Origin: Aotearoamyces nothofagi
Lineage: Eukaryota; Ascomycota; Leotiomycetes; Leotiales; Tympanidaceae
Assembly: GCA_015345905.1 (NCBI GenBank)
Contig: JADDTR010000003.1
Location: forward strand, 1,364,001-1,428,000
Reading direction: 5' to 3'
Length of the DNA stretch: 64,000 nt
In this document: positions 1 through 64,000 of the stretch, in pieces
Layout: every line of letters starts with the position of its first letter
How positions within the stretch are numbered: the first letter of the stretch is position 1
Notes under the pieces: generated by a model
What the model was told of the DNA's origin: nothing
What the model saw: the letters and a program-made list of their open reading frames with translations, nothing else
The model's database searches: none
Translations under genes and position numbers: made by a program

Positions 1-96
1 AATATAACCTAGTTGTGTTGGCGGTGTCCTATCTCGCAAAACGCTGATTCAGGTGTGCTTCAATTCATGATTTGAATCCGCGCCAACGCCACCGTG

Positions 97-3000
97 ATGG
101 GTTCACGCCTGGAGAAGAAGTCAGAAGAGGTCCGGAAAAGTATTGAGAGCCACAGCTTCGACAATGAAGAGGGCGAAGAATATGAAGGATCAAGGTTTGG
201 TGGGTTCTCGGAGTACTTTCGTCACAAAAAAATAAAGCTACAGAACCTCGATGCGGAACTTCGTTCAAGCTCGGCCGACAAGCCTCAAATATTCAAAGGC
301 ATTGTTTGCCATGTAAACGGATATACGCAACCTACACTGAATGACCTCCACCGTCTGGTTGTAAGCCATGGCGGGGGTTTTATGCAATACCTCGATGGCA
401 AAACTACCGTGACACATATCGTCGCGGCAAGCTTGACACCAAAGAAAGCCATTGAGTTCAAAAGATATCGGATTGTTAAGCCTGCCTGGGTTGTCGATAG
501 CACTAATGCTGGAAAATTATTGCCGTGGGAGAGTTATCGTGTTCTGGATGAAGGTGTCGGTCAGAAACTTCTAGGATTTGAGGGTGGCAAAATTGTGAGC
601 CAGGTCAGCACACAACAAAGTGGTTACCGTGATCAGACAAATGCTAGCTGGTACACAAGCCAAGTTAAAGGTATCGCAGAAGATATTAATGGCAATGAGG
701 GTGTTCAATTTTCAAGCGCACAGCCGATAAGATTAAATTCAACGGCGTCATACCCAAATCAATCTTCTTCTAGCTCTCATAAGTTTGTGAAACTGGAGAA
801 TCGCAATGAGGAGTTGGAAGATATTGAACCTCATCCCTCGAATACAGGAAGCTATGAGGTTACTTCATCCTTGGAAGATGCACTCAATACGGCAGCGGAA
901 GCTCGTAGGAACGAGCATATCCAGGACAGCACAGAAGTCGATGGCGAAACCATTCAAGGAATATTAGCGGGGGGAACCCTACGTATGGAAGATTCAGAGG
1001 TTCCTGGGGCTTATTCTCCAAACCCTCGAAAACGTTCTCGGTTTGCTCGTTCCATTTCTCCTTCGAAGGAAGTAAAGCCGATGACTGCAGAGGAGCACAA
1101 CGTTATGCTTCTAGCTGATCCACATATTCGCAAGTCTTCAACTGCAAATCCTGATTTCCTGAAGCAGTACTACTCGGAATCTCGATTGCATCATTTATCT
1201 ACATGGAAGGCTGGGCTTAAAGCACGATTTCAGCAGATGGCATTAGAAAGGTCTCTCTCGCAGAAGCAAGCCCAAAAACGCAAGCCAGGAACCCGAAGAT
1301 ACATCATGCATGTCGATTTTGACAGCTTCTTCTGTGCTGTATCTCTCAAAAGTGCACCAGAGTATGTTGACAAGCCTGCTGTTGTCGCACATGGCAGCGG
1401 CACCGGTTCAGAGATTGCTAGCTGTAATTATCCTGCCAGAGCGTTCGGTGTAAAAAATGGCATGTGGATGAAGAGGGCGTTAGAATTGTGTCCCAATATC
1501 AAGCTTCTACCTTATGACTTTCCAGCTTATGAAGAGGCTAGCAAGCAATTCTACGAGGCAATCCTAGATGTCCAAGGGATCATCCAAAGTGTGAGCATTG
1601 ATGAGGCCCTGGTTGATATATCTGAATTGGTCCTATCTGCAGCTACATCGAATGGCCATGGTATTATTGAAGGAAGTTTATGGCGTGAACAAGAGAAGGC
1701 GGACGAGATCGCGAAAGCTCTCCGTCAGCGCATTAAGGATGCCACTGGATGCGCCGTTTCCATTGGTATTGGCAAAAATATCCTGCTTGCTAAAATCGCT
1801 CTACGAAAGGCAAAGCCAGCTGGACAGTATCAGATCAAGCCTGAAGAAGTTTTGGATTTCATTGGCGAACTTACTGTGCAAGATCTACCTGGCGTGGCTT
1901 ATAGTATTGGAGGCAAGCTAGAAGAAATCGGTGCCAAGTTTGTTAGGGATGTCCGAGAACTATCAAAAGAAAGACTGACAACAGTGCTTGGACCGAAGAC
2001 TGGTGAAAAACTCTTTGAGTACTCTCGTGGTATTGATCGGACTGAGGTTGGAGAACAAGTGGTAAGGAAATCGGTTTCTGCCGAAGTCAATTGGGGCATA
2101 CGCTTCATCAGTCAGCCCGAAGCAGAAGTATTCGTTCAAAACCTGTGTGGTGAATTGCATAACCGGCTTCTAGAACAAGGGGTGAAAGGACGCCAATTAA
2201 CCATGAAGATTATGCGACGAGCAGCAGATGCGCCTTTAGATCCTCCCAAGCACCTTGGGCATGGTCATTGTGATACCTTCAATAGAAGTGTCGTACTTGG
2301 TATTGCGACCAACTCAGCAGAAGTCATTGGTAGCCAAGCTGTCTCCATATTGCGTGGTTACGGTTTCTCGCCAGGTGAGTTACGTGGACTTGGTGTGCAA
2401 ATGGCAAAGCTAGAGCCATTGAAAGCGGCTGTTACTGGTCAGCCAGATGGCAGTCAGCGGAGGATCACGTTCACTGCGGCAAGCACTAAATCCAAGAAAT
2501 CACCACGGGAGACCGAAGACCCTATAGTCGATGATCCTGATAGTCCGCAGAAGCCAAAGACCACTCCAGTCCATCCTGCAGCAGCTATCGCTAGAGCGAA
2601 TGAAGCAGATTCGAGTGCTAAAAAGCTACTGAATGTGACTGGGACTCAGTTCCTACTACCCTCGCAGATAGATCTAGCTGTCCTTGCAGAATTGCCATTG
2701 GATATCAGGACAAAGTTGATGGCCCAAAGCAAGAGGGATGCATCAAGAGTTCAATCTCCTGCTGCCAAATCAAGATCTCAAAATCCAGCTTTAGACACGA
2801 GTTCGATATCGCTGCCCTCAGGATTCGACCCCGAGGTCTTTAGTGCGCTACCAGAAGATATGAAAGCTGAAATTCTAGCCTCATATACAAGACCGGCCAC
2901 TTCTCGCGCGCAAAGTGCACTACCTCAATCGCCACGCAAGATACGCACCATCAACACAGTTAAGAAGCAAACCACGTCAGCCAAGAAACGCACCGGCCTG

Positions 3001-3645
3001 TTATTCAGAGGCCGAGGCGAGAAAGACTCCTGTTCCACTCTTACCCAATCGAATTTCGTAACAAATAAACGTGCTAGTGAGAGCAGCAAGAGTAATGAGC
3101 GAGCTAATGATTCAGATAGCTATACATATGATGCTCTTGATCCCGATTTCCTTGCTGCACTCCCCGAGGATGTACGTCACGAAGTTGTTGCTGAACATCG
3201 CTGGTCTCGCCTTGCTAGCCGTTCTAGTCTCATTGCTTCTACTGCTGGCGCATCTAAGAAACGGTGCCCTGAAACTCCTACAGGGCAACGTAAACTTCGT
3301 CTTCCTCCACGGCCTCCAAAGCCAAGCTTCACCACCGCAGAGCTCTCAACGCTTCCTGAGTTACGTGAGACTCTCAGCTCCTGGTACGGTGAATTTAAAG
3401 ATGACGGCCCACATGAGGAAGATGTGAAGGCAATAGAACGATATCTGAAGAGGGTCGTGCTAGATGAGAAGGATATGAGCAAGGCAGTTGGAGTTGTGAA
3501 ATGGATTGGTTGGTTGATTGATGACAATGATGACAATTTTACGAATGTAAAAGGAAAGACGGGTTGGGCTGAGGCGTTAAATGGGATCAAGGAGAAGGTT
3601 CAAGATGCAGTAAGAGAAAGGGGTATTGGAAAGGTGGAGTTTTAG
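97..3645 (+). CDS. REV1: DNA repair protein REV1 (Y-family translesion polymerase)
   Basis: Deoxycytidyl transferase and scaffold of error-prone translesion synthesis in the nucleus, partner of polymerase zeta. One uninterrupted frame of 1182 aa from the ATG at 97 (a GTG just upstream is not used). An N-terminal BRCT domain lies at about residues 63-150. The Y-family polymerase core starts at MHVDFDSFF (about 404-412), and the likely catalytic acids are D407, D502 and E503 in SIDEA. The little-finger region follows to about residue 790. Three ubiquitin-binding-motif-like helices with a central LP follow at about 858, 909 and 1013. The C-terminal domain (about 1078-1150, ending near VVKWIGWLID) matches the REV1 CTD that binds REV7 and other polymerases. 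Length is normal for a filamentous ascomycete. It is convergent with HEM3, leaving about 220 bases of AT-rich shared 3' DNA. Confidence 0.96.
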   Translation: MGSRLEKKSEEVRKSIESHSFDNEEGEEYEGSRFGGFSEYFRHKKIKLQNLDAELRSSSADKPQIFKGIVCHVNGYTQPTLNDLHRLVVSHGGGFMQYLDGKTTVTHIVAASLTPKKAIEFKRYRIVKPAWVVDSTNAGKLLPWESYRVLDEGVGQKLLGFEGGKIVSQVSTQQSGYRDQTNASWYTSQVKGIAEDINGNEGVQFSSAQPIRLNSTASYPNQSSSSSHKFVKLENRNEELEDIEPHPSNTGSYEVTSSLEDALNTAAEARRNEHIQDSTEVDGETIQGILAGGTLRMEDSEVPGAYSPNPRKRSRFARSISPSKEVKPMTAEEHNVMLLADPHIRKSSTANPDFLKQYYSESRLHHLSTWKAGLKARFQQMALERSLSQKQAQKRKPGTRRYIMHVDFDSFFCAVSLKSAPEYVDKPAVVAHGSGTGSEIASCNYPARAFGVKNGMWMKRALELCPNIKLLPYDFPAYEEASKQFYEAILDVQGIIQSVSIDEALVDISELVLSAATSNGHGIIEGSLWREQEKADEIAKALRQRIKDATGCAVSIGIGKNILLAKIALRKAKPAGQYQIKPEEVLDFIGELTVQDLPGVAYSIGGKLEEIGAKFVRDVRELSKERLTTVLGPKTGEKLFEYSRGIDRTEVGEQVVRKSVSAEVNWGIRFISQPEAEVFVQNLCGELHNRLLEQGVKGRQLTMKIMRRAADAPLDPPKHLGHGHCDTFNRSVVLGIATNSAEVIGSQAVSILRGYGFSPGELRGLGVQMAKLEPLKAAVTGQPDGSQRRITFTAASTKSKKSPRETEDPIVDDPDSPQKPKTTPVHPAAAIARANEADSSAKKLLNVTGTQFLLPSQIDLAVLAELPLDIRTKLMAQSKRDASRVQSPAAKSRSQNPALDTSSISLPSGFDPEVFSALPEDMKAEILASYTRPATSRAQSALPQSPRKIRTINTVKKQTTSAKKRTGLLFRGRGEKDSCSTLTQSNFVTNKRASESSKSNERANDSDSYTYDALDPDFLAALPEDVRHEVVAEHRWSRLASRSSLIASTAGASKKRCPETPTGQRKLRLPPRPPKPSFTTAELSTLPELRETLSSWYGEFKDDGPHEEDVKAIERYLKRVVLDEKDMSKAVGVVKWIGWLIDDNDDNFTNVKGKTGWAEALNGIKEKVQDAVRERGIGKVEF

Positions 3646-3867
3646 GACTTGTATTGCTTTTATTAATAGGCGTTCATATACCCGAACTTGAGTTCAGGAA
3701 CACTTCAAGAAGCAGTCTTCGTATATATAGACACCTACTGTTCCCTAGAGCTTCGCCAGTGATTTCTAGAGCCCAGTGCCTTAATAAACCAATAGTTTGA
3801 TATTATTTTATATTATTCTATAGGCTATTTACTCCATTTAATAATTTTATATACAACTGCAACATTC

Positions 3868-4923
3868 TTAGTCCTTGGATGGCCGGTTGGTATTGATATT
3901 TTCTAAAATTGCACCGGCGCCTGCTTTTACAAGCCTTGCAGCCAGTTCTTTCCCGAGTACTGTCGCTTCATCGTCGGTCTGAACTGTTGCGTCGATGGTA
4001 TCTTCGACACTTTGGGACCCGTCAAGGCTGACGACTATTGCTCTTATCCTCAAAAGCAGGTCCTGCGGTTGGCCGAGCCACTCTGTCTCAACGCCAATCG
4101 GGACACTGCAGCCGCCTTCAAGAGCACGCATAAGACCGCGCTCTGCAAGGCACGCAAGAGTGGAATTTTGGTCGGCCAGCTGGTTCAGCAAGTCTAGGGT
4201 TTTGCTGTCGCCCTTGCGAATCTCTAAGCCAAGTGCTCCTTGACCGACTGCGTGCAAAATTCCACCGTCCTTAGAACCTAGGTACTGAGTGATGCGATGC
4301 GCAAGCCCAATGCGCTCAAGGCCGGCCGCAGACATCACCATGCAGGAATACTCACTCTCAGGATCATCAACTTTTGCTAGACGTGTTTCCACGTTCCCAC
4401 GTAAGTTGGCAAAGCGCAGATGGGGGTATCGACGGCGAAGCTGAGCAGAGCGCCGTACTGACGAAGTGCCAACAACAGCACCTTCGGGCAGCGTCTTTAA
4501 GCTAGTATAAGGCAGGCCGGCCTTGACTATCAGAGCATCACGGGGATCATCGCGGAGAGGGATAGCTGCCAAATCACACGAGTCAGGGAGCCTGGTCGGC
4601 ATATCTACAGTGGTTGATGGTTAATAAATCGCTAGCTAGAACAGACGAAAACCCTCACCTTTGAGGCAATGCACTATAACATCCAGCCGGCCAGAAGTAA
4701 GCAAGTCCTCCAGCTCGGCTGTCCACAAATTCTTTGCTCCAAAGTTGTAGAGTGCTGTAGATTGATCCTTGTCTCCCAGGGTGCGGAGTGCTTGGATTTC
4801 GAAAGAGCGTTCTGGCGCAATCTTTCTCAGACGGTCACGGATGCCCTCAGCCTGCACGACGGCTAGATTTGATTTTCGGGTGCCGATTCGCAGCGGCGGC
4901 TGAGCAGGGGAGCTTTCCGCCAT
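3868..4923 (-). CDS. HEM3: Porphobilinogen deaminase (hydroxymethylbilane synthase)
   Basis: Polymerises four porphobilinogen molecules into hydroxymethylbilane, the third step of haem synthesis, in the cytosol. Two exons, 4659-4923 and 3868-4604, with a 54-base GTGAGG...TGTAG intron, give 333 aa. The ATG at 4923 is chosen over an in-frame GTG two codons upstream. Family marks are RIGTRKSNLA near the N-terminus, TLGDKD, GAKNLWTAELE, the K-D-M-P-T segment joined across the intron, GTSSVRRSAQL, AVGQGALG, and EGGCSVPIG with the cysteine that carries the dipyrromethane cofactor. The usual HSLKD motif reads HCLKD here, a Ser-to-Cys change. Length is close to the yeast enzyme. There is no mitochondrial presequence, as expected. 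Confidence 0.95.
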
Positions 4924-5262
4924 GATCACGGTTTCACGAACAAGAATTTACAGATGGTTCATGAGGCTACAAGAGCGCCCTCGTGTTAGAATTGCCAGAA
5001 TTGACCACGCAGCCGGTGGTAGTTATACGATGAGTAGATGAGAATATATTCTACGCAGAAGTGCACGTGCCCGGCCCGTGACGCTTGTGCTGCCCATAAC
5101 GCTTATACTAACCACCGTTAGGTACATAGCCAATTCTGGCAATTATAGATCACGAATCCAATTGATTACTAAACGATGAGCAGGATAGGCCTGCACACTC
5201 GTTGCCAACTGGGCCAAAAGGTCAGGTTTGAGTTTGATTTGTGGCTTAGAAGTGTATATTGA
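4924..5262. other. Intergenic, HEM3 promoter and OCT1 3' end
   Basis: About 340 bases between the HEM3 start and the OCT1 stop, both genes on the minus strand. I see no coding potential and no clear repeat. It must hold the HEM3 promoter, but I recognise no specific factor site. Confidence 0.5.
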
Positions 5263-7623
5263 TTAATTACCTCCTTTCCAGCTCCCCACGACAGCCATAG
5301 CCTTTTCATCTCCATGCTCCACTCGCCCGTCATCTAATACATCTGCGAGGCACTTCCATGGATCTCTTCCACCGCCCCATCTCAATACACTTTCTTTCAT
5401 TCTTTCCCCGTTCGCTCGATCTATGGAAGCGGCATTCAGTCCAGACTTAAAAGCCACTTTCCATATTTGATCAGCTAGCACTTGATCGAATAGATAACTA
5501 TAATATGTGCTACCATATCCGTGCAAATGACCAAAGAAGCCCTGCCAGCTTGTTTCTGGTGGGTCAGGTGGCAGGACACCGTGGGCCTTCTGGATTCCAT
5601 GAAAGACCTGAGTTGTGTTAAAGGACTTCTCCAGGGGGAGAGCGGAGTGGTACGCCTGGTCAACCATTGCCAGGATAATCTGTGTCTCCGTATCTGCGCC
5701 TTCAAAGCGCTTATCTAGTGCCAACTTCTCTGCAACCAGCTCATATGGAACCGGCTTGTCAGTCTCATAATGTCTCGCGAATAGCTTCAAGACCGCTGGG
5801 TCCGCAGCAAAATGCTCCATCAAAACGGAGGGCAATTCCGCGAAGTCGGTCGCACAGCGCGTTCCGGAAACTTCTTGAAGGGAGGTACGGCCCAGAATGG
5901 AGTGAATTGCGTGACCCATTTCATGGAAGAGTGTCTGGACCTCACCAAAGCTGAGAAGGGATGGCTTTGAAGAGTTCCGTGACGACGTTCGGAAGTCACA
6001 GATAAGAGCGATGGTCGGAAGCTGTTTGAGGGTTCCGGATGTCACAGAAGTTGCCATGCCATCATTCACAGCCTCTTCGGGGGTAGAGAAGAGTCTATCA
6101 TTAGATGAAGCAGCTTCCTCCAATTCGCTCGTGGATATTTCGCGGGAACAGCGAAGGGTAAAATGAGCTGGATTTGGGGACTTCCCCGGGCGAGAGAACA
6201 GATCGCAATATAATACCGCGACATGTCCATCCGTTTCTGAGACTACATCGAGTCGTCTAACGTCCTCGTTCCATGTCTCACCCGGCAAGGTTTCGTGAGG
6301 TACAAATCGAATACCATAGAGACGAGTAAACAATCGAGAAAGGCCTTGCATAACGGTTCCAAGTGAAAAATATGCAGACAGGAAATCAGAACTACGTGAT
6401 TTAGAACGCATAGAAGAGCGGATTTGTGCTATGTAATAGTCTTTGTCCCAAGGTTGCAGTATCGGGGTCTCCGCATAGGGATGTGTCATCTTTGCCTTCA
6501 AAAGGTCTGCCATCTCCCGCTGAACTTTGGGCTTGTTACCTTTCGATATTGCTTGTAGGAATTGGTTAACAGACTCTGGAGACTTAGCCATCTTGTCTCC
6601 AAGTGCTAAATGTCCATAGCTGTCATACTTGGTCAGCTTCGCCAGGTCTGCTCTTTTTCTTAGTAGATCGTCCAGCCTCTGGAGCTGGGTTTGAGATGCC
6701 GTTCGATTTGCGATCAACAAGCGTTTCCTCGTATCTTCGTCTTCAACTGTCCTTAATACTGCTGCAGCCACATCACCATACGTCGGTACCGTTGCTTGAC
6801 CCCATCCTATGAGGCTTTTTGCCAATAATGGGTCCATCCCTTTCAATTTGCTATTCGACACTGAAATCTGTCTCTGGGCAGGCGCCATATAGTCCACAAA
6901 AGCATGTCCGTCTTCGCTAATTTCTTGCGATAGGCTCACGAATCTTTCTCTCATAGCCCTTGGTAAAGCTATTGCGGATTTCGTAAAGTCCTTCTTCAGC
7001 GCTCGCGCTACCACGATCTCTTCTTCGCTCCATGTACTAGTTACTTCCGGGTTTTCCATAGCAATGCCAAGTTGTTCGTTCAACCCGGTCGTTGTATTCA
7101 AGACGTTCATGAACTCAAACATCATGCCATGTGCCTGCGAAGCTGCTGCTTGTATTCTTCCATCTGGATGTGTAGATCGTACGAAATCGGAGAGATCGAT
7201 GACTCGGCATAGCATATCACTCAATCTATCCAGGTCTCTCGCAATGGTTTTATACTCATCCAAAGATGACGCATTTAAAACTCTCTCCACAATCCTCTTT
7301 GCTTTTCGTAGATTGGTATTTGCAAAGATTTCGAAGCCTTTCGGACTTGTAAGGTATCGGTTTTGGAATAGGCCAATGCTCCGCCCTGTAGAGTTCACTT
7401 TCGACGACTGCGAGAAGTCCTTCCAGAAATTCTCAGAGTCGAATATCTTCCGTAGCGTTTTGTCATCGTGGAGAGCTCCCGGGGGTGCGTTGTCTATTGG
7501 GACTGGACGTGGTTCGTGGTATGAAACGGCGCGGGCGGTTGAGTGAAGCTGTCGTCGAACATAGCTACGTCGTGATATACATTTGGCACATACCCATGGC
7601 CGAGTGCCAGCAGCTTTGAACAT
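5263..7623 (-). CDS. OCT1: Mitochondrial intermediate peptidase (M3 metallopeptidase)
   Basis: Zinc oligopeptidase of the mitochondrial matrix that removes an octapeptide from presequences already cut by MPP. It is a single frame of 786 aa from the ATG at 7623; an upstream in-frame TTG at 7650 is not a credible start. The first 40 residues are rich in Arg, Ser and Cys (MFKAAGTRPWVCAKC) and suit a mitochondrial targeting signal. The M3 zinc motif HEMGH sits at about residue 560 in LFHEMGHAIHSILG, with the third ligand region in FAELPSVLMEHF downstream. Length matches fungal Oct1. It starts 207 bases from the divergent Mic26/27 gene, so two mitochondrial genes share one promoter region. Confidence 0.96.
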   Translation of the reverse strand: MFKAAGTRPWVCAKCISRRSYVRRQLHSTARAVSYHEPRPVPIDNAPPGALHDDKTLRKIFDSENFWKDFSQSSKVNSTGRSIGLFQNRYLTSPKGFEIFANTNLRKAKRIVERVLNASSLDEYKTIARDLDRLSDMLCRVIDLSDFVRSTHPDGRIQAAASQAHGMMFEFMNVLNTTTGLNEQLGIAMENPEVTSTWSEEEIVVARALKKDFTKSAIALPRAMRERFVSLSQEISEDGHAFVDYMAPAQRQISVSNSKLKGMDPLLAKSLIGWGQATVPTYGDVAAAVLRTVEDEDTRKRLLIANRTASQTQLQRLDDLLRKRADLAKLTKYDSYGHLALGDKMAKSPESVNQFLQAISKGNKPKVQREMADLLKAKMTHPYAETPILQPWDKDYYIAQIRSSMRSKSRSSDFLSAYFSLGTVMQGLSRLFTRLYGIRFVPHETLPGETWNEDVRRLDVVSETDGHVAVLYCDLFSRPGKSPNPAHFTLRCSREISTSELEEAASSNDRLFSTPEEAVNDGMATSVTSGTLKQLPTIALICDFRTSSRNSSKPSLLSFGEVQTLFHEMGHAIHSILGRTSLQEVSGTRCATDFAELPSVLMEHFAADPAVLKLFARHYETDKPVPYELVAEKLALDKRFEGADTETQIILAMVDQAYHSALPLEKSFNTTQVFHGIQKAHGVLPPDPPETSWQGFFGHLHGYGSTYYSYLFDQVLADQIWKVAFKSGLNAASIDRANGERMKESVLRWGGGRDPWKCLADVLDDGRVEHGDEKAMAVVGSWKGGN

Positions 7624-7830
7624 TCCTCCAATTCGACGATTCCGTATCAATACACATATACAGGGAACGTGGAGGGCGTTGATGTCTGTAGCTCTAGCTT
7701 TATGTGCAAATAATTTTATGCACGGCTATGCAAAGTTGCATATCTCGCGTGCCTCCATTCAAGCTTCAACACCTCCTTCATCAGATTCCTAACCTAGCAA
7801 TTGAGCTACCACATCGGCTTCAATTGAGTC
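7624..7830. promoter_or_regulatory. Divergent promoter of OCT1 and Mic26/27
   Basis: The 207 bases between the two start codons must hold both 5' leaders and both core promoters. I see no intervening gene. Co-regulation of the two mitochondrial genes is an inference from layout only. Confidence 0.5.
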
Positions 7831-8678
7831 ATGTCTTTCAGACCCCTTCTGCGACCGGTATGAAAGTCAATTGATGATGCTCTGGAGTGTACTGACATTC
7901 CGTAGCGGGCAGTTGCACCCACAGCCGCTACGATTCTCGTAGCAGCCGGCGTAGCTCTCTTCCCTCGGACTACACTATACGCCGAGACGGAAGATGAACC
8001 TCATGTATGGTCAATTGCCCCTTTCATTCCGCACATTTACTGATAATTCCCAAGTCCAAGAAGCCCATCTACGATGACTACGAGTCTTCCATATCTGCGC
8101 CGGCAAGCGTTCCGAGCTCAAATTCCTTGCCCACTCTACGCACAGCGCCGAAACCCAAAGGTCCCACACCTACCGACCGCCTAGCGGAGCAAATTGGCAA
8201 GACTCGATTGTTCCTGTACGCCCATGTTGCAGCAGCAGAGAATAAGGTGAACGGCCTGATGGATTCGATCCTCCACCTCGAAAACAGCTTCACCGGCACG
8301 ATCGCATCACTCGCACCCCCTCCACAATCGGGCGAGAAGCTGATGCCTGGCTCTTTATATGTACTTGTTGCCGCTATGACAGGTAGCATCATCAGTCGAA
8401 ACCGAAACATCGTATTAAGAGGTGTGGTTCCTTTAGCTATAGGAATTGGAGCGGGATGGGTGGTAATCCCAGTCACAATGCGGAACGTGAGCGATTTGCT
8501 ATGGAAGTACGAGGAGAAGTTCCCGGCTGTAGCTGGTGGACATCTCAGGATTACGAGCAGTACAAAGAGGGCGTGGGAGTTGGCAAGGTTGCATGCCGAG
8601 CAAGCCGTTCGTATTGTCGATGAGAAGGTCGGAGAGGGGCGTGAAACAGTGGAAGGCTGGGTTAGGAAGGGTAAATAG
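7831..8678 (+). CDS. MICOS complex subunit Mic26/Mic27 (apolipoprotein O-like)
   Basis: Inner-membrane protein of the MICOS complex that shapes crista junctions. Three exons, 7831-7857, 7906-8004 and 8055-8678, with phase-0 introns of 48 and 50 bases, give 249 aa. A last-intron acceptor six bases further on would drop two residues. The 27-base first exon encodes MSFRPLLRP. Exon 2 gives a short hydrophobic stretch ending FPRTTLYAE. Exon 3 opens SKKPIYDDYE and holds a helical region, then a glycine-rich membrane segment (about residues 145-165, VPLAIGIGAGWVVIPV), as in the apoO family. The Mic26 and Mic27 paralogues cannot be told apart here, so no symbol is given. Confidence 0.88.
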
Positions 8679-10917
8679 ATGAAAAAATGAGAAGGCGGTT
8701 ATGACATAGCTATGTACAAATTGTGGTCAGGAAGGATGGAGACAATATGCAAGTTGATTGCTTGGAAGTCACAGAATGAATATCTCCAGCAAACCCGTAT
8801 CCAAAACGACTCCCCTTGTGAAAATACATTATGCAGTTCTCTTTTTGATGGCTGGATGGACTATATACGGTCCAATTATGAGCGATCCAAGGACACAAGT
8901 ACTTTTTATGAGTGGCTGTGGAAATGCTTCATTCAGGGCGTCACGGGGTGGGATTTTTAGTTCATAAAGCTACGTGCCACCACTACCACCGACAAATTCG
9001 CTCGTATAATTCATGACAGCCAATAGCTAGCACAGATCAGGTTTAGGGTCGTACGATGAGTGCCATCGATGTCTTCCCGCTCTGGTTTACAGCCCCCCGT
9101 GATCATGTTTGAGCAACGGGATGGCTATGAAACGAAAACACTGACAGATGGCCACGTCTCTGGGTTTCCGAGTCGTAGTCGAGGCAGTTCAGTCTTGAAA
9201 GGAAGTGATAGAGTGCTGATTGATCTTGTAAGACACCGTTCAGTGCCCCTTGTCGTTCGCTGCTAAAGATACTCTTCGCTTTCAAGCATGCTATATGGGA
9301 CCCTCTACGTATACTCTCACAGCCGGAATTTCCAGAAAGGGAAACGTGCAAGACAGGACAGGACCCAAGCCCTTGAAATGCCAAGCTATACTAGCAGAGG
9401 TCCGCTATTCGTGCCGGTACTCGAGAGTTACTAAATCATTAACCTCGTCTGTTGTTGGGCATCTTCTTATTACAATCGCATCCTTGGTTAATGCTGCACC
9501 CCTTCACTTAACATTCCTTGTGCCGCCGCCCCAATATGGGTATAGCTTCGCCAGCGACTCTCTGTATCAGGTACCTAGCGAACCTTTTCCCAGTAGTAGA
9601 ATTCTTATATACTAAGAGCTCAATCCAGAGCTTTGATTATTTAATATGGTTGCTTAGAAGCGGATCTATCCTTGGTAGATCGTTTGTATACAGAGAGATG
9701 CTTGTAGAAGATGGGTTCAAAGTAGGGTTTTGTTTGGGCTGAAGAGAGTAGGAAAGATCTAGTATTTGGTAAACCTTTATTGTCATTTGTCCTTGATAAT
9801 GTAATCAGAAGGAACTAATCGAGTTGACATGAGTGCTTGACGGGTTTTCTGTCGCCTTCTTCCTCCGATTCTTCTTCCGCCAATTCCCACAGCTCGACTG
9901 CTCAGCCAGCAAGCGTGCTGCACGTGCAGTAATGAGACGCTCGGTGAGGTCAATCTCTACCATCACTTTCACCTCCCTCTTTTGCTTTATCTCCGTTAAC
10001 TCCAGTCCTGTCCTTATTAACCTCCGCCTTTCACCGTATCTCCATTATTATCTCCGGCACTGCCTGCCTTGTCTCCCAGCCATTTCAGATCGTTTTCGTA
10101 CCCAAAAGGGCTCTTAGGTTACTCAATGTAGCTGGTCAGGATGTTTATGTCCCTAGGCCTATGTGATATAAATCCGACCCTTCGGCATTGTTGTTCCAGG
10201 TACGTGGTGACAGATTGGCGAGACTTGGCCGAGGTGGATTTGGGAAGCGTAGAATGATTAGATCTTCGATGTGTCGCTTTCCCTGCCTCCTTGACACAGA
10301 ATAATGAGGATAATAGATGAATGCCATTATGCCATTATGCAAGTAACCAACTGCATCGAAATCTTTGAGTACATCTTGATATATTTGATATATATCAATT
10401 TATTCAAATGATTTATAAGTCTTTCACTCCTGCTGTCGTCCTTTCAGTTATAGACATGGTAAGAACCGAATAGGCCCTTCTATCGTTGATCCACGCACAA
10501 TACAATCGTATTCGAGTAGATATTATGGTCCCTATGAGTTCTTAGTCCTTCTGAATTGGTTATATCTCAAGTCTATCCATAGGCTGATAGTGCTCTGTGT
10601 ATACTTCTCTACCTCATATCACAAAGCCTCTCCAAGCTCAGTAGCCGATCTCCCTCACAGTAATATCCGTCTGTTTCCCCATCACCCATCTTCCTGACTC
10701 TGAAGTTATCAGACTACCAGATACAATCTAGTTCAACCTGCTACCGCTACCTTAACATCCGCACCTCTCTGCCTCCTCCGCCCGTACCGCCAAGACTAGC
10801 CTCCCCGCCGCTTCCACCCCTAGTCGTATCTATGCCAAGCCCACTCCTCTCTTATTACAGTAGTAGTACTAGTCTTACGCCACCTCGGCCCGTCCGAGGA
10901 TATGCTGACTACTAAGG

Positions 10918-10952
10918 TATACATACATACATACATACATACTTACTTACTC
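10918..10952. repeat. CATA microsatellite
   Basis: About six perfect tetranucleotide CATA units followed by CTTA units. Intergenic. Confidence 0.9.
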
Positions 10953-13330
10953 TATTTCACGTGACGAAGCTTCGAGACAAGACCATACGAACGATTCTAT
11001 CTATTCTCCCACCAATATGTCCGCTGCTCTTGATGGGTGTTTTTGCAGCTATGCTCGTCGCTTCCGAGGGGCCTCGACGTCGATATTTACCACCAGCCAG
11101 GCAGTCTATCCACCATCAGCCAGGGTACTGTCCGTTAACTAAATAAAGGACATGTATGTATGTATAGCCAAAGTGTTTCTATATCCTGTTGCCGATATGA
11201 TGATATGATACTAAATAACTAACCTTGCTAGCAACTCAGCTTACCTAACTGCCCAACGCGGAATCAATTCCACTCTCTTCCATCTTCCTTCCACCTTCCA
11301 ATCCCGCCCCCAGCCCACCCGTCATCCATCCCACCCCATGCACAACATAAAAGCATCCCAGGATACGAGGGCAAGGGACGGCATACCGCATGAGATAGGA
11401 TAGATAGGGCCCTTCTCTACCGGCACTCCAGTACATTAACCCAGAACACCTACTCCCGCGGAGCCCTGTTGGAGATCACCACGACCCCAAAGGAGTTCGC
11501 CTAAATCAACCAAGTGGAAATATGCTACATGTCTCCTGCAGCTCGGAAATCCGCCTTTCCCGAATTTGGAAAATTGAAGAGGCGAATTTTCACACGGCGG
11601 GCCTGGAGACGTGGATTATCCTTGGGGGCCGGAAAGGAGGAATTACTGGCGGACTGGGTCTGTTTATTATAAAGGACAGATGTTGCTATAGGTATAGATA
11701 CATACGGGTACGCGAGCTCATGCAGGAGGGATTTGTCATAATTAGTTAGGTTTACTCGGGTACAGTACCAACAGGTGTCTTCGGTATCCCTTTTGAGGTT
11801 TGTGCACCGGTACAAATGAGCCGAGTGGTGCCGACTATGAGAGTCAGCAGAACAACAGAGTACCTTGGTTCAATGATCAGTCTACCTACCTACTCGCAGT
11901 GATGCACGGTAAGTATATTCTTACCATACCTAGCTAGCCAACCTTCCTCCGTATCCATCCATTTTGGCCGTGGTCGTGTGTTTAGGGACTTTTATCAGGA
12001 AATTTCGGCCTCCGTCACCGCTATGCAGGGTCTTCAGCAAATAAATAACCATTATACGTCGTGGGACGTTGTTGATGTCAGCCTTGAGTTATCATAACCT
12101 CCTTGCCTCACTTACCCTGGAAACCTCCGAACACGCAAGCAGCCCCCTTGTTCAGGAAGAAGCTAGAATTTGTTCTAGAAAATTCCATGGATTGTTCGCT
12201 GACTCTGCTAACGCCGATGTGCTCAAACCGCACGATGCAACACTTCTCCGTCAAACCCTACCATAGCCATCTGAGCAGTACCTCTCCATCCTTCAAGATC
12301 CAGGCATGTGTTGGTGTCTCTAAGCTTGTCCGAGTTTGGAACTTAGTCAGCTGCATAGAGATTAATTCCACGAATAGTGAGTCAGAGGATCACTTCACCG
12401 TGATAAGACGGTGAAGACTAGAGGAGATGTGTGTTGTGGATAGACTAACTATCGGCCTACCCTCTGTAGATCTTCACGAGGAAGAGGCTGCGAAGAGCGT
12501 TGTGTAATTGGCACTTCTGAGCCTAGAGGATGAAATAAGTGTGCAAATTCAAGCTCAGCATAGCCACCACCAGGGATAATGAGATGGCCAGGAACCCCTC
12601 GAAGCTCTCGGATTGATGACAAGTCTAGAAACAGCTTGACCCACCGAAGCAAAACAACCTTGATATCTTGGGCCCATTTTCTGAAGAGACCAACGCTGTA
12701 TCGACGGTGTTCAGTTGCAGTCTGTCAAGAGCATATATTGCAGACGAGGTCTAAACCGTCTGATGACGCGCGATAATATATAACAAATAAATAAAAAGTA
12801 TGACTTAGTCTAATATGCTTATCTGAATGCCAAGAACTCTATAAAGATCGGCTGGGATGGTTATCATTCGTTAATCGTTGTCGGCACTGGCGTGAGATAG
12901 ACAGCATGAAGTCTTCAGAGTTGATAGTTGTCCAGGTTGAGGAAGCAGCGATACATACCGGGCCCCTGTCCACTGTCCCCGGCTTGTTCGGATGGCTCTG
13001 TCGAGTCGAAAATATGCAGATCACCACGATCGGGATCTGGGTTCCGCGATTGAGTATTCCGAGATGCCGTGGTGGTATTGCTCCTGAAAAGCCTGAAAAG
13101 GGGTGCCTTCCACTGTAGATGGTGTCCTGGTGTGCTCCTTATCGCCGCAGATGTTGAAGATTTCGGAGATGTTGAAGATGAAATACCTTGACCCCGCCTT
13201 TTCGTTAGCGACTCCAACATGGCTTCAGGGTATGTCTTTGGTCAATACCGGCTCTAACAGAGCCCATTGGCTTGGGATGTGCAGCGGTGGGTAGCTGGGT
13301 GGCACGGAATGGCGGTGACAGGACACGGCT

Positions 13331-13420
13331 GGCGATGCAGGTGATGCAGGTGTTGATGGTGATACAGGTGTTGATAGCGCTGCTGGTGATGATGGTGATG
13401 CTGGGGATGCTGGTAATGTT
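13331..13420. repeat. Degenerate GGTGATG-type tandem repeat
   Basis: Imperfect tandem array of GGTGATGCA and GGTGTTGAT-like units. It explains a Ser-Pro-Ala-rich open frame on the minus strand that I do not accept as a gene. Confidence 0.75.
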
Positions 13421-14736
13421 CCATATTCTTCGAGCATTCTACTTCGCAGGTCGGCAGGGCGGGTGGCTGGTGCTAACGGGGCGAGATGGATGTGGCATAG
13501 AACTGTCTTGAGTTGTCAACAAGAGGGCGTTAGCAGTGTCGGTGGTAGCCGAGGAGGGGGCCGTATGCCGAGCATCAACCGGATGAGGTAAGTTGCTGAT
13601 ATCAACCTGCTGGTTTGAGGGCGACGAAGGCTCGAGGCCCGAGGCTCGGTCAGCGCGAATGCGAGTGACGGACGGGTGCTGTTCACTGAGCTGAGTGCTC
13701 AGGGCTGCTCCTTCGCCACTCCTGACAAAGCATATGCTGGACACCATCTGTGGCGATATTGTACAAGTACAAGTACATACGCGGTGGTGCTTGTGTGCTC
13801 AAGGTACCTTATCTTCGCTATCGGCCCCCTCATCAAGATCCATAAGCCATGCCTGTCAGCTCTATATTCAGCGAACGATGCCCTGTCGGACAGCAACGAG
13901 GCCCTGGGAAAGGGCCCTGGGAAGGTCTCTGCAGCCCTGTAGAAATGCAGTTTAAATCCCCTGCCAGCCGCCAAAATGGCTGTTAATTGAACCGCTTTCA
14001 CCAAGTGTCTCTATAAAGCTATACAAGGTGCGGAGTAGTTTCTTTGCATACCGTGTATACTTGGTTTACAGCCTACTGGCGGCGTTAACTTCGTATAGTC
14101 CAGGTACCTTGTGCTGCAACGGACTTGCAGCACAGTACAGCCTGCTCCATTTCGAGATCAACCGTCGACAGCTTAAACTCGCTTTCAGCGCATATCCAGT
14201 GCATATCAGCCCTGTTAGCTGTCAAGGCTGTCCAGCACGTCAAATCTCGCCGTGCCTGTCCCCCATCCGCCACCCCCCATGGCAACTCCTGCCCACCAAG
14301 CCTTCTGCACTCTGACAAAAGGAACATGTACAATAAATATCCCTCCCTGTATCAACTCTAGCACGGCAGAAAACGGCGTCCGAGGAAGATTTAATACCCC
14401 GGACCGGTGATGAGTCGAGCCGCCAAAGCCGCCATGTCGCATTTCTGATCTTTCCCAGCAGCATCCCGGTGCTTTATTACTGGTGTCGCTATGCACAGCT
14501 GCTGATGCTTGTCGCCCGATGCCGTTCAGGCTCCGGCCTCGCGATATTCGGACGGCCATCATAAGAAGGCTGCGAGGCACTTCTGTCGCTGACTTTCTTC
14601 TACAGTCCATTCTACCACGTCTGAGCATTGTTCTGCTCTGGTAACTTACAGGGTACTACATCTTGCTATCTCTCAACTACGAAGAAACTGTCGTCCCCCC
14701 AGACTTCTCGATCCAGAGTTGCATTATCCATTCATC

Positions 14737-15602
14737 ATGGACGACTTTGTCATACCAGAGCTTGCCGAATCGTTTCCCTATGCCCTTGCTGCCCCAGAGC
14801 AACACTCTGGAAATGTATCTACAGGTTCCAGCTCAGGCTGGTCAATAGTCAGTAGATTCTTCTGAAGTCATTTATATTCCAGCCTTTGTATGGAAGAGGT
14901 AATACTTACTCTTGAAAAGGACTCGGATCCGCAACAAAACTACCCACTCAATCCATCCTACTGGGCAGAAATGCAACCGTACATCTGCAAATCTCCAACA
15001 AGCCCCTATAAAGTCTCCAGTCCGGGCGATACTCCTGGCGATTTTGGCATAGACGACGATTACTCCAAGCTCACTGAAGAGAGTTTACAAAGCGGCAGCA
15101 GGAAAAAGGTCACACCTGCAGTCCTCTCAGTAAGTTCCTCTCAAGACACTACTCCAACCCTCTAACCCATAAGCTCGAACCAATTCAAGCTGAACCTAAC
15201 ACTTCCTAGCGGCGCCGAGCCCAAAACCGTGCGTCGCAACGGGCCTACCGTGACCGCAAAGACCGTCGTGTCAAAGACCTCGAAGAACAGCTCGAAGAGA
15301 TGAGCAGCCGACACGAGAAGCTTTGTGCCGAGCACGAAACCTTACAAGCCGAGCTTGAAGAGATGAAGAACGAAGAACGGGCTTGGAAAGAGGAGCGAGC
15401 TGAGCACGAGCTCAGGAAAGAGAAGGAGAAAGACGAGAAGCAGCCTGCCAAGCGCCGCTCCGCAACTCCCGTCCTGGTAATCGATCCCGAGACCCTGCAC
15501 CCGCTGAAACTCGCCAGCGGCGACAAAGACTCGGCCTTTCTACTCAAGGTCGTCATCTGTAAGAAGTGTTTTGGCGGCGCAGAGGATATTCATGGTGCTT
15601 GA
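14737..15602 (+). CDS. bZIP transcription factor, Yap-like
   Basis: Nuclear DNA-binding regulator. The last intron is clear (15130-15209, GTAAGT...CCTAG). Exon 3 then opens with the basic region RRRAQNRASQRAYRDRKDRR followed by a heptad zipper and a charged coiled coil. The N-R-x-x-Q-R-x-Y/F-R signature is that of the fungal Yap/Pap1 group. The start MDDFVIPELAE at 14737 has a good ATGG context. The first intron is uncertain: 14841-14882 (GTCAAT...CCAG) and 14848-14919 (GTCAGT...AAAG) both keep frame. With the first choice the protein is 247 aa. The C-terminus is short and lacks the cysteine-rich redox domain of Yap1 itself. Target genes cannot be inferred. Confidence 0.8.
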
Positions 15603-15799
15603 CACTCCGCAAAGCGTCACTATCATTAGAACAGTTTAATATCGATTTTCGACATTTGCGGGGGTTTTCTGATGGCACAAGCTTGTTGAGCGACACAGTT
15701 CCGAGCGCAGTAGCTGATCCGGATTCATGTTCTGGCGTTGGGCGGGCAAAGCCTATCCCGGGTTTAATGGAGGCGTTGATATAGGTCGGGATACAGTAC
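15603..15799. other. 3' flank of the bZIP gene
   Basis: Moderately GC-rich DNA after the stop codon, probably 3' UTR. Nothing else was recognised. Confidence 0.4.
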
Positions 15800-16440
15800 C
15801 TAGCAAAGCATTTTCATACACGAACACTCTTTGACTTTATGTTTGACTTATACACTAGCCTATTGTGTCTAGTGTATATTGAGTTCCCTATATCTACACT
15901 CTCATCTCTACAGCCTCTGCTTATTAGAGTAGCCTGCTAAAAGTAACTTGTAGCTAAGGACTTTACTAATATTAGCCAATATCAGCTAGATAATATTAAT
16001 AATCTGTTAACTATATAATATATAACCTATCAAGAGCTATTAAAGATTCTATTTTCAGCTTTTAGCTAGATGATTTAGAACTGTCTAGAAAGTTGAACTA
16101 TATAAGAATATAAAAGTCTAGAAAGATAACAAATATCTATCTAGTCTAGAAAAGAGTAAATAAAGAAAAGAGGAAGAAGTCTTTCTGTCAATATTAGAGA
16201 GTCTTAGTTATAGCTATAAGTGATATTATACTACTTGGCCAGCTTTATTTGTCTACTCTGACTGGCTCTATAATACAATCTCTAGTTGTTGTAAGGAAGC
16301 AAATAGTAACCATTATAGGAATAGATAATAGGTAAAACAATTAGAATACGACCTAGAAAATAGCAAATATATACTTTTACTATTAGTATAGAACTCTTGA
16401 TTTATATGCGAAAGTATATTATAGATCTACTGCACCACGC
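15800..16440. repeat. AT-rich RIP-like island, degraded repeat
   Basis: Roughly 640 bases with a sharp drop in GC, almost no CG dinucleotides and a great excess of TA, CTAG and TTATA-type words. All frames are full of stops. This is what repeat-induced point mutation leaves of a former repeat. The element family cannot be recognised. Borders are set by eye from composition. Confidence 0.65.
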
Positions 16441-16521
16441 GTTATCAAAGTGCGAGGAGAATTTGACCGAGATCTTTAGCGTTGTTGGGTCAGAGTATCC
16501 TTGGGTATCATATATCTTCTT

Positions 16522-17404
16522 TCAGATCGCTTCCTGGCTGCTTGCCTCAGCCGATAGTCCTTCCTCGCCATAGGACTTGTCCGTCTTCTCTGTTTTCCTC
16601 CGCATCCTGCGTTCCTCCTCTATGACCTTCTCCTCGTCCGACATTGTAAGCTGCTCGTCCGGCGTTGGCTGACGATACTTCCTCTTTATTCGTGCAGGCT
16701 TCACACCCTGTAATAGTATCGACTTGTCGTTCCATTTCTCTGCTTTGGCCAGCAATGTACACAGTGTTTCAGGATCGACTATAACAGAGGAATCGGGAAG
16801 CCCATTTGATAGTGCTTGGACGGCGAAGTTATTAAGAGGGAGCTCGAGGCCAGATGATGAAAGGATGGGATTGCCTTCGGCGTCTCTGAAAGGCTGCTCT
16901 ATGTCAGTAATGTCACCAATAGTCGTGGAGCATATTTACCTCGTTGTCAAGCTCCTGGATGACTTCGCCCTCAGGCTGCCCTTCATCGCCTGGCGACATC
17001 TTCAACCGCCAGATTGAAATACTGGCTTCCTTTGACTTCTTGTATTCTAAATCGATTCCAACCATTACTCTGATCCCACCATCCGATGCAAGTAGGTAGT
17101 TTTCTGCCAGGTCAACTAAGCTCTTCTGCTTCTGCGAATATGAGACTTCAATTACAACGCCAGGCCATGCAGCATCCTCATGATGGAACCTTATATCAGG
17201 CACACGTTTGAACTTTTTACCGTCCTCTTCGAAGTGTATTGCACCGCTTACTGAACTGATTTTGTCGATAAAAGGCTGCGTCTCGACTTGATTATTATCG
17301 ACCGGATTGCGAGAAGGCGGAGCACGGACGGAATGCAAAAGATAGAGAAGAGCAGTGTTCTCAGCACAGGTAACGACAAGTGAAGGAGGAGTATTCGATG
17401 CCAT
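16522..17404 (-). CDS. Putative PD-(D/E)XK nuclease-fold (Uma2-like) protein
   Basis: Two exons, 16940-17404 and 16522-16893, with a 46-base GTAAAT...GCAG phase-0 intron, give 278 aa from a true ATG. Residues 55-130 resemble the restriction-endonuclease-like Uma2 fold: VPDIRF (D70), a hydrophobic strand ending VIEVSYSQ (E86), then a helix with K92 and K94, Y103 and a strand near RVMVGID. That gives the acidic residues of a D...E-x-(K/S) site, but the usual Lys two residues after the Glu is Ser. The C-terminal 80 residues are charged, basic and probably coiled (EEERRMRRKTEK). It lies between a RIP-like island and a tRNA gene, an accessory-type setting. Substrate and role are unknown, and activity is not proven by these motifs. 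Confidence 0.7.
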
Positions 17405-18430
17405 GCTGTTGTATAAGACGGTCTAAGTAGTGCCGGAGACGGGTATTCGCAACAACAAGATCTTATCGGGTCCCTGTAAACATCTTTATAACGAGATATA
17501 TACCAGCATACCGGTTTGTAGCTACTGTAGTAGGTGCACAGGACACACATATCGGAGTGCAATTGCATATATATACAACACCTCTACGCCGATCTCCACA
17601 CCAGCCCCGCTAGACCGACATGAAACGTCTATATAATTCAGACGTGCAGAGATTACGGTTCCGTGTCATTCCTCCCTCCGCCTCTCCCCCTCTCTCAAAC
17701 CCCATATCTCCCACCACCTTCCCAAATCCCGCTGCCATCAGCACCCGTGACTGCTCCCCTCCCAGGCCCGCCACGCCACGCCAACGCGCAGCACAGCACC
17801 ACCAAAGCAGCCAAGCGTCATCGCCCAGATCCTGTCAAGACAGAATCTCAAAGCCTGCATTGTCTGTTACACAGCGATCAGGGTCCTCAAGAGCGGCAAC
17901 ACCTGCCGAGACGTATAATAAATACCCCATCTTATCCAAACTCTATCTCTCTCTCTCTCCTTTTCACTTTCTCGATTCCTTTCTTTCTCTCGCTGCTGCT
18001 GTTGATAAGATTTCTTTATCGGGAGCTTATCAGTTATCTATCTATCTATCACTACCGCTCTGCTGGACTACCCGTGATTAACCGAATCCAACCGAACTAA
18101 GCGACTCTGACGGCCGGCTGTGGCAGCGGCGGCCTGTGCAGGAATTATAATATCATGAGAACCATGATTTCATTCTCAGAAATTGGTAGACCTGTTGTCG
18201 GTAATACGCTGTGATTTAAAACATAGATATCTAGATACCTTGTCGTAGAAGATATACACATAAAATATTTATTTAATTTTCGATTCTATCGATGACGGCG
18301 CAAAAGAAACGAGAGCGGCAAATAAAATAAATAACCCAACGAAGTACGCGTGCCCAAAAAATGATCCAAAAAATGATACAAAAAAATGCAAAAAGAGAGG
18401 TGTTGACGAATCGTCAATCCTCGGGAATTG
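17405..18430. other. Intergenic, pyrimidine-rich
   Basis: About 1 kb. The plus strand at 17660-18070 is rich in C and T, which keeps two overlapping frames of about 150 codons open with low-complexity, Ser/Pro-rich translations. I do not accept either as a gene. TCTA repeats occur near 18038. A 7-base inverted repeat (TTGACGA...TCGTCAA) lies at 18403-18417. A T run on the minus strand at 18390-18394 could end Pol III transcription of the tRNA. Confidence 0.5.
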
Positions 18431-18466
18431 AGCCCGAGGCGGGGCTCGAACCCGCGACCTTGAGGT

Positions 18467-18478
18467 AATACTCTTGTA
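18467..18478 (-). other. Canonical 12-base tRNA intron in the anticodon loop
   Basis: Lies between positions 37 and 38 of the tRNA-Lys body, the standard place for nuclear tRNA introns cut by the SEN endonuclease. Its AAGAG can pair with the CTCTT of the anticodon loop. Confidence 0.7.
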
Positions 18479-18497
18479 TAAGAGCCACACGCTCTAC

Positions 18498-18556
18498 CTG
18501 TGCGATTGTTAGTTAACCGAATCGACTGCTGATCCTGAAATTGCTGAGCTGCTTAC
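18498..18556 (-). other. 59-base D-loop insertion with spliceosomal-intron signals
   Basis: On the minus strand the insert starts GTAAGC, has TTAACTAAC 12-20 bases before its end and finishes GCACAG. These match the 5' splice site, branch point and 3' splice site of the fungal mRNA introns in this window, and its length fits them too. Removing it exactly restores a normal D loop between G18 and G19. The bases GGTA occur at both junctions, which could be a 4-base target duplication or simple junction ambiguity. It contains no T4 run that would stop Pol III. Splicing by the spliceosome is an inference. Confidence 0.6.
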
Positions 18557-18574
18557 CGATTGAGCTACCCGGGC

Positions 18575-19264
18575 TGGTTCGTTGGAGACATTTTGCTAAT
18601 TCCTGCTCATATACAAGCGAATGGGGATTTTTTTTTATCGCTTGTGACCGAGAGCGCACCCGGGGGCCCGCCCGCACCGCACACACCACGCGGCGAGGGA
18701 AATAGTTGGCTCACTTTTGCGCGCGAAAGTCAAAGTCGTAAGAGCATGATATTAAAACTCGCCATATTAAACAGCACTTCCAGCACGCCGAGGGCTTCTC
18801 TTAAATTCGCCGAGTTTTGCATCGTAGGTACACGAGAGGCATGTATACATCGTGGCTTTTCTCTTGTTGGGTGATCTTTGCATTTAGTTGAGTAATAACA
18901 CGCGGCATTGGAATATTTAGCAAATGCCCAGCTCTCTTACAAAAATATCGTATCACAATTACACCAGAGAGGCTCAATGATGAAGACCATAAGCCTTCGG
19001 CTATTTATATTCTCGATTCAAGCTGGACTGCTATATCAGTTTGTGTAAAAGTTTTTGAATTTTAGGAATGAAGGCCATCTAGGAGGGAGGCCACTATAGA
19101 AGCAATGCCGCCGTATGTTTCAGAAGGGGTCAAATGTAATGTAATGCCCGCGCTATGAATTCATCATCCAAAAGAAACGAAATGCTATGCAATCTCTGAG
19201 AAGGCCAAATGCCCACAGTTGCACTTGACCTATATCCATAAAACGCCTTAATAACGCCATAAGT
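18575..19264. other. Intergenic between the tRNA and the CAF120-like gene
   Basis: About 690 bases. There is a GC-rich patch near 18650-18740, then AT-rich DNA that probably includes the 3' UTR of the CAF120-like gene. No gene was recognised. Confidence 0.45.
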
Positions 19265-22200
19265 CTAGAATCCCCGACCACGAAATCCATGCTGACCACG
19301 TCCCTGACCTTGTTGGGAAGCATGATATTGTTGTTGCTCAGGCGTCGGGACGCGCTGTTGGTTGGGCACCCATACTGGAGGGGGTGCTTCCCATTGTTGC
19401 TGCCGCGGCAGTCCAGGGGAACGCTGAGGTTGAGACGAAGATTGCTGATAGGTCCCTGTGTATGCTTGCTGTGCATACGGTCCATTGTATTGTTCCGAAT
19501 ACTGTTGAGCATTCTGATGCTGAGCTTCCGTTTGTTGCAGTTGGGCCTGCTGTTGACGTTGGTTTATCGCATACTGAACAGCCTGGCTGGTCAATCCTTG
19601 CTTCATGTCCCTCTTCTCCCTCTCACGAGCATCAATTGCACCAACAAGGCCTCCTGTGGGATTTGCAGCTCTGTTAGCTCCACCCATATTGACAAGAGGC
19701 GTCCCGGTGGTACGTGCAAGGTGTTCTTGTTCTCTTGCGGATAGATGACTGGAGAAGTCACCAGATCCCAAAGGACCAAGTGCACTAGACCCACCGCGCG
19801 ATCCTGGACGCTGGAGAAAATCTCCGAAGTTGCTCTGAGGTTTCTGAAGACGGTCACTAGATTGGCTTCGAACTAATGGAGGAGTGGTAGTTTCCATGTC
19901 ACGCGATGATGCCTGGCGTTGATGGGTATACACGGGACTGGCGGCGATAGCAGCTCTTTGCTGAACAAATTGTTCCGGTGTTAGAGCCCGTTGACCTTGA
20001 GAGTTACCGGCAATAGCTACCATTCCTGGCTGCCAGGCGACGTTCCTATTTGGGCTCTGGTTAGGGCCATTGCGATATTGGACCTGTTCAGGAGTAATCG
20101 CGTTTCGGCTTGATCCTCTTGGCTGGTATTCATGATCTTGGGTCTGTGGAGGGCGTACCGGACTCGGGACTCTTGGCAAGGGAGCAGAGGCATAGTTAAT
20201 AGTACGACCAAAGTCAATATTAAGAACAGCATCACTGCCATCTAATCTGGAATTCGTAGTATGATTCTCTGGCCCTGTACCAACGGTCTTTAATACGCCC
20301 GCTCGTGGTTTTTCCCAAGAATCGCGAGACTGAGGAGATTGGTGCGCATCTTCATAAATGCCACTGTGATCGCTATTCTGACGGTATAACTGGGGTTCAT
20401 CTAGCGATGTCGCATTGCTAGCTAGATTCCTCGGTACAACCTTGTCGAACCCTGCTTGGTCTATCAAATAAGTGCCCATAGTTCCAACAGTTGATGGTGA
20501 TGGTGGCAATATTGCGTCTGCTGTGTTCGATACGGGACGTGATGGTAATGGTTTTCTAGTTACGCTCTGTCTATTCTCGATACGAGACAAGCGTGTTGAA
20601 TCTGTTGATGAAGTATGTGCATGGCCTTGCTGACGGCCAGGTCCAGTTGCTGTATGATCCGCAGCAACTAGAGCAGAGGTGCTTTGAGAATTGAACATAC
20701 CAGGTACGACGGGAACACTACTTGGGACCTGGTTATGGGATGCTGAAGGATTGGAATTCGGATATGTCGAGGTATTTGAAGAAATAGTCGCATTTTGAGA
20801 TTGCGAACTGCTTAAAGGAAGGTAGAGGTGATCTTCGGTGGCAGGGGGAGCTGGAGTCGGTGGCAATGGGCGCTCGAAAGAAAGTCGGTTAGTTCTTGCT
20901 GCTACCAGCCCTTCAGTGAGATTGTTATTAGCAATCATCCCACTTGTGTTAGCGTTAGAAAGTACCCCTCTGTCCTCTGAATTTCTTTCCATATTCTGTC
21001 TCCTCTGATCCTCGCTTGTCCTAGGTTGACTTTCCCCCACATTATATGCGGCCACCTCCGCAGTTGCAGCGGCACCACCAGCACTAGCCATCTGAGATAA
21101 GGTGGCGTTAGACATCCGACTCCTAGCCCTTCGCAATTCTGGTGAGGGGCAAGGCCTGCTAGACGGTAGGGTACCAGAGGCATGTGAAAAGGCAGGTGGC
21201 GCAGCGACCGGTTCAACGCGACTTGGGGTCTGTAGGTCTTGCAATTCACGTACAGGGGAGCTTCTAGCCGTCTCATCTTCAGACTGACGCTCAGGGGTAT
21301 CTTCTATACCTCCCTGATATTTCAAGCCGGAGCCCTCGCGAGGGAGACCGTGACCATGACGAGGAGGTGTAGGAGCAGATTCGTAGCTACCATCGAGTCC
21401 GGGAGGGCTCTGCTGAGGATAACGATCCAGTCCTTGCGACTCCGAGACAGACCGGTAGTGCGATTGCGGCATGATGGGTGGTGGGGCTTGAAGTGATCCA
21501 GAACCTGCAGGTGCTGAGTCTGTGCGTGGGAATCCGTTAAATTGGGGGTCTTGAGACTGGGCTTGGCCCCAAGTGATAGACGGGGGGGTCGATCTGACAG
21601 ATGCTCCGTCATTAAACTCCCTGCGACTGGTAGAAAGTCTAAGGCTATTCCGGTTTCTTCTGCTGCTATATCTGCTGTTTGTCCTGCTGCCATTTGCAAT
21701 CGCGGTCATGCGCTTGGCAGTCAGTTCTTTCATTTTGTGTCGCCAGTCGACCTCGTGCCAATTTTGACTTCCATCTGTCAATATCAGATTAGACACATCA
21801 AGGATATCTAGATATCCGTATCTTCTCTCTTTTGGCAGTGCAAACATAAGGCTTCGCGGATCCAACGTATCAGCAACCAAGCGATTTGGGCGACCATAGA
21901 GGGCGAATGTGTCAAAGACAGGAAACAGCCAGCGCAACATCATTTCGAATCCACTAACAGCAGCGTGTACCTCTGGCATAACAAACACGAAGCCTTCTGT
22001 GGAGGTTGGAGGATTTGAGTGTATCGTGATTGTACCCTCAACCTTGACCAAGGTCGAAGCATCAATAAGTGGTTTCGACTGAGGATATATGGCGAAGGCC
22101 GAGTAGGCATCTGAAATCGACGCGATCGGCCTGACTTTCTTGGTTTTCTTGGTATCATAAAATTTGACATCGCCTGTAAGGACTGGCGGCTTAGAACGAT

Positions 22201-23210
22201 CATATGCAGACTTCTTCCTGTTTACTGCCTTCTGGAGCTTCTGGACCTCCTTCTCATCTGGTGGACTAATAACGCACCAACATCGTCTCCAAGGTGTGCC
22301 GGCTCCAAATCGCACGCGAACCCAGTCCTCGGATTTTATCTTCGTTCGCTCCATGATTGTATTGATATTGTTCAAGGATCTTCCTTTTCCAGCAATCAAT
22401 GCACCCGTGTATGATTCCTGCAAGGTCGCATGCTCAAACATGGCCAGTCGGATTCCAGCAGTCCATTGAATGAGGGAGTGGTGGGAGTTAAAATGGAAGA
22501 GATACCGGTTCTTGCCAGCTGTGGATATGCTGAGAACATTCTGCAGTGGTTGATCATCATTCGATCGAGTGGCAAGAGACTCAATCTGAGTACAGAATTA
22601 GCAGAAATTGTTAGCGAAATATGATGGTACACACCATCTTGATTGACGCATCCGTTAAGTTGATGAATTTAGGAAGCACTTCCCCATCTTGTCCTGCTGC
22701 ATCTAGTTCTGCTGCATTCCATAACGACAGAATAGTCCCGACAAGCTGTGCAAAGCATTCTGTCCACGTCCTGTCCGCATTAGGTTTGCCCTCTGTGCTT
22801 AATCAGTATTGGTGCCACTGCAGATCAACAGGCTACATACGGGTGTTTTGATCGTCAAGCTTCAGGAAATAGCCTTCTTGATATAACTTGTTTCCGTGAC
22901 TATTAAGGAACGTAAAAATAGGCTGTAGTTCCGGAGGGGTATCTTGGTTCATCTCCATGAGCGGCGGCTGGTATGTTTGTACCATCGACATAGGTCGAGC
23001 TGAGGCTACCCGGTCTCCTTGTGCCCGCTCACGCTCCGGTCGATCTTGTGAATTACCTCTCGACTCAGCGATGAACTGCTGCTGCGTCTGTGGTGGCGTC
23101 GTCGGCCCTTGGCGGTATTCATCTTGCTTCGACGAGTCTACCCGTGTCGGTCCAGTCGGTGAGGAAGGTGCAGAGGTTTTTGTTTGGTCACGATTTGAAA
23201 ACTGCGACAT
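19265..23210 (-). CDS. CAF120-like PH-domain protein (CCR4-NOT associated)
   Basis: Three exons, 22841-23210, 22635-22792 and 19265-22585, with introns of 48 and 49 bases, give 1282 aa. The N-terminal 75 residues are disordered. A PH domain then begins at about FLNSHGNKLYQEGYFLKL and runs through the exon-2 part (TWTECFAQLVGTILSLW) to RYLFHFNSHHSLIQW and WTAGIRLAMFEHATL. A second PH-like region (about residues 280-480) contains WRRCWCVIS and RYGYLDILDVSNLIL. The last 750 residues are low-complexity Ser/Pro/Gln, ending in a Gln-rich tract and RGRGF. This is the layout of the yeast Caf120/Skg3 family, linked to the CCR4-NOT deadenylation and transcription complex and to the bud site. Family assignment is good; the precise role in this fungus is inferred. 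Confidence 0.85.
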
Positions 23211-25169
23211 AAAGGAGAGGACTGGTGTCCAAATCGTTTGTCAGCAAGCAGCAATGCCGAAGAATTCACCACGCACGCCGAAACACTGACCTCTATGGCG
23301 AACCATTCTAGCGGATACGGCTCTCTGAGAGAGTAACGAGCGTGGTACTGCGGCGGATGCTCCAAACTCTGCCGGTCACGATTCCGATCAGCCCGGCAGC
23401 AGTGACGCTTCCTGGTTCACGGGCACGGCGAGGTTCTTCGTATCAACCGCCAGGTCGAGGTGACGGCAGACGCGGAATTGAGCGGAGGGAGTGCAGAGCT
23501 GTGCCTCGCAGACAATTCGGGACTGCGTGAGGAGGAGAGGACGGGCGGTGGAGAAGAGGAGGAGGTTTGATCCAAAGAATGTCGCAGCCGTGGCTAGTGC
23601 CACCGGTGCCACCAGTGCTCAGCGGTCTTGAGGCCCTCCAAGAATTGCTTCGGCTAGCGGGCCTGGGCACGTCACTGGCCAGCTATCGTTCCTTCTCTGC
23701 CAGGGCTAAAGTGTGGACCGTGTAGATCAAGTTCCGGGTCCCGAGATGCAGTCCTGCGCGGCCGTATGTTCTTTTTCCCTGCCAGCCACTGCTTGCGACG
23801 GGCGACGGGCGACGGGCTACAGGCTACAGTACAGACTACAATACAGACTACAGTACAGACTACAGGCGGCGCACGCAAGGCCTGCGGCGTTTCGCCTCGT
23901 CGACGCTTCAGTCCACGACTCTGGCCGTGTCAAGTCATGCCCGTCACGATCGCCTGTTTGGGAGCTGGCTGTTTCCGTCGCGGGCCTTGGCTTGGGGGAG
24001 AGGCCCGTAATCGTTTAGCAGTATAAATAGCTTATTTACCGACATTTCGGGCGCGCCTCAAGGGCGCCTCGGGTGCAGGGAAGAGTATACTGTACAGTAC
24101 AGTACCAGTACAGTACAGTGCGCTCAGCGGCCGTGGGATCGCTGCCAGATCACCGTGCTGTGCTGTGCCGTCCGCAAGATCACGGGCAGCCGTGGGAAGC
24201 AAGCCTCGATGTGCCATCGGGGTAGCGCATCAATGCCGCCAGAGCTGTACCGTAGCACCGTAGCGGTGCTGGAGCGCCCGTCTTCGCGCGCGGCGGCATT
24301 TCCAAGCAATACAATGAGGCCATGCTGCGACGGGAGGAGGAGCTCATTTAAACGCCATGCGCTCTGGGCGGCATCGTGGGCGGCATCGCGCTATTTACAC
24401 GTCACCCCCCCAAGACGACTGAAGGAGCCTTTGCAGGCTCGCAGCCATCATGGCAACGCCAGCTCCGGCGGGCCCAGGGATCTTCGAGCCTCTGCCCACG
24501 CAAATCGCATTGGACGCGACGACTGGGCCTTCCCACCCCACAACGCCGTGAGGGCTCGTCGGGCTGCGCAGAACATTGCGAGTCCCCGAGCACGCCGTCC
24601 TGCAGAAATGCGGCACAAGCCTGGCCGCAGAGTGCTGGCCGCAGAGTGCTGCCAAGATGTGTTCCGTCGGTCAGCAGCAGCCCAGGGTAAAGGCAGAGCC
24701 CGGAGCAGCATCATAGCGCGCTGCCGAACCCGAGGTCACGTTACTCGCCCGAAGGCGGCCTGGCGACGGGGCGACGAGAGGTCCCTTTCTTTTGCCTGCT
24801 GTACGGGATCTGGGGACAGGCAAGGTCTAGGTCCTTCCCGCCTCTAGCCGCGCGCTGTAGACATCCTTAGATGATATCAGACGTGAGCAGCTGGGGCAGC
24901 AAGACTGAGCCCGACATGCCGGACATGCCAGCATACCATACCGTAAGCCCGTAAGCCCGTAGAGGAATGCGCGTCCATTGCCGGTCCTTGATCCCTCCGC
25001 AGCGCTCCGTCCATAATGAAATAAATCGAGCCCGTGCATTTCTGGCGGGCTTGCCAAGCCAGGTCACGTGCGGATAGCTATCCTTATCTGTTGTGTTGGG
25101 GCGGGCCAGTCGTCTCACCCTTCGCCTCAATGGTTGCAGGCCAGTCCATATAACCAAAAGAACGCTGGG
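23211..25169. other. GC-rich intergenic region
   Basis: About 2 kb of GC-rich DNA that must include the CAF120-like leader and the PTC7 promoter. It keeps several long frames open by composition (for example plus 24155-24847) but none shows a domain or a proper intron structure. Palindromic GTACAGTAC-type words cluster at 24088-24119. Confidence 0.5.
23824..23865. repeat. 12-base tandem repeat CTACAGTACAGA
   Basis: Three near-perfect units plus a partial one; the middle unit carries one G-to-A change. Confidence 0.8.
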
Positions 25170-26418
25170 ATGAAGAGGTCGACTAGTCGAATACAAGTCG
25201 CGCGTGCCATAAACCCTCATGCACGGCGGACCTTCATCCCAAGCTCCCATATATGGCATCCAGACTTGACGTCTTCGGCTGAGGCGACAGATACCCAACC
25301 TCCGCAGCCTGAGCGCCCACCCTTTCGATTCGAGACAGGGCTGGCCTTGTTTGCCAAGCGTGCCCCGAGACCGTTTCCCCCTCCTTTCCTGTCTCCACCT
25401 TCCGGGTCCTTCTCTGAGCCGCTGAGCACTCATAATCGGAGCCGGGACAGGCGTGCATTTGTAAATGGGGAGCTGATTCGGGGGTATACGAACGGCGACG
25501 ATGCTGTGTACGCCAGCAATCTCTTCATAGCCGTTAACGATGGCGTAGGTGCATGGTCTACGAGACCAGGTGGACATGCTGGGTGCGCCTATCAAGTTTA
25601 GGATCCGGAGCTATGCTAATCTGCCGTACAGCCTCTGGTCGAGATTGATCCTCCACTTCTGGGCTATGCAAGTCGAGGAGGACACGTCCCGCATTCGGCC
25701 AGGCGGGGAAGCCTACAAACCTATGCCTATTCAATATCTACAGAAGGCATACGAACAAACGATCAAGGCAACATCGGAACCGAATAAATGGCTGGGCACG
25801 ACAACGGCGGCAGGAGCTCAATTGCACTTCCAGCGATCGACTTCAGAACTAGGCACTCCTGCTACACCGGTACTGTATGTAACGAACTTGGGTGATTCCC
25901 AAATACTGGTGCTAAGGCCACGAAACCAACAAGTAATCTACAAGACCACGGAGCAATGGCATTGGTTTGATTGCCCGCGGCAACTGGGTACCAATAGCCC
26001 GGATACTCCAACGAAAAATGCTATCATGGACAAGGTTGAGATTGAAGAGAATGATGTTGTCCTTGCAATGTCAGATGGAGTCATTGACAATCTGTGGGAG
26101 CATGAAATTGTCTCGAATGTGGTGAAAAGTATTGAGAAGTGGGAGACTGGTGGAGAAGGCAAACATGCCAAAGAGAGAAAGGGGGGTGCAGGAGGTGGCA
26201 TGAAAATTGTTGCTGAGGAATTGATGAATGCTGCGCGTGTAATTGCCCAGGATCCTTTTGCAGAGAGCCCGTTTATGGAGCACGCGGTGGAAGAAGGTCT
26301 GGCAATGGAAGGAGGTAAGACTGAAAACTATTTATTATAAAGTATTCACTAACTCTCGTAAGGCAAACTTGATGATATCAGCGTCATTGCTGCTCTCTGT
26401 AGGCGAAGCAATGGCTGA
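25170..26418 (+). CDS. PTC7: PP2C-type protein phosphatase, PTC7-like
   Basis: Metal-dependent Ser/Thr phosphatase. Three exons, 25170-25582, 25632-26314 and 26363-26418, with introns of 49 and 48 bases, give 383 aa. The start at 25170 (MKRSTSRIQVARAINP) gives an Arg/Ser-rich amphipathic N-terminus typical of mitochondrial import. The PP2C metal-site motifs appear in order: GDDA near residue 108, NDGVGAW near 122, GTTTAAGA, NLGDSQ, SDGVIDNLW, and LDDIS in the 56-base last exon. Yeast Ptc7 is mitochondrial and supports coenzyme Q synthesis. In yeast, retention of the PTC7 intron makes a nuclear-envelope form; here both introns carry early stops if retained, so that switch is not available. The long antisense frame over exon 1 is a shadow. 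Confidence 0.9.
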
Positions 26419-27696
26419 TGAACCGTGCACAGGCATGGTAAATCACTTAAGTATGCCCCCAACGCCAAACAATGGCATGTAAGCCACAATAATACCGAAA
26501 GTTGGGCAGAGCAAGGTAACCATGCTATTTCTGAATGACTCGACCGAAGAAAAACGGGGTCTATTCAAGCCCGCATGTGTGCTAGAGGAGAGCACCATTC
26601 CGAACTGTTAACAAACAGTTGGATGCCATGAAGCAGCAACTGTGAAACTCCAGAGGCCTCATAGGAGAAACCTCGAGCTCGCTAGCAGACGCATAAGGGA
26701 CCACTGAATGTAGACATGGAATAATTTGCAGTTGTATGGTTTTGAATTAAGCAGATGCATACTTTGCAGAACTTCAAGGGAAATACAAAGAAACAACAGG
26801 TTCAATTTGGTCATGATTTCATGTTTACAATGTCGTGAAGTATTTCTAAGTAAACCGCTAAAATGGCGTGCAGGATTGTAACTTGTGGGCAGAAAGAAAG
26901 TATTGCTAGCTATGCTGTAGATACCTAGGTGTGCATGCTTCTTTATCTTTTGATCATCACCATCATCACTATCGCCATTGGGCTTCGACGCCGTCGCTGA
27001 CTCTCCAGCTCCCGCCCTCATCGAAGCATCGAAAAGCTCTCGTCGCCGGGCCTCTTGCTTCTTTTGTAAAGGTCTCCTTCCGATAGCGACCTCCGACGCA
27101 CAAGCCGCCAACTCACAGTCCCTGACGCTGCTGCACCAGGCCTCGGGACGAAGCAAAGGTCTCTGTCTGGCTGTACTTGCCTTATGAATTTGATAAGCAG
27201 CCACTACTTACTGTACAGTGCTATACCCCCCTGGAAACATTGCTAGCGGCATACTTTTCAGGGATTTTTCGTGCCTGTTGTAGGCAATATCCCAGGGTGT
27301 CTGGCAAATAGAAAACGCTGGAGCTCGACCGAGTCTTGATAGACATCGGTCCGGGCCTGGAGAACAGAGCAGATATTGGCCTTTGCTCGAGCCAAGCAAG
27401 CTCCTACAGCCAATTTGAACACATCTTTCGAGCCTCTCCCAGTACAGTACGTATCACGGAACACTAGCCCAGTAGCGGCCCACTGCATAAACGGGGGTTG
27501 CATTTTGGTGCTCGCGGCCACGCGGCCAGTCTTTCTGTCCGCACTCTCGCTTGCACAAAGAAATCAACAGGGGTTGCACGGACCCAACCTTATTAAATAT
27601 CTGATAGTGAAGATCCGTAGCGAAACTTTTAAAGAACGCATCGACGAAGCTCCATCCTTCACGCCCCTCAAGCAGCCTCGAGAGCAAGCATTCAAT
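26419..27696. other. Intergenic PTC7-UTP23
   Basis: About 1.3 kb. A minus-strand frame at 26890-27200 gives a basic/acidic translation (QKKQEARRREL, then NGDSDDGDDQKIKK) that looks somewhat protein-like, but it has no ATG in place and no family match, so it is only noted. Palindromic GTACAGT words lie at 27210 and 27441, the latter about 250 bases before the UTP23 start. Confidence 0.4.
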
Positions 27697-28734
27697 ATGC
27701 GGGGGAAACGATCCAAACAGTACAGGAAGCTCATGCGGCAGTATGGGCTTGCCTTTGGCTTCCGCGAACCATACCAAGTCCTAGGTGAGCTTCCCCCTTC
27801 ATTTTTGTCGCCCGGACTCGGTGTACTGACTGCTCTCAATAGTCGATGCAGAGATAATAAAAGATGCCGACCGGTTCAAGATGGACTTGATAGGCGGGTT
27901 AGAGCGCACTTTACAAGGCAAAGTCAAGCCCAGTAGGTTTCCTCGTACAATTTCCATCGCCTCCACTGCTTACACTACGCAGTGATCACCCAATGCTCGA
28001 TGCGCCATCTCTACGCTGCCGCAAAAGAGCCCGGTGTCTCTTACCTCATCGACAAAGCAAAGCTGTTTGAGCGTAGGCGGTGTGACCATCGACCAGAAGA
28101 ATATCCCGAACCTCTCAGTACAGTCGAATGTCTCTCCTCAGTCGTGGATCCAAAAGGCAGCAAGCATAACAAACATCGATATGTGGTTGCTAGCCAGGAG
28201 CTGGATGTGCGTAAAGCTATGAGATCTGTGATGGGCGTTCCATTGGTTTATATCAATCGCAGTGTAATGATTATGGAGCCGATGGCCGAGGCAACATCAG
28301 AGACCAGAGACAGAGAGGAGAGAAGCAAATTTAGAGACGGGTTGAAGAGAGGAAGTGGCAGCCAGGGAATGAAGAGGAAGAGGGGCGATGATTCTGAATC
28401 TGGCCCAGGTGATGTTAATGCTGCAGGGCCCGGTGGGGACGCAGCAGCGAAGAAAAATAAGATACATGGCAAGGGCCCGAAGGGTCCAAATCCATTGGCA
28501 GTGAAGAAACCTAAGAAGCTAGGAGAAGGGCAGGGAGCCACTACAACATCTTTGAACAAAGCGCCCAGAGAGGAAGAGAGCAGTCGTGGACCTGAGGGCG
28601 AAGAAGCAGAAGCCGCATTAGAAGGCGATGTCAAACGGAAACGGCGGCGGAAGCACAAATCTGGCCCTGGAAAGGAAGAGAAGATAACTACGGAGAAAGG
28701 TTCTGGTGCAGAGGGTTCTGGTGCAGAGGACTGA
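27697..28734 (+). CDS. UTP23: rRNA-processing protein UTP23 (PIN-like)
   Basis: Component of the small-subunit processome needed for early 18S rRNA cleavages and snR30 release, in the nucleolus. Three exons, 27697-27784, 27843-27932 and 27983-28734, with introns of 58 and 50 bases, give 309 aa. The opening MRGKRSKQYRKLMRQYGLAFGFR is characteristic. The PIN-like core includes VLVDAEIIKDA and MITQCSMRHLY. A zinc-binding set follows (C93, H95, C109 and His near 121-124) before HRYVVASQ. The family end VPLVYINRSVMIMEPMA is present. The last 110 residues are lysine-rich and low-complexity, as is usual. The splice joins restore an unbroken family sequence. Confidence 0.95.
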
Positions 28735-29310
28735 GCATTGCACTCAGATGCTCGTAGGATAATGGGATCATGTCATATCAGATGATACCCCGAGGAGTTA
28801 AGTCTGTTTTGGGATCCTGGGAGTAGATTTGCATGGCTGCGTTGCTTGAAAGGGTTCTCTAGACTACAGTATTGTCGGTACTCAATCAAGACATCCTCGA
28901 TCGATGATCACGGGCCACTCGATAAGGGCAATACATCGATAGTGTTTTGGGTTCAGTTGGAAATACAGAATATGATCAAGACCTTTTAAGCATTTTATAA
29001 AGCACTATATCTACATGCATGTGAACTCTATTCTGATACTTCAAGCCATAAACTTTTATGCCCCCACATTGACGCATGCATGCCTAGCGGCGTATCGGCC
29101 CTCTGCCGCCCGAGGGCGGCCGAGCTTTCCTAAATATTGAACGCGTGCTGAATCTCAAAGAACAAACTTGTGAACCTCATACCGTACTTCCAGCGGTCTC
29201 TTTTTTTGCGCTTTGAGTGTATACAGTCATTATAGGCGAGCATTGTACATATGGTTGTGCGGATCAGATGACCGCAGGACGGAATTAGACACGGCTAGCT
29301 CGATATCACC
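28735..29310. other. Intergenic UTP23 to the DUF726 gene
   Basis: About 575 bases; no coding potential or repeat was recognised. The GC-rich patch near 29090-29130 lies in the probable promoter of the next gene. Confidence 0.45.
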
Positions 29311-32300
29311 ATGACTGGGCATGCCGATACCTCAAAGATACAAGAGCGCAACACGGTCACTACTGCGGGAGGTGCGTCCGAAGCAGTCGCAAGTATAGTG
29401 CTCACTGTTGAGCTCGATGATTTCGGGTTACCAGTGAGGAAGCCCAACTCGATTCCTGAGATTGGTGGGGAGACACAAACAAACTCGAAAGATAATTCGA
29501 AAGATGATTCGAAAGATAATTTGAAGGAGCCAATATCGAAGTCGACAAGAGAAGAGACAGAGGATACACACATACATCATGCATTGCAAGATGCAAGAGA
29601 TCCAGTAGTCGATATGCCGCTGCGCCCCAAAGTCGGCAATGAAAGCGAGAATAGCAAGTTCAAAGAGGCCATGTCGGCACCCCCTCCTGCAGCACAAGGG
29701 CTACCAAAGGGCGAGCCAAAGCCGGGGAAATCAATTTCAGAGGTTGTAAAACCGAACAAAGGGCCTGAAAAGGAAGGCCCCACTGAACCCGGCCTTCTAA
29801 TTGAAGAGACTAAAGAAGGAATGAAGGGGCAGAATGCCCCAGATTCAACGTCGTTTAGTCACAATCGAGGCAAAAGCTCCAATACGAATGGCATGTCGGA
29901 ATGGTCTCATCAACATTTAGTAGCCCCGAAGGAGGACAAGGAGGATGCAGCCGAGGAAGAGGAATGGCAAACGATGCCAGCATTTGCGCCTTTTGACATT
30001 TACGATGACGACAACAAACTCGTTGCGAGAGAAGCTCAGGAATCAGACGATGAAGCAGCTGCATATTCTGGGCTTGGCGGAGCTGGAAAGGGCTATACTC
30101 GAGTTCAACTTGACGAGGATGCACAGTCTGCAACGAGCATGGACGAGAATACACAGTATCTGTTCAAGGAGGCTAACGGGACAAGTGCAGCAGGTTTCGA
30201 TGACGAGGAACAGAGAGATGCCGTTTCTCAAATGCAAGCAACGAAGGATCTTCTCACAGAAGGCCAGAGAATCGCATATGTTGGAGTGACTCGTCTCGCA
30301 CTATCCGGGATGATTAAAGCAGCGGAGGGCATGGAGGGCTTAACAAAAGGCAGTAAAAAGGAAACTGCCGCAGCAGCTGAAGCTATGCAGATGTGGAGCC
30401 AGATGATGATGGTCCGTTTATATGCACATATGGATATCAGCGCAGCTGAGCAGATTATGATTGAGCAGCTGTCAGAGCATGGAGTTGAGCCTGGTGACCT
30501 CACACCAACACTGATGCAGAATGCACGCGTCAAAAATCCAATGGCAGAAAAAGAGGCATCTATTCGGTCGATCAAATCCCCAAGATCAGGATCTGTTGCT
30601 TCAACCCCCAGGGGTTCCATCTCGTCACACAAATTACAAGAAGAGGAATGTGCTTCTCTACCTCCACCATATATTGAGCATGAGGGCGACGATCTTCCTC
30701 AAGTTCGTACGCCCTCACAGCTTCCAACGACAACTAATATTGATATCGATCTACGATGGACCGTCTTGTGTGATCTTTTTCTTACTTTAATTATCGATTC
30801 GGTTTATGATTCCCGCTCGAGGGTACTACTTGAGAAGGTGGGAGAGCACATGGAAGTACCATGGCTAGAAATTTGTCGGTTTGAGAAACGAGTCACGGAT
30901 GCTCTCGAGATGCAACAAGCCGCGGAGAAGGAAAATTGGAACGAGGACGAACATAAAGAAAACAGAAGGAAGATGGCACTGAAGAAGCGTTATGTAATGA
31001 TGGGACTGGCAACGGTTGGAGGAAGTTTGGTCATCGGTCTGTCGGCCGGTCTTCTTGCTCCTGTCATTGGTGCAGGCCTTGCAGCAGGTTTCACCACCAT
31101 TGGTGTTGCTGGTACGAGTGGATTTCTCGCAGGTGCAGGTGGTACAGCAGTCATCACTTCAGCTGCTGTAGCTTCAGGAGGCACTATTGCTGTGAGGGCA
31201 GCAAATCGAAGAACTGGACCCGTCAGGACTTTCGAATATCGGCCACTCCATAACAACAAACGACTGAACTTAATAGTTACAGTCTCCGGATGGATGACAG
31301 GCAAGATTGACGATGTACGATTACCTTATAGTACTGTTGACCCAATAATGGGAGATATATATTCAGTTCTGTGGGAGCCAGAAATGTTGACGAGTATGGG
31401 AGATACTATCAACATCTTGGCTACTGAGGTAGCATACTCCGTGATAATTTGACTATATTTACTAATATCGTATAGGCACTGACGCAAGGCCTACAACAAG
31501 TCCTTGGCAGCACAATCTTGATAGGATTGATGGCTGCATTGCAATTGCCAGTTATCCTTACTAAACTCTCCTATCTCATCGACAATCCTTGGACGGTCTC
31601 ATTAGATCGAGCGAATGCAGCCGGGCTTATCCTTGCGGATTCGATAATCGACCGGAACCTTGGAAGTCGTCCTATAACATTCGTGGGATACTCAATTGGA
31701 TCCCGGATGATATTTTCCTGCCTCAGAGAACTAGCCCGCAAAGGTGCTTATGGTCTTGTGCAAAATGTTTATTTATTTGGATCTCCCATTGTGGCAAATA
31801 CAGATGACTACCTAAAAGCAAGGACCGTGGTTGCTGGTCGCTTTGTCAATGGTTTTGCTAGGAATGATTGGATTCTGGGTTACCTTTTCCGGCTGACTAG
31901 TGGTGGTATTAGCCGCGTGGCAGGACTCGCACCTGTCCAAAACATCCCTGGACTTGAGAACGTTGATGTCACTGAGATAGTACCTGGCCATATGGCCTAC
32001 AGAACTGCCATGCCAAGATTGCTCCGTGAAGTTGGCTGGCTTGTTGAGAGTGACGAGTTCAGTGAGATCGAAGATCCGGATCCTGAGAATCATCAGCAGC
32101 GACAGCGCGAGTTGATTAACGAGATTGAAGAAGCCAGAAAGCAGTTTGAGAAGGATGAAAAACTAAAAACTAAATTTGGATTCTTCAGTCGGAAAAAGAA
32201 AACAGTAGTGCAGAAGAAGGAGTGGGAAACTTATCAGGAGTCCAAAGGAAGTGAAGACGAGTTTAGTGGAAGCGATCAGCATGGCAATAATAACGGAGTA

Positions 32301-32795
32301 TTATTCGACATTGATGCGATCCGAGCTGAGCTGGCGAGTGAGCATATGGAAGTCAAAGAACTGAAATCCACCTTGCCACCGATGAAACTTGATCTCAGCG
32401 CAACCCCTATATCACCACGTTCCAATTTACGAGAGACAAAAAGCTACGATGGAGCAACCACAATTGGTTCAAATGGCATCTCATCTCCACCAAGTACATT
32501 CTCCTGGGATACTAGGAGCAGTAGTAGAAATCAGTACAACCCGGACGATGATGTCCAGATGACTTTTGATACCTCGTATCATTCTCCAGTTCGCACACCC
32601 GCGAGATTTCCATCTCCAATATCGTCGCCACGTATATCCACGCCTCTTCCGGAGTCAGCAGATCGTGCTGCTACGTTCCAAAGGCCGGAGTTGAAGAGCT
32701 CTAAAACCCTTCCGGCGATCCCTGTAGAGCACAATGCATGGGCAGATGATGAAGATGAGTTTAAAGAGAAAGAGATGGAGATGACATTTGCTTGA
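29311..32795 (+). CDS. DUF726 (TMCO4/Mil1-type) alpha/beta-hydrolase-like membrane protein
   Basis: Two exons, 29311-31428 and 31476-32795, with a 47-base intron (GTAGCA...TATAG), give 1145 aa. The first 390 residues are charged and disordered. A helical region follows, then a Gly/Ala-rich hydrophobic stretch (about 560-630) that could be two membrane helices. The conserved hydrolase-like domain follows in the second half, with the nucleophile elbow GYSIGSR (Ser about 779), YLFGSPI and VPGHMAYR. That is the DUF726 family, whose yeast member Mil1 (YFL034W) is a putative lipase that binds AP-1. The tail after residue 900 is acidic and Ser/Pro-rich. Lipase activity is a family inference. A coding repeat of Asn-Ser-Lys-Asp type lies near residue 60. 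Confidence 0.88.
29482..29525 (+). repeat. Coding 12-base repeat in the DUF726 gene
   Basis: About four imperfect units of TCGAAAGATAAT, encoding SKDN/SKDD/LKE in the disordered N-terminus. The length is a multiple of three, so slippage would keep frame. Confidence 0.8.
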
Positions 32796-33450
32796 CGAGG
32801 GGAAGTAATTATTTTATTTGAGGCATAGGTGTTTTGGAACCTTGCATATATCAATCATATCGCGGACATGGGATCATGCATGGCCTTGAGGGTCTGAGTG
32901 TTAGCTTGGTGTTGGTGGAGACTCTTCATCTTTATGATATTTTTAGGGATGTATATATAGAAGAGAGATATGAGAAATAATTTATTTGAAATAGTTATGC
33001 TATGACCCTTGGTGGGTTGGTGAATGGGCTGGATAGATAACTCTTCAATGTTCAGGCTTTGGTCACCCGGTGAAAGCACCCAGTGAAAGGATTTTGTTCG
33101 TTTTGCCATCACAGGTCACAAATTGTGATATCATCAATTAAACTACAAAGCTGGGCCCGAAAGTATAATAGCTATTTGTTATTCTTCTTACTATTCAAGC
33201 TACGGTGCTATTCATATCTCTAGAGGGAACGGAGAGCCGAGGTCACGGCATCGTCTCGACATTCCAGACAGATCTTAGACTACAACTCCCCGATAAGCCA
33301 CGCCTTATTGACCCAACCCGCATTGAGCCAAATCTCGATAAGAAATTGAGTTTCCACCACATCTACATTTCCTCATTCCGTTGACTCATAACAGCGTCTT
33401 CCGCTCGTTCGACTCTCCCAACTTACCCAACTCACCAAAAGCCTCTCAAG
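32796..33450. other. Intergenic, DUF726 gene to aminotransferase
   Basis: About 650 bases. The first half is AT-rich 3' flank. The last 200 bases before the aminotransferase are C/T-rich, as in many fungal promoters. No gene was recognised. Confidence 0.45.
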
Positions 33451-35196
33451 ATGTCTCCCCCAAGTGCAATTGGTGTTGAGGGCATCAGCGATACTCAGTC
33501 CATTATCCTCGAGCATCCCTCGAAAATCAATGAGGTCTTGGCACGCAGGGCTAAAGGCCCCAAACTCGTCGCCGGTGTCGCTGCTGTGTCAAACAGCGAC
33601 ATGTTCAAAAACCCTGTATGTATGCCACTTGACTTTTACTTGCCAGTGCTAACATATACAGACTACAGGGAAGCCGAAAGCGAAACGATGGGACCGTAGG
33701 TTATTTTCCGCCTTGTGAAATATACTATTCTGACTCTTCAAGACCTTCTCAGCACGGAAAGCAAAGCAAGAAAGCCATCTACCCTGAAAAACGCAGCCAA
33801 ATATTTGAAGAAGTCCGGCTTGATCTCCCTGGGTGGAGGTTTACCATGCAGCGAATATTTCCCCATCGAATCGATCGATGTCAGAGTACCTACAGTACCC
33901 CACTTCACTGAGCAGGAAACAAAAGATGCCGGAACGGTGTTGCATGCGGGCAAATATGATCTCTCTGAAGGACTCGGCTCATACGATCTTTCAATCGCTC
34001 TGAACTATGGCCAAGGATCAGGCTCTGCACAATTAATACGTTTTGTTACTGAACATACCGAGATTGTTTGTAATCCCCCATACGCCGACTGGCACTGCGC
34101 TCTTACGGTTGGAAGTACGTCTGCCTTAGAGCAAGCCTACAGAATGTTAGCAGAACGCGGTGACTACATAATGTCAGAGGAATACACCTTCTCAACTGCG
34201 ATAGAGACTGCAGCTCCATTGGGCATAAAAATGGTCGGCATAAAGGTGGACAGCGAGGGTCTCTTGCCCGAAAGTATGGATGAGATATTGTCAAATTGGG
34301 ATGTAAAGGCTCGAGGAGCCCGGAAGCCACATGTTCTTTACACCGTTCCGTCTGGCCAGAACCCGACCGGTGCCACTCAGAGTACTGGTCGACGGAGAGC
34401 TATCTACAAGGTCGCACAAAAGCACGACGTTTTCATTCTCGAAGATGAACCTTACTATTTCCTCCAAATGCAGCCATATACAGGAGCTAACGCCCCTGAT
34501 GTGCCTCCGCCAAAGAACATCAACGAGTTCTTAAACACTCTCGCGCCAACTCTGCTCAGTATGGATGTTGATGGCAGAGTTATGCGCCTGGACTCATTCT
34601 CCAAGGTTATCGCTCCTGGCACTCGCGTTGGTTGGATCACAGCTTCCGAACAGATTGTGGAACGCTTTATCCGACACAACGAAACCTCCAACCAGAATCC
34701 CAGCGGTCTCTCTCAGATTATCCTCTACAAGCTTCTCGACGAGAGCTGGGGCCACGATGGATACTTCAAGTGGCTTATCAACCTCCGCCTCGAGTACACA
34801 AAGCGCCGAGACGCGATCTTGGCGGCTTGCGAAAAGTACCTTCCAGGCGAAGTTATAAGCTGGAACCCTCCCGCCGCTGGCATGTTTGTAAGTATCCCTA
34901 TTCGTCAGCAGTCGTACAATGCTAACCGATTCCAGCTCTGGTTCGAAGTCGACTGGAAGAAACACCCAAACTCCACCTCCAAGGCCATCCTCGATCTGGA
35001 AGAGGAGATCTTCCTCGCGGCAACCGAGCACGGCGTCTTGGTATCTCGCGGCAGCTGGTTCGCAGCCGAGCGAGACAATGTCATCCCCACACAAATGTTC
35101 TTCCGGGCCACCTTTGCCGCTGCGTCGGCCGAAAAGATGACCGAGGCCATTGAGCGGTTAGGAGTTGCCCTGAGAGAATCCTTCCAGCTCAAGTGA
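33451..35196 (+). CDS. ARO8: Aromatic amino acid aminotransferase (ARO8-type, PLP class I)
   Basis: Transfers amino groups among aromatic amino acids, 2-oxoglutarate and related 2-oxoacids (in yeast Aro8 also 2-aminoadipate), in the cytosol. Four exons, 33451-33615, 33662-33695, 33743-34887 and 34936-35196, give 534 aa. Exon 2 has only 34 bases and encodes TTGKPKAKRWD. Family marks are LISLGGGLPC, LTVGSTSALEQAYRML, VPSGQNPTG, EDEPYYFLQ, and RLDSFSKVIAPGTRVGW with the Schiff-base lysine. The last intron (34888-34935) is 48 bases, a multiple of three and free of stops, so the frame reads straight through it. It has CTAAC and a normal GTAAGT donor, and removing it restores AAGMF-LWFEVDW, so I treat it as an intron. 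ARO8 and ARO9 subtypes are not fully separable. Confidence 0.92.
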
Positions 35197-35884
35197 GCCT
35201 AGGGGGATGCCGGAGCATCCTGGTGTAATTTTTTTCTCCCCCATCTCCTCTAGCAGAGGAGCGAGCATGCTAGATCTTAGAGGCGCACCTAGAAAAAAGT
35301 CGAGAGGGACCAGACCTCTTCTGTAGCCAGTAGCCGGCTTATCTTGTCTCTCGCAAAGTCGTGATCCTCACGCTTACGAATTCAGGTTATCAGATATCAA
35401 AAACGCATAGCATAGCCTACGGAATCGGAATCTTTCTTTTTTTTTTCTTTTACCGATGCTGTACTATTTGTGCTGGACTGTAGATTTTAGACTGTATATT
35501 ACGGATTACGGATTGTAGATATCTCGCGAGACCCTTGATAAGAGCAGTGCCAATCGTCGATTATCCATTGTCGACTGACTAGCTACCTTCCTTCCTCCCT
35601 GCCTAACTACCTACTTACCTACCTATCTACTCATCTACCTGCCAACGATCAGTGACCGACAGGCATATAAAGCCATCCAACATGTCGCGTTCTCGTTATT
35701 TGGGATTGTAAAAAAAAAAAAAAGAGGGGGGGAAGGAGAGGGGAGAGAGGAGATAAGAGGAGGGGGGGGTTTGTATAATCATACATGCGTAGTATTGAAA
35801 TTGTATTGCTAGTTTGGACGACGGTGCCACCGGCGGCCATTGGCTGCTTCAGCTACTTCGGGGGACACATCATATCCCCAGCCC
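35197..35884. other. Intergenic, convergent 3' ends of aminotransferase and RTC4
   Basis: About 690 bases with a T-rich tract near 35430-35452, CCTA/CTAC repeats at 35585-35642, an A run at 35710-35722 and a G/A-rich tract to 35770. All suit 3' UTR and spacer DNA. No gene was recognised. Confidence 0.5.
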
Positions 35885-37775
35885 CTACTCCGTCCCATAC
35901 CCGCTCCCATCGTCCCCGTCCCCATCCGCCTCCTCAGCCCTCACCACGTCGCCAACCTCCTCGCACAGCAGGTCGCCCAGCGCCACGCTCTCCGCCATGA
36001 TCTCCCTGGCGCGCGCCTGCCCGACCCGCATGTCGTCCGCGATGAGCAGCGCCGCGAGCTCGGGCACCAGCACCGACTGGACGTAGCCGGCGACGCCGCG
36101 CGCCGCCACGAGCCGGTCCTGGACCGCGATGCGGCGCAGCTGCGGGGAGAAGCGGTGCATGATGTTCTCCGACATGGCGCGCAGGCCGCGGGACCCGTAG
36201 TAGCCGGGGACGAGCGGCTTGTCCGACCCGAGGATGCTCTGCTTGAGCGTCCTGTTCTTGCCGGATTTGACGTCCTCTTCGAGCATGTTGCGGTAGTATG
36301 AGGACGCGCCGTCGAGGACCTCCTTCAGGCGGCGGTGGTGCTGCTGGATCCGTGCGTCGAGCCCGTCCCAGTCGACGGTGGGGAAGCCTCGAGATTCCCA
36401 CTCACCCCGGGCGCTTCGCTTTTTGTGTGCCTCGCAGAACTTGACCTGCACGCGGGTGTTCATGTGTCCGTTATGATATGTCTTGAGGAATTCTGCGTCA
36501 ACTCGCTCCCCACACATCGGGCAAGTGGCCCGCGACTCTTCTGGTGGCGACGGCGAGCGACACTCGATGAGGCTATCATCCAAACCTAGCATATCCATGG
36601 CCACACCAGAAGAAACGGGTTGCTCAATATCATCTTTCATATCAATGTGCCCACTCTGAAGCAAATCTTGGACCATCGAGTTGATATAAAACTGTGGTGC
36701 CTGTGTTTGTGCGGGGTCATCAAACGACTTACTCTGCAGTATGGGCATTTGTAGCGACGTATTGCTACCAAGGTCTGGAAGCTCATCATCAAAGGACGCA
36801 TCGGCAAGGTTGCGGAATTCAGGGCCATCATCTTCTTGCTTGGGAGGGCTGCTCTTCACCGGTGCCTTGAATGGCGGAGACTTTTCCGGCGTAGACAAAG
36901 GGCTGCCATCCGAGAGAACAGGCCTCTTGAATCCCGACACATCGTCATCTGACTCTGTCTTGGGAGATATTCCTCTATCCCATGTTTTCAATCTCTTCTT
37001 TGGTGTTTCTTGGCTCGCTGCTTCACGATGTCAGAATATGGGTAGCATGGCGCGCTCTAATCGCTAACTCACGTGGTGGAGCAGGAGATTCAAATGATGT
37101 CTCTTGTGACGAGTCCACCTTGCCGGAGCTACTATATTGTGCTGCTACTCTTGTCGTCTGGCTCCCGCCATAGACAGTACGTCTCACCCTCTTGCTACCT
37201 TGCGAGCCCGTCAAGAACCCAAGCTGGTCCGTGAACTGCGACGCAAAGTCTGCATTCGAATCCTCGTTATCCCTCTTCGTGGAGCCGCTCGCAGCATTCC
37301 TGCCGCTTCTTCTCGACGTCGGCGGCGGGCATTTCGGAGCTTCGCTACTCGTCGAGAGCACCCGTTTATCCCTTCCCGACCCCAAGCTGCCATCCTCCAA
37401 GCTCTCGGCCGGTAACTGTACGCCACGACGCTTCGACTGTCTTGATCCCCGCTTGCTGAAAACCTGAGGAGCGATGTCGACATGCGGGGCTGGCTCGTCT
37501 TCATCGGAGCTATCCCGGGGGCGTGCGATATCAAAATTCGGGGCGTTGAAAGGAGCGGACTCTTCGTCGTCGTCGGAGCTTTCTGGCGGCCTGTTTACGT
37601 CTTCCTCGGCCTGCCCAGAGGCTCTCGTAGCTTCGTCGTCCTTCGACGAAGCTGGAGAAGCCTTGCTACGGCCGCCTGGTGTTGCCCGATCGCTCGTCTT
37701 CCGTCCGTTGACTGTACCAAGAAGCGGCCGATAGCCAGTGTCGCCTTTCGTGAGCCCAATTTTGCGCCCCCTCAT
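35885..37775 (-). CDS. RTC4: Restriction of telomere capping protein 4 (RTC4)
   Basis: Two exons, 37073-37775 and 35885-37017, with a 55-base intron (GTGAGT...GCAG), give 611 aa. Start is the ATG at 37775 (MRGRKIGLTKGD); an upstream in-frame GTG is not used. The first 370 residues are acidic and Ser-rich, with an SQETPKKRLKTW segment made across the intron. The RTC4 domain follows: CPMCGERVDAEFL (a CxxC pair), VQVKFCEAHKKRSARGEWESRG, FPTVDWDGLDARI, LEEDVKSGKNRTLKQSIL and a helical C-terminus. Yeast Rtc4 was found as a suppressor of a telomere-capping defect; its biochemical role is not settled. The last 450 coding bases are much richer in G and C than the rest of the gene. Confidence 0.9.
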
Positions 37776-38207
37776 AGTTACGCTTTGCTCATCAAAGCCC
37801 AACAAGGTCACAATATTTATAGTATCGTCGGATAAATCAAGTTAATCCGGCATGGAGGGTTTACCCGAAAGCCGCCTGGGCTCCCCGCTGCCGATAAGGA
37901 AAGAGTATTGTACTTGTACAATCCGTAGACTGGTAAATAATCACCGTGAAAGACTCTGGAGAATAGGGTGGCTTTTTGATAAATACTTCCATTGCACTTA
38001 GAGAACTAACTATACAACGACATCGAACTACAGGTGCAGGATTTGCATAAATATATTGCCGGGTCTACAGCTGGTGGGTGCCGGAGTTCAACAAGTATCT
38101 ATTACCCCCGTCAGCGTAAAATCGCCAGTCAGAGCCTCAAAAGATCCACGTGTTCTTCAGATATCTATTTCACTAGCACCCCGTCATCGACACTACGCTG
38201 TGCTATA
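37776..38207. other. Intergenic, RTC4 promoter and PRP16 3' flank
   Basis: About 430 bases; both genes are on the minus strand. Nothing beyond spacer and promoter DNA was recognised. Confidence 0.45.
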
Positions 38208-41201
38208 TTAAAAGCCTCTCCCCGTCCTTTTGACCGCCGGTCTCCTGACAGCGCCACGCGCAGAAACCTTCTTCGCCACCGCGGCTGCTGGCTTCTCGGC
38301 CGCCTTCAAGGCCTCGTTTTCTATTCTGTCCGCCTCTCTCTGCTTGTCCTCAGCCATCTTAGCCTCGATCTCCATTTTCCTGTTGAATTCCACCTCCGTG
38401 ACACGCTTCTCTCGCGCCGAGTACCCCTTCTCTTTCACCGAGTAGAAGACGCCTCCCAACTCGGCAAGCCAGTGGGGATCCACCGACGTGACAGTAGACA
38501 TGTATTCCTTGGACGTGAGAATGAGCTCGTGATAAATCACGTAGTCTGGCAGGTACCCTAGCCCGTATAAAGCACTCGTCGGGTGGAGTTGCACCGTAAC
38601 GCTGGTCCTCAGATTGATATATTCGCCAATGCCCTTGACCTTGGCAGCTTGATGATAGTATCCAGAGCAGATACATTTCCTAATGACATCCCAGTCCGTA
38701 CCACAGCTGATCATAGACATCTTTTGCATCTTCATAATGTCCCCGAGTTGTTCCCTGATCTCCTTTGCCCGCCGGAGTGATTTGGGATGTAGAAAGTGTC
38801 GGGTACACCATCCATCAGAATATCCGTTTGACTTCCACTGCGTGTACACATGAAGATATGTCAGATGGTCAGATTCTGGAACAAAGAACTTCTCTCGGGC
38901 AGCATCGGATTCTTCTTGACGCTCCTTTGGCCTGTAAAATACGCTGGGAACGGATAGCATTGACACAATGGTAAGCATCTCCTCACTGCACCCATAGTCT
39001 TCCGAGGTGATCAAGAGCTTGGCAAGTGAAGGATCCATAGGAAACGCCGTCATCTTCCTGCCAATTTCGGTCAGGTCTCCAATGTTATCAAGAGCACCCA
39101 AGGCCCATAAGTCGAAAAGAGAGGTGGTGATCGTGTCTTGTGGGGGCGGGTCCATGAAGTCGAAATCCAGCAGGTCCTTGACGCCGAGGGATTTCAAGAG
39201 CAGCACTGTATTGCTCAGGTTCGTCCTTTGGATCTCGGGAATGGTCTGGATATACATTTCATCCTTGAATGCGGCCTCCGTGAATAAGTGAAATGCTTTC
39301 CCGGGCCCAGTTCGTCCAGCGCGGCCTGCTCGCTGCGAAGCGTTTGCTTGGGATATCGGCGTGATCTGTAACGTATCCATACCCATTCGAGGGTTATAAA
39401 CCTTAAGCTTCGAGTAGCCTGCGTCCACCACGTACATGATACCGTCGACGGTCAGACTAGTCTCGGCAATATTGGTAGCAACGATGACCTTTCTCACACC
39501 AGGCGCCGCCTTGTCAAAGATCTTCGCCTGCAGATCTGCCGGCATCTGACTGTATATCGGCAGTATGCTCAGCTTCGGAGGGTCGTTCAGGGCGTTGAGA
39601 CGTTCCTGGATCAGCTCGCAAGTACACTCGATATCTTCCTGCCCAGTCATGAAGACAAGGATATCACCCGCACCCATCGAAACATGGATAGCAAGTACCT
39701 GCTGAACTGCCTGATCCACGTAGTCCTCCACAGGGGAGCGATGAAACATGACGTCCACGGGAAAGGTGCGCCCGGGAATGAAGAACTCTGGGGCTCCACC
39801 GTAGAAGTCCGAGAAGCGCTTCGAGTTCATAGTCGCAGATGTTACAATCAGCTTTAGATCTCGTCGTCGAGCCAGGACTTTCTTGAAGAGTCCCATCAAT
39901 ACATCGGTGTTCAAGGCTCGCTCGTGGGCCTCGTCCATAATAACACAAGAGTAGCGGTCGAGGTCGGGTTCGTTGAGCGACTCTCGCAACAGCACGCCAT
40001 CAGTCATATACTTGATCGCAGTCTCTTTACTGGTGCAGTCCTCGAAACGAATCGCGTAGCCGACCGTACTACCAAGCTTGCACTCCATCTCCTCACTGAC
40101 ACGTTTGGCAACACTCATTGCAGCTACTCGGCGAGGCTGTGTGCATCCTATCATTCCAACCTTGGCGTATCCATCCTCGTAGAGGAACTGTGTCAGCTGG
40201 GTGGTTTTCCCAGAACCAGTCTCCCCAACAACGATAACCACCTGGTTGTCTCGAATGACCCTAAGTAGATCTTCTCGGACCGCAAATGCAGGCAAGAACT
40301 CCCTTTGTTCTCGCAATGTCTTGCTCTGGCTGAAGTTGCTCGCACCCTCGTTCTTTTTCATATGCTCCGCGAACTTACTCTGCCCCTTGTTGTTGTCTTC
40401 TTCGCCCACCATAGGAGCAGCACTGTCTCCCTCGTCCTCCTTCACGCCCATCAGGTTGCCCAATGCAGTTCCTGCCAGGTTGGTGGCTTCCTGCGCTTGC
40501 TTCTGCCTCTCCTTCTGTTGCCGCTTCTCCTTCACCACCTTGCTACCCTTCCGGCTGAAGACTGCCATGTCACTTTGGTTGTCCCGTATTGCCGGCACCG
40601 GATCAAGCTGCTTCGTAAATACCGTCCGTCCGTCGAGAAAGGGAGGCCGGAGGTCATGCACCAGAAGATGGACCCGCGTGGCCTCCTCGTCATCTTCAAA
40701 ATCGTCGCCGAAATCACGTCTTTGCGCCACGCCCGACGTCAGCATCCGATTTGTTTCCCACGCGTCCACGTCCTTCTGCTTCTGCGTCGCCCTCGCGCTC
40801 ATCCGCTTCGCCGTCTTCTTCTCCGCCAGCGTGGCCTCCCGCTGCTGGTCCGCCCACCCGCTGTCGTAGGAGCCGAACGGGTTGTGCGTCTCGTCGCCGA
40901 AGATATGGCCTGACTCGTCTCCGGCATACCAGTCTCGGTCCAGCGCGTTCGAGTCTTCCACGTCCACGGCAGGCTCGGGCCCGTCGAACTCTTGCTGCCG
41001 CGGGGTCGAGGGATACCGCGACTGCGCGCGCGGCGTGGAAGACCTTGAGCCGTTTCTGAAGCGGCTCTGCGAGCGCGGAGGAGCCTGGGACTGGCTGCGA
41101 GGCGAAGGCCTCGACGGGACAGCAAATCGATCATCAGACCTCAGCGGATTGAAGTCGAGCTTGCGTCGCTTCGGACTGAGCTCTCCGTCATCTCTAGCCA
41201 T
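38208..41201 (-). CDS. PRP16: Pre-mRNA splicing DEAH-box ATPase PRP16
   Basis: Remodels the spliceosome after the first catalytic step. One uninterrupted frame of 997 aa from a true ATG. The N-terminal 300 residues are Arg/Ser- and Lys/Glu-rich, with the family segment [13 protein letters not shown] and [10 protein letters not shown]. The helicase core has Walker A GETGSGKT at about 325, [12 protein letters not shown] in [15 protein letters not shown] in [18 protein letters not shown] and [12 protein letters not shown]. The winged-helix, ratchet and OB-fold regions follow ([18 protein letters not shown]). NPFGSY and the N-terminal block favour PRP16 over PRP2 and PRP22. The gene is divergent to PWP1, with 224 bases between the starts. 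Confidence 0.95.
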
Positions 41202-41425
41202 CTTTGCGGGGCTATGCTATGCGGCGACGAGGACGATTCGAGCTCGTCGTGTCCTCGACGCTTGGGACGACGAGCCTTGGCCTTGGCGAAGCGTTTCTGC
41301 GTAGCAGGGGTCGGGGGCGCTAAGATTAGATAGCCACCGAAAAGATCCAAAAATTTCGAGATTTACGCAAGGCCCACGATCAGATCGCCAGCTCCGGAGC
41401 TGCACCGCCAGAAGTACGCAGGAAG
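41202..41425. promoter_or_regulatory. Divergent promoter of PRP16 and PWP1
   Basis: Only 224 bases separate the two start codons, so both core promoters and leaders lie here. No specific factor site was recognised. Confidence 0.55.
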
Positions 41426-43052
41426 ATGTCCATGATCACAGCGACCGCGTGGGTGCCGCGAGGCTTTGCGGCGCCCTTCCCCACCAAGTATGCCTTTGAC
41501 GAGGAGGAGTTCCAGCGCATCGCCGCGCTCGCCAAGCTCCAGCTCGACGATGCGAATGAGGACCTAGCAGAGGCACGGGATGGCCCGGGGGCTGCAGAGG
41601 ATGCCATGACCGACGGGGAAGGGTCTGATGCCGAGGATGGCAAGAAGATCCAGTCGAGAGGGTTTGTTGCATCCTGCTATACGTCTGGGATTGGTGCTGG
41701 CGCTAACACTGGGTGGTAGGGACGTGGACGATGATTTGAAGGAGTATGACCTGGAGCATTATGACGACGACGTCAAGGAAGATACGCAGGGCGAAGGCAT
41801 GGGCATGTTTGGGAACGTCAAGTCCCTGGCATACCACGAGTCCAATGCCGAGGACCCCTACATCACGATGCAAGAGAACGAGGAGGACGACGAGGAGCGA
41901 GAGGAGCTTCAGATCCTGGCTACGGACAACATGGTGCTGGCCGCAAAGGTCGAAGACGAGGTGGCACATCTAGAAATCTACGTTTACGAGGACGGGGCCG
42001 ACAACCTATACGTTCACCACGACATCATGCTCCCGGCCATACCGCTGTGCGTTGAATGGCTTGATCTGCCGGTAGGGAAGTCAAACGCGGACAAGGACTC
42101 GCGGGCCAACTTCGTGGCTGTCGGAACCTTCGAGCCCGACATCGAGATCTGGGATCTGGATACCATCGATTGCATGTACCCCAATGCCATCCTCGGTCAA
42201 GGAGGGCTCGATAGTGCCGAGCCCGACGACGGAGAGAAGAAGAAGAAGAAGAAGCGCAAGAAGTCCAAGAAGGCCAACGACGATTACCACGTCGACGCCG
42301 TCCTGTCTCTTGCGGCCAACAGGCATCACCGGAATTTATTGGCGTCGTCCTCTGCAGATAAGACTGTCAAGCTCTGGGACTTATACACCACAAAGTGCGC
42401 CAAGTCATACACGCATCACACCGACAAGGTGTGCACTCTGGCGTGGCACCCCAAAGAATCCACCGTGCTGCTCAGTGGAAGTTACGATCGAACGGTCGTC
42501 GCAGCAGATATGAGGGCTCCAGAGGCCAAGGTGCCACGCTGGGGCGTCGAGAGCGACGTCGAATGTGTCAAGTGGGATCCTCACGACCCGAACTTCTTCT
42601 ACATCTCGACCGAGAAGGGCGTCATCCACTACCACGACGTGCGGAACGCGCCTTCGGACCCGTCCCGCAGCAAGCCGGTCTGGACCCTGCACGCGCACGA
42701 CGAGTCCGTGTCGTCGTTCGACATCAACCCCAGCATCCCCGGCTTCCTGGCCACGGGGTCGACCGACAGGACGGTGAAGCTGTGGAACATCCAGCCGAGC
42801 GGGCCCACCATGGTCGTCTCGCGCAACCTGGAGGTCGGCAAGGTCTTCTCCACCGTCTTCGCCCCCGACGAGGACATCGGCTTCCGGCTCGCCGTCGCCG
42901 GCAGCAAGGGCGCCATGCAGATCTGGGACACCAGCACCAACCCGGCGGTGCGGAAGGCCTTCGCGCACCGGGTCACGCCTGTGGAGGGAGAGGTTACGGA
43001 GCGCCTGGTCGGGATCCAGGAGGACAGCAGCGAGTCGGATGACGAGGGCGGA

Positions 43053-43083
<31 letters not shown>

Positions 43084-43127
43084 GAGAGAAGGGGGAGAAG
43101 GGGTGGGAATCGATGGAGGAGGACTGA
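41426..43127 (+). CDS. PWP1: Periodic tryptophan protein 1 (WD40, ribosome biogenesis)
   Basis: WD40 protein of the nucleolus, linked to rDNA chromatin and pre-rRNA processing. Two exons, 41426-41661 and 41720-43127, with a 58-base intron (GTTTGT...GGTAG), give 547 aa. The conserved start MSMITATAWVPRGFA is followed by an acidic region, then DLKEYDLEHYD, and PYITMQENEEDDEE, which is typical of PWP1. WD repeats include EPDIEIWDLDT, ADKTVKLWDLYT, SYDRTVVAADMR and STDRTVKLWNIQ. A lysine-rich insert lies between the first two. The C-terminus is a long acidic tail. Codons in the second half are strongly G/C-ending. The intron donor is weak but needed for frame. Confidence 0.95.
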
Positions 43128-43978
43128 GTCACGAGCAGGGCGTCCATAACTTACCGGACTATCTGGATCGTCAGGGGCGGTCGAGGGCGCGCGTCACATG
43201 ACACGCATGATATTGGCGACCCCACGTGCGGGGACCAATCCTCGCGAGCTCGGTACAGACAGGCCCCATCGAACCGACGAGGTTCATGCGTACAAAATTG
43301 CCGTTCTCAACACCACGACGACGAGGGCGCGGTTTCATTCTTCAGGCTGAGGGTCATCTGGGTCGTCTAGGTCGTCTAGCATAAGCAATTGTATATTTTT
43401 TGGGCAATCGGTCCGCAGACGGGCCAATCCAATCCAATCCAATCACCTTTCTCTAGTCAGTTTGACGCCGTGCATGCATGCTGTAGAATAAATTAATGCC
43501 TTGACTGTACATGGTACAGACTCGGATTTTTTGGACAAGCTCCCCTCGCCACGCACCGCAGCACAGCACCACTGCGCGTTCCGAAGCAGCGTCCCAGCGG
43601 CGCCCAGTGCCGCTTTCCCGCATTCCCGGGCGGCCCGTCTCGACAGATGGGATTGGGGGGGGGGGGGGACCCGGGAGGCAGGTCTGGGGGGCGGATCGCG
43701 ACGAGTCTTTCAGCAGAGAGCGTCCGGCACGTGCGGCGCATGGTTCCCAAACCGTCCTCATCACAGGAGCAGTGCGTCGGCCGTGAATGAGGGAGGGACG
43801 CTCGACACCGGTGATGGGATCTCTCTCTCTCTCTCTCTCTCCTCTCGACAGGCCGCCGCGCCGCGCACAGGAGCGCCCCGCCGCGCAACCGCGGCCCTGA
43901 TCTCCATTGTACATACACGCGAAAGACACGTTGCAGCGCGAGGCGGGTGCAAGGGCCCTCGGCGGGCTGTCCCAGATA

Positions 43979-44010
43979 GAGTCGAGTCGAGTCGAGTCGA
44001 GTCGAGTCGA
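43979..44010. repeat. GAGTC pentanucleotide microsatellite
   Basis: Six perfect units. Confidence 0.95.
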
Positions 44011-44375
44011 GCCATGATCCGCCAGGGCCGGGGGGGGGGGGGATGTGAAACTCGACAAACAAAACAAAACAAAACAGAACAGCAGGCAAGGGGGGAAGAA
44101 GGGGCGCTCGCAGACAGACCCCCGGTCGGACCGTCGCCAGGAGAAACAGAAACAGAAACGGAAACGGAAACGAAACGCAGCGTCGTCGTCGTCGTCGTCT
44201 TCTTGTTGGTCCCGGGCGGGCACGTTTTTGTTTTGTTTCGTTTCGAGGGCCGGCATGGGATGGGCTGGGCGCGACTGCGGTGGAGTCGGTGCTTGGTGTG
44301 TGCGTTGGGTGAAACTGGCTGGGGAGAGGTCGGTGGACGCTTATGCCGTGTGGGATGGGATGGATGGGATGGATG

Positions 44376-44624
44376 TGCTGTACTGTGCTGTACTGTGCTG
44401 TACTGTGCTGTACTGTGCTGTACTGTGCTGTACTGTGCTTTACTGTACTTTACTGTACTTTACTGTACTGTAGTGTAGTGTAGTGTACTTTACTGTACTG
44501 TACTGTACTGTACTTTACTGTACTGTACTTTACTGTAGTGTACTTTACTGTACTGTACTGTACTTTACTGTACTGTACTGTACTGTACTGTACTTTACTT
44601 TATACTGTAGTGTAGTGTAGTGTA
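44376..44624. repeat. TACTG/TACTT minisatellite
   Basis: About 250 bases built from TGTGCTGTAC, then TTTACTGTAC and TGTAGTGTAG units. Neighbouring units differ by single steps, a pattern of local slippage and conversion. The core GTACTGTAC recurs elsewhere in the window. Confidence 0.95.
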
Positions 44625-45284
44625 CTACTGCAAGTATAGTACCTTTGCGAGTCTTGGCTTCCACATCTCGCCAGGGGATGTTCTTTTGGTGCGGTACTTG
44701 AACTTCCGTCGTATGCCACACCTCTGCACACCACGCCATGCGTGGACTCTGCAGCAGTCGCGTCAACTGGAACGGCTAGCAGGTTCGGTAGAGTTGCAAG
44801 GACAGTAGCCAAGGGCAGCAGCAAGGACAGGACGTTCGTTACGTACAGTGCACACCTCCTGCAGACCGTAGTAGACTGTAGTAGACTGTAGTAGACAGTA
44901 GCAGACTGTAGACAGGTACAGCATAGTACAGCACCTTAGCCAGCTGCCTTGCCTGACGCAGTGGTGGAGCGAAAGCAGAGGGCGTGTAGTGTACAGAGCA
45001 GGAGGCCAGGAATAGCAGGTTAGCAAGAAGCGTGCACTGTCCGGTACGGTAGAGTCCGGTACGGTACAGTACAGTATAGTGCGGTCCCTGGCTTTACCGT
45101 ACCACGGAGGACGGCGTATGGTACAGGCGGCGACCAGGCGACCAGGCTGCCAGGCTGCCAGGCTGCAATGCAAGGCTGCTAGGTCAGGAAGAGAGGGCAG
45201 GAGAGGGCAGCAGAGTCTGCAGTGGAGCGGCGGACGGCCTTCTCCGCCCACTCAGCGACTGCCGCTCTGGTGTAGGGTACAGGA

Positions 45285-45450
45285 AGAGCAGGGCAGGACA
45301 GGACAGGATAGGACAGGAGAATACAGGATAGGGCAAGACAGTACAAGATAGGACAGGATAGGGCAAGACAGTATAAGATAGGACAGGATAGAGCAGGATA
45401 GGGCAAGACAGTACAAGATAGAATAGAATAGGGCAAGACAGTACAAGACT
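45285..45450. repeat. Imperfect 20-30 base tandem repeat (AGGATAGGACAGG type)
   Basis: Units combine GGACAGGATA with GGGCAAGACAGTACAAGATA in a nested array of at least four higher-order copies. Confidence 0.85.
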
Positions 45451-45454
45451 GTAC

Positions 45455-45500
45455 AGCACAGCACCTCACAGCACCTCACAGCACCTCACAGCACAGCACC
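45455..45500. repeat. CAGCACCTCA tandem repeat
   Basis: About four 10-base units. Confidence 0.85.
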
Positions 45501-45832
45501 TTACCGCACTGCACCGCCGCCCAGCCAGGCACCCAAGGCCTCGGCAGCAGCAAGCAAGCAGGCCACAGCGCGAGTGGGCCCTCTGCGCTCTCTGCCGACT
45601 GACTTTTCCTGCTCGCTCGCTTAATAAATTCCGAAACGCCGTCCGGCCCGCCCGCCAATCGGGGAGGGCGCTAGGCCGGGCGAGGCAGGGGAAACACGTC
45701 GCTACTGCACGCCGGGGGGCCGCGTGCGATTGGGCCGGCCGTGGGCAGGGCCAGGGGTGGGAGGGGATGGGTGGTGTGCTGTGTGTGTGCACAGTGTGTG
45801 CTGGCTGTGCTGGCCCGGCGAGTATACGTACC

Positions 45833-45833
45833 C

Positions 45834-45865
<32 letters not shown>
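45833..45865. repeat. CT microsatellite
   Basis: Dinucleotide array of about 15 units. Confidence 0.9.
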
Positions 45866-46148
45866 ACGGTTGGCCCTCGTAGGCCCCGACGGGCCCCGAC
45901 TGGCCCTGGCAGGCCCTGGCAGCCTGCTCTCTACCCACCGTCCAGCGTGTCCAGCGTGTACCGCCCAGCGTGTACCGCCCAGCACCCGCTGCATCCAGCC
46001 GTAGTCGCGGACACAGAGCCTGCACCGAGGCCACGCCCGCGCCCACTGGAAGCCTGCCGCCCACCACCCACCGCCCACCGCCCACAACCCACTCCCCTCC
46101 CGGCTCCCTTGCTGTGCCAAACCAAACCCTCTCTTCCCGCCCTTGCAC

Positions 46149-46312
46149 CTGTTCTGTTCTGTTCTGTTCTGTTCTGCCTTGCCCTGCTCTGCTCTGCCCT
46201 GCCCTGCCCTGCCCTGCCCGTCCGTGTCCATGTGCCCACCCGTCGAGGCCCTCTCTCTCCCCCCCCCCGCCCGCCCGCCTAATCCCGATCCTGATCCTGA
46301 TCCTGATCCTGA
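46149..46312. repeat. Pyrimidine-rich repeats TTCTG, CCCTG and CTGATC
   Basis: Three adjoining short arrays (46149-46219 and 46286-46312, with poly-C between) on the plus strand, upstream of the gene at 46939. Confidence 0.85.
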
Positions 46313-46938
46313 CCCCCTTCTCCTCCTCTGCTCCCCCTTCCTTTCTTCCACATCCACCACCACCTTCCCTCCGTTTTACCCATCGCCGGTTCGACGCCGA
46401 CGCCTTCATTCCTTAAGCTCGAGCTCGAGAACCCGGTTGTTCCCTCCTTATCGCCCGCTGTTCTTCGTTCTTCATCACACTCTCTCCGCGAGAAATTACA
46501 CCTGCGAAAGCGCATCGCATCGCGCTGCACTGCACTGCACTCTACTGCACTCCACTGCACTCGGCCCCGGACAGCGTCCAGGACGACAGACATCTGCAAT
46601 CTCTATCCATATCCATATCCACAGGATTCACTGCATCGTATTGAATACCAGCAGCACGCATACATTCACCCAGATAACCCTAACCTCGACCTCGCTCTTG
46701 CACGCCAGACGGCTCGACTCGGCTCGACCTCATATATAGCTCGGTACAGTACAACAAGCCGCACCACCATCCCTTACACGCCCTGCCAGAAGCCGTCCGA
46801 GACGATTCTTCCGCAGCAAGCACTGCACCTCCCGGCCATTGTGTACCCCTCTTCCACTCACGACCGCCTCGACAGACGCTGTTGACTGGCCACGAAAAGG
46901 TCACTTTCCCAGACTATTACACAGATTTGCCGGCAGCA

Positions 46939-47694
46939 ATGTCTCTTGCGCGAGCATTCACCACGAGGAGGGCTAAGCCTCCTCACATCTCATCACCCAT
47001 GCCTCAGCGAAGCTTGACTACGAAGAGGTCTGTCTCTAGCTCCATCAGAGATAAGATTTCGGCGCCAGTCGAGCTGCTTTCGACGACGAACATGCTCTCG
47101 TACAATGCGCCTGATCTCTACCCGAGCAGCAGTACGCCTTCCTCGATCTCCGGAGACGACTCGGACAGCGTGCCCTCGCTCGTGCACTCACCTGGCGGAT
47201 CAAACGACAGCTCGTCGATGAGTTCGGTGCCTGGCTCGCCAGAACCCAACCATCTATCCTGCTATTTCTCCTCGGGCGGTAGCACTGGACGACAAAGCAC
47301 ATCATCAAACGAAGACGCCCCGATGATCCCTCGACGGGCCTTGTCGCACACGAAGAAGACCCACGAGACGTTAGCACGCAAGCGATCAATCTCGCGCACG
47401 TCGTCGCAAAGGAAGGCGAGCATCGCATCATTCGCTCGCGATTCGATCAGCATGTTCGCCTCCAACACCGATAAAAGCGAGCCACACCCCTTCGGTAAAG
47501 AGCTTGCTCAGGTCAACGAGCTCGCAGAGGAATACGGCGCGCATGGCAACATGCTGCAGGTGATTGATGAAGAAGAGCAAGATCTCGTCTCCCGAGGTCT
47601 GTTCAAATTCGGCGCAGACGACTACATGAATGAGATCCAACCCTTGTTCGTAGACGCCTTCTTCGACAACAGGCCATCAGCCATGTGGATATAG
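46939..47694 (+). CDS. Conserved Pezizomycotina protein of unknown function
   Basis: A single exon of 251 aa from the ATG at 46939 (MSLARAFTTRRAKPP); an in-frame TTG upstream is not used. Visible blocks are a basic Ser-rich N-terminus, KISAPVELLSTTNMLSYNAPD, a Ser-rich linker, EPNHLSCYF, IPRRALSHTKKTHE, HPFGKELAQVNELAEEYG, and a C-terminal block EEEQDLVSRGLFKFGADDYMNEI. These blocks seem to me to recur in unannotated proteins of other filamentous ascomycetes, from memory and not checked. There is no signal peptide or membrane segment, and no known domain. The many SS, RSxS and SP sites suggest a phosphorylated regulator, which is a guess. It sits alone between two satellite-rich gene-free regions. 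Confidence 0.8.
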   Translation: MSLARAFTTRRAKPPHISSPMPQRSLTTKRSVSSSIRDKISAPVELLSTTNMLSYNAPDLYPSSSTPSSISGDDSDSVPSLVHSPGGSNDSSSMSSVPGSPEPNHLSCYFSSGGSTGRQSTSSNEDAPMIPRRALSHTKKTHETLARKRSISRTSSQRKASIASFARDSISMFASNTDKSEPHPFGKELAQVNELAEEYGAHGNMLQVIDEEEQDLVSRGLFKFGADDYMNEIQPLFVDAFFDNRPSAMWI

Positions 47695-47715
47695 ATTATC
47701 GAGACTGGATCTCAT

Positions 47716-47783
47716 TTTCAAAATCTTCAAAATCTTCAAAATCTTTAGAATCTTTAGAATCTTCAGAATCTTCAGAATTTTCA
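47716..47783. repeat. 9-base tandem repeat AATCTTCAA in a 3' UTR
   Basis: About seven units in two variants, AAATCTTCA and GAATCTT(T/C)A, starting some 20 bases after the stop at 47694. Confidence 0.9.
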
Positions 47784-49008
47784 TTGGACCTTCTGCCAGC
47801 TTTTCATGTACATAACACACGGCCACGTTGGTCATTCTACACACTCCTTCAAACTATATTAGCGCTTTACGGGAACAGGTGGTAGGAGTTTCAGACTATG
47901 GGACAGGTACATAGCAACGGAGTTTATCAGGGCTCCAACACACTCCTTTCTTCCCGTCATTTATCACATGACACGACACTCATTTTTACGATTGATACCT
48001 CGGGGGCTTATTGGGTGGGGGGGATAAGTGGCTATTTACAACGGTTTGGACTAGGACAGAAATTAAAAAATGGGGAGAGGCTACATTTAATGTGTAGTCT
48101 GGATTCGGAACATGTTGTAGAAGGGAGGAAATACAAGATGTAGAAAGCAGGAATTCAAAGATGTTTCTTGAATATTTTCTCAATGGACTAGACGTGATCT
48201 GTAGTTGTGAATCTTTGTGACAGTTCGATAAAGTTCGATACGAAGCCCTTGATATCTGCGTCTGCCGGTTTAACTTCTCCTGTGGTGTGTGGTTGGAAGG
48301 TAGGTCGAGTGAGATTTCTGTCGATAGAATGAGAGAGATAGGATATATACTGTATCAGTATAAGATACTAAACTCGACCTGACCAAAAAAAAAACTTCCC
48401 AAAGAAGCGTACCACCAATACCGATGATGATGATATTAATAATAATAGAGTAATAGAGTAATAGATATATATATATCGAAAAAGGTCCTGAAGCCTTTGG
48501 TTTGATTTATTTATAAGTATATAAATATATATAACGAAAAGAAAAGAAGAGAAGAGGAAGAAGAAGAAGAAGAAGAAGAAGAATTTTTTTTTTAAAATTG
48601 AATATATAAAATTGATATTGATGTTGATAACTGGAGAGGGAGAGGAGGGTTTTATCCCTTCTTTCTTTTATCTTTTTTTTTTTTGATAGAATGGATAAAG
48701 ATAGAATAGATAAGAATAAGATAGAGTTGGAGTCAGAGTTGGAGTTGGGAAGTTGGCACTGAGACCAAGCCGAGATCAAGAGTTGAAAAAAAGGGAAGAG
48801 AGGATAGATATAGATATATATAGAGAAATAAATAAATATAAATATAAATATAAATATACAAACTAGAAAGGAGAAGTTAAGAGGGATTATAGATAGAAAA
48901 CCGGGAAAATCTGGGTTAGAGGTGGTTGAGCTCTCTAGAGGGGTTTTCTTTTCTTTTAGATATTTTAGATGTATATATGCAATAGATTCAGACGTCGAAA
49001 TATCACCG

Positions 49009-49041
<33 letters not shown>

Positions 49042-49955
49042 TTTATTAATTTTGTTTCCATCTCTCTCTTTCCCGCGTCTGGGCGCTGTGCTGCAGAGGC
49101 GAGGCGAGGCAGGCGAGGCAAGGCAACAAGGCACATTTCTTACTAGAGGTTTTTTTTTCATTTACCGACCGCGTCGCTTCTTCCTTTCTTTCTTCCTGGC
49201 GAGGTTTTGTGGTTGTTCTTTTCTTTTCGTCCGTCCTTTTCTTCTTAAGTCTTGGTAATGTGAGCGAGGAGAGGACGACGACGACGGAGGAGGTGGAATG
49301 CCCCCCAGGCCGTGTGCGAATACTGACAGACAGACATGCAAGTAAGTAAGCAAGCTCTCCCGCCTCGTCGACGCCGTTCAATCAAACCTTCCCCCCTCCC
49401 ACCCCACGGTCCACACCCGTCGGCGGGGGGGAACCCAAGCAGATGATGACATCCCAATCACCCAATACCAAAAATCTTTAGGAAGAGCCGTCTTAGGCCC
49501 GACGCCTGCCGTGCATACCCCATCTACTGCCTGCGCGCATCGTCACATGCCGCAGGGTGGGCGTTTGGCGGTGCTGTGAATCTGGGGATCTGAATGCTTG
49601 TTTTCTTTTTTTCTTTTTTTTTGGGGGGTTTTTTGGTGGGACGTGTGGGAGAGATACGTGCTGACGAGTGCTGAAGTTTAGGGAAATCTCTGGTCGCCAG
49701 GTCGATGGCTGAGATGCTGTAAGAAGGATGCGCGCAATATTGGGACATGTCATGTGTGTGTGTGTGAAGAGCTGGGATTGGGAGGATATACTTGGCATGG
49801 TGTTGAGCTCATCTATACCCGGCTCGAATGCATTTCGTCGGTGTTTATCGGTCCACGATGCTATGCCATATACGGGAAGCAATACCATAGATCAATTACC
49901 TACCTCGTAGCCTCCAAATCATCCGAAACCCTGTATCAGTAACGAGTGCCGAATC

Positions 49956-50039
49956 CGACCGTGCTTTGATGACCTCTCCCTCAGCACCCTATCCATCCGA
50001 CCGTGTTTTTGATAACCTCTCCCTCATCACCCTATCCAT
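49956..50039. repeat. Tandem duplication of about 42 bases
   Basis: Two adjacent copies share CCGACCGTG, ACCTCTCCCTCA and CACCCTATCCAT. The copies differ mainly by C/T and G/A. Confidence 0.85.
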
Positions 50040-50153
50040 CCCACTATACTCCCCAGCAGAGAGTAACAAAGCCGACCTGGCACTCTCTCACCATTGACCA
50101 CGCATAGCTGTAATCGAAACCTCACGAAATCAAAACCTGCTCTGACCGTATCA

Positions 50154-50567
50154 AGCAGTCTACCGATCGTATCGACCAGGACGTCTCTTGCCAGCTAAGT
50201 ATAGCATGGCATGGCATGGCATGGTATGGCATGGCATGGTATGGCATGGCATGGTATGGTATGGTATACCATATCCACACCTCAAAAAACGAAGTTTCGC
50301 GTATTTGAAAAAGCTGGATATAGAGTTGAGTATGCTGTGCTGTGCTGTGCTGTGCGTGTACATGTGCTGTTTTACTTACACTCTTACTCTTACTCTTGCA
50401 AGCAGTCTACTGAATGTATAACCAGGATGTCTCTTGCTAGCTAAGTATAGCATGGTATAGTATATCTACATTCAAAAACGAAGTTTCGGGTATTTGAAAA
50501 AAGCGGGGCGCGGAGTTGAGTATATATGTACTGTACTGTTTTACTTACTCTCTTACTCTTACTCTTG
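50154..50567. repeat. Tandem duplication of about 170-245 bases
   Basis: Copy 1 is 50154-50398 and copy 2 is 50400-50567. Both run AAGCAGTCTAC, CCAGGAYGTCTCTTGCYAGC, TAAGTATAGCATGG, AAAACGAAGTTTCG, GTATTTGAAAAA, GAGTTGAGTAT, CTGTTTTACTTAC and CTCTTACTCTTACTCTTG in the same order. Copy 1 is longer because of an expanded ATGGC array at 50206-50268 and a TGCTG array. Confidence 0.9.
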
Positions 50568-51480
50568 TTTTGTTTTTGGATGGATGGATAGGTGGATGGG
50601 TGGATGGTGGTTTGGGATGGATGGTTTGGGATGGATGGAGAGAGATGGAGAGAGAGAGAGCTGTGAGAGTCTCGTCTTACAATATATATATATATATATA
50701 TATTTTTACAGCCAGCCAGCCAGCCAGGTCTACCAACCAACCAACCCAGCACCAGATCCCAACACCCATCCCTCCCTCCCGACCCTACAAAGCAGAAAGC
50801 AGCACGTCTCGTCTCGTCTCTGCTCTGCTCAGCTTTCGCATAGTAGTAGAGCCGGGGGGAGGACACTTTCTATCCCTCCCCCCTCTCTCTATCCCTCTCT
50901 CTTTTTCTCTCTTGATGTGGCTCTGCAGATCTGTACAGACCTTTTGTGCTGGTGATTTTGGTGGCGGGGGAGAGAAGAGAGAGGGAGTTATATATATATA
51001 TATATATCTATATCTATATCTATCTACACCGTGCTCTCGAAGCTCTGCAGCACTGGCTGTTCCGTAACTGCGCTGTAGGATTGCAGGGGGAGCGTGTGTT
51101 TTTTTTTTCTTTTCTTCTCTCAAATCCCCCTCATCTCAAAAATCCCATCTTCGCCAACCCCCCCCAAAAAAACAACCACCAGCAGGCAGGCAGGCAAGCA
51201 GCAGAAGAAGAGTCACTCTCGGATCGACATATCCGGATGGGATGGATTCTTCATATTATTATTATTTCGCGAGACAGGTCCTGAACGTGAGATTTTTTTT
51301 TTTTACAGGGATGGGGGAGGGTAGGGTAGGGCTTCGGGCACGCTTGAAGGAACGCTACGGAGTATATTATTTATGGTTGGGAGAGGGAAGAGGTACGGTA
51401 GTGGGAGACAGACGGTAGGAAAAGTGGTGTTGGGAATCCTTTTTTTTTTGATAGGAGGGGCAGGTTACTGCTGTGGGAAG

Positions 51481-51666
51481 CTTACAGCTTTGAGAGGTTT
51501 ACAGCTGTGAGAGGTTTACAGCTTTGAAGTCTACAGCTCTGAGAAGCTTACAGCTCTGAGAAGTCTACAGCTCTGAAGTCTACAGCTTTGAAGTCTACAG
51601 CTTTGAAGTCTACAGCTTTGAAGTCTACAGCTTTGAAGTCTACAGCTTTGAAGTCTACAGCTCTGA
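51481..51666. repeat. 15-base minisatellite CTACAGCTTTGAAGT
   Basis: About twelve units. The distal half (51580-51660) is nearly perfect; the proximal half is degenerate. It lies within 50 bases of the alcohol dehydrogenase stop codon, probably in its 3' UTR, and creates a Lys-Ser-Thr-Ala-Leu frame on the plus strand that is not a gene. Confidence 0.95.
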
Positions 51667-51712
51667 CCAATTTATACAGACAGATTCACACTGACCAATT
51701 CACGCTGACCAA

Positions 51713-53146
51713 TTACACCTCCGCCCACGAAATAATCGGCTTGATGACCTATATCAAAAATCATAAGCGCTGCTTCTCCAACAACACAAGTGAGGAACCT
51801 TACCTTTCCAGCCTTCAAATCACTGATCGCCTCATCCAGGTGCGCAACCGGATATATCTTCGAGAGCCTGTCGATCGGGAACTTGCCCTGCTTGAACAGC
51901 TCAATCAGGCTGGGGATCAACTAAGGATTCGTCAGGGAAAGGATTCCAATGTTGGGACGGAGGGGTTGGGGAGATCAACAACGTACCTTGCTGGGATCGG
52001 CAGCTCCCTCGAGGACGCCGATGAGCTTCTTGCTGGAGGTGAGGAACTCCAGGGGGTCGAGCTTGAGCTGCTGGCCGGGGCGGGGCGCGCCGACGAGGGC
52101 GAGCGTCCCGGCGTAGCTCAGGGCCTCGACGGCGCTGCCCAGCATGGGAGCGAGACCGACCGTGTCGAGGACGAAATCGACCCCGGACGGGACGATCGCT
52201 CTCAGCTCTGCGGCGAGATCCTTGCCGCTTGCCGAGTTGACGGTGTGGGTAGCGCCCAGAGCAGCGGCCAGCTTCAGCTTCTCGTCGACCATGTCCACCG
52301 CAATGATCTCCTTGACGCCGAGGACCTTGGCCGCCATCAGAGCGCTGAGCCCCACGGCGCCCGTGCCGAAGATGGCCAGCGACGAGTCCCGCGGCGGCTT
52401 GAGGACGTTGATCACCGTGCCGGCACCCGTCTGGAAGCCGCAGCCCAGCGGCGCGAGCTGCGCGAGGTCCTCCTCCCTGGCGACCTCGCACCGGACGACG
52501 GAGTTCTGGTTGACGACGGCCAGCTTGCTGAACGACGACTGGCCGAAGAAGGTGCTCCCGACCGGCGTTCCGTCCTCCAGCGACGCCGGCGTGCTGCCGT
52601 CGGGACGCTTCCCGGTGAAGTTGAGGGCCATGATGTCCTTGCACGTGCCCTTCTGGCCGGCGTGGCAGAAGCCGCAGTTCTCGCAGGCGTGGAAGCTGAG
52701 AAGCACGCTGTCGCCCTCCCTGAGCCCCTTGTCACGGATCCCGACGCCGGCCCGGCGCACGATTCCCGCGCCCTCGTGGCCCAGGATTGCTGGGAAGCCC
52801 CCGATTGGGATGCCTCCATTCTGGACGACGATATCCTGCAACGGGTCAGCACTACAGCCCATCTCGCTGCATCGAGTGCAGCTTTGGGGAGGGGGCGCCC
52901 CACGGTATGGCAGATCCCCGTATATTTCATCTCAACCAGCACCTCATCGTCGCGGACCTGGTCCAGGACCACATTCCGCAGCACAAACGGCCCTCCCAGC
53001 TTGTCCACCACCAGCGCCTTGGTGGGGATGTTTCTCAGCGGGATGGCCTGGCGTGCCAGCACCCTGCTGCTACCACTGTAAGCTCTCGTCACGAGTCTGG
53101 ATGCAAGTCTGGCATTGTAGATTGGGAAAAGCTTTGCACACGACAT
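51713..53146 (-). CDS. Zinc-dependent alcohol dehydrogenase, aryl-alcohol type
   Basis: NAD(P)-dependent oxidation of an alcohol, by family possibly benzylic. Four exons, 52904-53146, 51987-52835, 51804-51920 and 51713-51748, with introns of 68, 66 and 55 bases all in phase 0, give 414 aa. Catalytic zinc ligands are C79 in GICHT-D (joined across intron 1) and H101-E102 in GHEGAG. Structural zinc cysteines are C132, C135, C138 and C146 in CENCGFCHAGQKGTC. The Rossmann motif is GTGAVG, and GCGFQTGAG carries the third catalytic-zinc cysteine. The last exon has 36 bases and ends VIKPIISWAEV. The first 35 residues are basic and lack acids, suggesting mitochondrial import, which is unusual for this subfamily. 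Coding DNA is GC-rich. Confidence 0.9.
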
Positions 53147-54230
53147 GATTGCTGAGGTACGCCGGGCTGGGAGAAGGCATCGCGAGGGTATTGCTTATAC
53201 ATATGGGAATCCATCATCTCGTGCTTTTCCGGATAGGTCGGTTCGGTCCCTCATGCGTGCGGCAGATCCTCTCCACATTCCCCGCAAAGTCCGAAAGGCT
53301 TCGAGGCGTGATCTCTGCGTATCTGTCGCCAATCACGCCACTACGATTTCTAATTACCGAGTATGGCATAGTATAGCAGGCATTATAGAAGACACACAAG
53401 CATAAATCGGATTCAAGTTCAAGTTGGTCTTCAGCCGGTCTCAGTTGGCCCTTTTATTGTCTGGCTGCTTTCAACCGAGGCAAGGCTCATCCGTGACGAG
53501 ATAAGGAAATATCGTGTTCCAAGCGAAGACCCCCCAGTCCGGCTGCTCAGACGGCGGGCGGTCTTGGCGCCCTCCCTGCAATTGTGGTAGAAGGGCAGCT
53601 TTGATATTCATAATTAAAATAGATGGGATAGGCAGCAGAGTGTGCATTCATACGATATCCCCTTGAGCGGATGTGATTCTCGAACACCCCCTGATATGGC
53701 TTGAGAAGTTGCTTGAAAACTGACCTAAAAGAGATTGATTCTCGTGCTATTTGATACAGCCCCACAAAACATCCTCAACTCCTTTAGCATTTTCCGACTC
53801 CATTTCCTTTTAAACAAAGACTATAAGACTCTACCAGTGGCCGTCACCAAGCCGAGTAGGATATTGGTATGCCGCAAAGCATGTTATCCTACGACCCTGA
53901 CCAACCAAGCACTTACTATGTGTTTATCAAATCAGATTCCACTAGTCATACAATCATTATAAGAAAAAATCCCCATAACAGCTCAAACGTGCGGTTCAGA
54001 TAATCGGTCGAACGGACCAGCGTAAACGTATAAGAGAGCTTGAAAATAGACCCGGAAGGAAAACGTTGCTTTAACGTATCTCAATCTGGAGGCGAAGCGT
54101 ACTAGAATATCTGTCAGTTTATGCTTTGCTCAGAAAGGATGGTATGGATCACCTGGCGCAGCTGTTCATGCGTTTCTCTCACGGCCTTCTCTGTCACATC
54201 GATACCCGCAGCGGCCCTGTATAGCAGTCC
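53147..54230. other. Intergenic, ADH promoter
   Basis: About 1.1 kb with short open frames only. No repeat or RNA gene was recognised. Confidence 0.45.
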
Positions 54231-54794
54231 TCACTTTGGAAGCAGATGATTCTTCTCATTATACTCGTGAGGTCCGACCTGGGTGTTTATCCCAAACCGT
54301 CTTATCGCCGAGTGGGAAGCTACACTAAACGCCATTGCAAAACAAAGCGCCCATGGGATATAGCCCAACATGATGAAACCCGCATCTTCATCCATATGGG
54401 CCCCTAAGATACATGCTATGCATATGGAAAGAATGAAGATGCCAGTCTGGTACTTGTCGCGATCTTGTCGCCGACAGGAAAAAGATGAAATCGAGAAACC
54501 GAAGACCAGACATGCGACCAGCATTGACCCCGGACCAGGATTCGAAAGAATGGATAAGTCGTCTGAAAGTGACAGTATGGCTAGCTTGATTCTCGTGTAT
54601 TCGACATGCTAGTCTCTGATTTAGTCATGAAGGAACGGCAAAATAGGGAGGAGGAAGATAGATAGACTCTCAAGACCCACGTTAATGACAGCTTCTTGCC
54701 TGATTGCAAAACAGGTCGCAGCGAACGCAGAAACGCACGCAGGCAAGGACTCCAAAGGGATGAGGAGAAGGCATAACAGCTCGATTAATAACAT
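54231..54794 (-). CDS. Small predicted multi-pass membrane protein, orphan
   Basis: Two exons, 54681-54794 and 54231-54608, separated by a 72-base intron (GTGGGT...ACTAG, with TGACTAAAT as branch), give 163 aa. Hydrophobic segments are MLLIELLCLLLIPL, then after the splice MLVACLVFGFSISSF, GIFILSICIACILGA and AGFIMLGYIPWALCFAMAF. That suggests four membrane helices with short loops and a hydrophilic tail ending NEKNHLLPK. I do not recognise a family. The start is uncertain: the frame is open further upstream to a non-ATG codon, and another 5' exon is possible. It faces away from a second orphan membrane-protein gene at 55897. Confidence 0.5.
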
Positions 54795-55896
54795 GGAGGG
54801 GATAGTGTGATTGTAGTTGGAAATGTCGGTCGAGAACGACACAGATTTATAAATGTTAAAAGCACCTCTGTACGTATAAAGACTGAACTGAGAGAAGCAG
54901 AACTGCAAATCAGGCTAAGGCCCCATTGCTTATCCTTATATCTAAACGCTATTCTATCTTCGAAGTCTGGCAGTTGATGCCGCCCAGCTGTAGAGGATGC
55001 TCGCGGAGATGTTGGAACCTGACCTGCAGGCTGGCCGCAAAGGCACAAGGAACCCAGGTAACAATAGCCGCGGGTCAGCGGCGCGTATTGACGGGGAACG
55101 ACAGGAGGCTACTCGGTGAGCGCAAGCAGATACCGGCAGGCGCTGACTACACGAACATCGCCATTGGCCAATGGTCGGGCTGCAGAGCGGCATAAGGCAA
55201 CCAACGGCTGCCCAAGGCAGACACCGGAGACAACGCAGAAGAACGAGGCTGAGGACGTGCTGCCCGACTCGCCGAGCCGACGAATCACTGTTCGATCTGA
55301 TTGGCAAGGCTGGCATTGGGTATCAAGGCAGACCAGTGCCGCCTCGTCAATGCTGACACAGCCAGCACCGGGTGTCCCGCACTTGCACACCGAGCCGTGT
55401 CTTGGAGTGCATATGATATTGATAGGACGTCGATAGGGCATTGCGCCTCGCAGTTCGTATCCAGGGCAGCATCTAATGCATGTCAGACACCCCGTATAGG
55501 CACACATGCCTGCTAAGAGTGTTTGGTGATAGCTGAGGCGGCCGAGGCTGCTGTCTGGTCGGCATTCACCCTTTAGCATATAAGAAGCTGCCTGAAAGTC
55601 GGCCGTTGAAGACCTACCCGAGCCACCCCCGACCGACTTGCCCCAGTTGGCCCCGGAGGAGATCAAACACTACATATAGCTTAATTCGTCGTGTCTGGAA
55701 AGTCTTCTATGACCGAACGAAGCCCCCCAATCCCCATCGAACGCTTGAAAATCTTCGCAAATATCCACCTCGAGACCAAACCCTTCGCTTCACCCACAAG
55801 TCAAGAAGGTCTGCCTTGAAGAGTCGATATAGCTATTTGACAGCGACATTCCTCGGTAGCATCAGGGAAACATAATTCGATTCGAATCGAACGACA
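54795..55896. other. Intergenic with an internal GC-rich block
   Basis: Between two divergent orphan membrane-protein genes. The block at about 55000-55640 is clearly richer in G and C than both flanks and keeps a 185-codon cysteine-rich minus-strand frame open (55109-55666, no ATG at its start). A plus-strand stretch from ATG 55709 (MTERSPPIPIERLKIF...) looks protein-like for 33 codons, but I could not join it in frame to the next gene. Confidence 0.4.
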
Positions 55897-56870
55897 ATGA
55901 TACCGGTGTGCAGCCTGTTTCGCAATATGGGCAAGTGGGTTACAGACAGAATGGAGGTTCTTAACCGGGCTTGCATGATTGGTGCAGCATCTTTCTTGTC
56001 GATTTACCTGGGAAGCTCTGCTGTTCCAAGCCAGCTGGTTTACGGGTACGTCGAGAAATCGTCGAGTATGAGTCAAATCTAACACAGAATCAGAGTAAGT
56101 CTGATGTCTTTGGCCGCCACTGCGAGATACGTGTGGTCCAATTGGCAGGAGATACTTCAGTGAGTCAACACTAGTCATTCCACAAGTCGACAGCTAACCA
56201 TTGTAGCTTCGGGCCATTCACCGCAGCGTTGCTCGCTATAGTTGCTTTATGCCTCCGTGACGCCTTTCAAATCCTCCAAAGCATTTTACCTATGTTTCTC
56301 TATGTGACTCTCATTGTAACCGTTAATGTCACTTCCAAGGCATGCCGGCGGTCCCAAGAACTCCTCATGGTTGCAGAAAGAATATCCATCCAGCTTGCCG
56401 AGCTGGCCGCAGATCTACGAAACAATCCAATTGGACCAATGGATTGCCATAGTCTTTTGGAAACCATCCACGGCCGAGAGGAAAGCCAACGCCGGCGTGA
56501 AATTAGGACCCAGGGACAAATGCCTTGGTTTAATCTCCGACGTGTTGAATCCGAGGTGAAATTTGCCGGAGGTTTCCAACCCTCCCCAAATTCTGAGCTT
56601 GAACCAAGCGATAAGTCTATCAATCTTTCACCACAGTCTGACAGTGCCAGGTCATCTATCAGGAAATTTTGTCAAGCCTGGGACCCTGAAGCAGCAGATA
56701 TAAGACCAGAATATGCCCTCACCCACAAGGACCTTTATGGAGCCAACCCAAGAGACCAGCTCCATTTGTTCGATCCAGACCACATGCACCAAGGGACCTA
56801 TAAGCCGAAGTTGGGCCATGCATCCTACCCTAGCTCTGTTGAGCTCGATCCTAAAGATTCTATGGGATAA
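55897..56870 (+). CDS. Predicted membrane protein, orphan
   Basis: Three exons, 55897-56045, 56094-56159 and 56207-56870, with 48- and 47-base introns that both carry CTAAC branch sites, give 292 aa in perfect phase, which supports a real gene. The first 95 residues hold hydrophobic stretches (ACMIGAASFLSIYLG, LVYGVSLMSLAAT, FTAALLAIVALCL and ILPMFLYVTLIVTVNVTS), so three to four membrane helices. The rest is a hydrophilic cytosol-type domain with a coiled stretch (VAERISIQLAELAADL) and an Asp/Pro-rich end. No family was recognised. The frame next to the stop (to about 56931) reads a further protein-like acidic tail, so the true end may differ by a shift or an unseen splice. Confidence 0.6.
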
Positions 56871-58900
56871 CGGTCTTGAACCTAGTCCTTTTGAACCCGA
56901 GGAGCCGTTGTCAATGGAGGATAATACATAACTCCAACTATGCCAGGAGGATGCTGTACCGTTAGCTATCAAGCAAACTTCCAGGAAAAATGGAGTGTCC
57001 CATCTGAGACGCCATACCTTGGCGTACTCCTTAGTAGATCTTGCATACAGATTCAAGTGAACCAGACACATCATACCGCATGGCTTCCACTAGCCCCAGC
57101 CCAGTGGTGCTACCCTTACTGGGCTCATCTTGCCATAGCCATCTGCAATACCACCTGCTTATCTTACATGCAAAAGAGTAAAACACTCGAGCGTGTCCGA
57201 ATGTCCTTTTCTCTACAGCATAGGACATTAGGAAGAGTAAGAGCCCAGTTCATCATCAGCCGATGCAGCAGAGGATTTTGGACTATGCAATCCAACAGAA
57301 AATCTTTGTGGCCGAAAGACAGAACAGCATAGGGTAGGCTTTCGAAAGAATCGAAAAATCGATAAGGCCACTTTCAATTCTTGTTCCATATATCGAGAGT
57401 ATGTAGGATCTTGAACGACCCTCAATCCAAGCGCCTACTTATCTTAATTGTGTCTAGACTATTACGACCTACCTTTTTATGGCTTTCAACATGACAACAG
57501 AATTGTCCAGCCCGTGGCCTAGCCTACCACGGACGACTCATGGGACATATGGAAAGGATACCACAAATTGGAGACTACTTCCCGTTTTTTTAATAGGCAA
57601 CCACCCATACAACAAGAAGGACACCAGCTATTCCAGGCAGGAATAAACCAAAAGTGAGCAGTTCACTCAGGAAGGGTGTCGATGTCGAGCAGATGGCTGA
57701 GACAACAAGGACGTGTGTAGGAGCCACGGATTTGCAGTCCCCAAAGCCCCTAGCATCAGCTGTCCTGCGGTATCTTGTCGATGCCAGTACATATAAGCTC
57801 CACGATGACCCCATATGTTGCCGGCTCTTGTGTGTCATTTATCGAGTAGAGAAATAAGCTTCTCCTGCACGCGATTCGATGCATGGCAGCTGCGGTCATG
57901 CGAGATGGGAATAAGGATGGATGTGGATGGGTGCCATCATATAGCAGCGACTTGTATGGATAATGGACGCGTGACTTGGAGTTGGCGAACCAAATACTCG
58001 TGGGATGGAGGTTTGATGAATGAAGTGGGGCAGCGCTATGCTGGGGGATCAAATTATTATCGCAAGATTCGCAGTATACCTGTCTGCTTTGGCCAGAGGC
58101 TTGTTAGCGAGTTGGAAAGAAGCGTATTTGGTAAATACAGCTGTAAGATATAGCTCTCTAGCAATAGAGATTATGGTGCTGGCGTGCCTGCGGTGAACAG
58201 GACGCTAGCAAAAATGCCGCTCCGGAACGTCCAGATAGAGCTTCTTTGCGCGCTGAAAAGTTCACTTGGGAATGTAGAACAGTGTGTATATATTAATAAT
58301 CAATCATGGTTCTCCGGGCAGAGTTGCGAACAGGTATGGCCTGAGCATATTGCAACCGCAAGTGAACAACCGTGGAGTGCTGTGGAGTCTGTCGCGTTTC
58401 GATCGTCACGATCTGACGGGAACTCAACAAGCTCTACGAGGGCCAAAAAGACGCGACCCGAGAGAGTAGAAGATATGCCTCAAAGGTGCTGAAGGTATTC
58501 AAATCTTTGGATAGATGGACAAGTAAAATAGACATCGATGTTGAGCGCGTAGTCCGGAGTGTGGAGTTGTGGGGAAGACGGCCCCGCTCGAAGCGCTTAC
58601 TTTTATCGTGTGCTTGCTGACCCTAGCAACCACGTGATAGGCTCAAAGCAGGCACAACTTTTTAATAACTGTTGTAATAAACCAACAATATTGGTAGGAA
58701 GAAGCCATGAATCACTTGGAGGCATAGACATTAACGGAGTAGGGCAATTTAGAACCCGTTACAACAAATGGCAAGAAGTTCTGTTCATATTTTGAAGCAC
58801 GTCTTAAGGATGCTGTACTCGACCAAAAAGCTCTCATTAATAACTGACAGCAGGATTTAATAGATCTAAGCCTCTTCAAAGCATTTAAAAGTCGATATCT
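56871..58900. other. Intergenic, no supportable gene
   Basis: About 2 kb with many short frames. A minus-strand frame at 57590-57838 ends in a credible membrane helix (LLTFGLFLPGIAGVLLVVW), but no start or consistent exon set could be found. No repeat was recognised. Confidence 0.4.
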
Positions 58901-59939
58901 CTACAACCTCACTTCCCCCTTCTTCTTCGTATTCCTTTCAAGGCCAACCAGCAGCGCTGCATGCTTACTCAAGGCAACCAGATCTCCCTCTTCGTCGAAC
59001 ATAGAGATATCAATATCACATCTCCCATGTCGGATCAAATGTGACTCAACCCTCATGAATAACCATTCCCATCCCTTTTCAGTAGGCGGCGCTTTCTTCA
59101 CCTCGATTCCCAGCGACAACGTAGGATACCACATGCCTGTAATGCCGTACGCTTCTGGCAGTGGCATGAAGGTGTCAGCCAGATAGCAGAGCGCTGGGAT
59201 ATCAAACCCGGCAGGTTGGATCCCGTCTTTTCTCCATCTGATCCACTGCTCCCTAACACTTGGGCCAAATCTGGCACTTTTTCCTAGCGTGTCGCCGTTA
59301 CGAATAAGGAAGACGACTTTCATGATTGCGGTCCGTCTCACAAAGATTTCTGGCGGATCTTGAAACTCTACACAGTCCTCTCGTTTCGGAATATCTGCCT
59401 TCAGAATAAGAGGTATAGTTGGCAATGACTCCCCGCCAAGGGTCTCTTCTCTTCCCAGATTTCCTTGTCGAAGAAGAGCCTCGAGACACAAGGATGGTTT
59501 CTTCGTCTTATCACCGTCGCTGTATTGGAGCAGTTGGACACGGACTGTTGAGAATTGCCGACCTATTTTCAAAGGCGTGACCACAATCTCGGCATGTCCT
59601 AAAGAGGTCCTCTCGATATATTCTACGTGCATAGTTATAACATCAGGTTGATCCAACTGTGCAAGGTGCAGATGAAAGTGATATTGGGTAGCGCGAGCTA
59701 TTATAGCCGCGAGATACCCACCATGGGGTACTATGTTTAAATTAGATTTGGCCTGGAGAATTTGAAAGGGTCGTCTTACCCAGGCCGATACACCAATCAC
59801 GTTTCACATCGGCAAGATATGTAAATCCATTTATGTCGGATTGAGAGACTGCGATAGCCGCCGGGAGGTTGTTAACAGGAAAGTCTTCTGGCAGAGCAGG
59901 AATAGCATCGATGATCGCTTGACGTGCTTTGAGTGACAT
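58901..59939 (-). CDS. Thioesterase-like (hotdog fold) protein
   Basis: Two exons, 59780-59939 and 58901-59730, with a 49-base intron (GTAAGA...CATAG), give 329 aa. The join restores WCIGL-VPHGGYLAAII, the helix-capping HGG motif of the acyl-CoA thioesterase-like group (TesB/4HBT_3 double hotdog). ERTSLGHAEIVVTPLKIGRQFSTVRVQL matches the first hotdog sheet, with the usual GR-Q-FST segment. The second hotdog covers about residues 200-315, with GMWYPTLSLGIEV and the Asp-rich end ISMFDEEGDLVALSKH. Fungal members often lie alone and of unknown substrate; a role in hydrolysing an acyl-CoA is inferred from the family. No signal peptide is seen. Confidence 0.85.
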
Positions 59940-59966
59940 GATGAGGATGCTATTTTTTGAATTCCT

Positions 59967-60003
59967 GTAATCGTCAGACTTTGGTCAGGATACTGACGAT
60001 TAC
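59967..60003. repeat. 11-base palindrome upstream of the thioesterase gene
   Basis: GTAATCGTCAG at 59967-59977 and its exact reverse complement at 59993-60003, 15 bases apart. It lies 28 bases before the start codon of the minus-strand gene, so it would form a hairpin in the leader or promoter. It shares TAATCGTCAG with the inverted-repeat element at 62.5-62.8 kb. Confidence 0.85.
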
Positions 60004-60495
60004 CAGCCAACAAATATATATATAGTATAATGTGAGTAATGTTCACTAATCCATAATTCTCGGTCGGCAACTCGTGCAAATGTCCTCGGCTGGTCACGGT
60101 AAGTGGCGGCAAATAAGAGTTTAGGGCGCCGTAATAACAGGTTCCGGGTTACTGACACAATTGAAGCTGATGGCCAACTGAGCATCCGAAACTCCTAAAG
60201 CTCTCTCATCATTACTCGTAAATGGAGAGAGATTCCTAAGAGTCACGATTGAAGGTTCAGTGGAACAAGTTTCGCTCCGGCGTCTCCAGGTACTCTGACT
60301 CTGGAGTGCCATTTGACATACTGCTTAATTTCTGTATATAAAATCCGTGCAACGAGGTATTGCAATAACGTGGCATTGCGCATGTGATATCCACCAGACG
60401 CCGACTCAGCCTCCCTGGCATGAGTTATGTTTACAAAGTAGTCTCCCAAACAATTTCGTCCCAATCCTAAACCCACAACTGCTGTCTCATCATTC
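60004..60495. other. Intergenic, NAB2 3' flank
   Basis: About 490 bases with short frames only; no gene or further repeat was recognised. Confidence 0.45.
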
Positions 60496-62091
60496 TTACG
60501 TGATCAGCTCTGTAGCTGCCTGATCCATCCCAGCGTCTGTCTTTCCCGGCACAATTAACTCCTCTTCGCCGTTGTTCTCATCCACGAACTTTCGCTCACT
60601 AACATGCTGCTTCTCTCCGGCTACCCATACCTTGTCGTCAAACTTTCCTCTCTTTTGTCCCTCCTCATGCTTGAATGCACACGCTGGATTCAGACATGGA
60701 TTGAACTTGCACAGCGTCTTCACATGTGTGAATTTGCAGTTCGGCGTCGTGCAATCCGCTCCATTCCGGCAAAGTGCCACGGCTGGATGTCTGAATGGGC
60801 AGCGTGGATTAGTGCAATTTGGGAAGAACTTGCAGTCTTGCTCCGTTTGGTGGGCGATCTTCTGAGCAGGCGATGGGTGACGGGCAGTGCACTTTCTGTT
60901 CTTGCAGGCTGCTCCGAATGAGCAAATATCTGTGACATCAATAGTTGTTCCTGGTGGAGCAGCCGGGGATTGATGTGCGAATTTGCAATCCTTGTTAGTG
61001 CAAGATAAGTTGAACTTGCAAGTGGTGTCGGCAGAAGGCGGCTCGGAGGCTGGTGTCAACTCCATATCAATTGCAGAGACAGGGGTGCCGTGGGAATGAT
61101 GCGTTTGTCCATTCACGCGGCCATTTACTTGAGAGCCTTTCCTGAATCCGCCGTTCTGCTGCGCTTGCCGATTAGGCTGCACTCGATCGAAAAGCGACCT
61201 TCCTTGTTGTGGAAAGCCATTGTTCATGCCACCATTCATATGCGGGAGCTGTCCACCGTTCGCGTGCATCATTTGTTGTTGTTGAGGTGTGAACATTTGC
61301 GCCATCATTCGTGATTGTTGTTCGAGGAGCTGGTAGATCTCCATTTGTTGCTGAGGACTCATTGCGATGCCGTTGGCACCCACTACGGGAGTGCCTTGCA
61401 TTGGCCGACCATTCGATGGCCTGCCACCTCTCCCCAGAATGGATCGTGGCCCAGTAGGGGGTGCCCGTGTGTGAGTATTGATTCGTTCGTTGCCTCCATG
61501 GGGGCGGACACGGTGTAGCACAGAGTCATGAGATCTATCCATCGCCTTTCCCAGATGCCCGAACAGTCGTTTGTCCCTGCTTCGATCGACGCCGTTGCGC
61601 ATCGACTTGGGACCCGTAGGTCTACGTTGAGTTAGTTGAGGTTGTCTCTAGGAACCACCAAGATGGTGTGGGAGCTTGAATGAAGAAATTACGTACACAT
61701 TGCCTTCCCCAACTCCAGAGACATCGCCCATTTCCGCATCTTGACCAGCTCCACTTTCAGATTGTTCTAAACCATGAGATGGTTGGCCGCTGGAAGGCTG
61801 CAGTGATCCGCCGTTTTCTTGCCGGTTTAGTATCTCCACCTGCTCGAACAGCCATTGCGAGAAGTCTCTCGCTCCAGGGTCATCCGGCCCAAGGTTCAAA
61901 AGGTCGCCTGCCAGCTCGGCAGCAATCTGATCTTGAGTCTTGCCATTCACCAGCATGAGGATGATGTATTCGGCGAGCGCAGAAGAATCGTCAGCGCCAC
62001 CGGAACTCCAGCCAACCTCCACCAGCTTTGGCTGTATCGCAGCATTTAGGGCAGCTGCAACAGGCGTGTCAATAGAAATCTCGGCCGACAT
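60496..62091 (-). CDS. NAB2: Nuclear polyadenylated RNA-binding protein NAB2
   Basis: Binds poly(A) and escorts mRNA through nuclear export while limiting tail length. Two exons, 61697-62091 and 60496-61621, with a 75-base intron (GTACGT...CGTAG), give 506 aa. Start is MSAEISIDTP at 62091; an upstream TTG is ignored. The N-terminal 100 residues form the PWI-like helical domain (ALAEYIILMLVNGKT, FSQWLFEQVEIL). A Gln/Met-rich middle follows. Five CCCH fingers of the form C-x4/5-C-x4-C-x3-H are then seen: CKFNLSCTNKDCKFAH, CSFGAACKNRKCTARH, CKFFPNCTNPRCPFRH, CRNGADCTTPNCKFTH and CKFNPCLNPACAFKH. The yeast protein has seven. The intron donor was chosen to keep frame. Confidence 0.93.
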
Positions 62092-63318
62092 GATGGCGGT
62101 AATCGCACGCAAAGGCGAACTTGTCGATACGCGTATAAGGCTGAAGAGGTGGTCAAGTTGTCGCGCAAGGCCGTGAATGCTCCGTTTTCTATCCTTCTCG
62201 CCTAAGCCGGTGAGGAATGTGAGAATTTATATGACAAGGCCGCCCTTATCAGGTAGAACGATGAGTCGCGCTGTTCTGGCGAGCTGATGTTCTTTGTGGT
62301 GTGTTGAGGAGAGGGTCTTTCAAAGAGAGTGGTCGCGAGAAACACAAGACAAGCTCGAAGACTTAATCGTCACGTCACGTGCTACCAATTAGTCATCCCC
62401 CTCCCTTACGTGATTGGTGAATCAAAACTAGGACCGAAGCATCATAAATCACCCAAAGGCCTTATTAAGGCATGCGATATCTAAGGTAAGCAATCGTCAG
62501 AAATGACTTTAATCGTTAGAAAATCGTCGATTTGGTTTTCTGACGATGGTCGGTGCAAGTGCATTTGCGCACTAGATTTCGGTGGCCTCTCTAGCTATTA
62601 TATTGCGGAAAAATAGTGTTATTATAGTGAAGGACTTCAATTAATGCCCATATGCCAGAGAATAGTGAAGTTTTAGCGATTGGCATGCTATATTTTAGCG
62701 ACTGCAGGCCCTGAAGAGCGCTGAAACTGTACTGTATACACGTGACTGCGCAAATACGCGCTTACACCATTTCTGACGATTAAAGTCTCCAAGCAAAACT
62801 CGAGAAGCTATTATTTATTTGCAGTATAAGCTACTAGAAATGAAAGATATCTTGCGGTCATTTTTGAGAGGTGGTTATCTGAGATTGTTATTTCAAGCCT
62901 TACAGATCCAATTAGTACTCGCTGGAGGCAATCCGAAGAGGAGATCAGATACGCCGATCTGCCAACGCTTCATCACCGAGTGTCAACCCTCTTCAAACTT
63001 GTACATACCAAACTCTGCCAACCAACAGCCCCAATAGACGTTACAGACTTTCACCGCATTCAAATACACACTGTTCTGTCTCTTAGGTCTCATATCGAGT
63101 AAAGGTTGCTTGGGTGCGCAGTAACCTGGACTTCTTTTGGTGTACTGCCTCTGGACAGTATATCACGATGTAATTTGCTTTGTCCTACTGCGACGACACT
63201 TTACCGAATCCTCATCTTACAGACCCGCGGTGCATGTATATAACTAGCACGTAGACGCTCTGTCTCTCTTAATGTGACAATCTCTCTTTAGAGCTTTATT
63301 ATATAGCGACCTACTTCA
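62092..63318. other. Intergenic with a MITE-like element
   Basis: About 1.2 kb between the divergent NAB2 and hexosaminidase starts. It holds the inverted-repeat element at 62492-62787. The rest is AT-rich, with no gene recognised. Confidence 0.5.
62492..62787. mobile_element. MITE-like inverted-repeat element (non-autonomous DNA transposon relic)
   Basis: The right end (62768-62787) reads CATTTCTGACGATTAAAGTC. Its reverse complement matches the left end: GACTTTAATCG at 62505-62515 followed by TTAGAAA, and AATCGTCAGAAATG at 62492-62505. Further inward, GGTGCAAGTGCATTTGCGCA on the left (62552-62571) matches the reverse complement of the right (62747-62768, TGCGCAAATACGCGCTTACACC) with a few C/T differences. 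A third copy of TTTCTGACGAT is at 62537-62547. The whole is about 300 bases and non-coding, with no transposase. No clean target duplication was found, and the tips look rearranged. Confidence 0.65.
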
Positions 63319-64000
63319 ATGATGATGGGGCTTCTTGCGCTTTCTTTGCTTGTCTGTCACGTGGCGGCGATCTGGCCTGCTCCTCAATCTTTCACTTACG
63401 GGACTTCTGCCGTGTGGATTGAGGAAGATTTCTCCCTTCAATACAACGGTCAAAACGTATGCTTGCCCCCTAAATCTTCTTACTCTCCATCTTATTTCAA
63501 TTTCTGGAGGGGCAAGACTGAGCAACTTGTCAATGCACAGCTCTCAGCATACAATGGTTTACCGGATACCATAGAATTCTCCGGTCAAGCTATTGTTGAG
63601 GCCGCTGTACAGCGAGCTCGTAATACTATCTTTGCAGAGAAGCTTGTTCCTTGGAAACTGCACCCTCGCAACCAGCTGAGCAAATTCGAGCCAGCCCCAG
63701 ACACCAGCAAAACCTACATCAAAACTTTGGCAATTACACAAATCGGAAGTGACAACTCGTCAACATTTAAACCGTTGGCAGGGGAAGTAGATGAGTCGTA
63801 TGAGCTGAGTGTTGGTGAGGATGGGACAGCTAATATCACTGCTCTGTCCTCAACCGGAATCGTATGGGCACTTGACACGTTTACGCAGCTCTTCTACCTA
63901 CATTCCTCGCATCATCTTGGTGTCTATTGCAATATTGCTCCAGTACAGATCAGCGACTCTCCCAAATTTGCTCATAGAGGTCTCAACATTGATGTTTCTA
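63319..64000 (+). CDS. Beta-N-acetylhexosaminidase (GH20), 5' part, cut by the window end
   Basis: Secreted enzyme that splits terminal N-acetylhexosamine from chitin oligomers and glycans. The first of three consecutive ATGs (63319) is used. A signal peptide (MMMGLLALSLLVCHVAA) is followed by IWPAPQSFTYG, a standard GH20b start. An intron is proposed at 63457-63540 (GTATGC...GCACAG), which keeps phase 0. Exon 2 gives LVPWKLHPRN, YELSV, ITALSSTGIVWALDTFTQLF and FAHRGLNIDVS, the end of the N-terminal domain and the first strand of the catalytic barrel. The catalytic Asp-Glu pair lies beyond the window. The exact acceptor of intron 1 is the least certain point. Confidence 0.9.
   Translation, partial: MMMGLLALSLLVCHVAAIWPAPQSFTYGTSAVWIEEDFSLQYNGQNVCLPPKSSYSPSYFNFWRGKTEQLVNAQLSAYNGLPDTIEFSGQAIVEAAVQRARNTIFAEKLVPWKLHPRNQLSKFEPAPDTSKTYIKTLAITQIGSDNSSTFKPLAGEVDESYELSVGEDGTANITALSSTGIVWALDTFTQLFYLHSSHHLGVYCNIAPVQISDSPKFAHRGLNIDVS

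Follow-up and report, generated by a model that had tools for sequence, protein, structure and literature searches.

The genome of Aotearoamyces nothofagi contains, within a stretch of 64,000 nucleotides of contig JADDTR010000003.1 (this whole stretch is called the window hereafter), a gene for tRNA-Lys(CUU) interrupted in the D arm by 59 bases that look like an mRNA intron, and the question raised by this locus is what the insert represents. The initial annotation, made from the letters alone, favoured a spliceosomal intron, kept a dead gene as the alternative and hinted at an introner-like insertion. The evidence presented below makes it very probable that the 59 bases are a genuine spliceosomal intron of U2 type (GT-AG), that their host is a functional nuclear gene for tRNA-Lys(CUU), and that this gene, named Lys1 here, is one of a set in this genome.

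Lys1 consists of two exon blocks, one spliceosomal-type intron and one ordinary anticodon intron (Table 1). Re-reading of the sequence confirmed the coordinates, the insert length and the GTAAGC and CACAG ends given in the initial annotation. The insertion point lies between nucleotides 18 and 19 of the tRNA, exon 2 as a whole extends over 18497-18431 of the minus strand, and the acceptor stem, formed by exon 1 with 18432-18438, was read as seven pairs, one G-U among them. ARAGORN, run on Lys1 with artificial flanks, found no tRNA in the unspliced sequence and a tRNA-Lys(ctt) once the insert was taken out; this comparison had been proposed along with the claim that the cut exactly restores a standard tRNA. 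The identity of the product was borne out, but not its standard form: a 12-nt anticodon intron had been overlooked, so that the 73-nt tRNA-Lys(CUU) results only after removal of both 18556-18498 and 18478-18467, and the anticodon stem contains a U29-U41 mismatch, common to the second Lys gene described below. Because of a GGTA repeat the junction is ambiguous, with five cuts giving the same product, and one of the five is GT-AG. Rfam at gathering thresholds returned no match in the 64-kb window. It should be added that lysine codons in six open reading frames of the window were AAG in 192 cases vs AAA in 106.

Table 1. Positions of Lys1 and its parts in the window, and of the other split tRNA genes in the assembly. 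Site denotes the two tRNA nucleotides between which the spliceosomal-type intron lies.
Feature	Position	Strand	Basis or details
Lys1, tRNA-Lys(CUU) gene, unspliced, 144 nt	18431..18574	minus	sequence; ARAGORN calls tRNA-Lys(ctt) only without 18498-18556
Lys1 upstream element AATTAGCAAA at -27, like the element of ordinary tRNA genes	18592..18601	minus	p ~0.008 vs random window 75-mers
Lys1 exon 1, tRNA nt 1-18: acceptor 5' strand, 5' D stem, most of A box	18557..18574	minus	sequence
Lys1 spliceosomal-type intron, 59 nt, 5' GTAAGC, 3' CACAG	18498..18556	minus	site 18/19; sequence, same-site Lys2 intron, mRNA-intron comparison
Lys1 branch-site motif CTAAC, predicted branch A at 18509, 11 nt from intron end	18508..18512	minus	pattern search and mRNA-intron comparison
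Lys1 exon 2, first part, nt 19-37; anticodon CTT at 18480-18482	18479..18497	minus	sequence, ARAGORN
Lys1 ordinary anticodon-loop intron TACAAGAGTATT, 12 nt	18467..18478	minus	ARAGORN; Lys2 lacks it
Lys1 exon 2, last part: anticodon stem 3' strand, T arm, acceptor 3' strand, discriminator U73	18431..18466	minus	sequence
Lys1 B box, within T arm	18442-18452	minus	
Lys1 3' trailer, 36 nt, hairpin TTGACGATTCGTCAA at 18403-18417	18395..18430	minus	alignment to Lys2 trailer
Lys1 T5 run, likely Pol III terminator	18390..18394	minus	sequence
Prp16 (spliceosomal DEAH helicase) gene	38208-41201	minus	
Lys2, second split Lys(CUU)	C25:230871, locus L002		intron 64 nt, site 18/19
Split Ala(AGC)	locus L031	minus	intron 53 nt, site 24/25
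Split Cys(GCA)	locus L030		intron 54 nt, site 10/11
Split His(GTG)	locus L089		intron 55 nt, site 28/29
Split Phe(GAA), Phe1	locus L079		intron 53 nt, site 15/16
Second split Phe(GAA), Phe2	contig C15		exons placed by BLAST; 5' junction outside the six-gene set
Split Trp(CCA)	contig C18		3' part only; site probably 28/29

A BLAST search with Lys1 through all 55 contigs of the 25.5-Mb assembly led to two places, Lys1 itself and a second gene, Lys2. An intron occupies the same site in Lys2 (GTAAGT...CTAATAAC...CGCAG), the ends of the insert reading GTAAGTCCC...TTCTAATAACCATCGCAG, and the anticodon intron of Lys1 is absent. The exons of the pair are identical at 70 of 73 nucleotides, and the three changes comprise C4 to U4, which keeps the pair with G69, and the compensatory replacement of pair G31-C39 by A31-U39. 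The introns match in 42 of 70 aligned columns, their sequence having diverged with the splice signals retained; as their middle parts are no more alike than shuffled sequences (172 of 1000 shuffles as good), intron homology rests on the site, the signals and the intron tail. The flanks are related as well, downstream over 50 nt (38 of 55 columns; 0/300 shuffles as good) and upstream over 60 nt (1/300), the likeness fading farther upstream (36/300). To judge from these alignments, the pair is an old duplication in which exons and splice signals were conserved and the intron drifted.

To find further genes of this kind, the genome was searched for a pattern of a CTAAC branch site followed by AG and a B box, the reversed pattern serving as noise control. 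The former occurred at 44 places and the latter at 125, which means that most of the forward places are noise; inspection revealed tRNA 3' halves at seven of the 44, namely those of Lys1, Ala, Cys, His, Phe1, Phe2 and Trp. In all five pattern-found genes that were read upstream (Lys1, Ala, Cys, His and Phe1), a tRNA 5' half ends at GTNAGY. Both junctions were read in a set of six genes (Lys1, Lys2, Phe1, Ala, Cys and His), with Phe2 and Trp standing outside it, and the insertion sites, assigned by reading, span nucleotides 10 to 29. Ordinary anticodon introns are also present in Lys1, Phe1, Ala and His. The genome search for other interrupted tRNA genes that had been suggested for this locus has yielded Lys2, Ala, Cys, His, two Phe genes and, in part, Trp.

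Several of these genes deserve separate description. The GT-AG cut of Phe1 gives C15, and a shift by one base would give the usual G. Exon 1 of Phe2 was placed by BLAST 55 nt upstream on the correct strand (16/16 nt, E 7.4, weak alone); the intron of Phe2 sits one base farther on than that of Phe1, and the predicted mature tRNA is identical, which decides for C15 over G15 in Phe. An unusual C15/A48 in the Phe tRNA and a U27-U43 mismatch in the His tRNA count, like the U29-U41 mismatch of both Lys copies, against the favoured reading. Cys and His are split on one and the same contig, some 11.5 kb apart (C14:53494 and C14:65007). On the minus strand of L031, the split Ala(AGC) gene is directly followed by an ordinary Ala(AGC) gene whose sole intron is of the anticodon kind, the two forming a ready comparison pair.

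With the introns removed, ARAGORN assigned the expected isotype to all six genes, and before removal it found nothing in three and a wrong isotype in three. The program is permissive, accepting 114 of 247 deletions for Lys1, and the junctions consequently rest on splice signals and cloverleaf and not on ARAGORN alone. When 168 deletions per gene were ranked by cloverleaf score, the GT-AG deletion came first (29 tied), first (29 tied), fifth, second, first (3 tied) and second in the six genes. The 5' junction reads GTNAGY in 6/6 genes vs 165 of 6,810 GT sites in the window; Phe1, Ala, Cys and His had been picked through the branch-site and B-box pattern and not through this junction, Lys1 came from the initial annotation and Lys2 from BLAST. 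All six introns end in YAG and are 53-64 nt long. The branch motif is CTAAC or CTAAT, with the branch A 10-12 nt from the intron end in eight introns (for Phe1 the value was taken by reading, the script having chosen a later CTAAT), a feature that is partly built in, since most split genes were found through CTAAC.

For comparison, 60 mRNA-like introns of the same genome were collected by open frames on both sides and a loose consensus, a set that is partly circular and not real in every member. Their length quartiles are 50/57.5/80 nt and their branch-to-end quartiles 10/13/19 nt, and GTAAGT and GTAAGC are their commonest 5' sites; by these measures the tRNA-gene introns resemble mRNA introns of the same genome. 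The absence of TTTT from the six introns was also considered and was given no weight, as TTTT occurs in only 15% of the 60 mRNA-like introns.

The same signals bear on the possibility that the D-arm inserts are unusual introns of the tRNA-splicing endonuclease, of the sort reported from nuclear tRNA genes of red algae and from nucleomorphs, which look like GT-AG introns with a branch site by coincidence or convergence. Ectopic tRNA introns do occur in some eukaryotes, according to the part of a review available (PMC4090602), and many ordinary anticodon introns are already removed in this genome. The endonuclease, however, requires none of the features that recur in 6/6 genes (GTNAGY, CTAAC/CTAAT 10-12 nt from the end, YAG), and we judge this origin very unlikely. 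A strict bulge-helix-bulge test found no full 4-bp central helix in any junction register, and four control anticodon introns failed it too. The spliceosomal reading of the initial annotation is, on the other hand, strongly backed by the same-site intron of Lys2 and by the similar introns of Ala, Cys, His, both Phe genes and, partly, Trp, and anatomy together with conservation points to the spliceosome as the probable remover of the D-arm intron.

We also asked whether ordinary copies of the same tRNAs exist elsewhere. BLAST at E up to 10, with the exons of Lys, Phe, Cys and His in spliced form and with the 3' half of Trp, yielded nine matches, every one at a split locus and none contiguous across the intron site. 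Judged by the best BLAST candidates, the assembly, in which gaps are possible, contains no uninterrupted gene for Lys(CUU), Phe, Cys, His or Trp (the last searched by its 3' half), and the many intact Lys(CUU) copies that had been named as an argument for a pseudogene were not found. The uninterrupted Ala(AGC) copy adjoining the split one directly downstream shows that dependence on such introns is not universal among isotypes. An Rfam search of the genome, in which 63 of 791 candidates were scored, gave at least 29 tRNA matches, 23 of them 83-147 nt long, five of 72-74 nt and one partial, and most tRNA genes here accordingly seem to carry anticodon introns. When six loci were searched with a limit of E 0.1, the Rfam matches were all to tRNA and confined to L030 and L031; L001, L002, L079 and L089 gave none, nor did the trailers.

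These data allow us to weigh the suggestion that the split genes are tRNA pseudogenes in decay, whose intron-like sequence arose by chance or was inserted. Decay would agree with the mismatched stems of Lys and His, and intact diverged genes could have escaped a census limited to 63 of 791 candidates. A cell is, however, unable to dispense with Phe, Cys, His and Trp tRNAs, and as only split loci were reached by spliced-exon BLAST for these isotypes and for Lys(CUU), the suggestion is disfavoured. It is further opposed by the compensatory change in Lys, by which tRNA pairing has been kept in two copies, and by the retention of splice signals in both Lys introns as the rest drifted. We therefore hold decay to be extremely unlikely, and the dead-gene alternative put forward for Lys1 is likewise disfavoured.

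As to the origin of the introns, introners would account for repeated intron gains, and the GGTA at both junctions had been taken as a hint of them. Many near-identical genome copies would be expected of an introner-like element and none was found: BLAST with whole genes, and with four introns alone at E up to 5, gave only the duplicate genes and no further intron copies, so that the hint was not upheld. Among 15 intron pairs, likeness exceeded that of most shuffles in two, Lys1-Ala (0/1000) and Ala-His (11/1000), which is suggestive only.

Transcription signals were compared with those of ordinary tRNA genes of the genome, which have an upstream element near AATAAGCGAA at a median position of -27. 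The best match lies at -25 to -28 in five of the six split genes and reaches p <=0.024 against random 75-mers in four; it is weak in Lys2 (p 0.29) and in His (p 0.18, displaced to -51). A B box and a T-run are present in 6/6. By reading, the A box is split by the intron in Cys and Phe, and the TAG that ends the Cys intron re-creates an A-box-like sequence at its 3' junction. The trailer up to the first T4 run measures 27-55 nt in the six split genes vs a median of 7 in 29 ordinary ones (Mann-Whitney p 0.0005, the two Lys copies not being independent), and a hairpin can be folded in each of the six trailers. Trailers of at least 27 nt also occur in 4/29 ordinary genes; long trailers that fold into hairpins were noted for a few ordinary genes, in L005, L007, L031 (the second Ala) and L099. 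The split His gene has a longer leader and, before the T-run of its trailer (L089 1592-1660), a second, T-arm-like hairpin GATGGTTCAAATCCATC, which may represent a further B box or what is left of another tRNA.

Spliceosomal introns normally reside in Pol II transcripts. The introns may be removed by the spliceosome from genes transcribed by RNA polymerase II, the tRNA being cut from a longer capped RNA, and both the split A box of Cys and Phe and the long hairpin-bearing trailers would suit such a route. It is opposed by the ordinary-type upstream element and its spacing in 5/6 genes and by the T-run after each, and Pol II is not needed for introns of this type, as fungal U6 and U3 genes are Pol III genes or are listed with spliceosomal introns in the part of a survey available (PMC5832005). 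We regard Pol II transcription as unlikely, and transcription of the split tRNA genes by Pol III as the likely case.

From the anatomy described, we infer the following course for transcription, splicing enzyme, order of steps and function of the split genes. RNA polymerase III would most likely transcribe Lys1, starting where the upstream element directs it and continuing through the intron to the T-run past the hairpin trailer. The D-arm intron would then be taken out by the spliceosome in the nucleus, after which the tRNA body would fold, the ends would be trimmed and the anticodon intron, where present, would be removed by tRNA endonuclease and ligase. We further consider it fairly probable, with less confidence than for the intron of Lys1 itself, that the spliceosome is obligatory for the Phe, Cys, His, Trp and Lys(CUU) tRNAs, that some precursors need two unrelated splicing systems, that introns were gained repeatedly, at a minimum of five tRNA sites, and that the hairpin trailers belong to the system, perhaps delaying the precursor until the spliceosome acts. 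If the introns are spliced in this manner, translation in this fungus would depend directly on the spliceosome, and a single RNA would be processed by two unrelated splicing systems. Moreover, the varied insertion sites represent a natural experiment on spliceosomal intron gain and on keeping a tightly folding RNA open for splicing. The presence in the window of a gene for Prp16, whose protein shows 95% identity to an environmental protein and 93% to that of Claussenomyces sp. TS43310 (a leotiomycete), is probably a coincidence.

In the parts of the literature available, reviews treat tRNA splicing as spliceosome-independent (PMC13149111), U3 and U6 are, according to a 2017 survey, the sole small structured RNAs in which interruption by an intron is known to be common (PMC5832005), and the word stem 'spliceosom' is absent from a review of tRNA introns (PMC4090602) and from the tRNAscan-SE 2.0 paper (PMC8450103). 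The portions of open-licence literature searched contained no account of nuclear tRNA genes with spliceosomal introns. That tRNA gene finders miss or misname the split genes would explain the lack of earlier notice. The introns themselves look ordinary; what is new, as far as searched, is that nuclear tRNA genes host them, for some isotypes in every copy found.

Like canonical endonuclease/ligase introns, those described here interrupt nuclear tRNA genes and have to be removed, and both kinds coexist within Lys1, Phe1, Ala and His. The canonical ones follow nucleotide 37 and are recognised by tRNA shape, whereas the new ones lie at nucleotides 10-29 and bear GT-branch-AG signals. mRNA-type introns have reportedly been described in fungal nuclear rRNA genes, as the title of a 1993 paper has it (cited in PMC11782384). 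The likeness consists in an mRNA-type intron within a non-coding RNA gene, but rRNA is a many-copy Pol I transcript and the genes here are few-copy tRNA genes. Introners differ in their repeated copies, which BLAST did not find here.

Introns beyond the anticodon loop are known in tRNA genes of Cyanidioschyzon and of nucleomorphs, some genes having two or three, and resemble the present ones in location; in the part of the source available they are ascribed to the splicing endonuclease, spliceosomal signals not being reported (PMC4090602). Of the introns of fungal U3 snoRNA genes, 133/138 lie in the 5' half and the average length is 92 nt, according to the accessible part of the survey (PMC5832005). 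They share with the introns described here the canonical splice and branch sites and, for the most part, a place within the RNA's 5' half, and differ in that the host here is a tRNA and the length 53-64 nt. U6 is a Pol III transcript. Two full-model matches to U6 in this genome, of 107 and 111 nt, are full-length and indicate that U6 here is without an intron. Other fungal U6 snRNA genes do carry spliceosomal introns, as stated in the available part of the same survey (PMC5832005). In both cases an mRNA-type intron is set within a small structured RNA, but the hosts in A. nothofagi are tRNA genes with internal promoter boxes, and several isotypes are affected.
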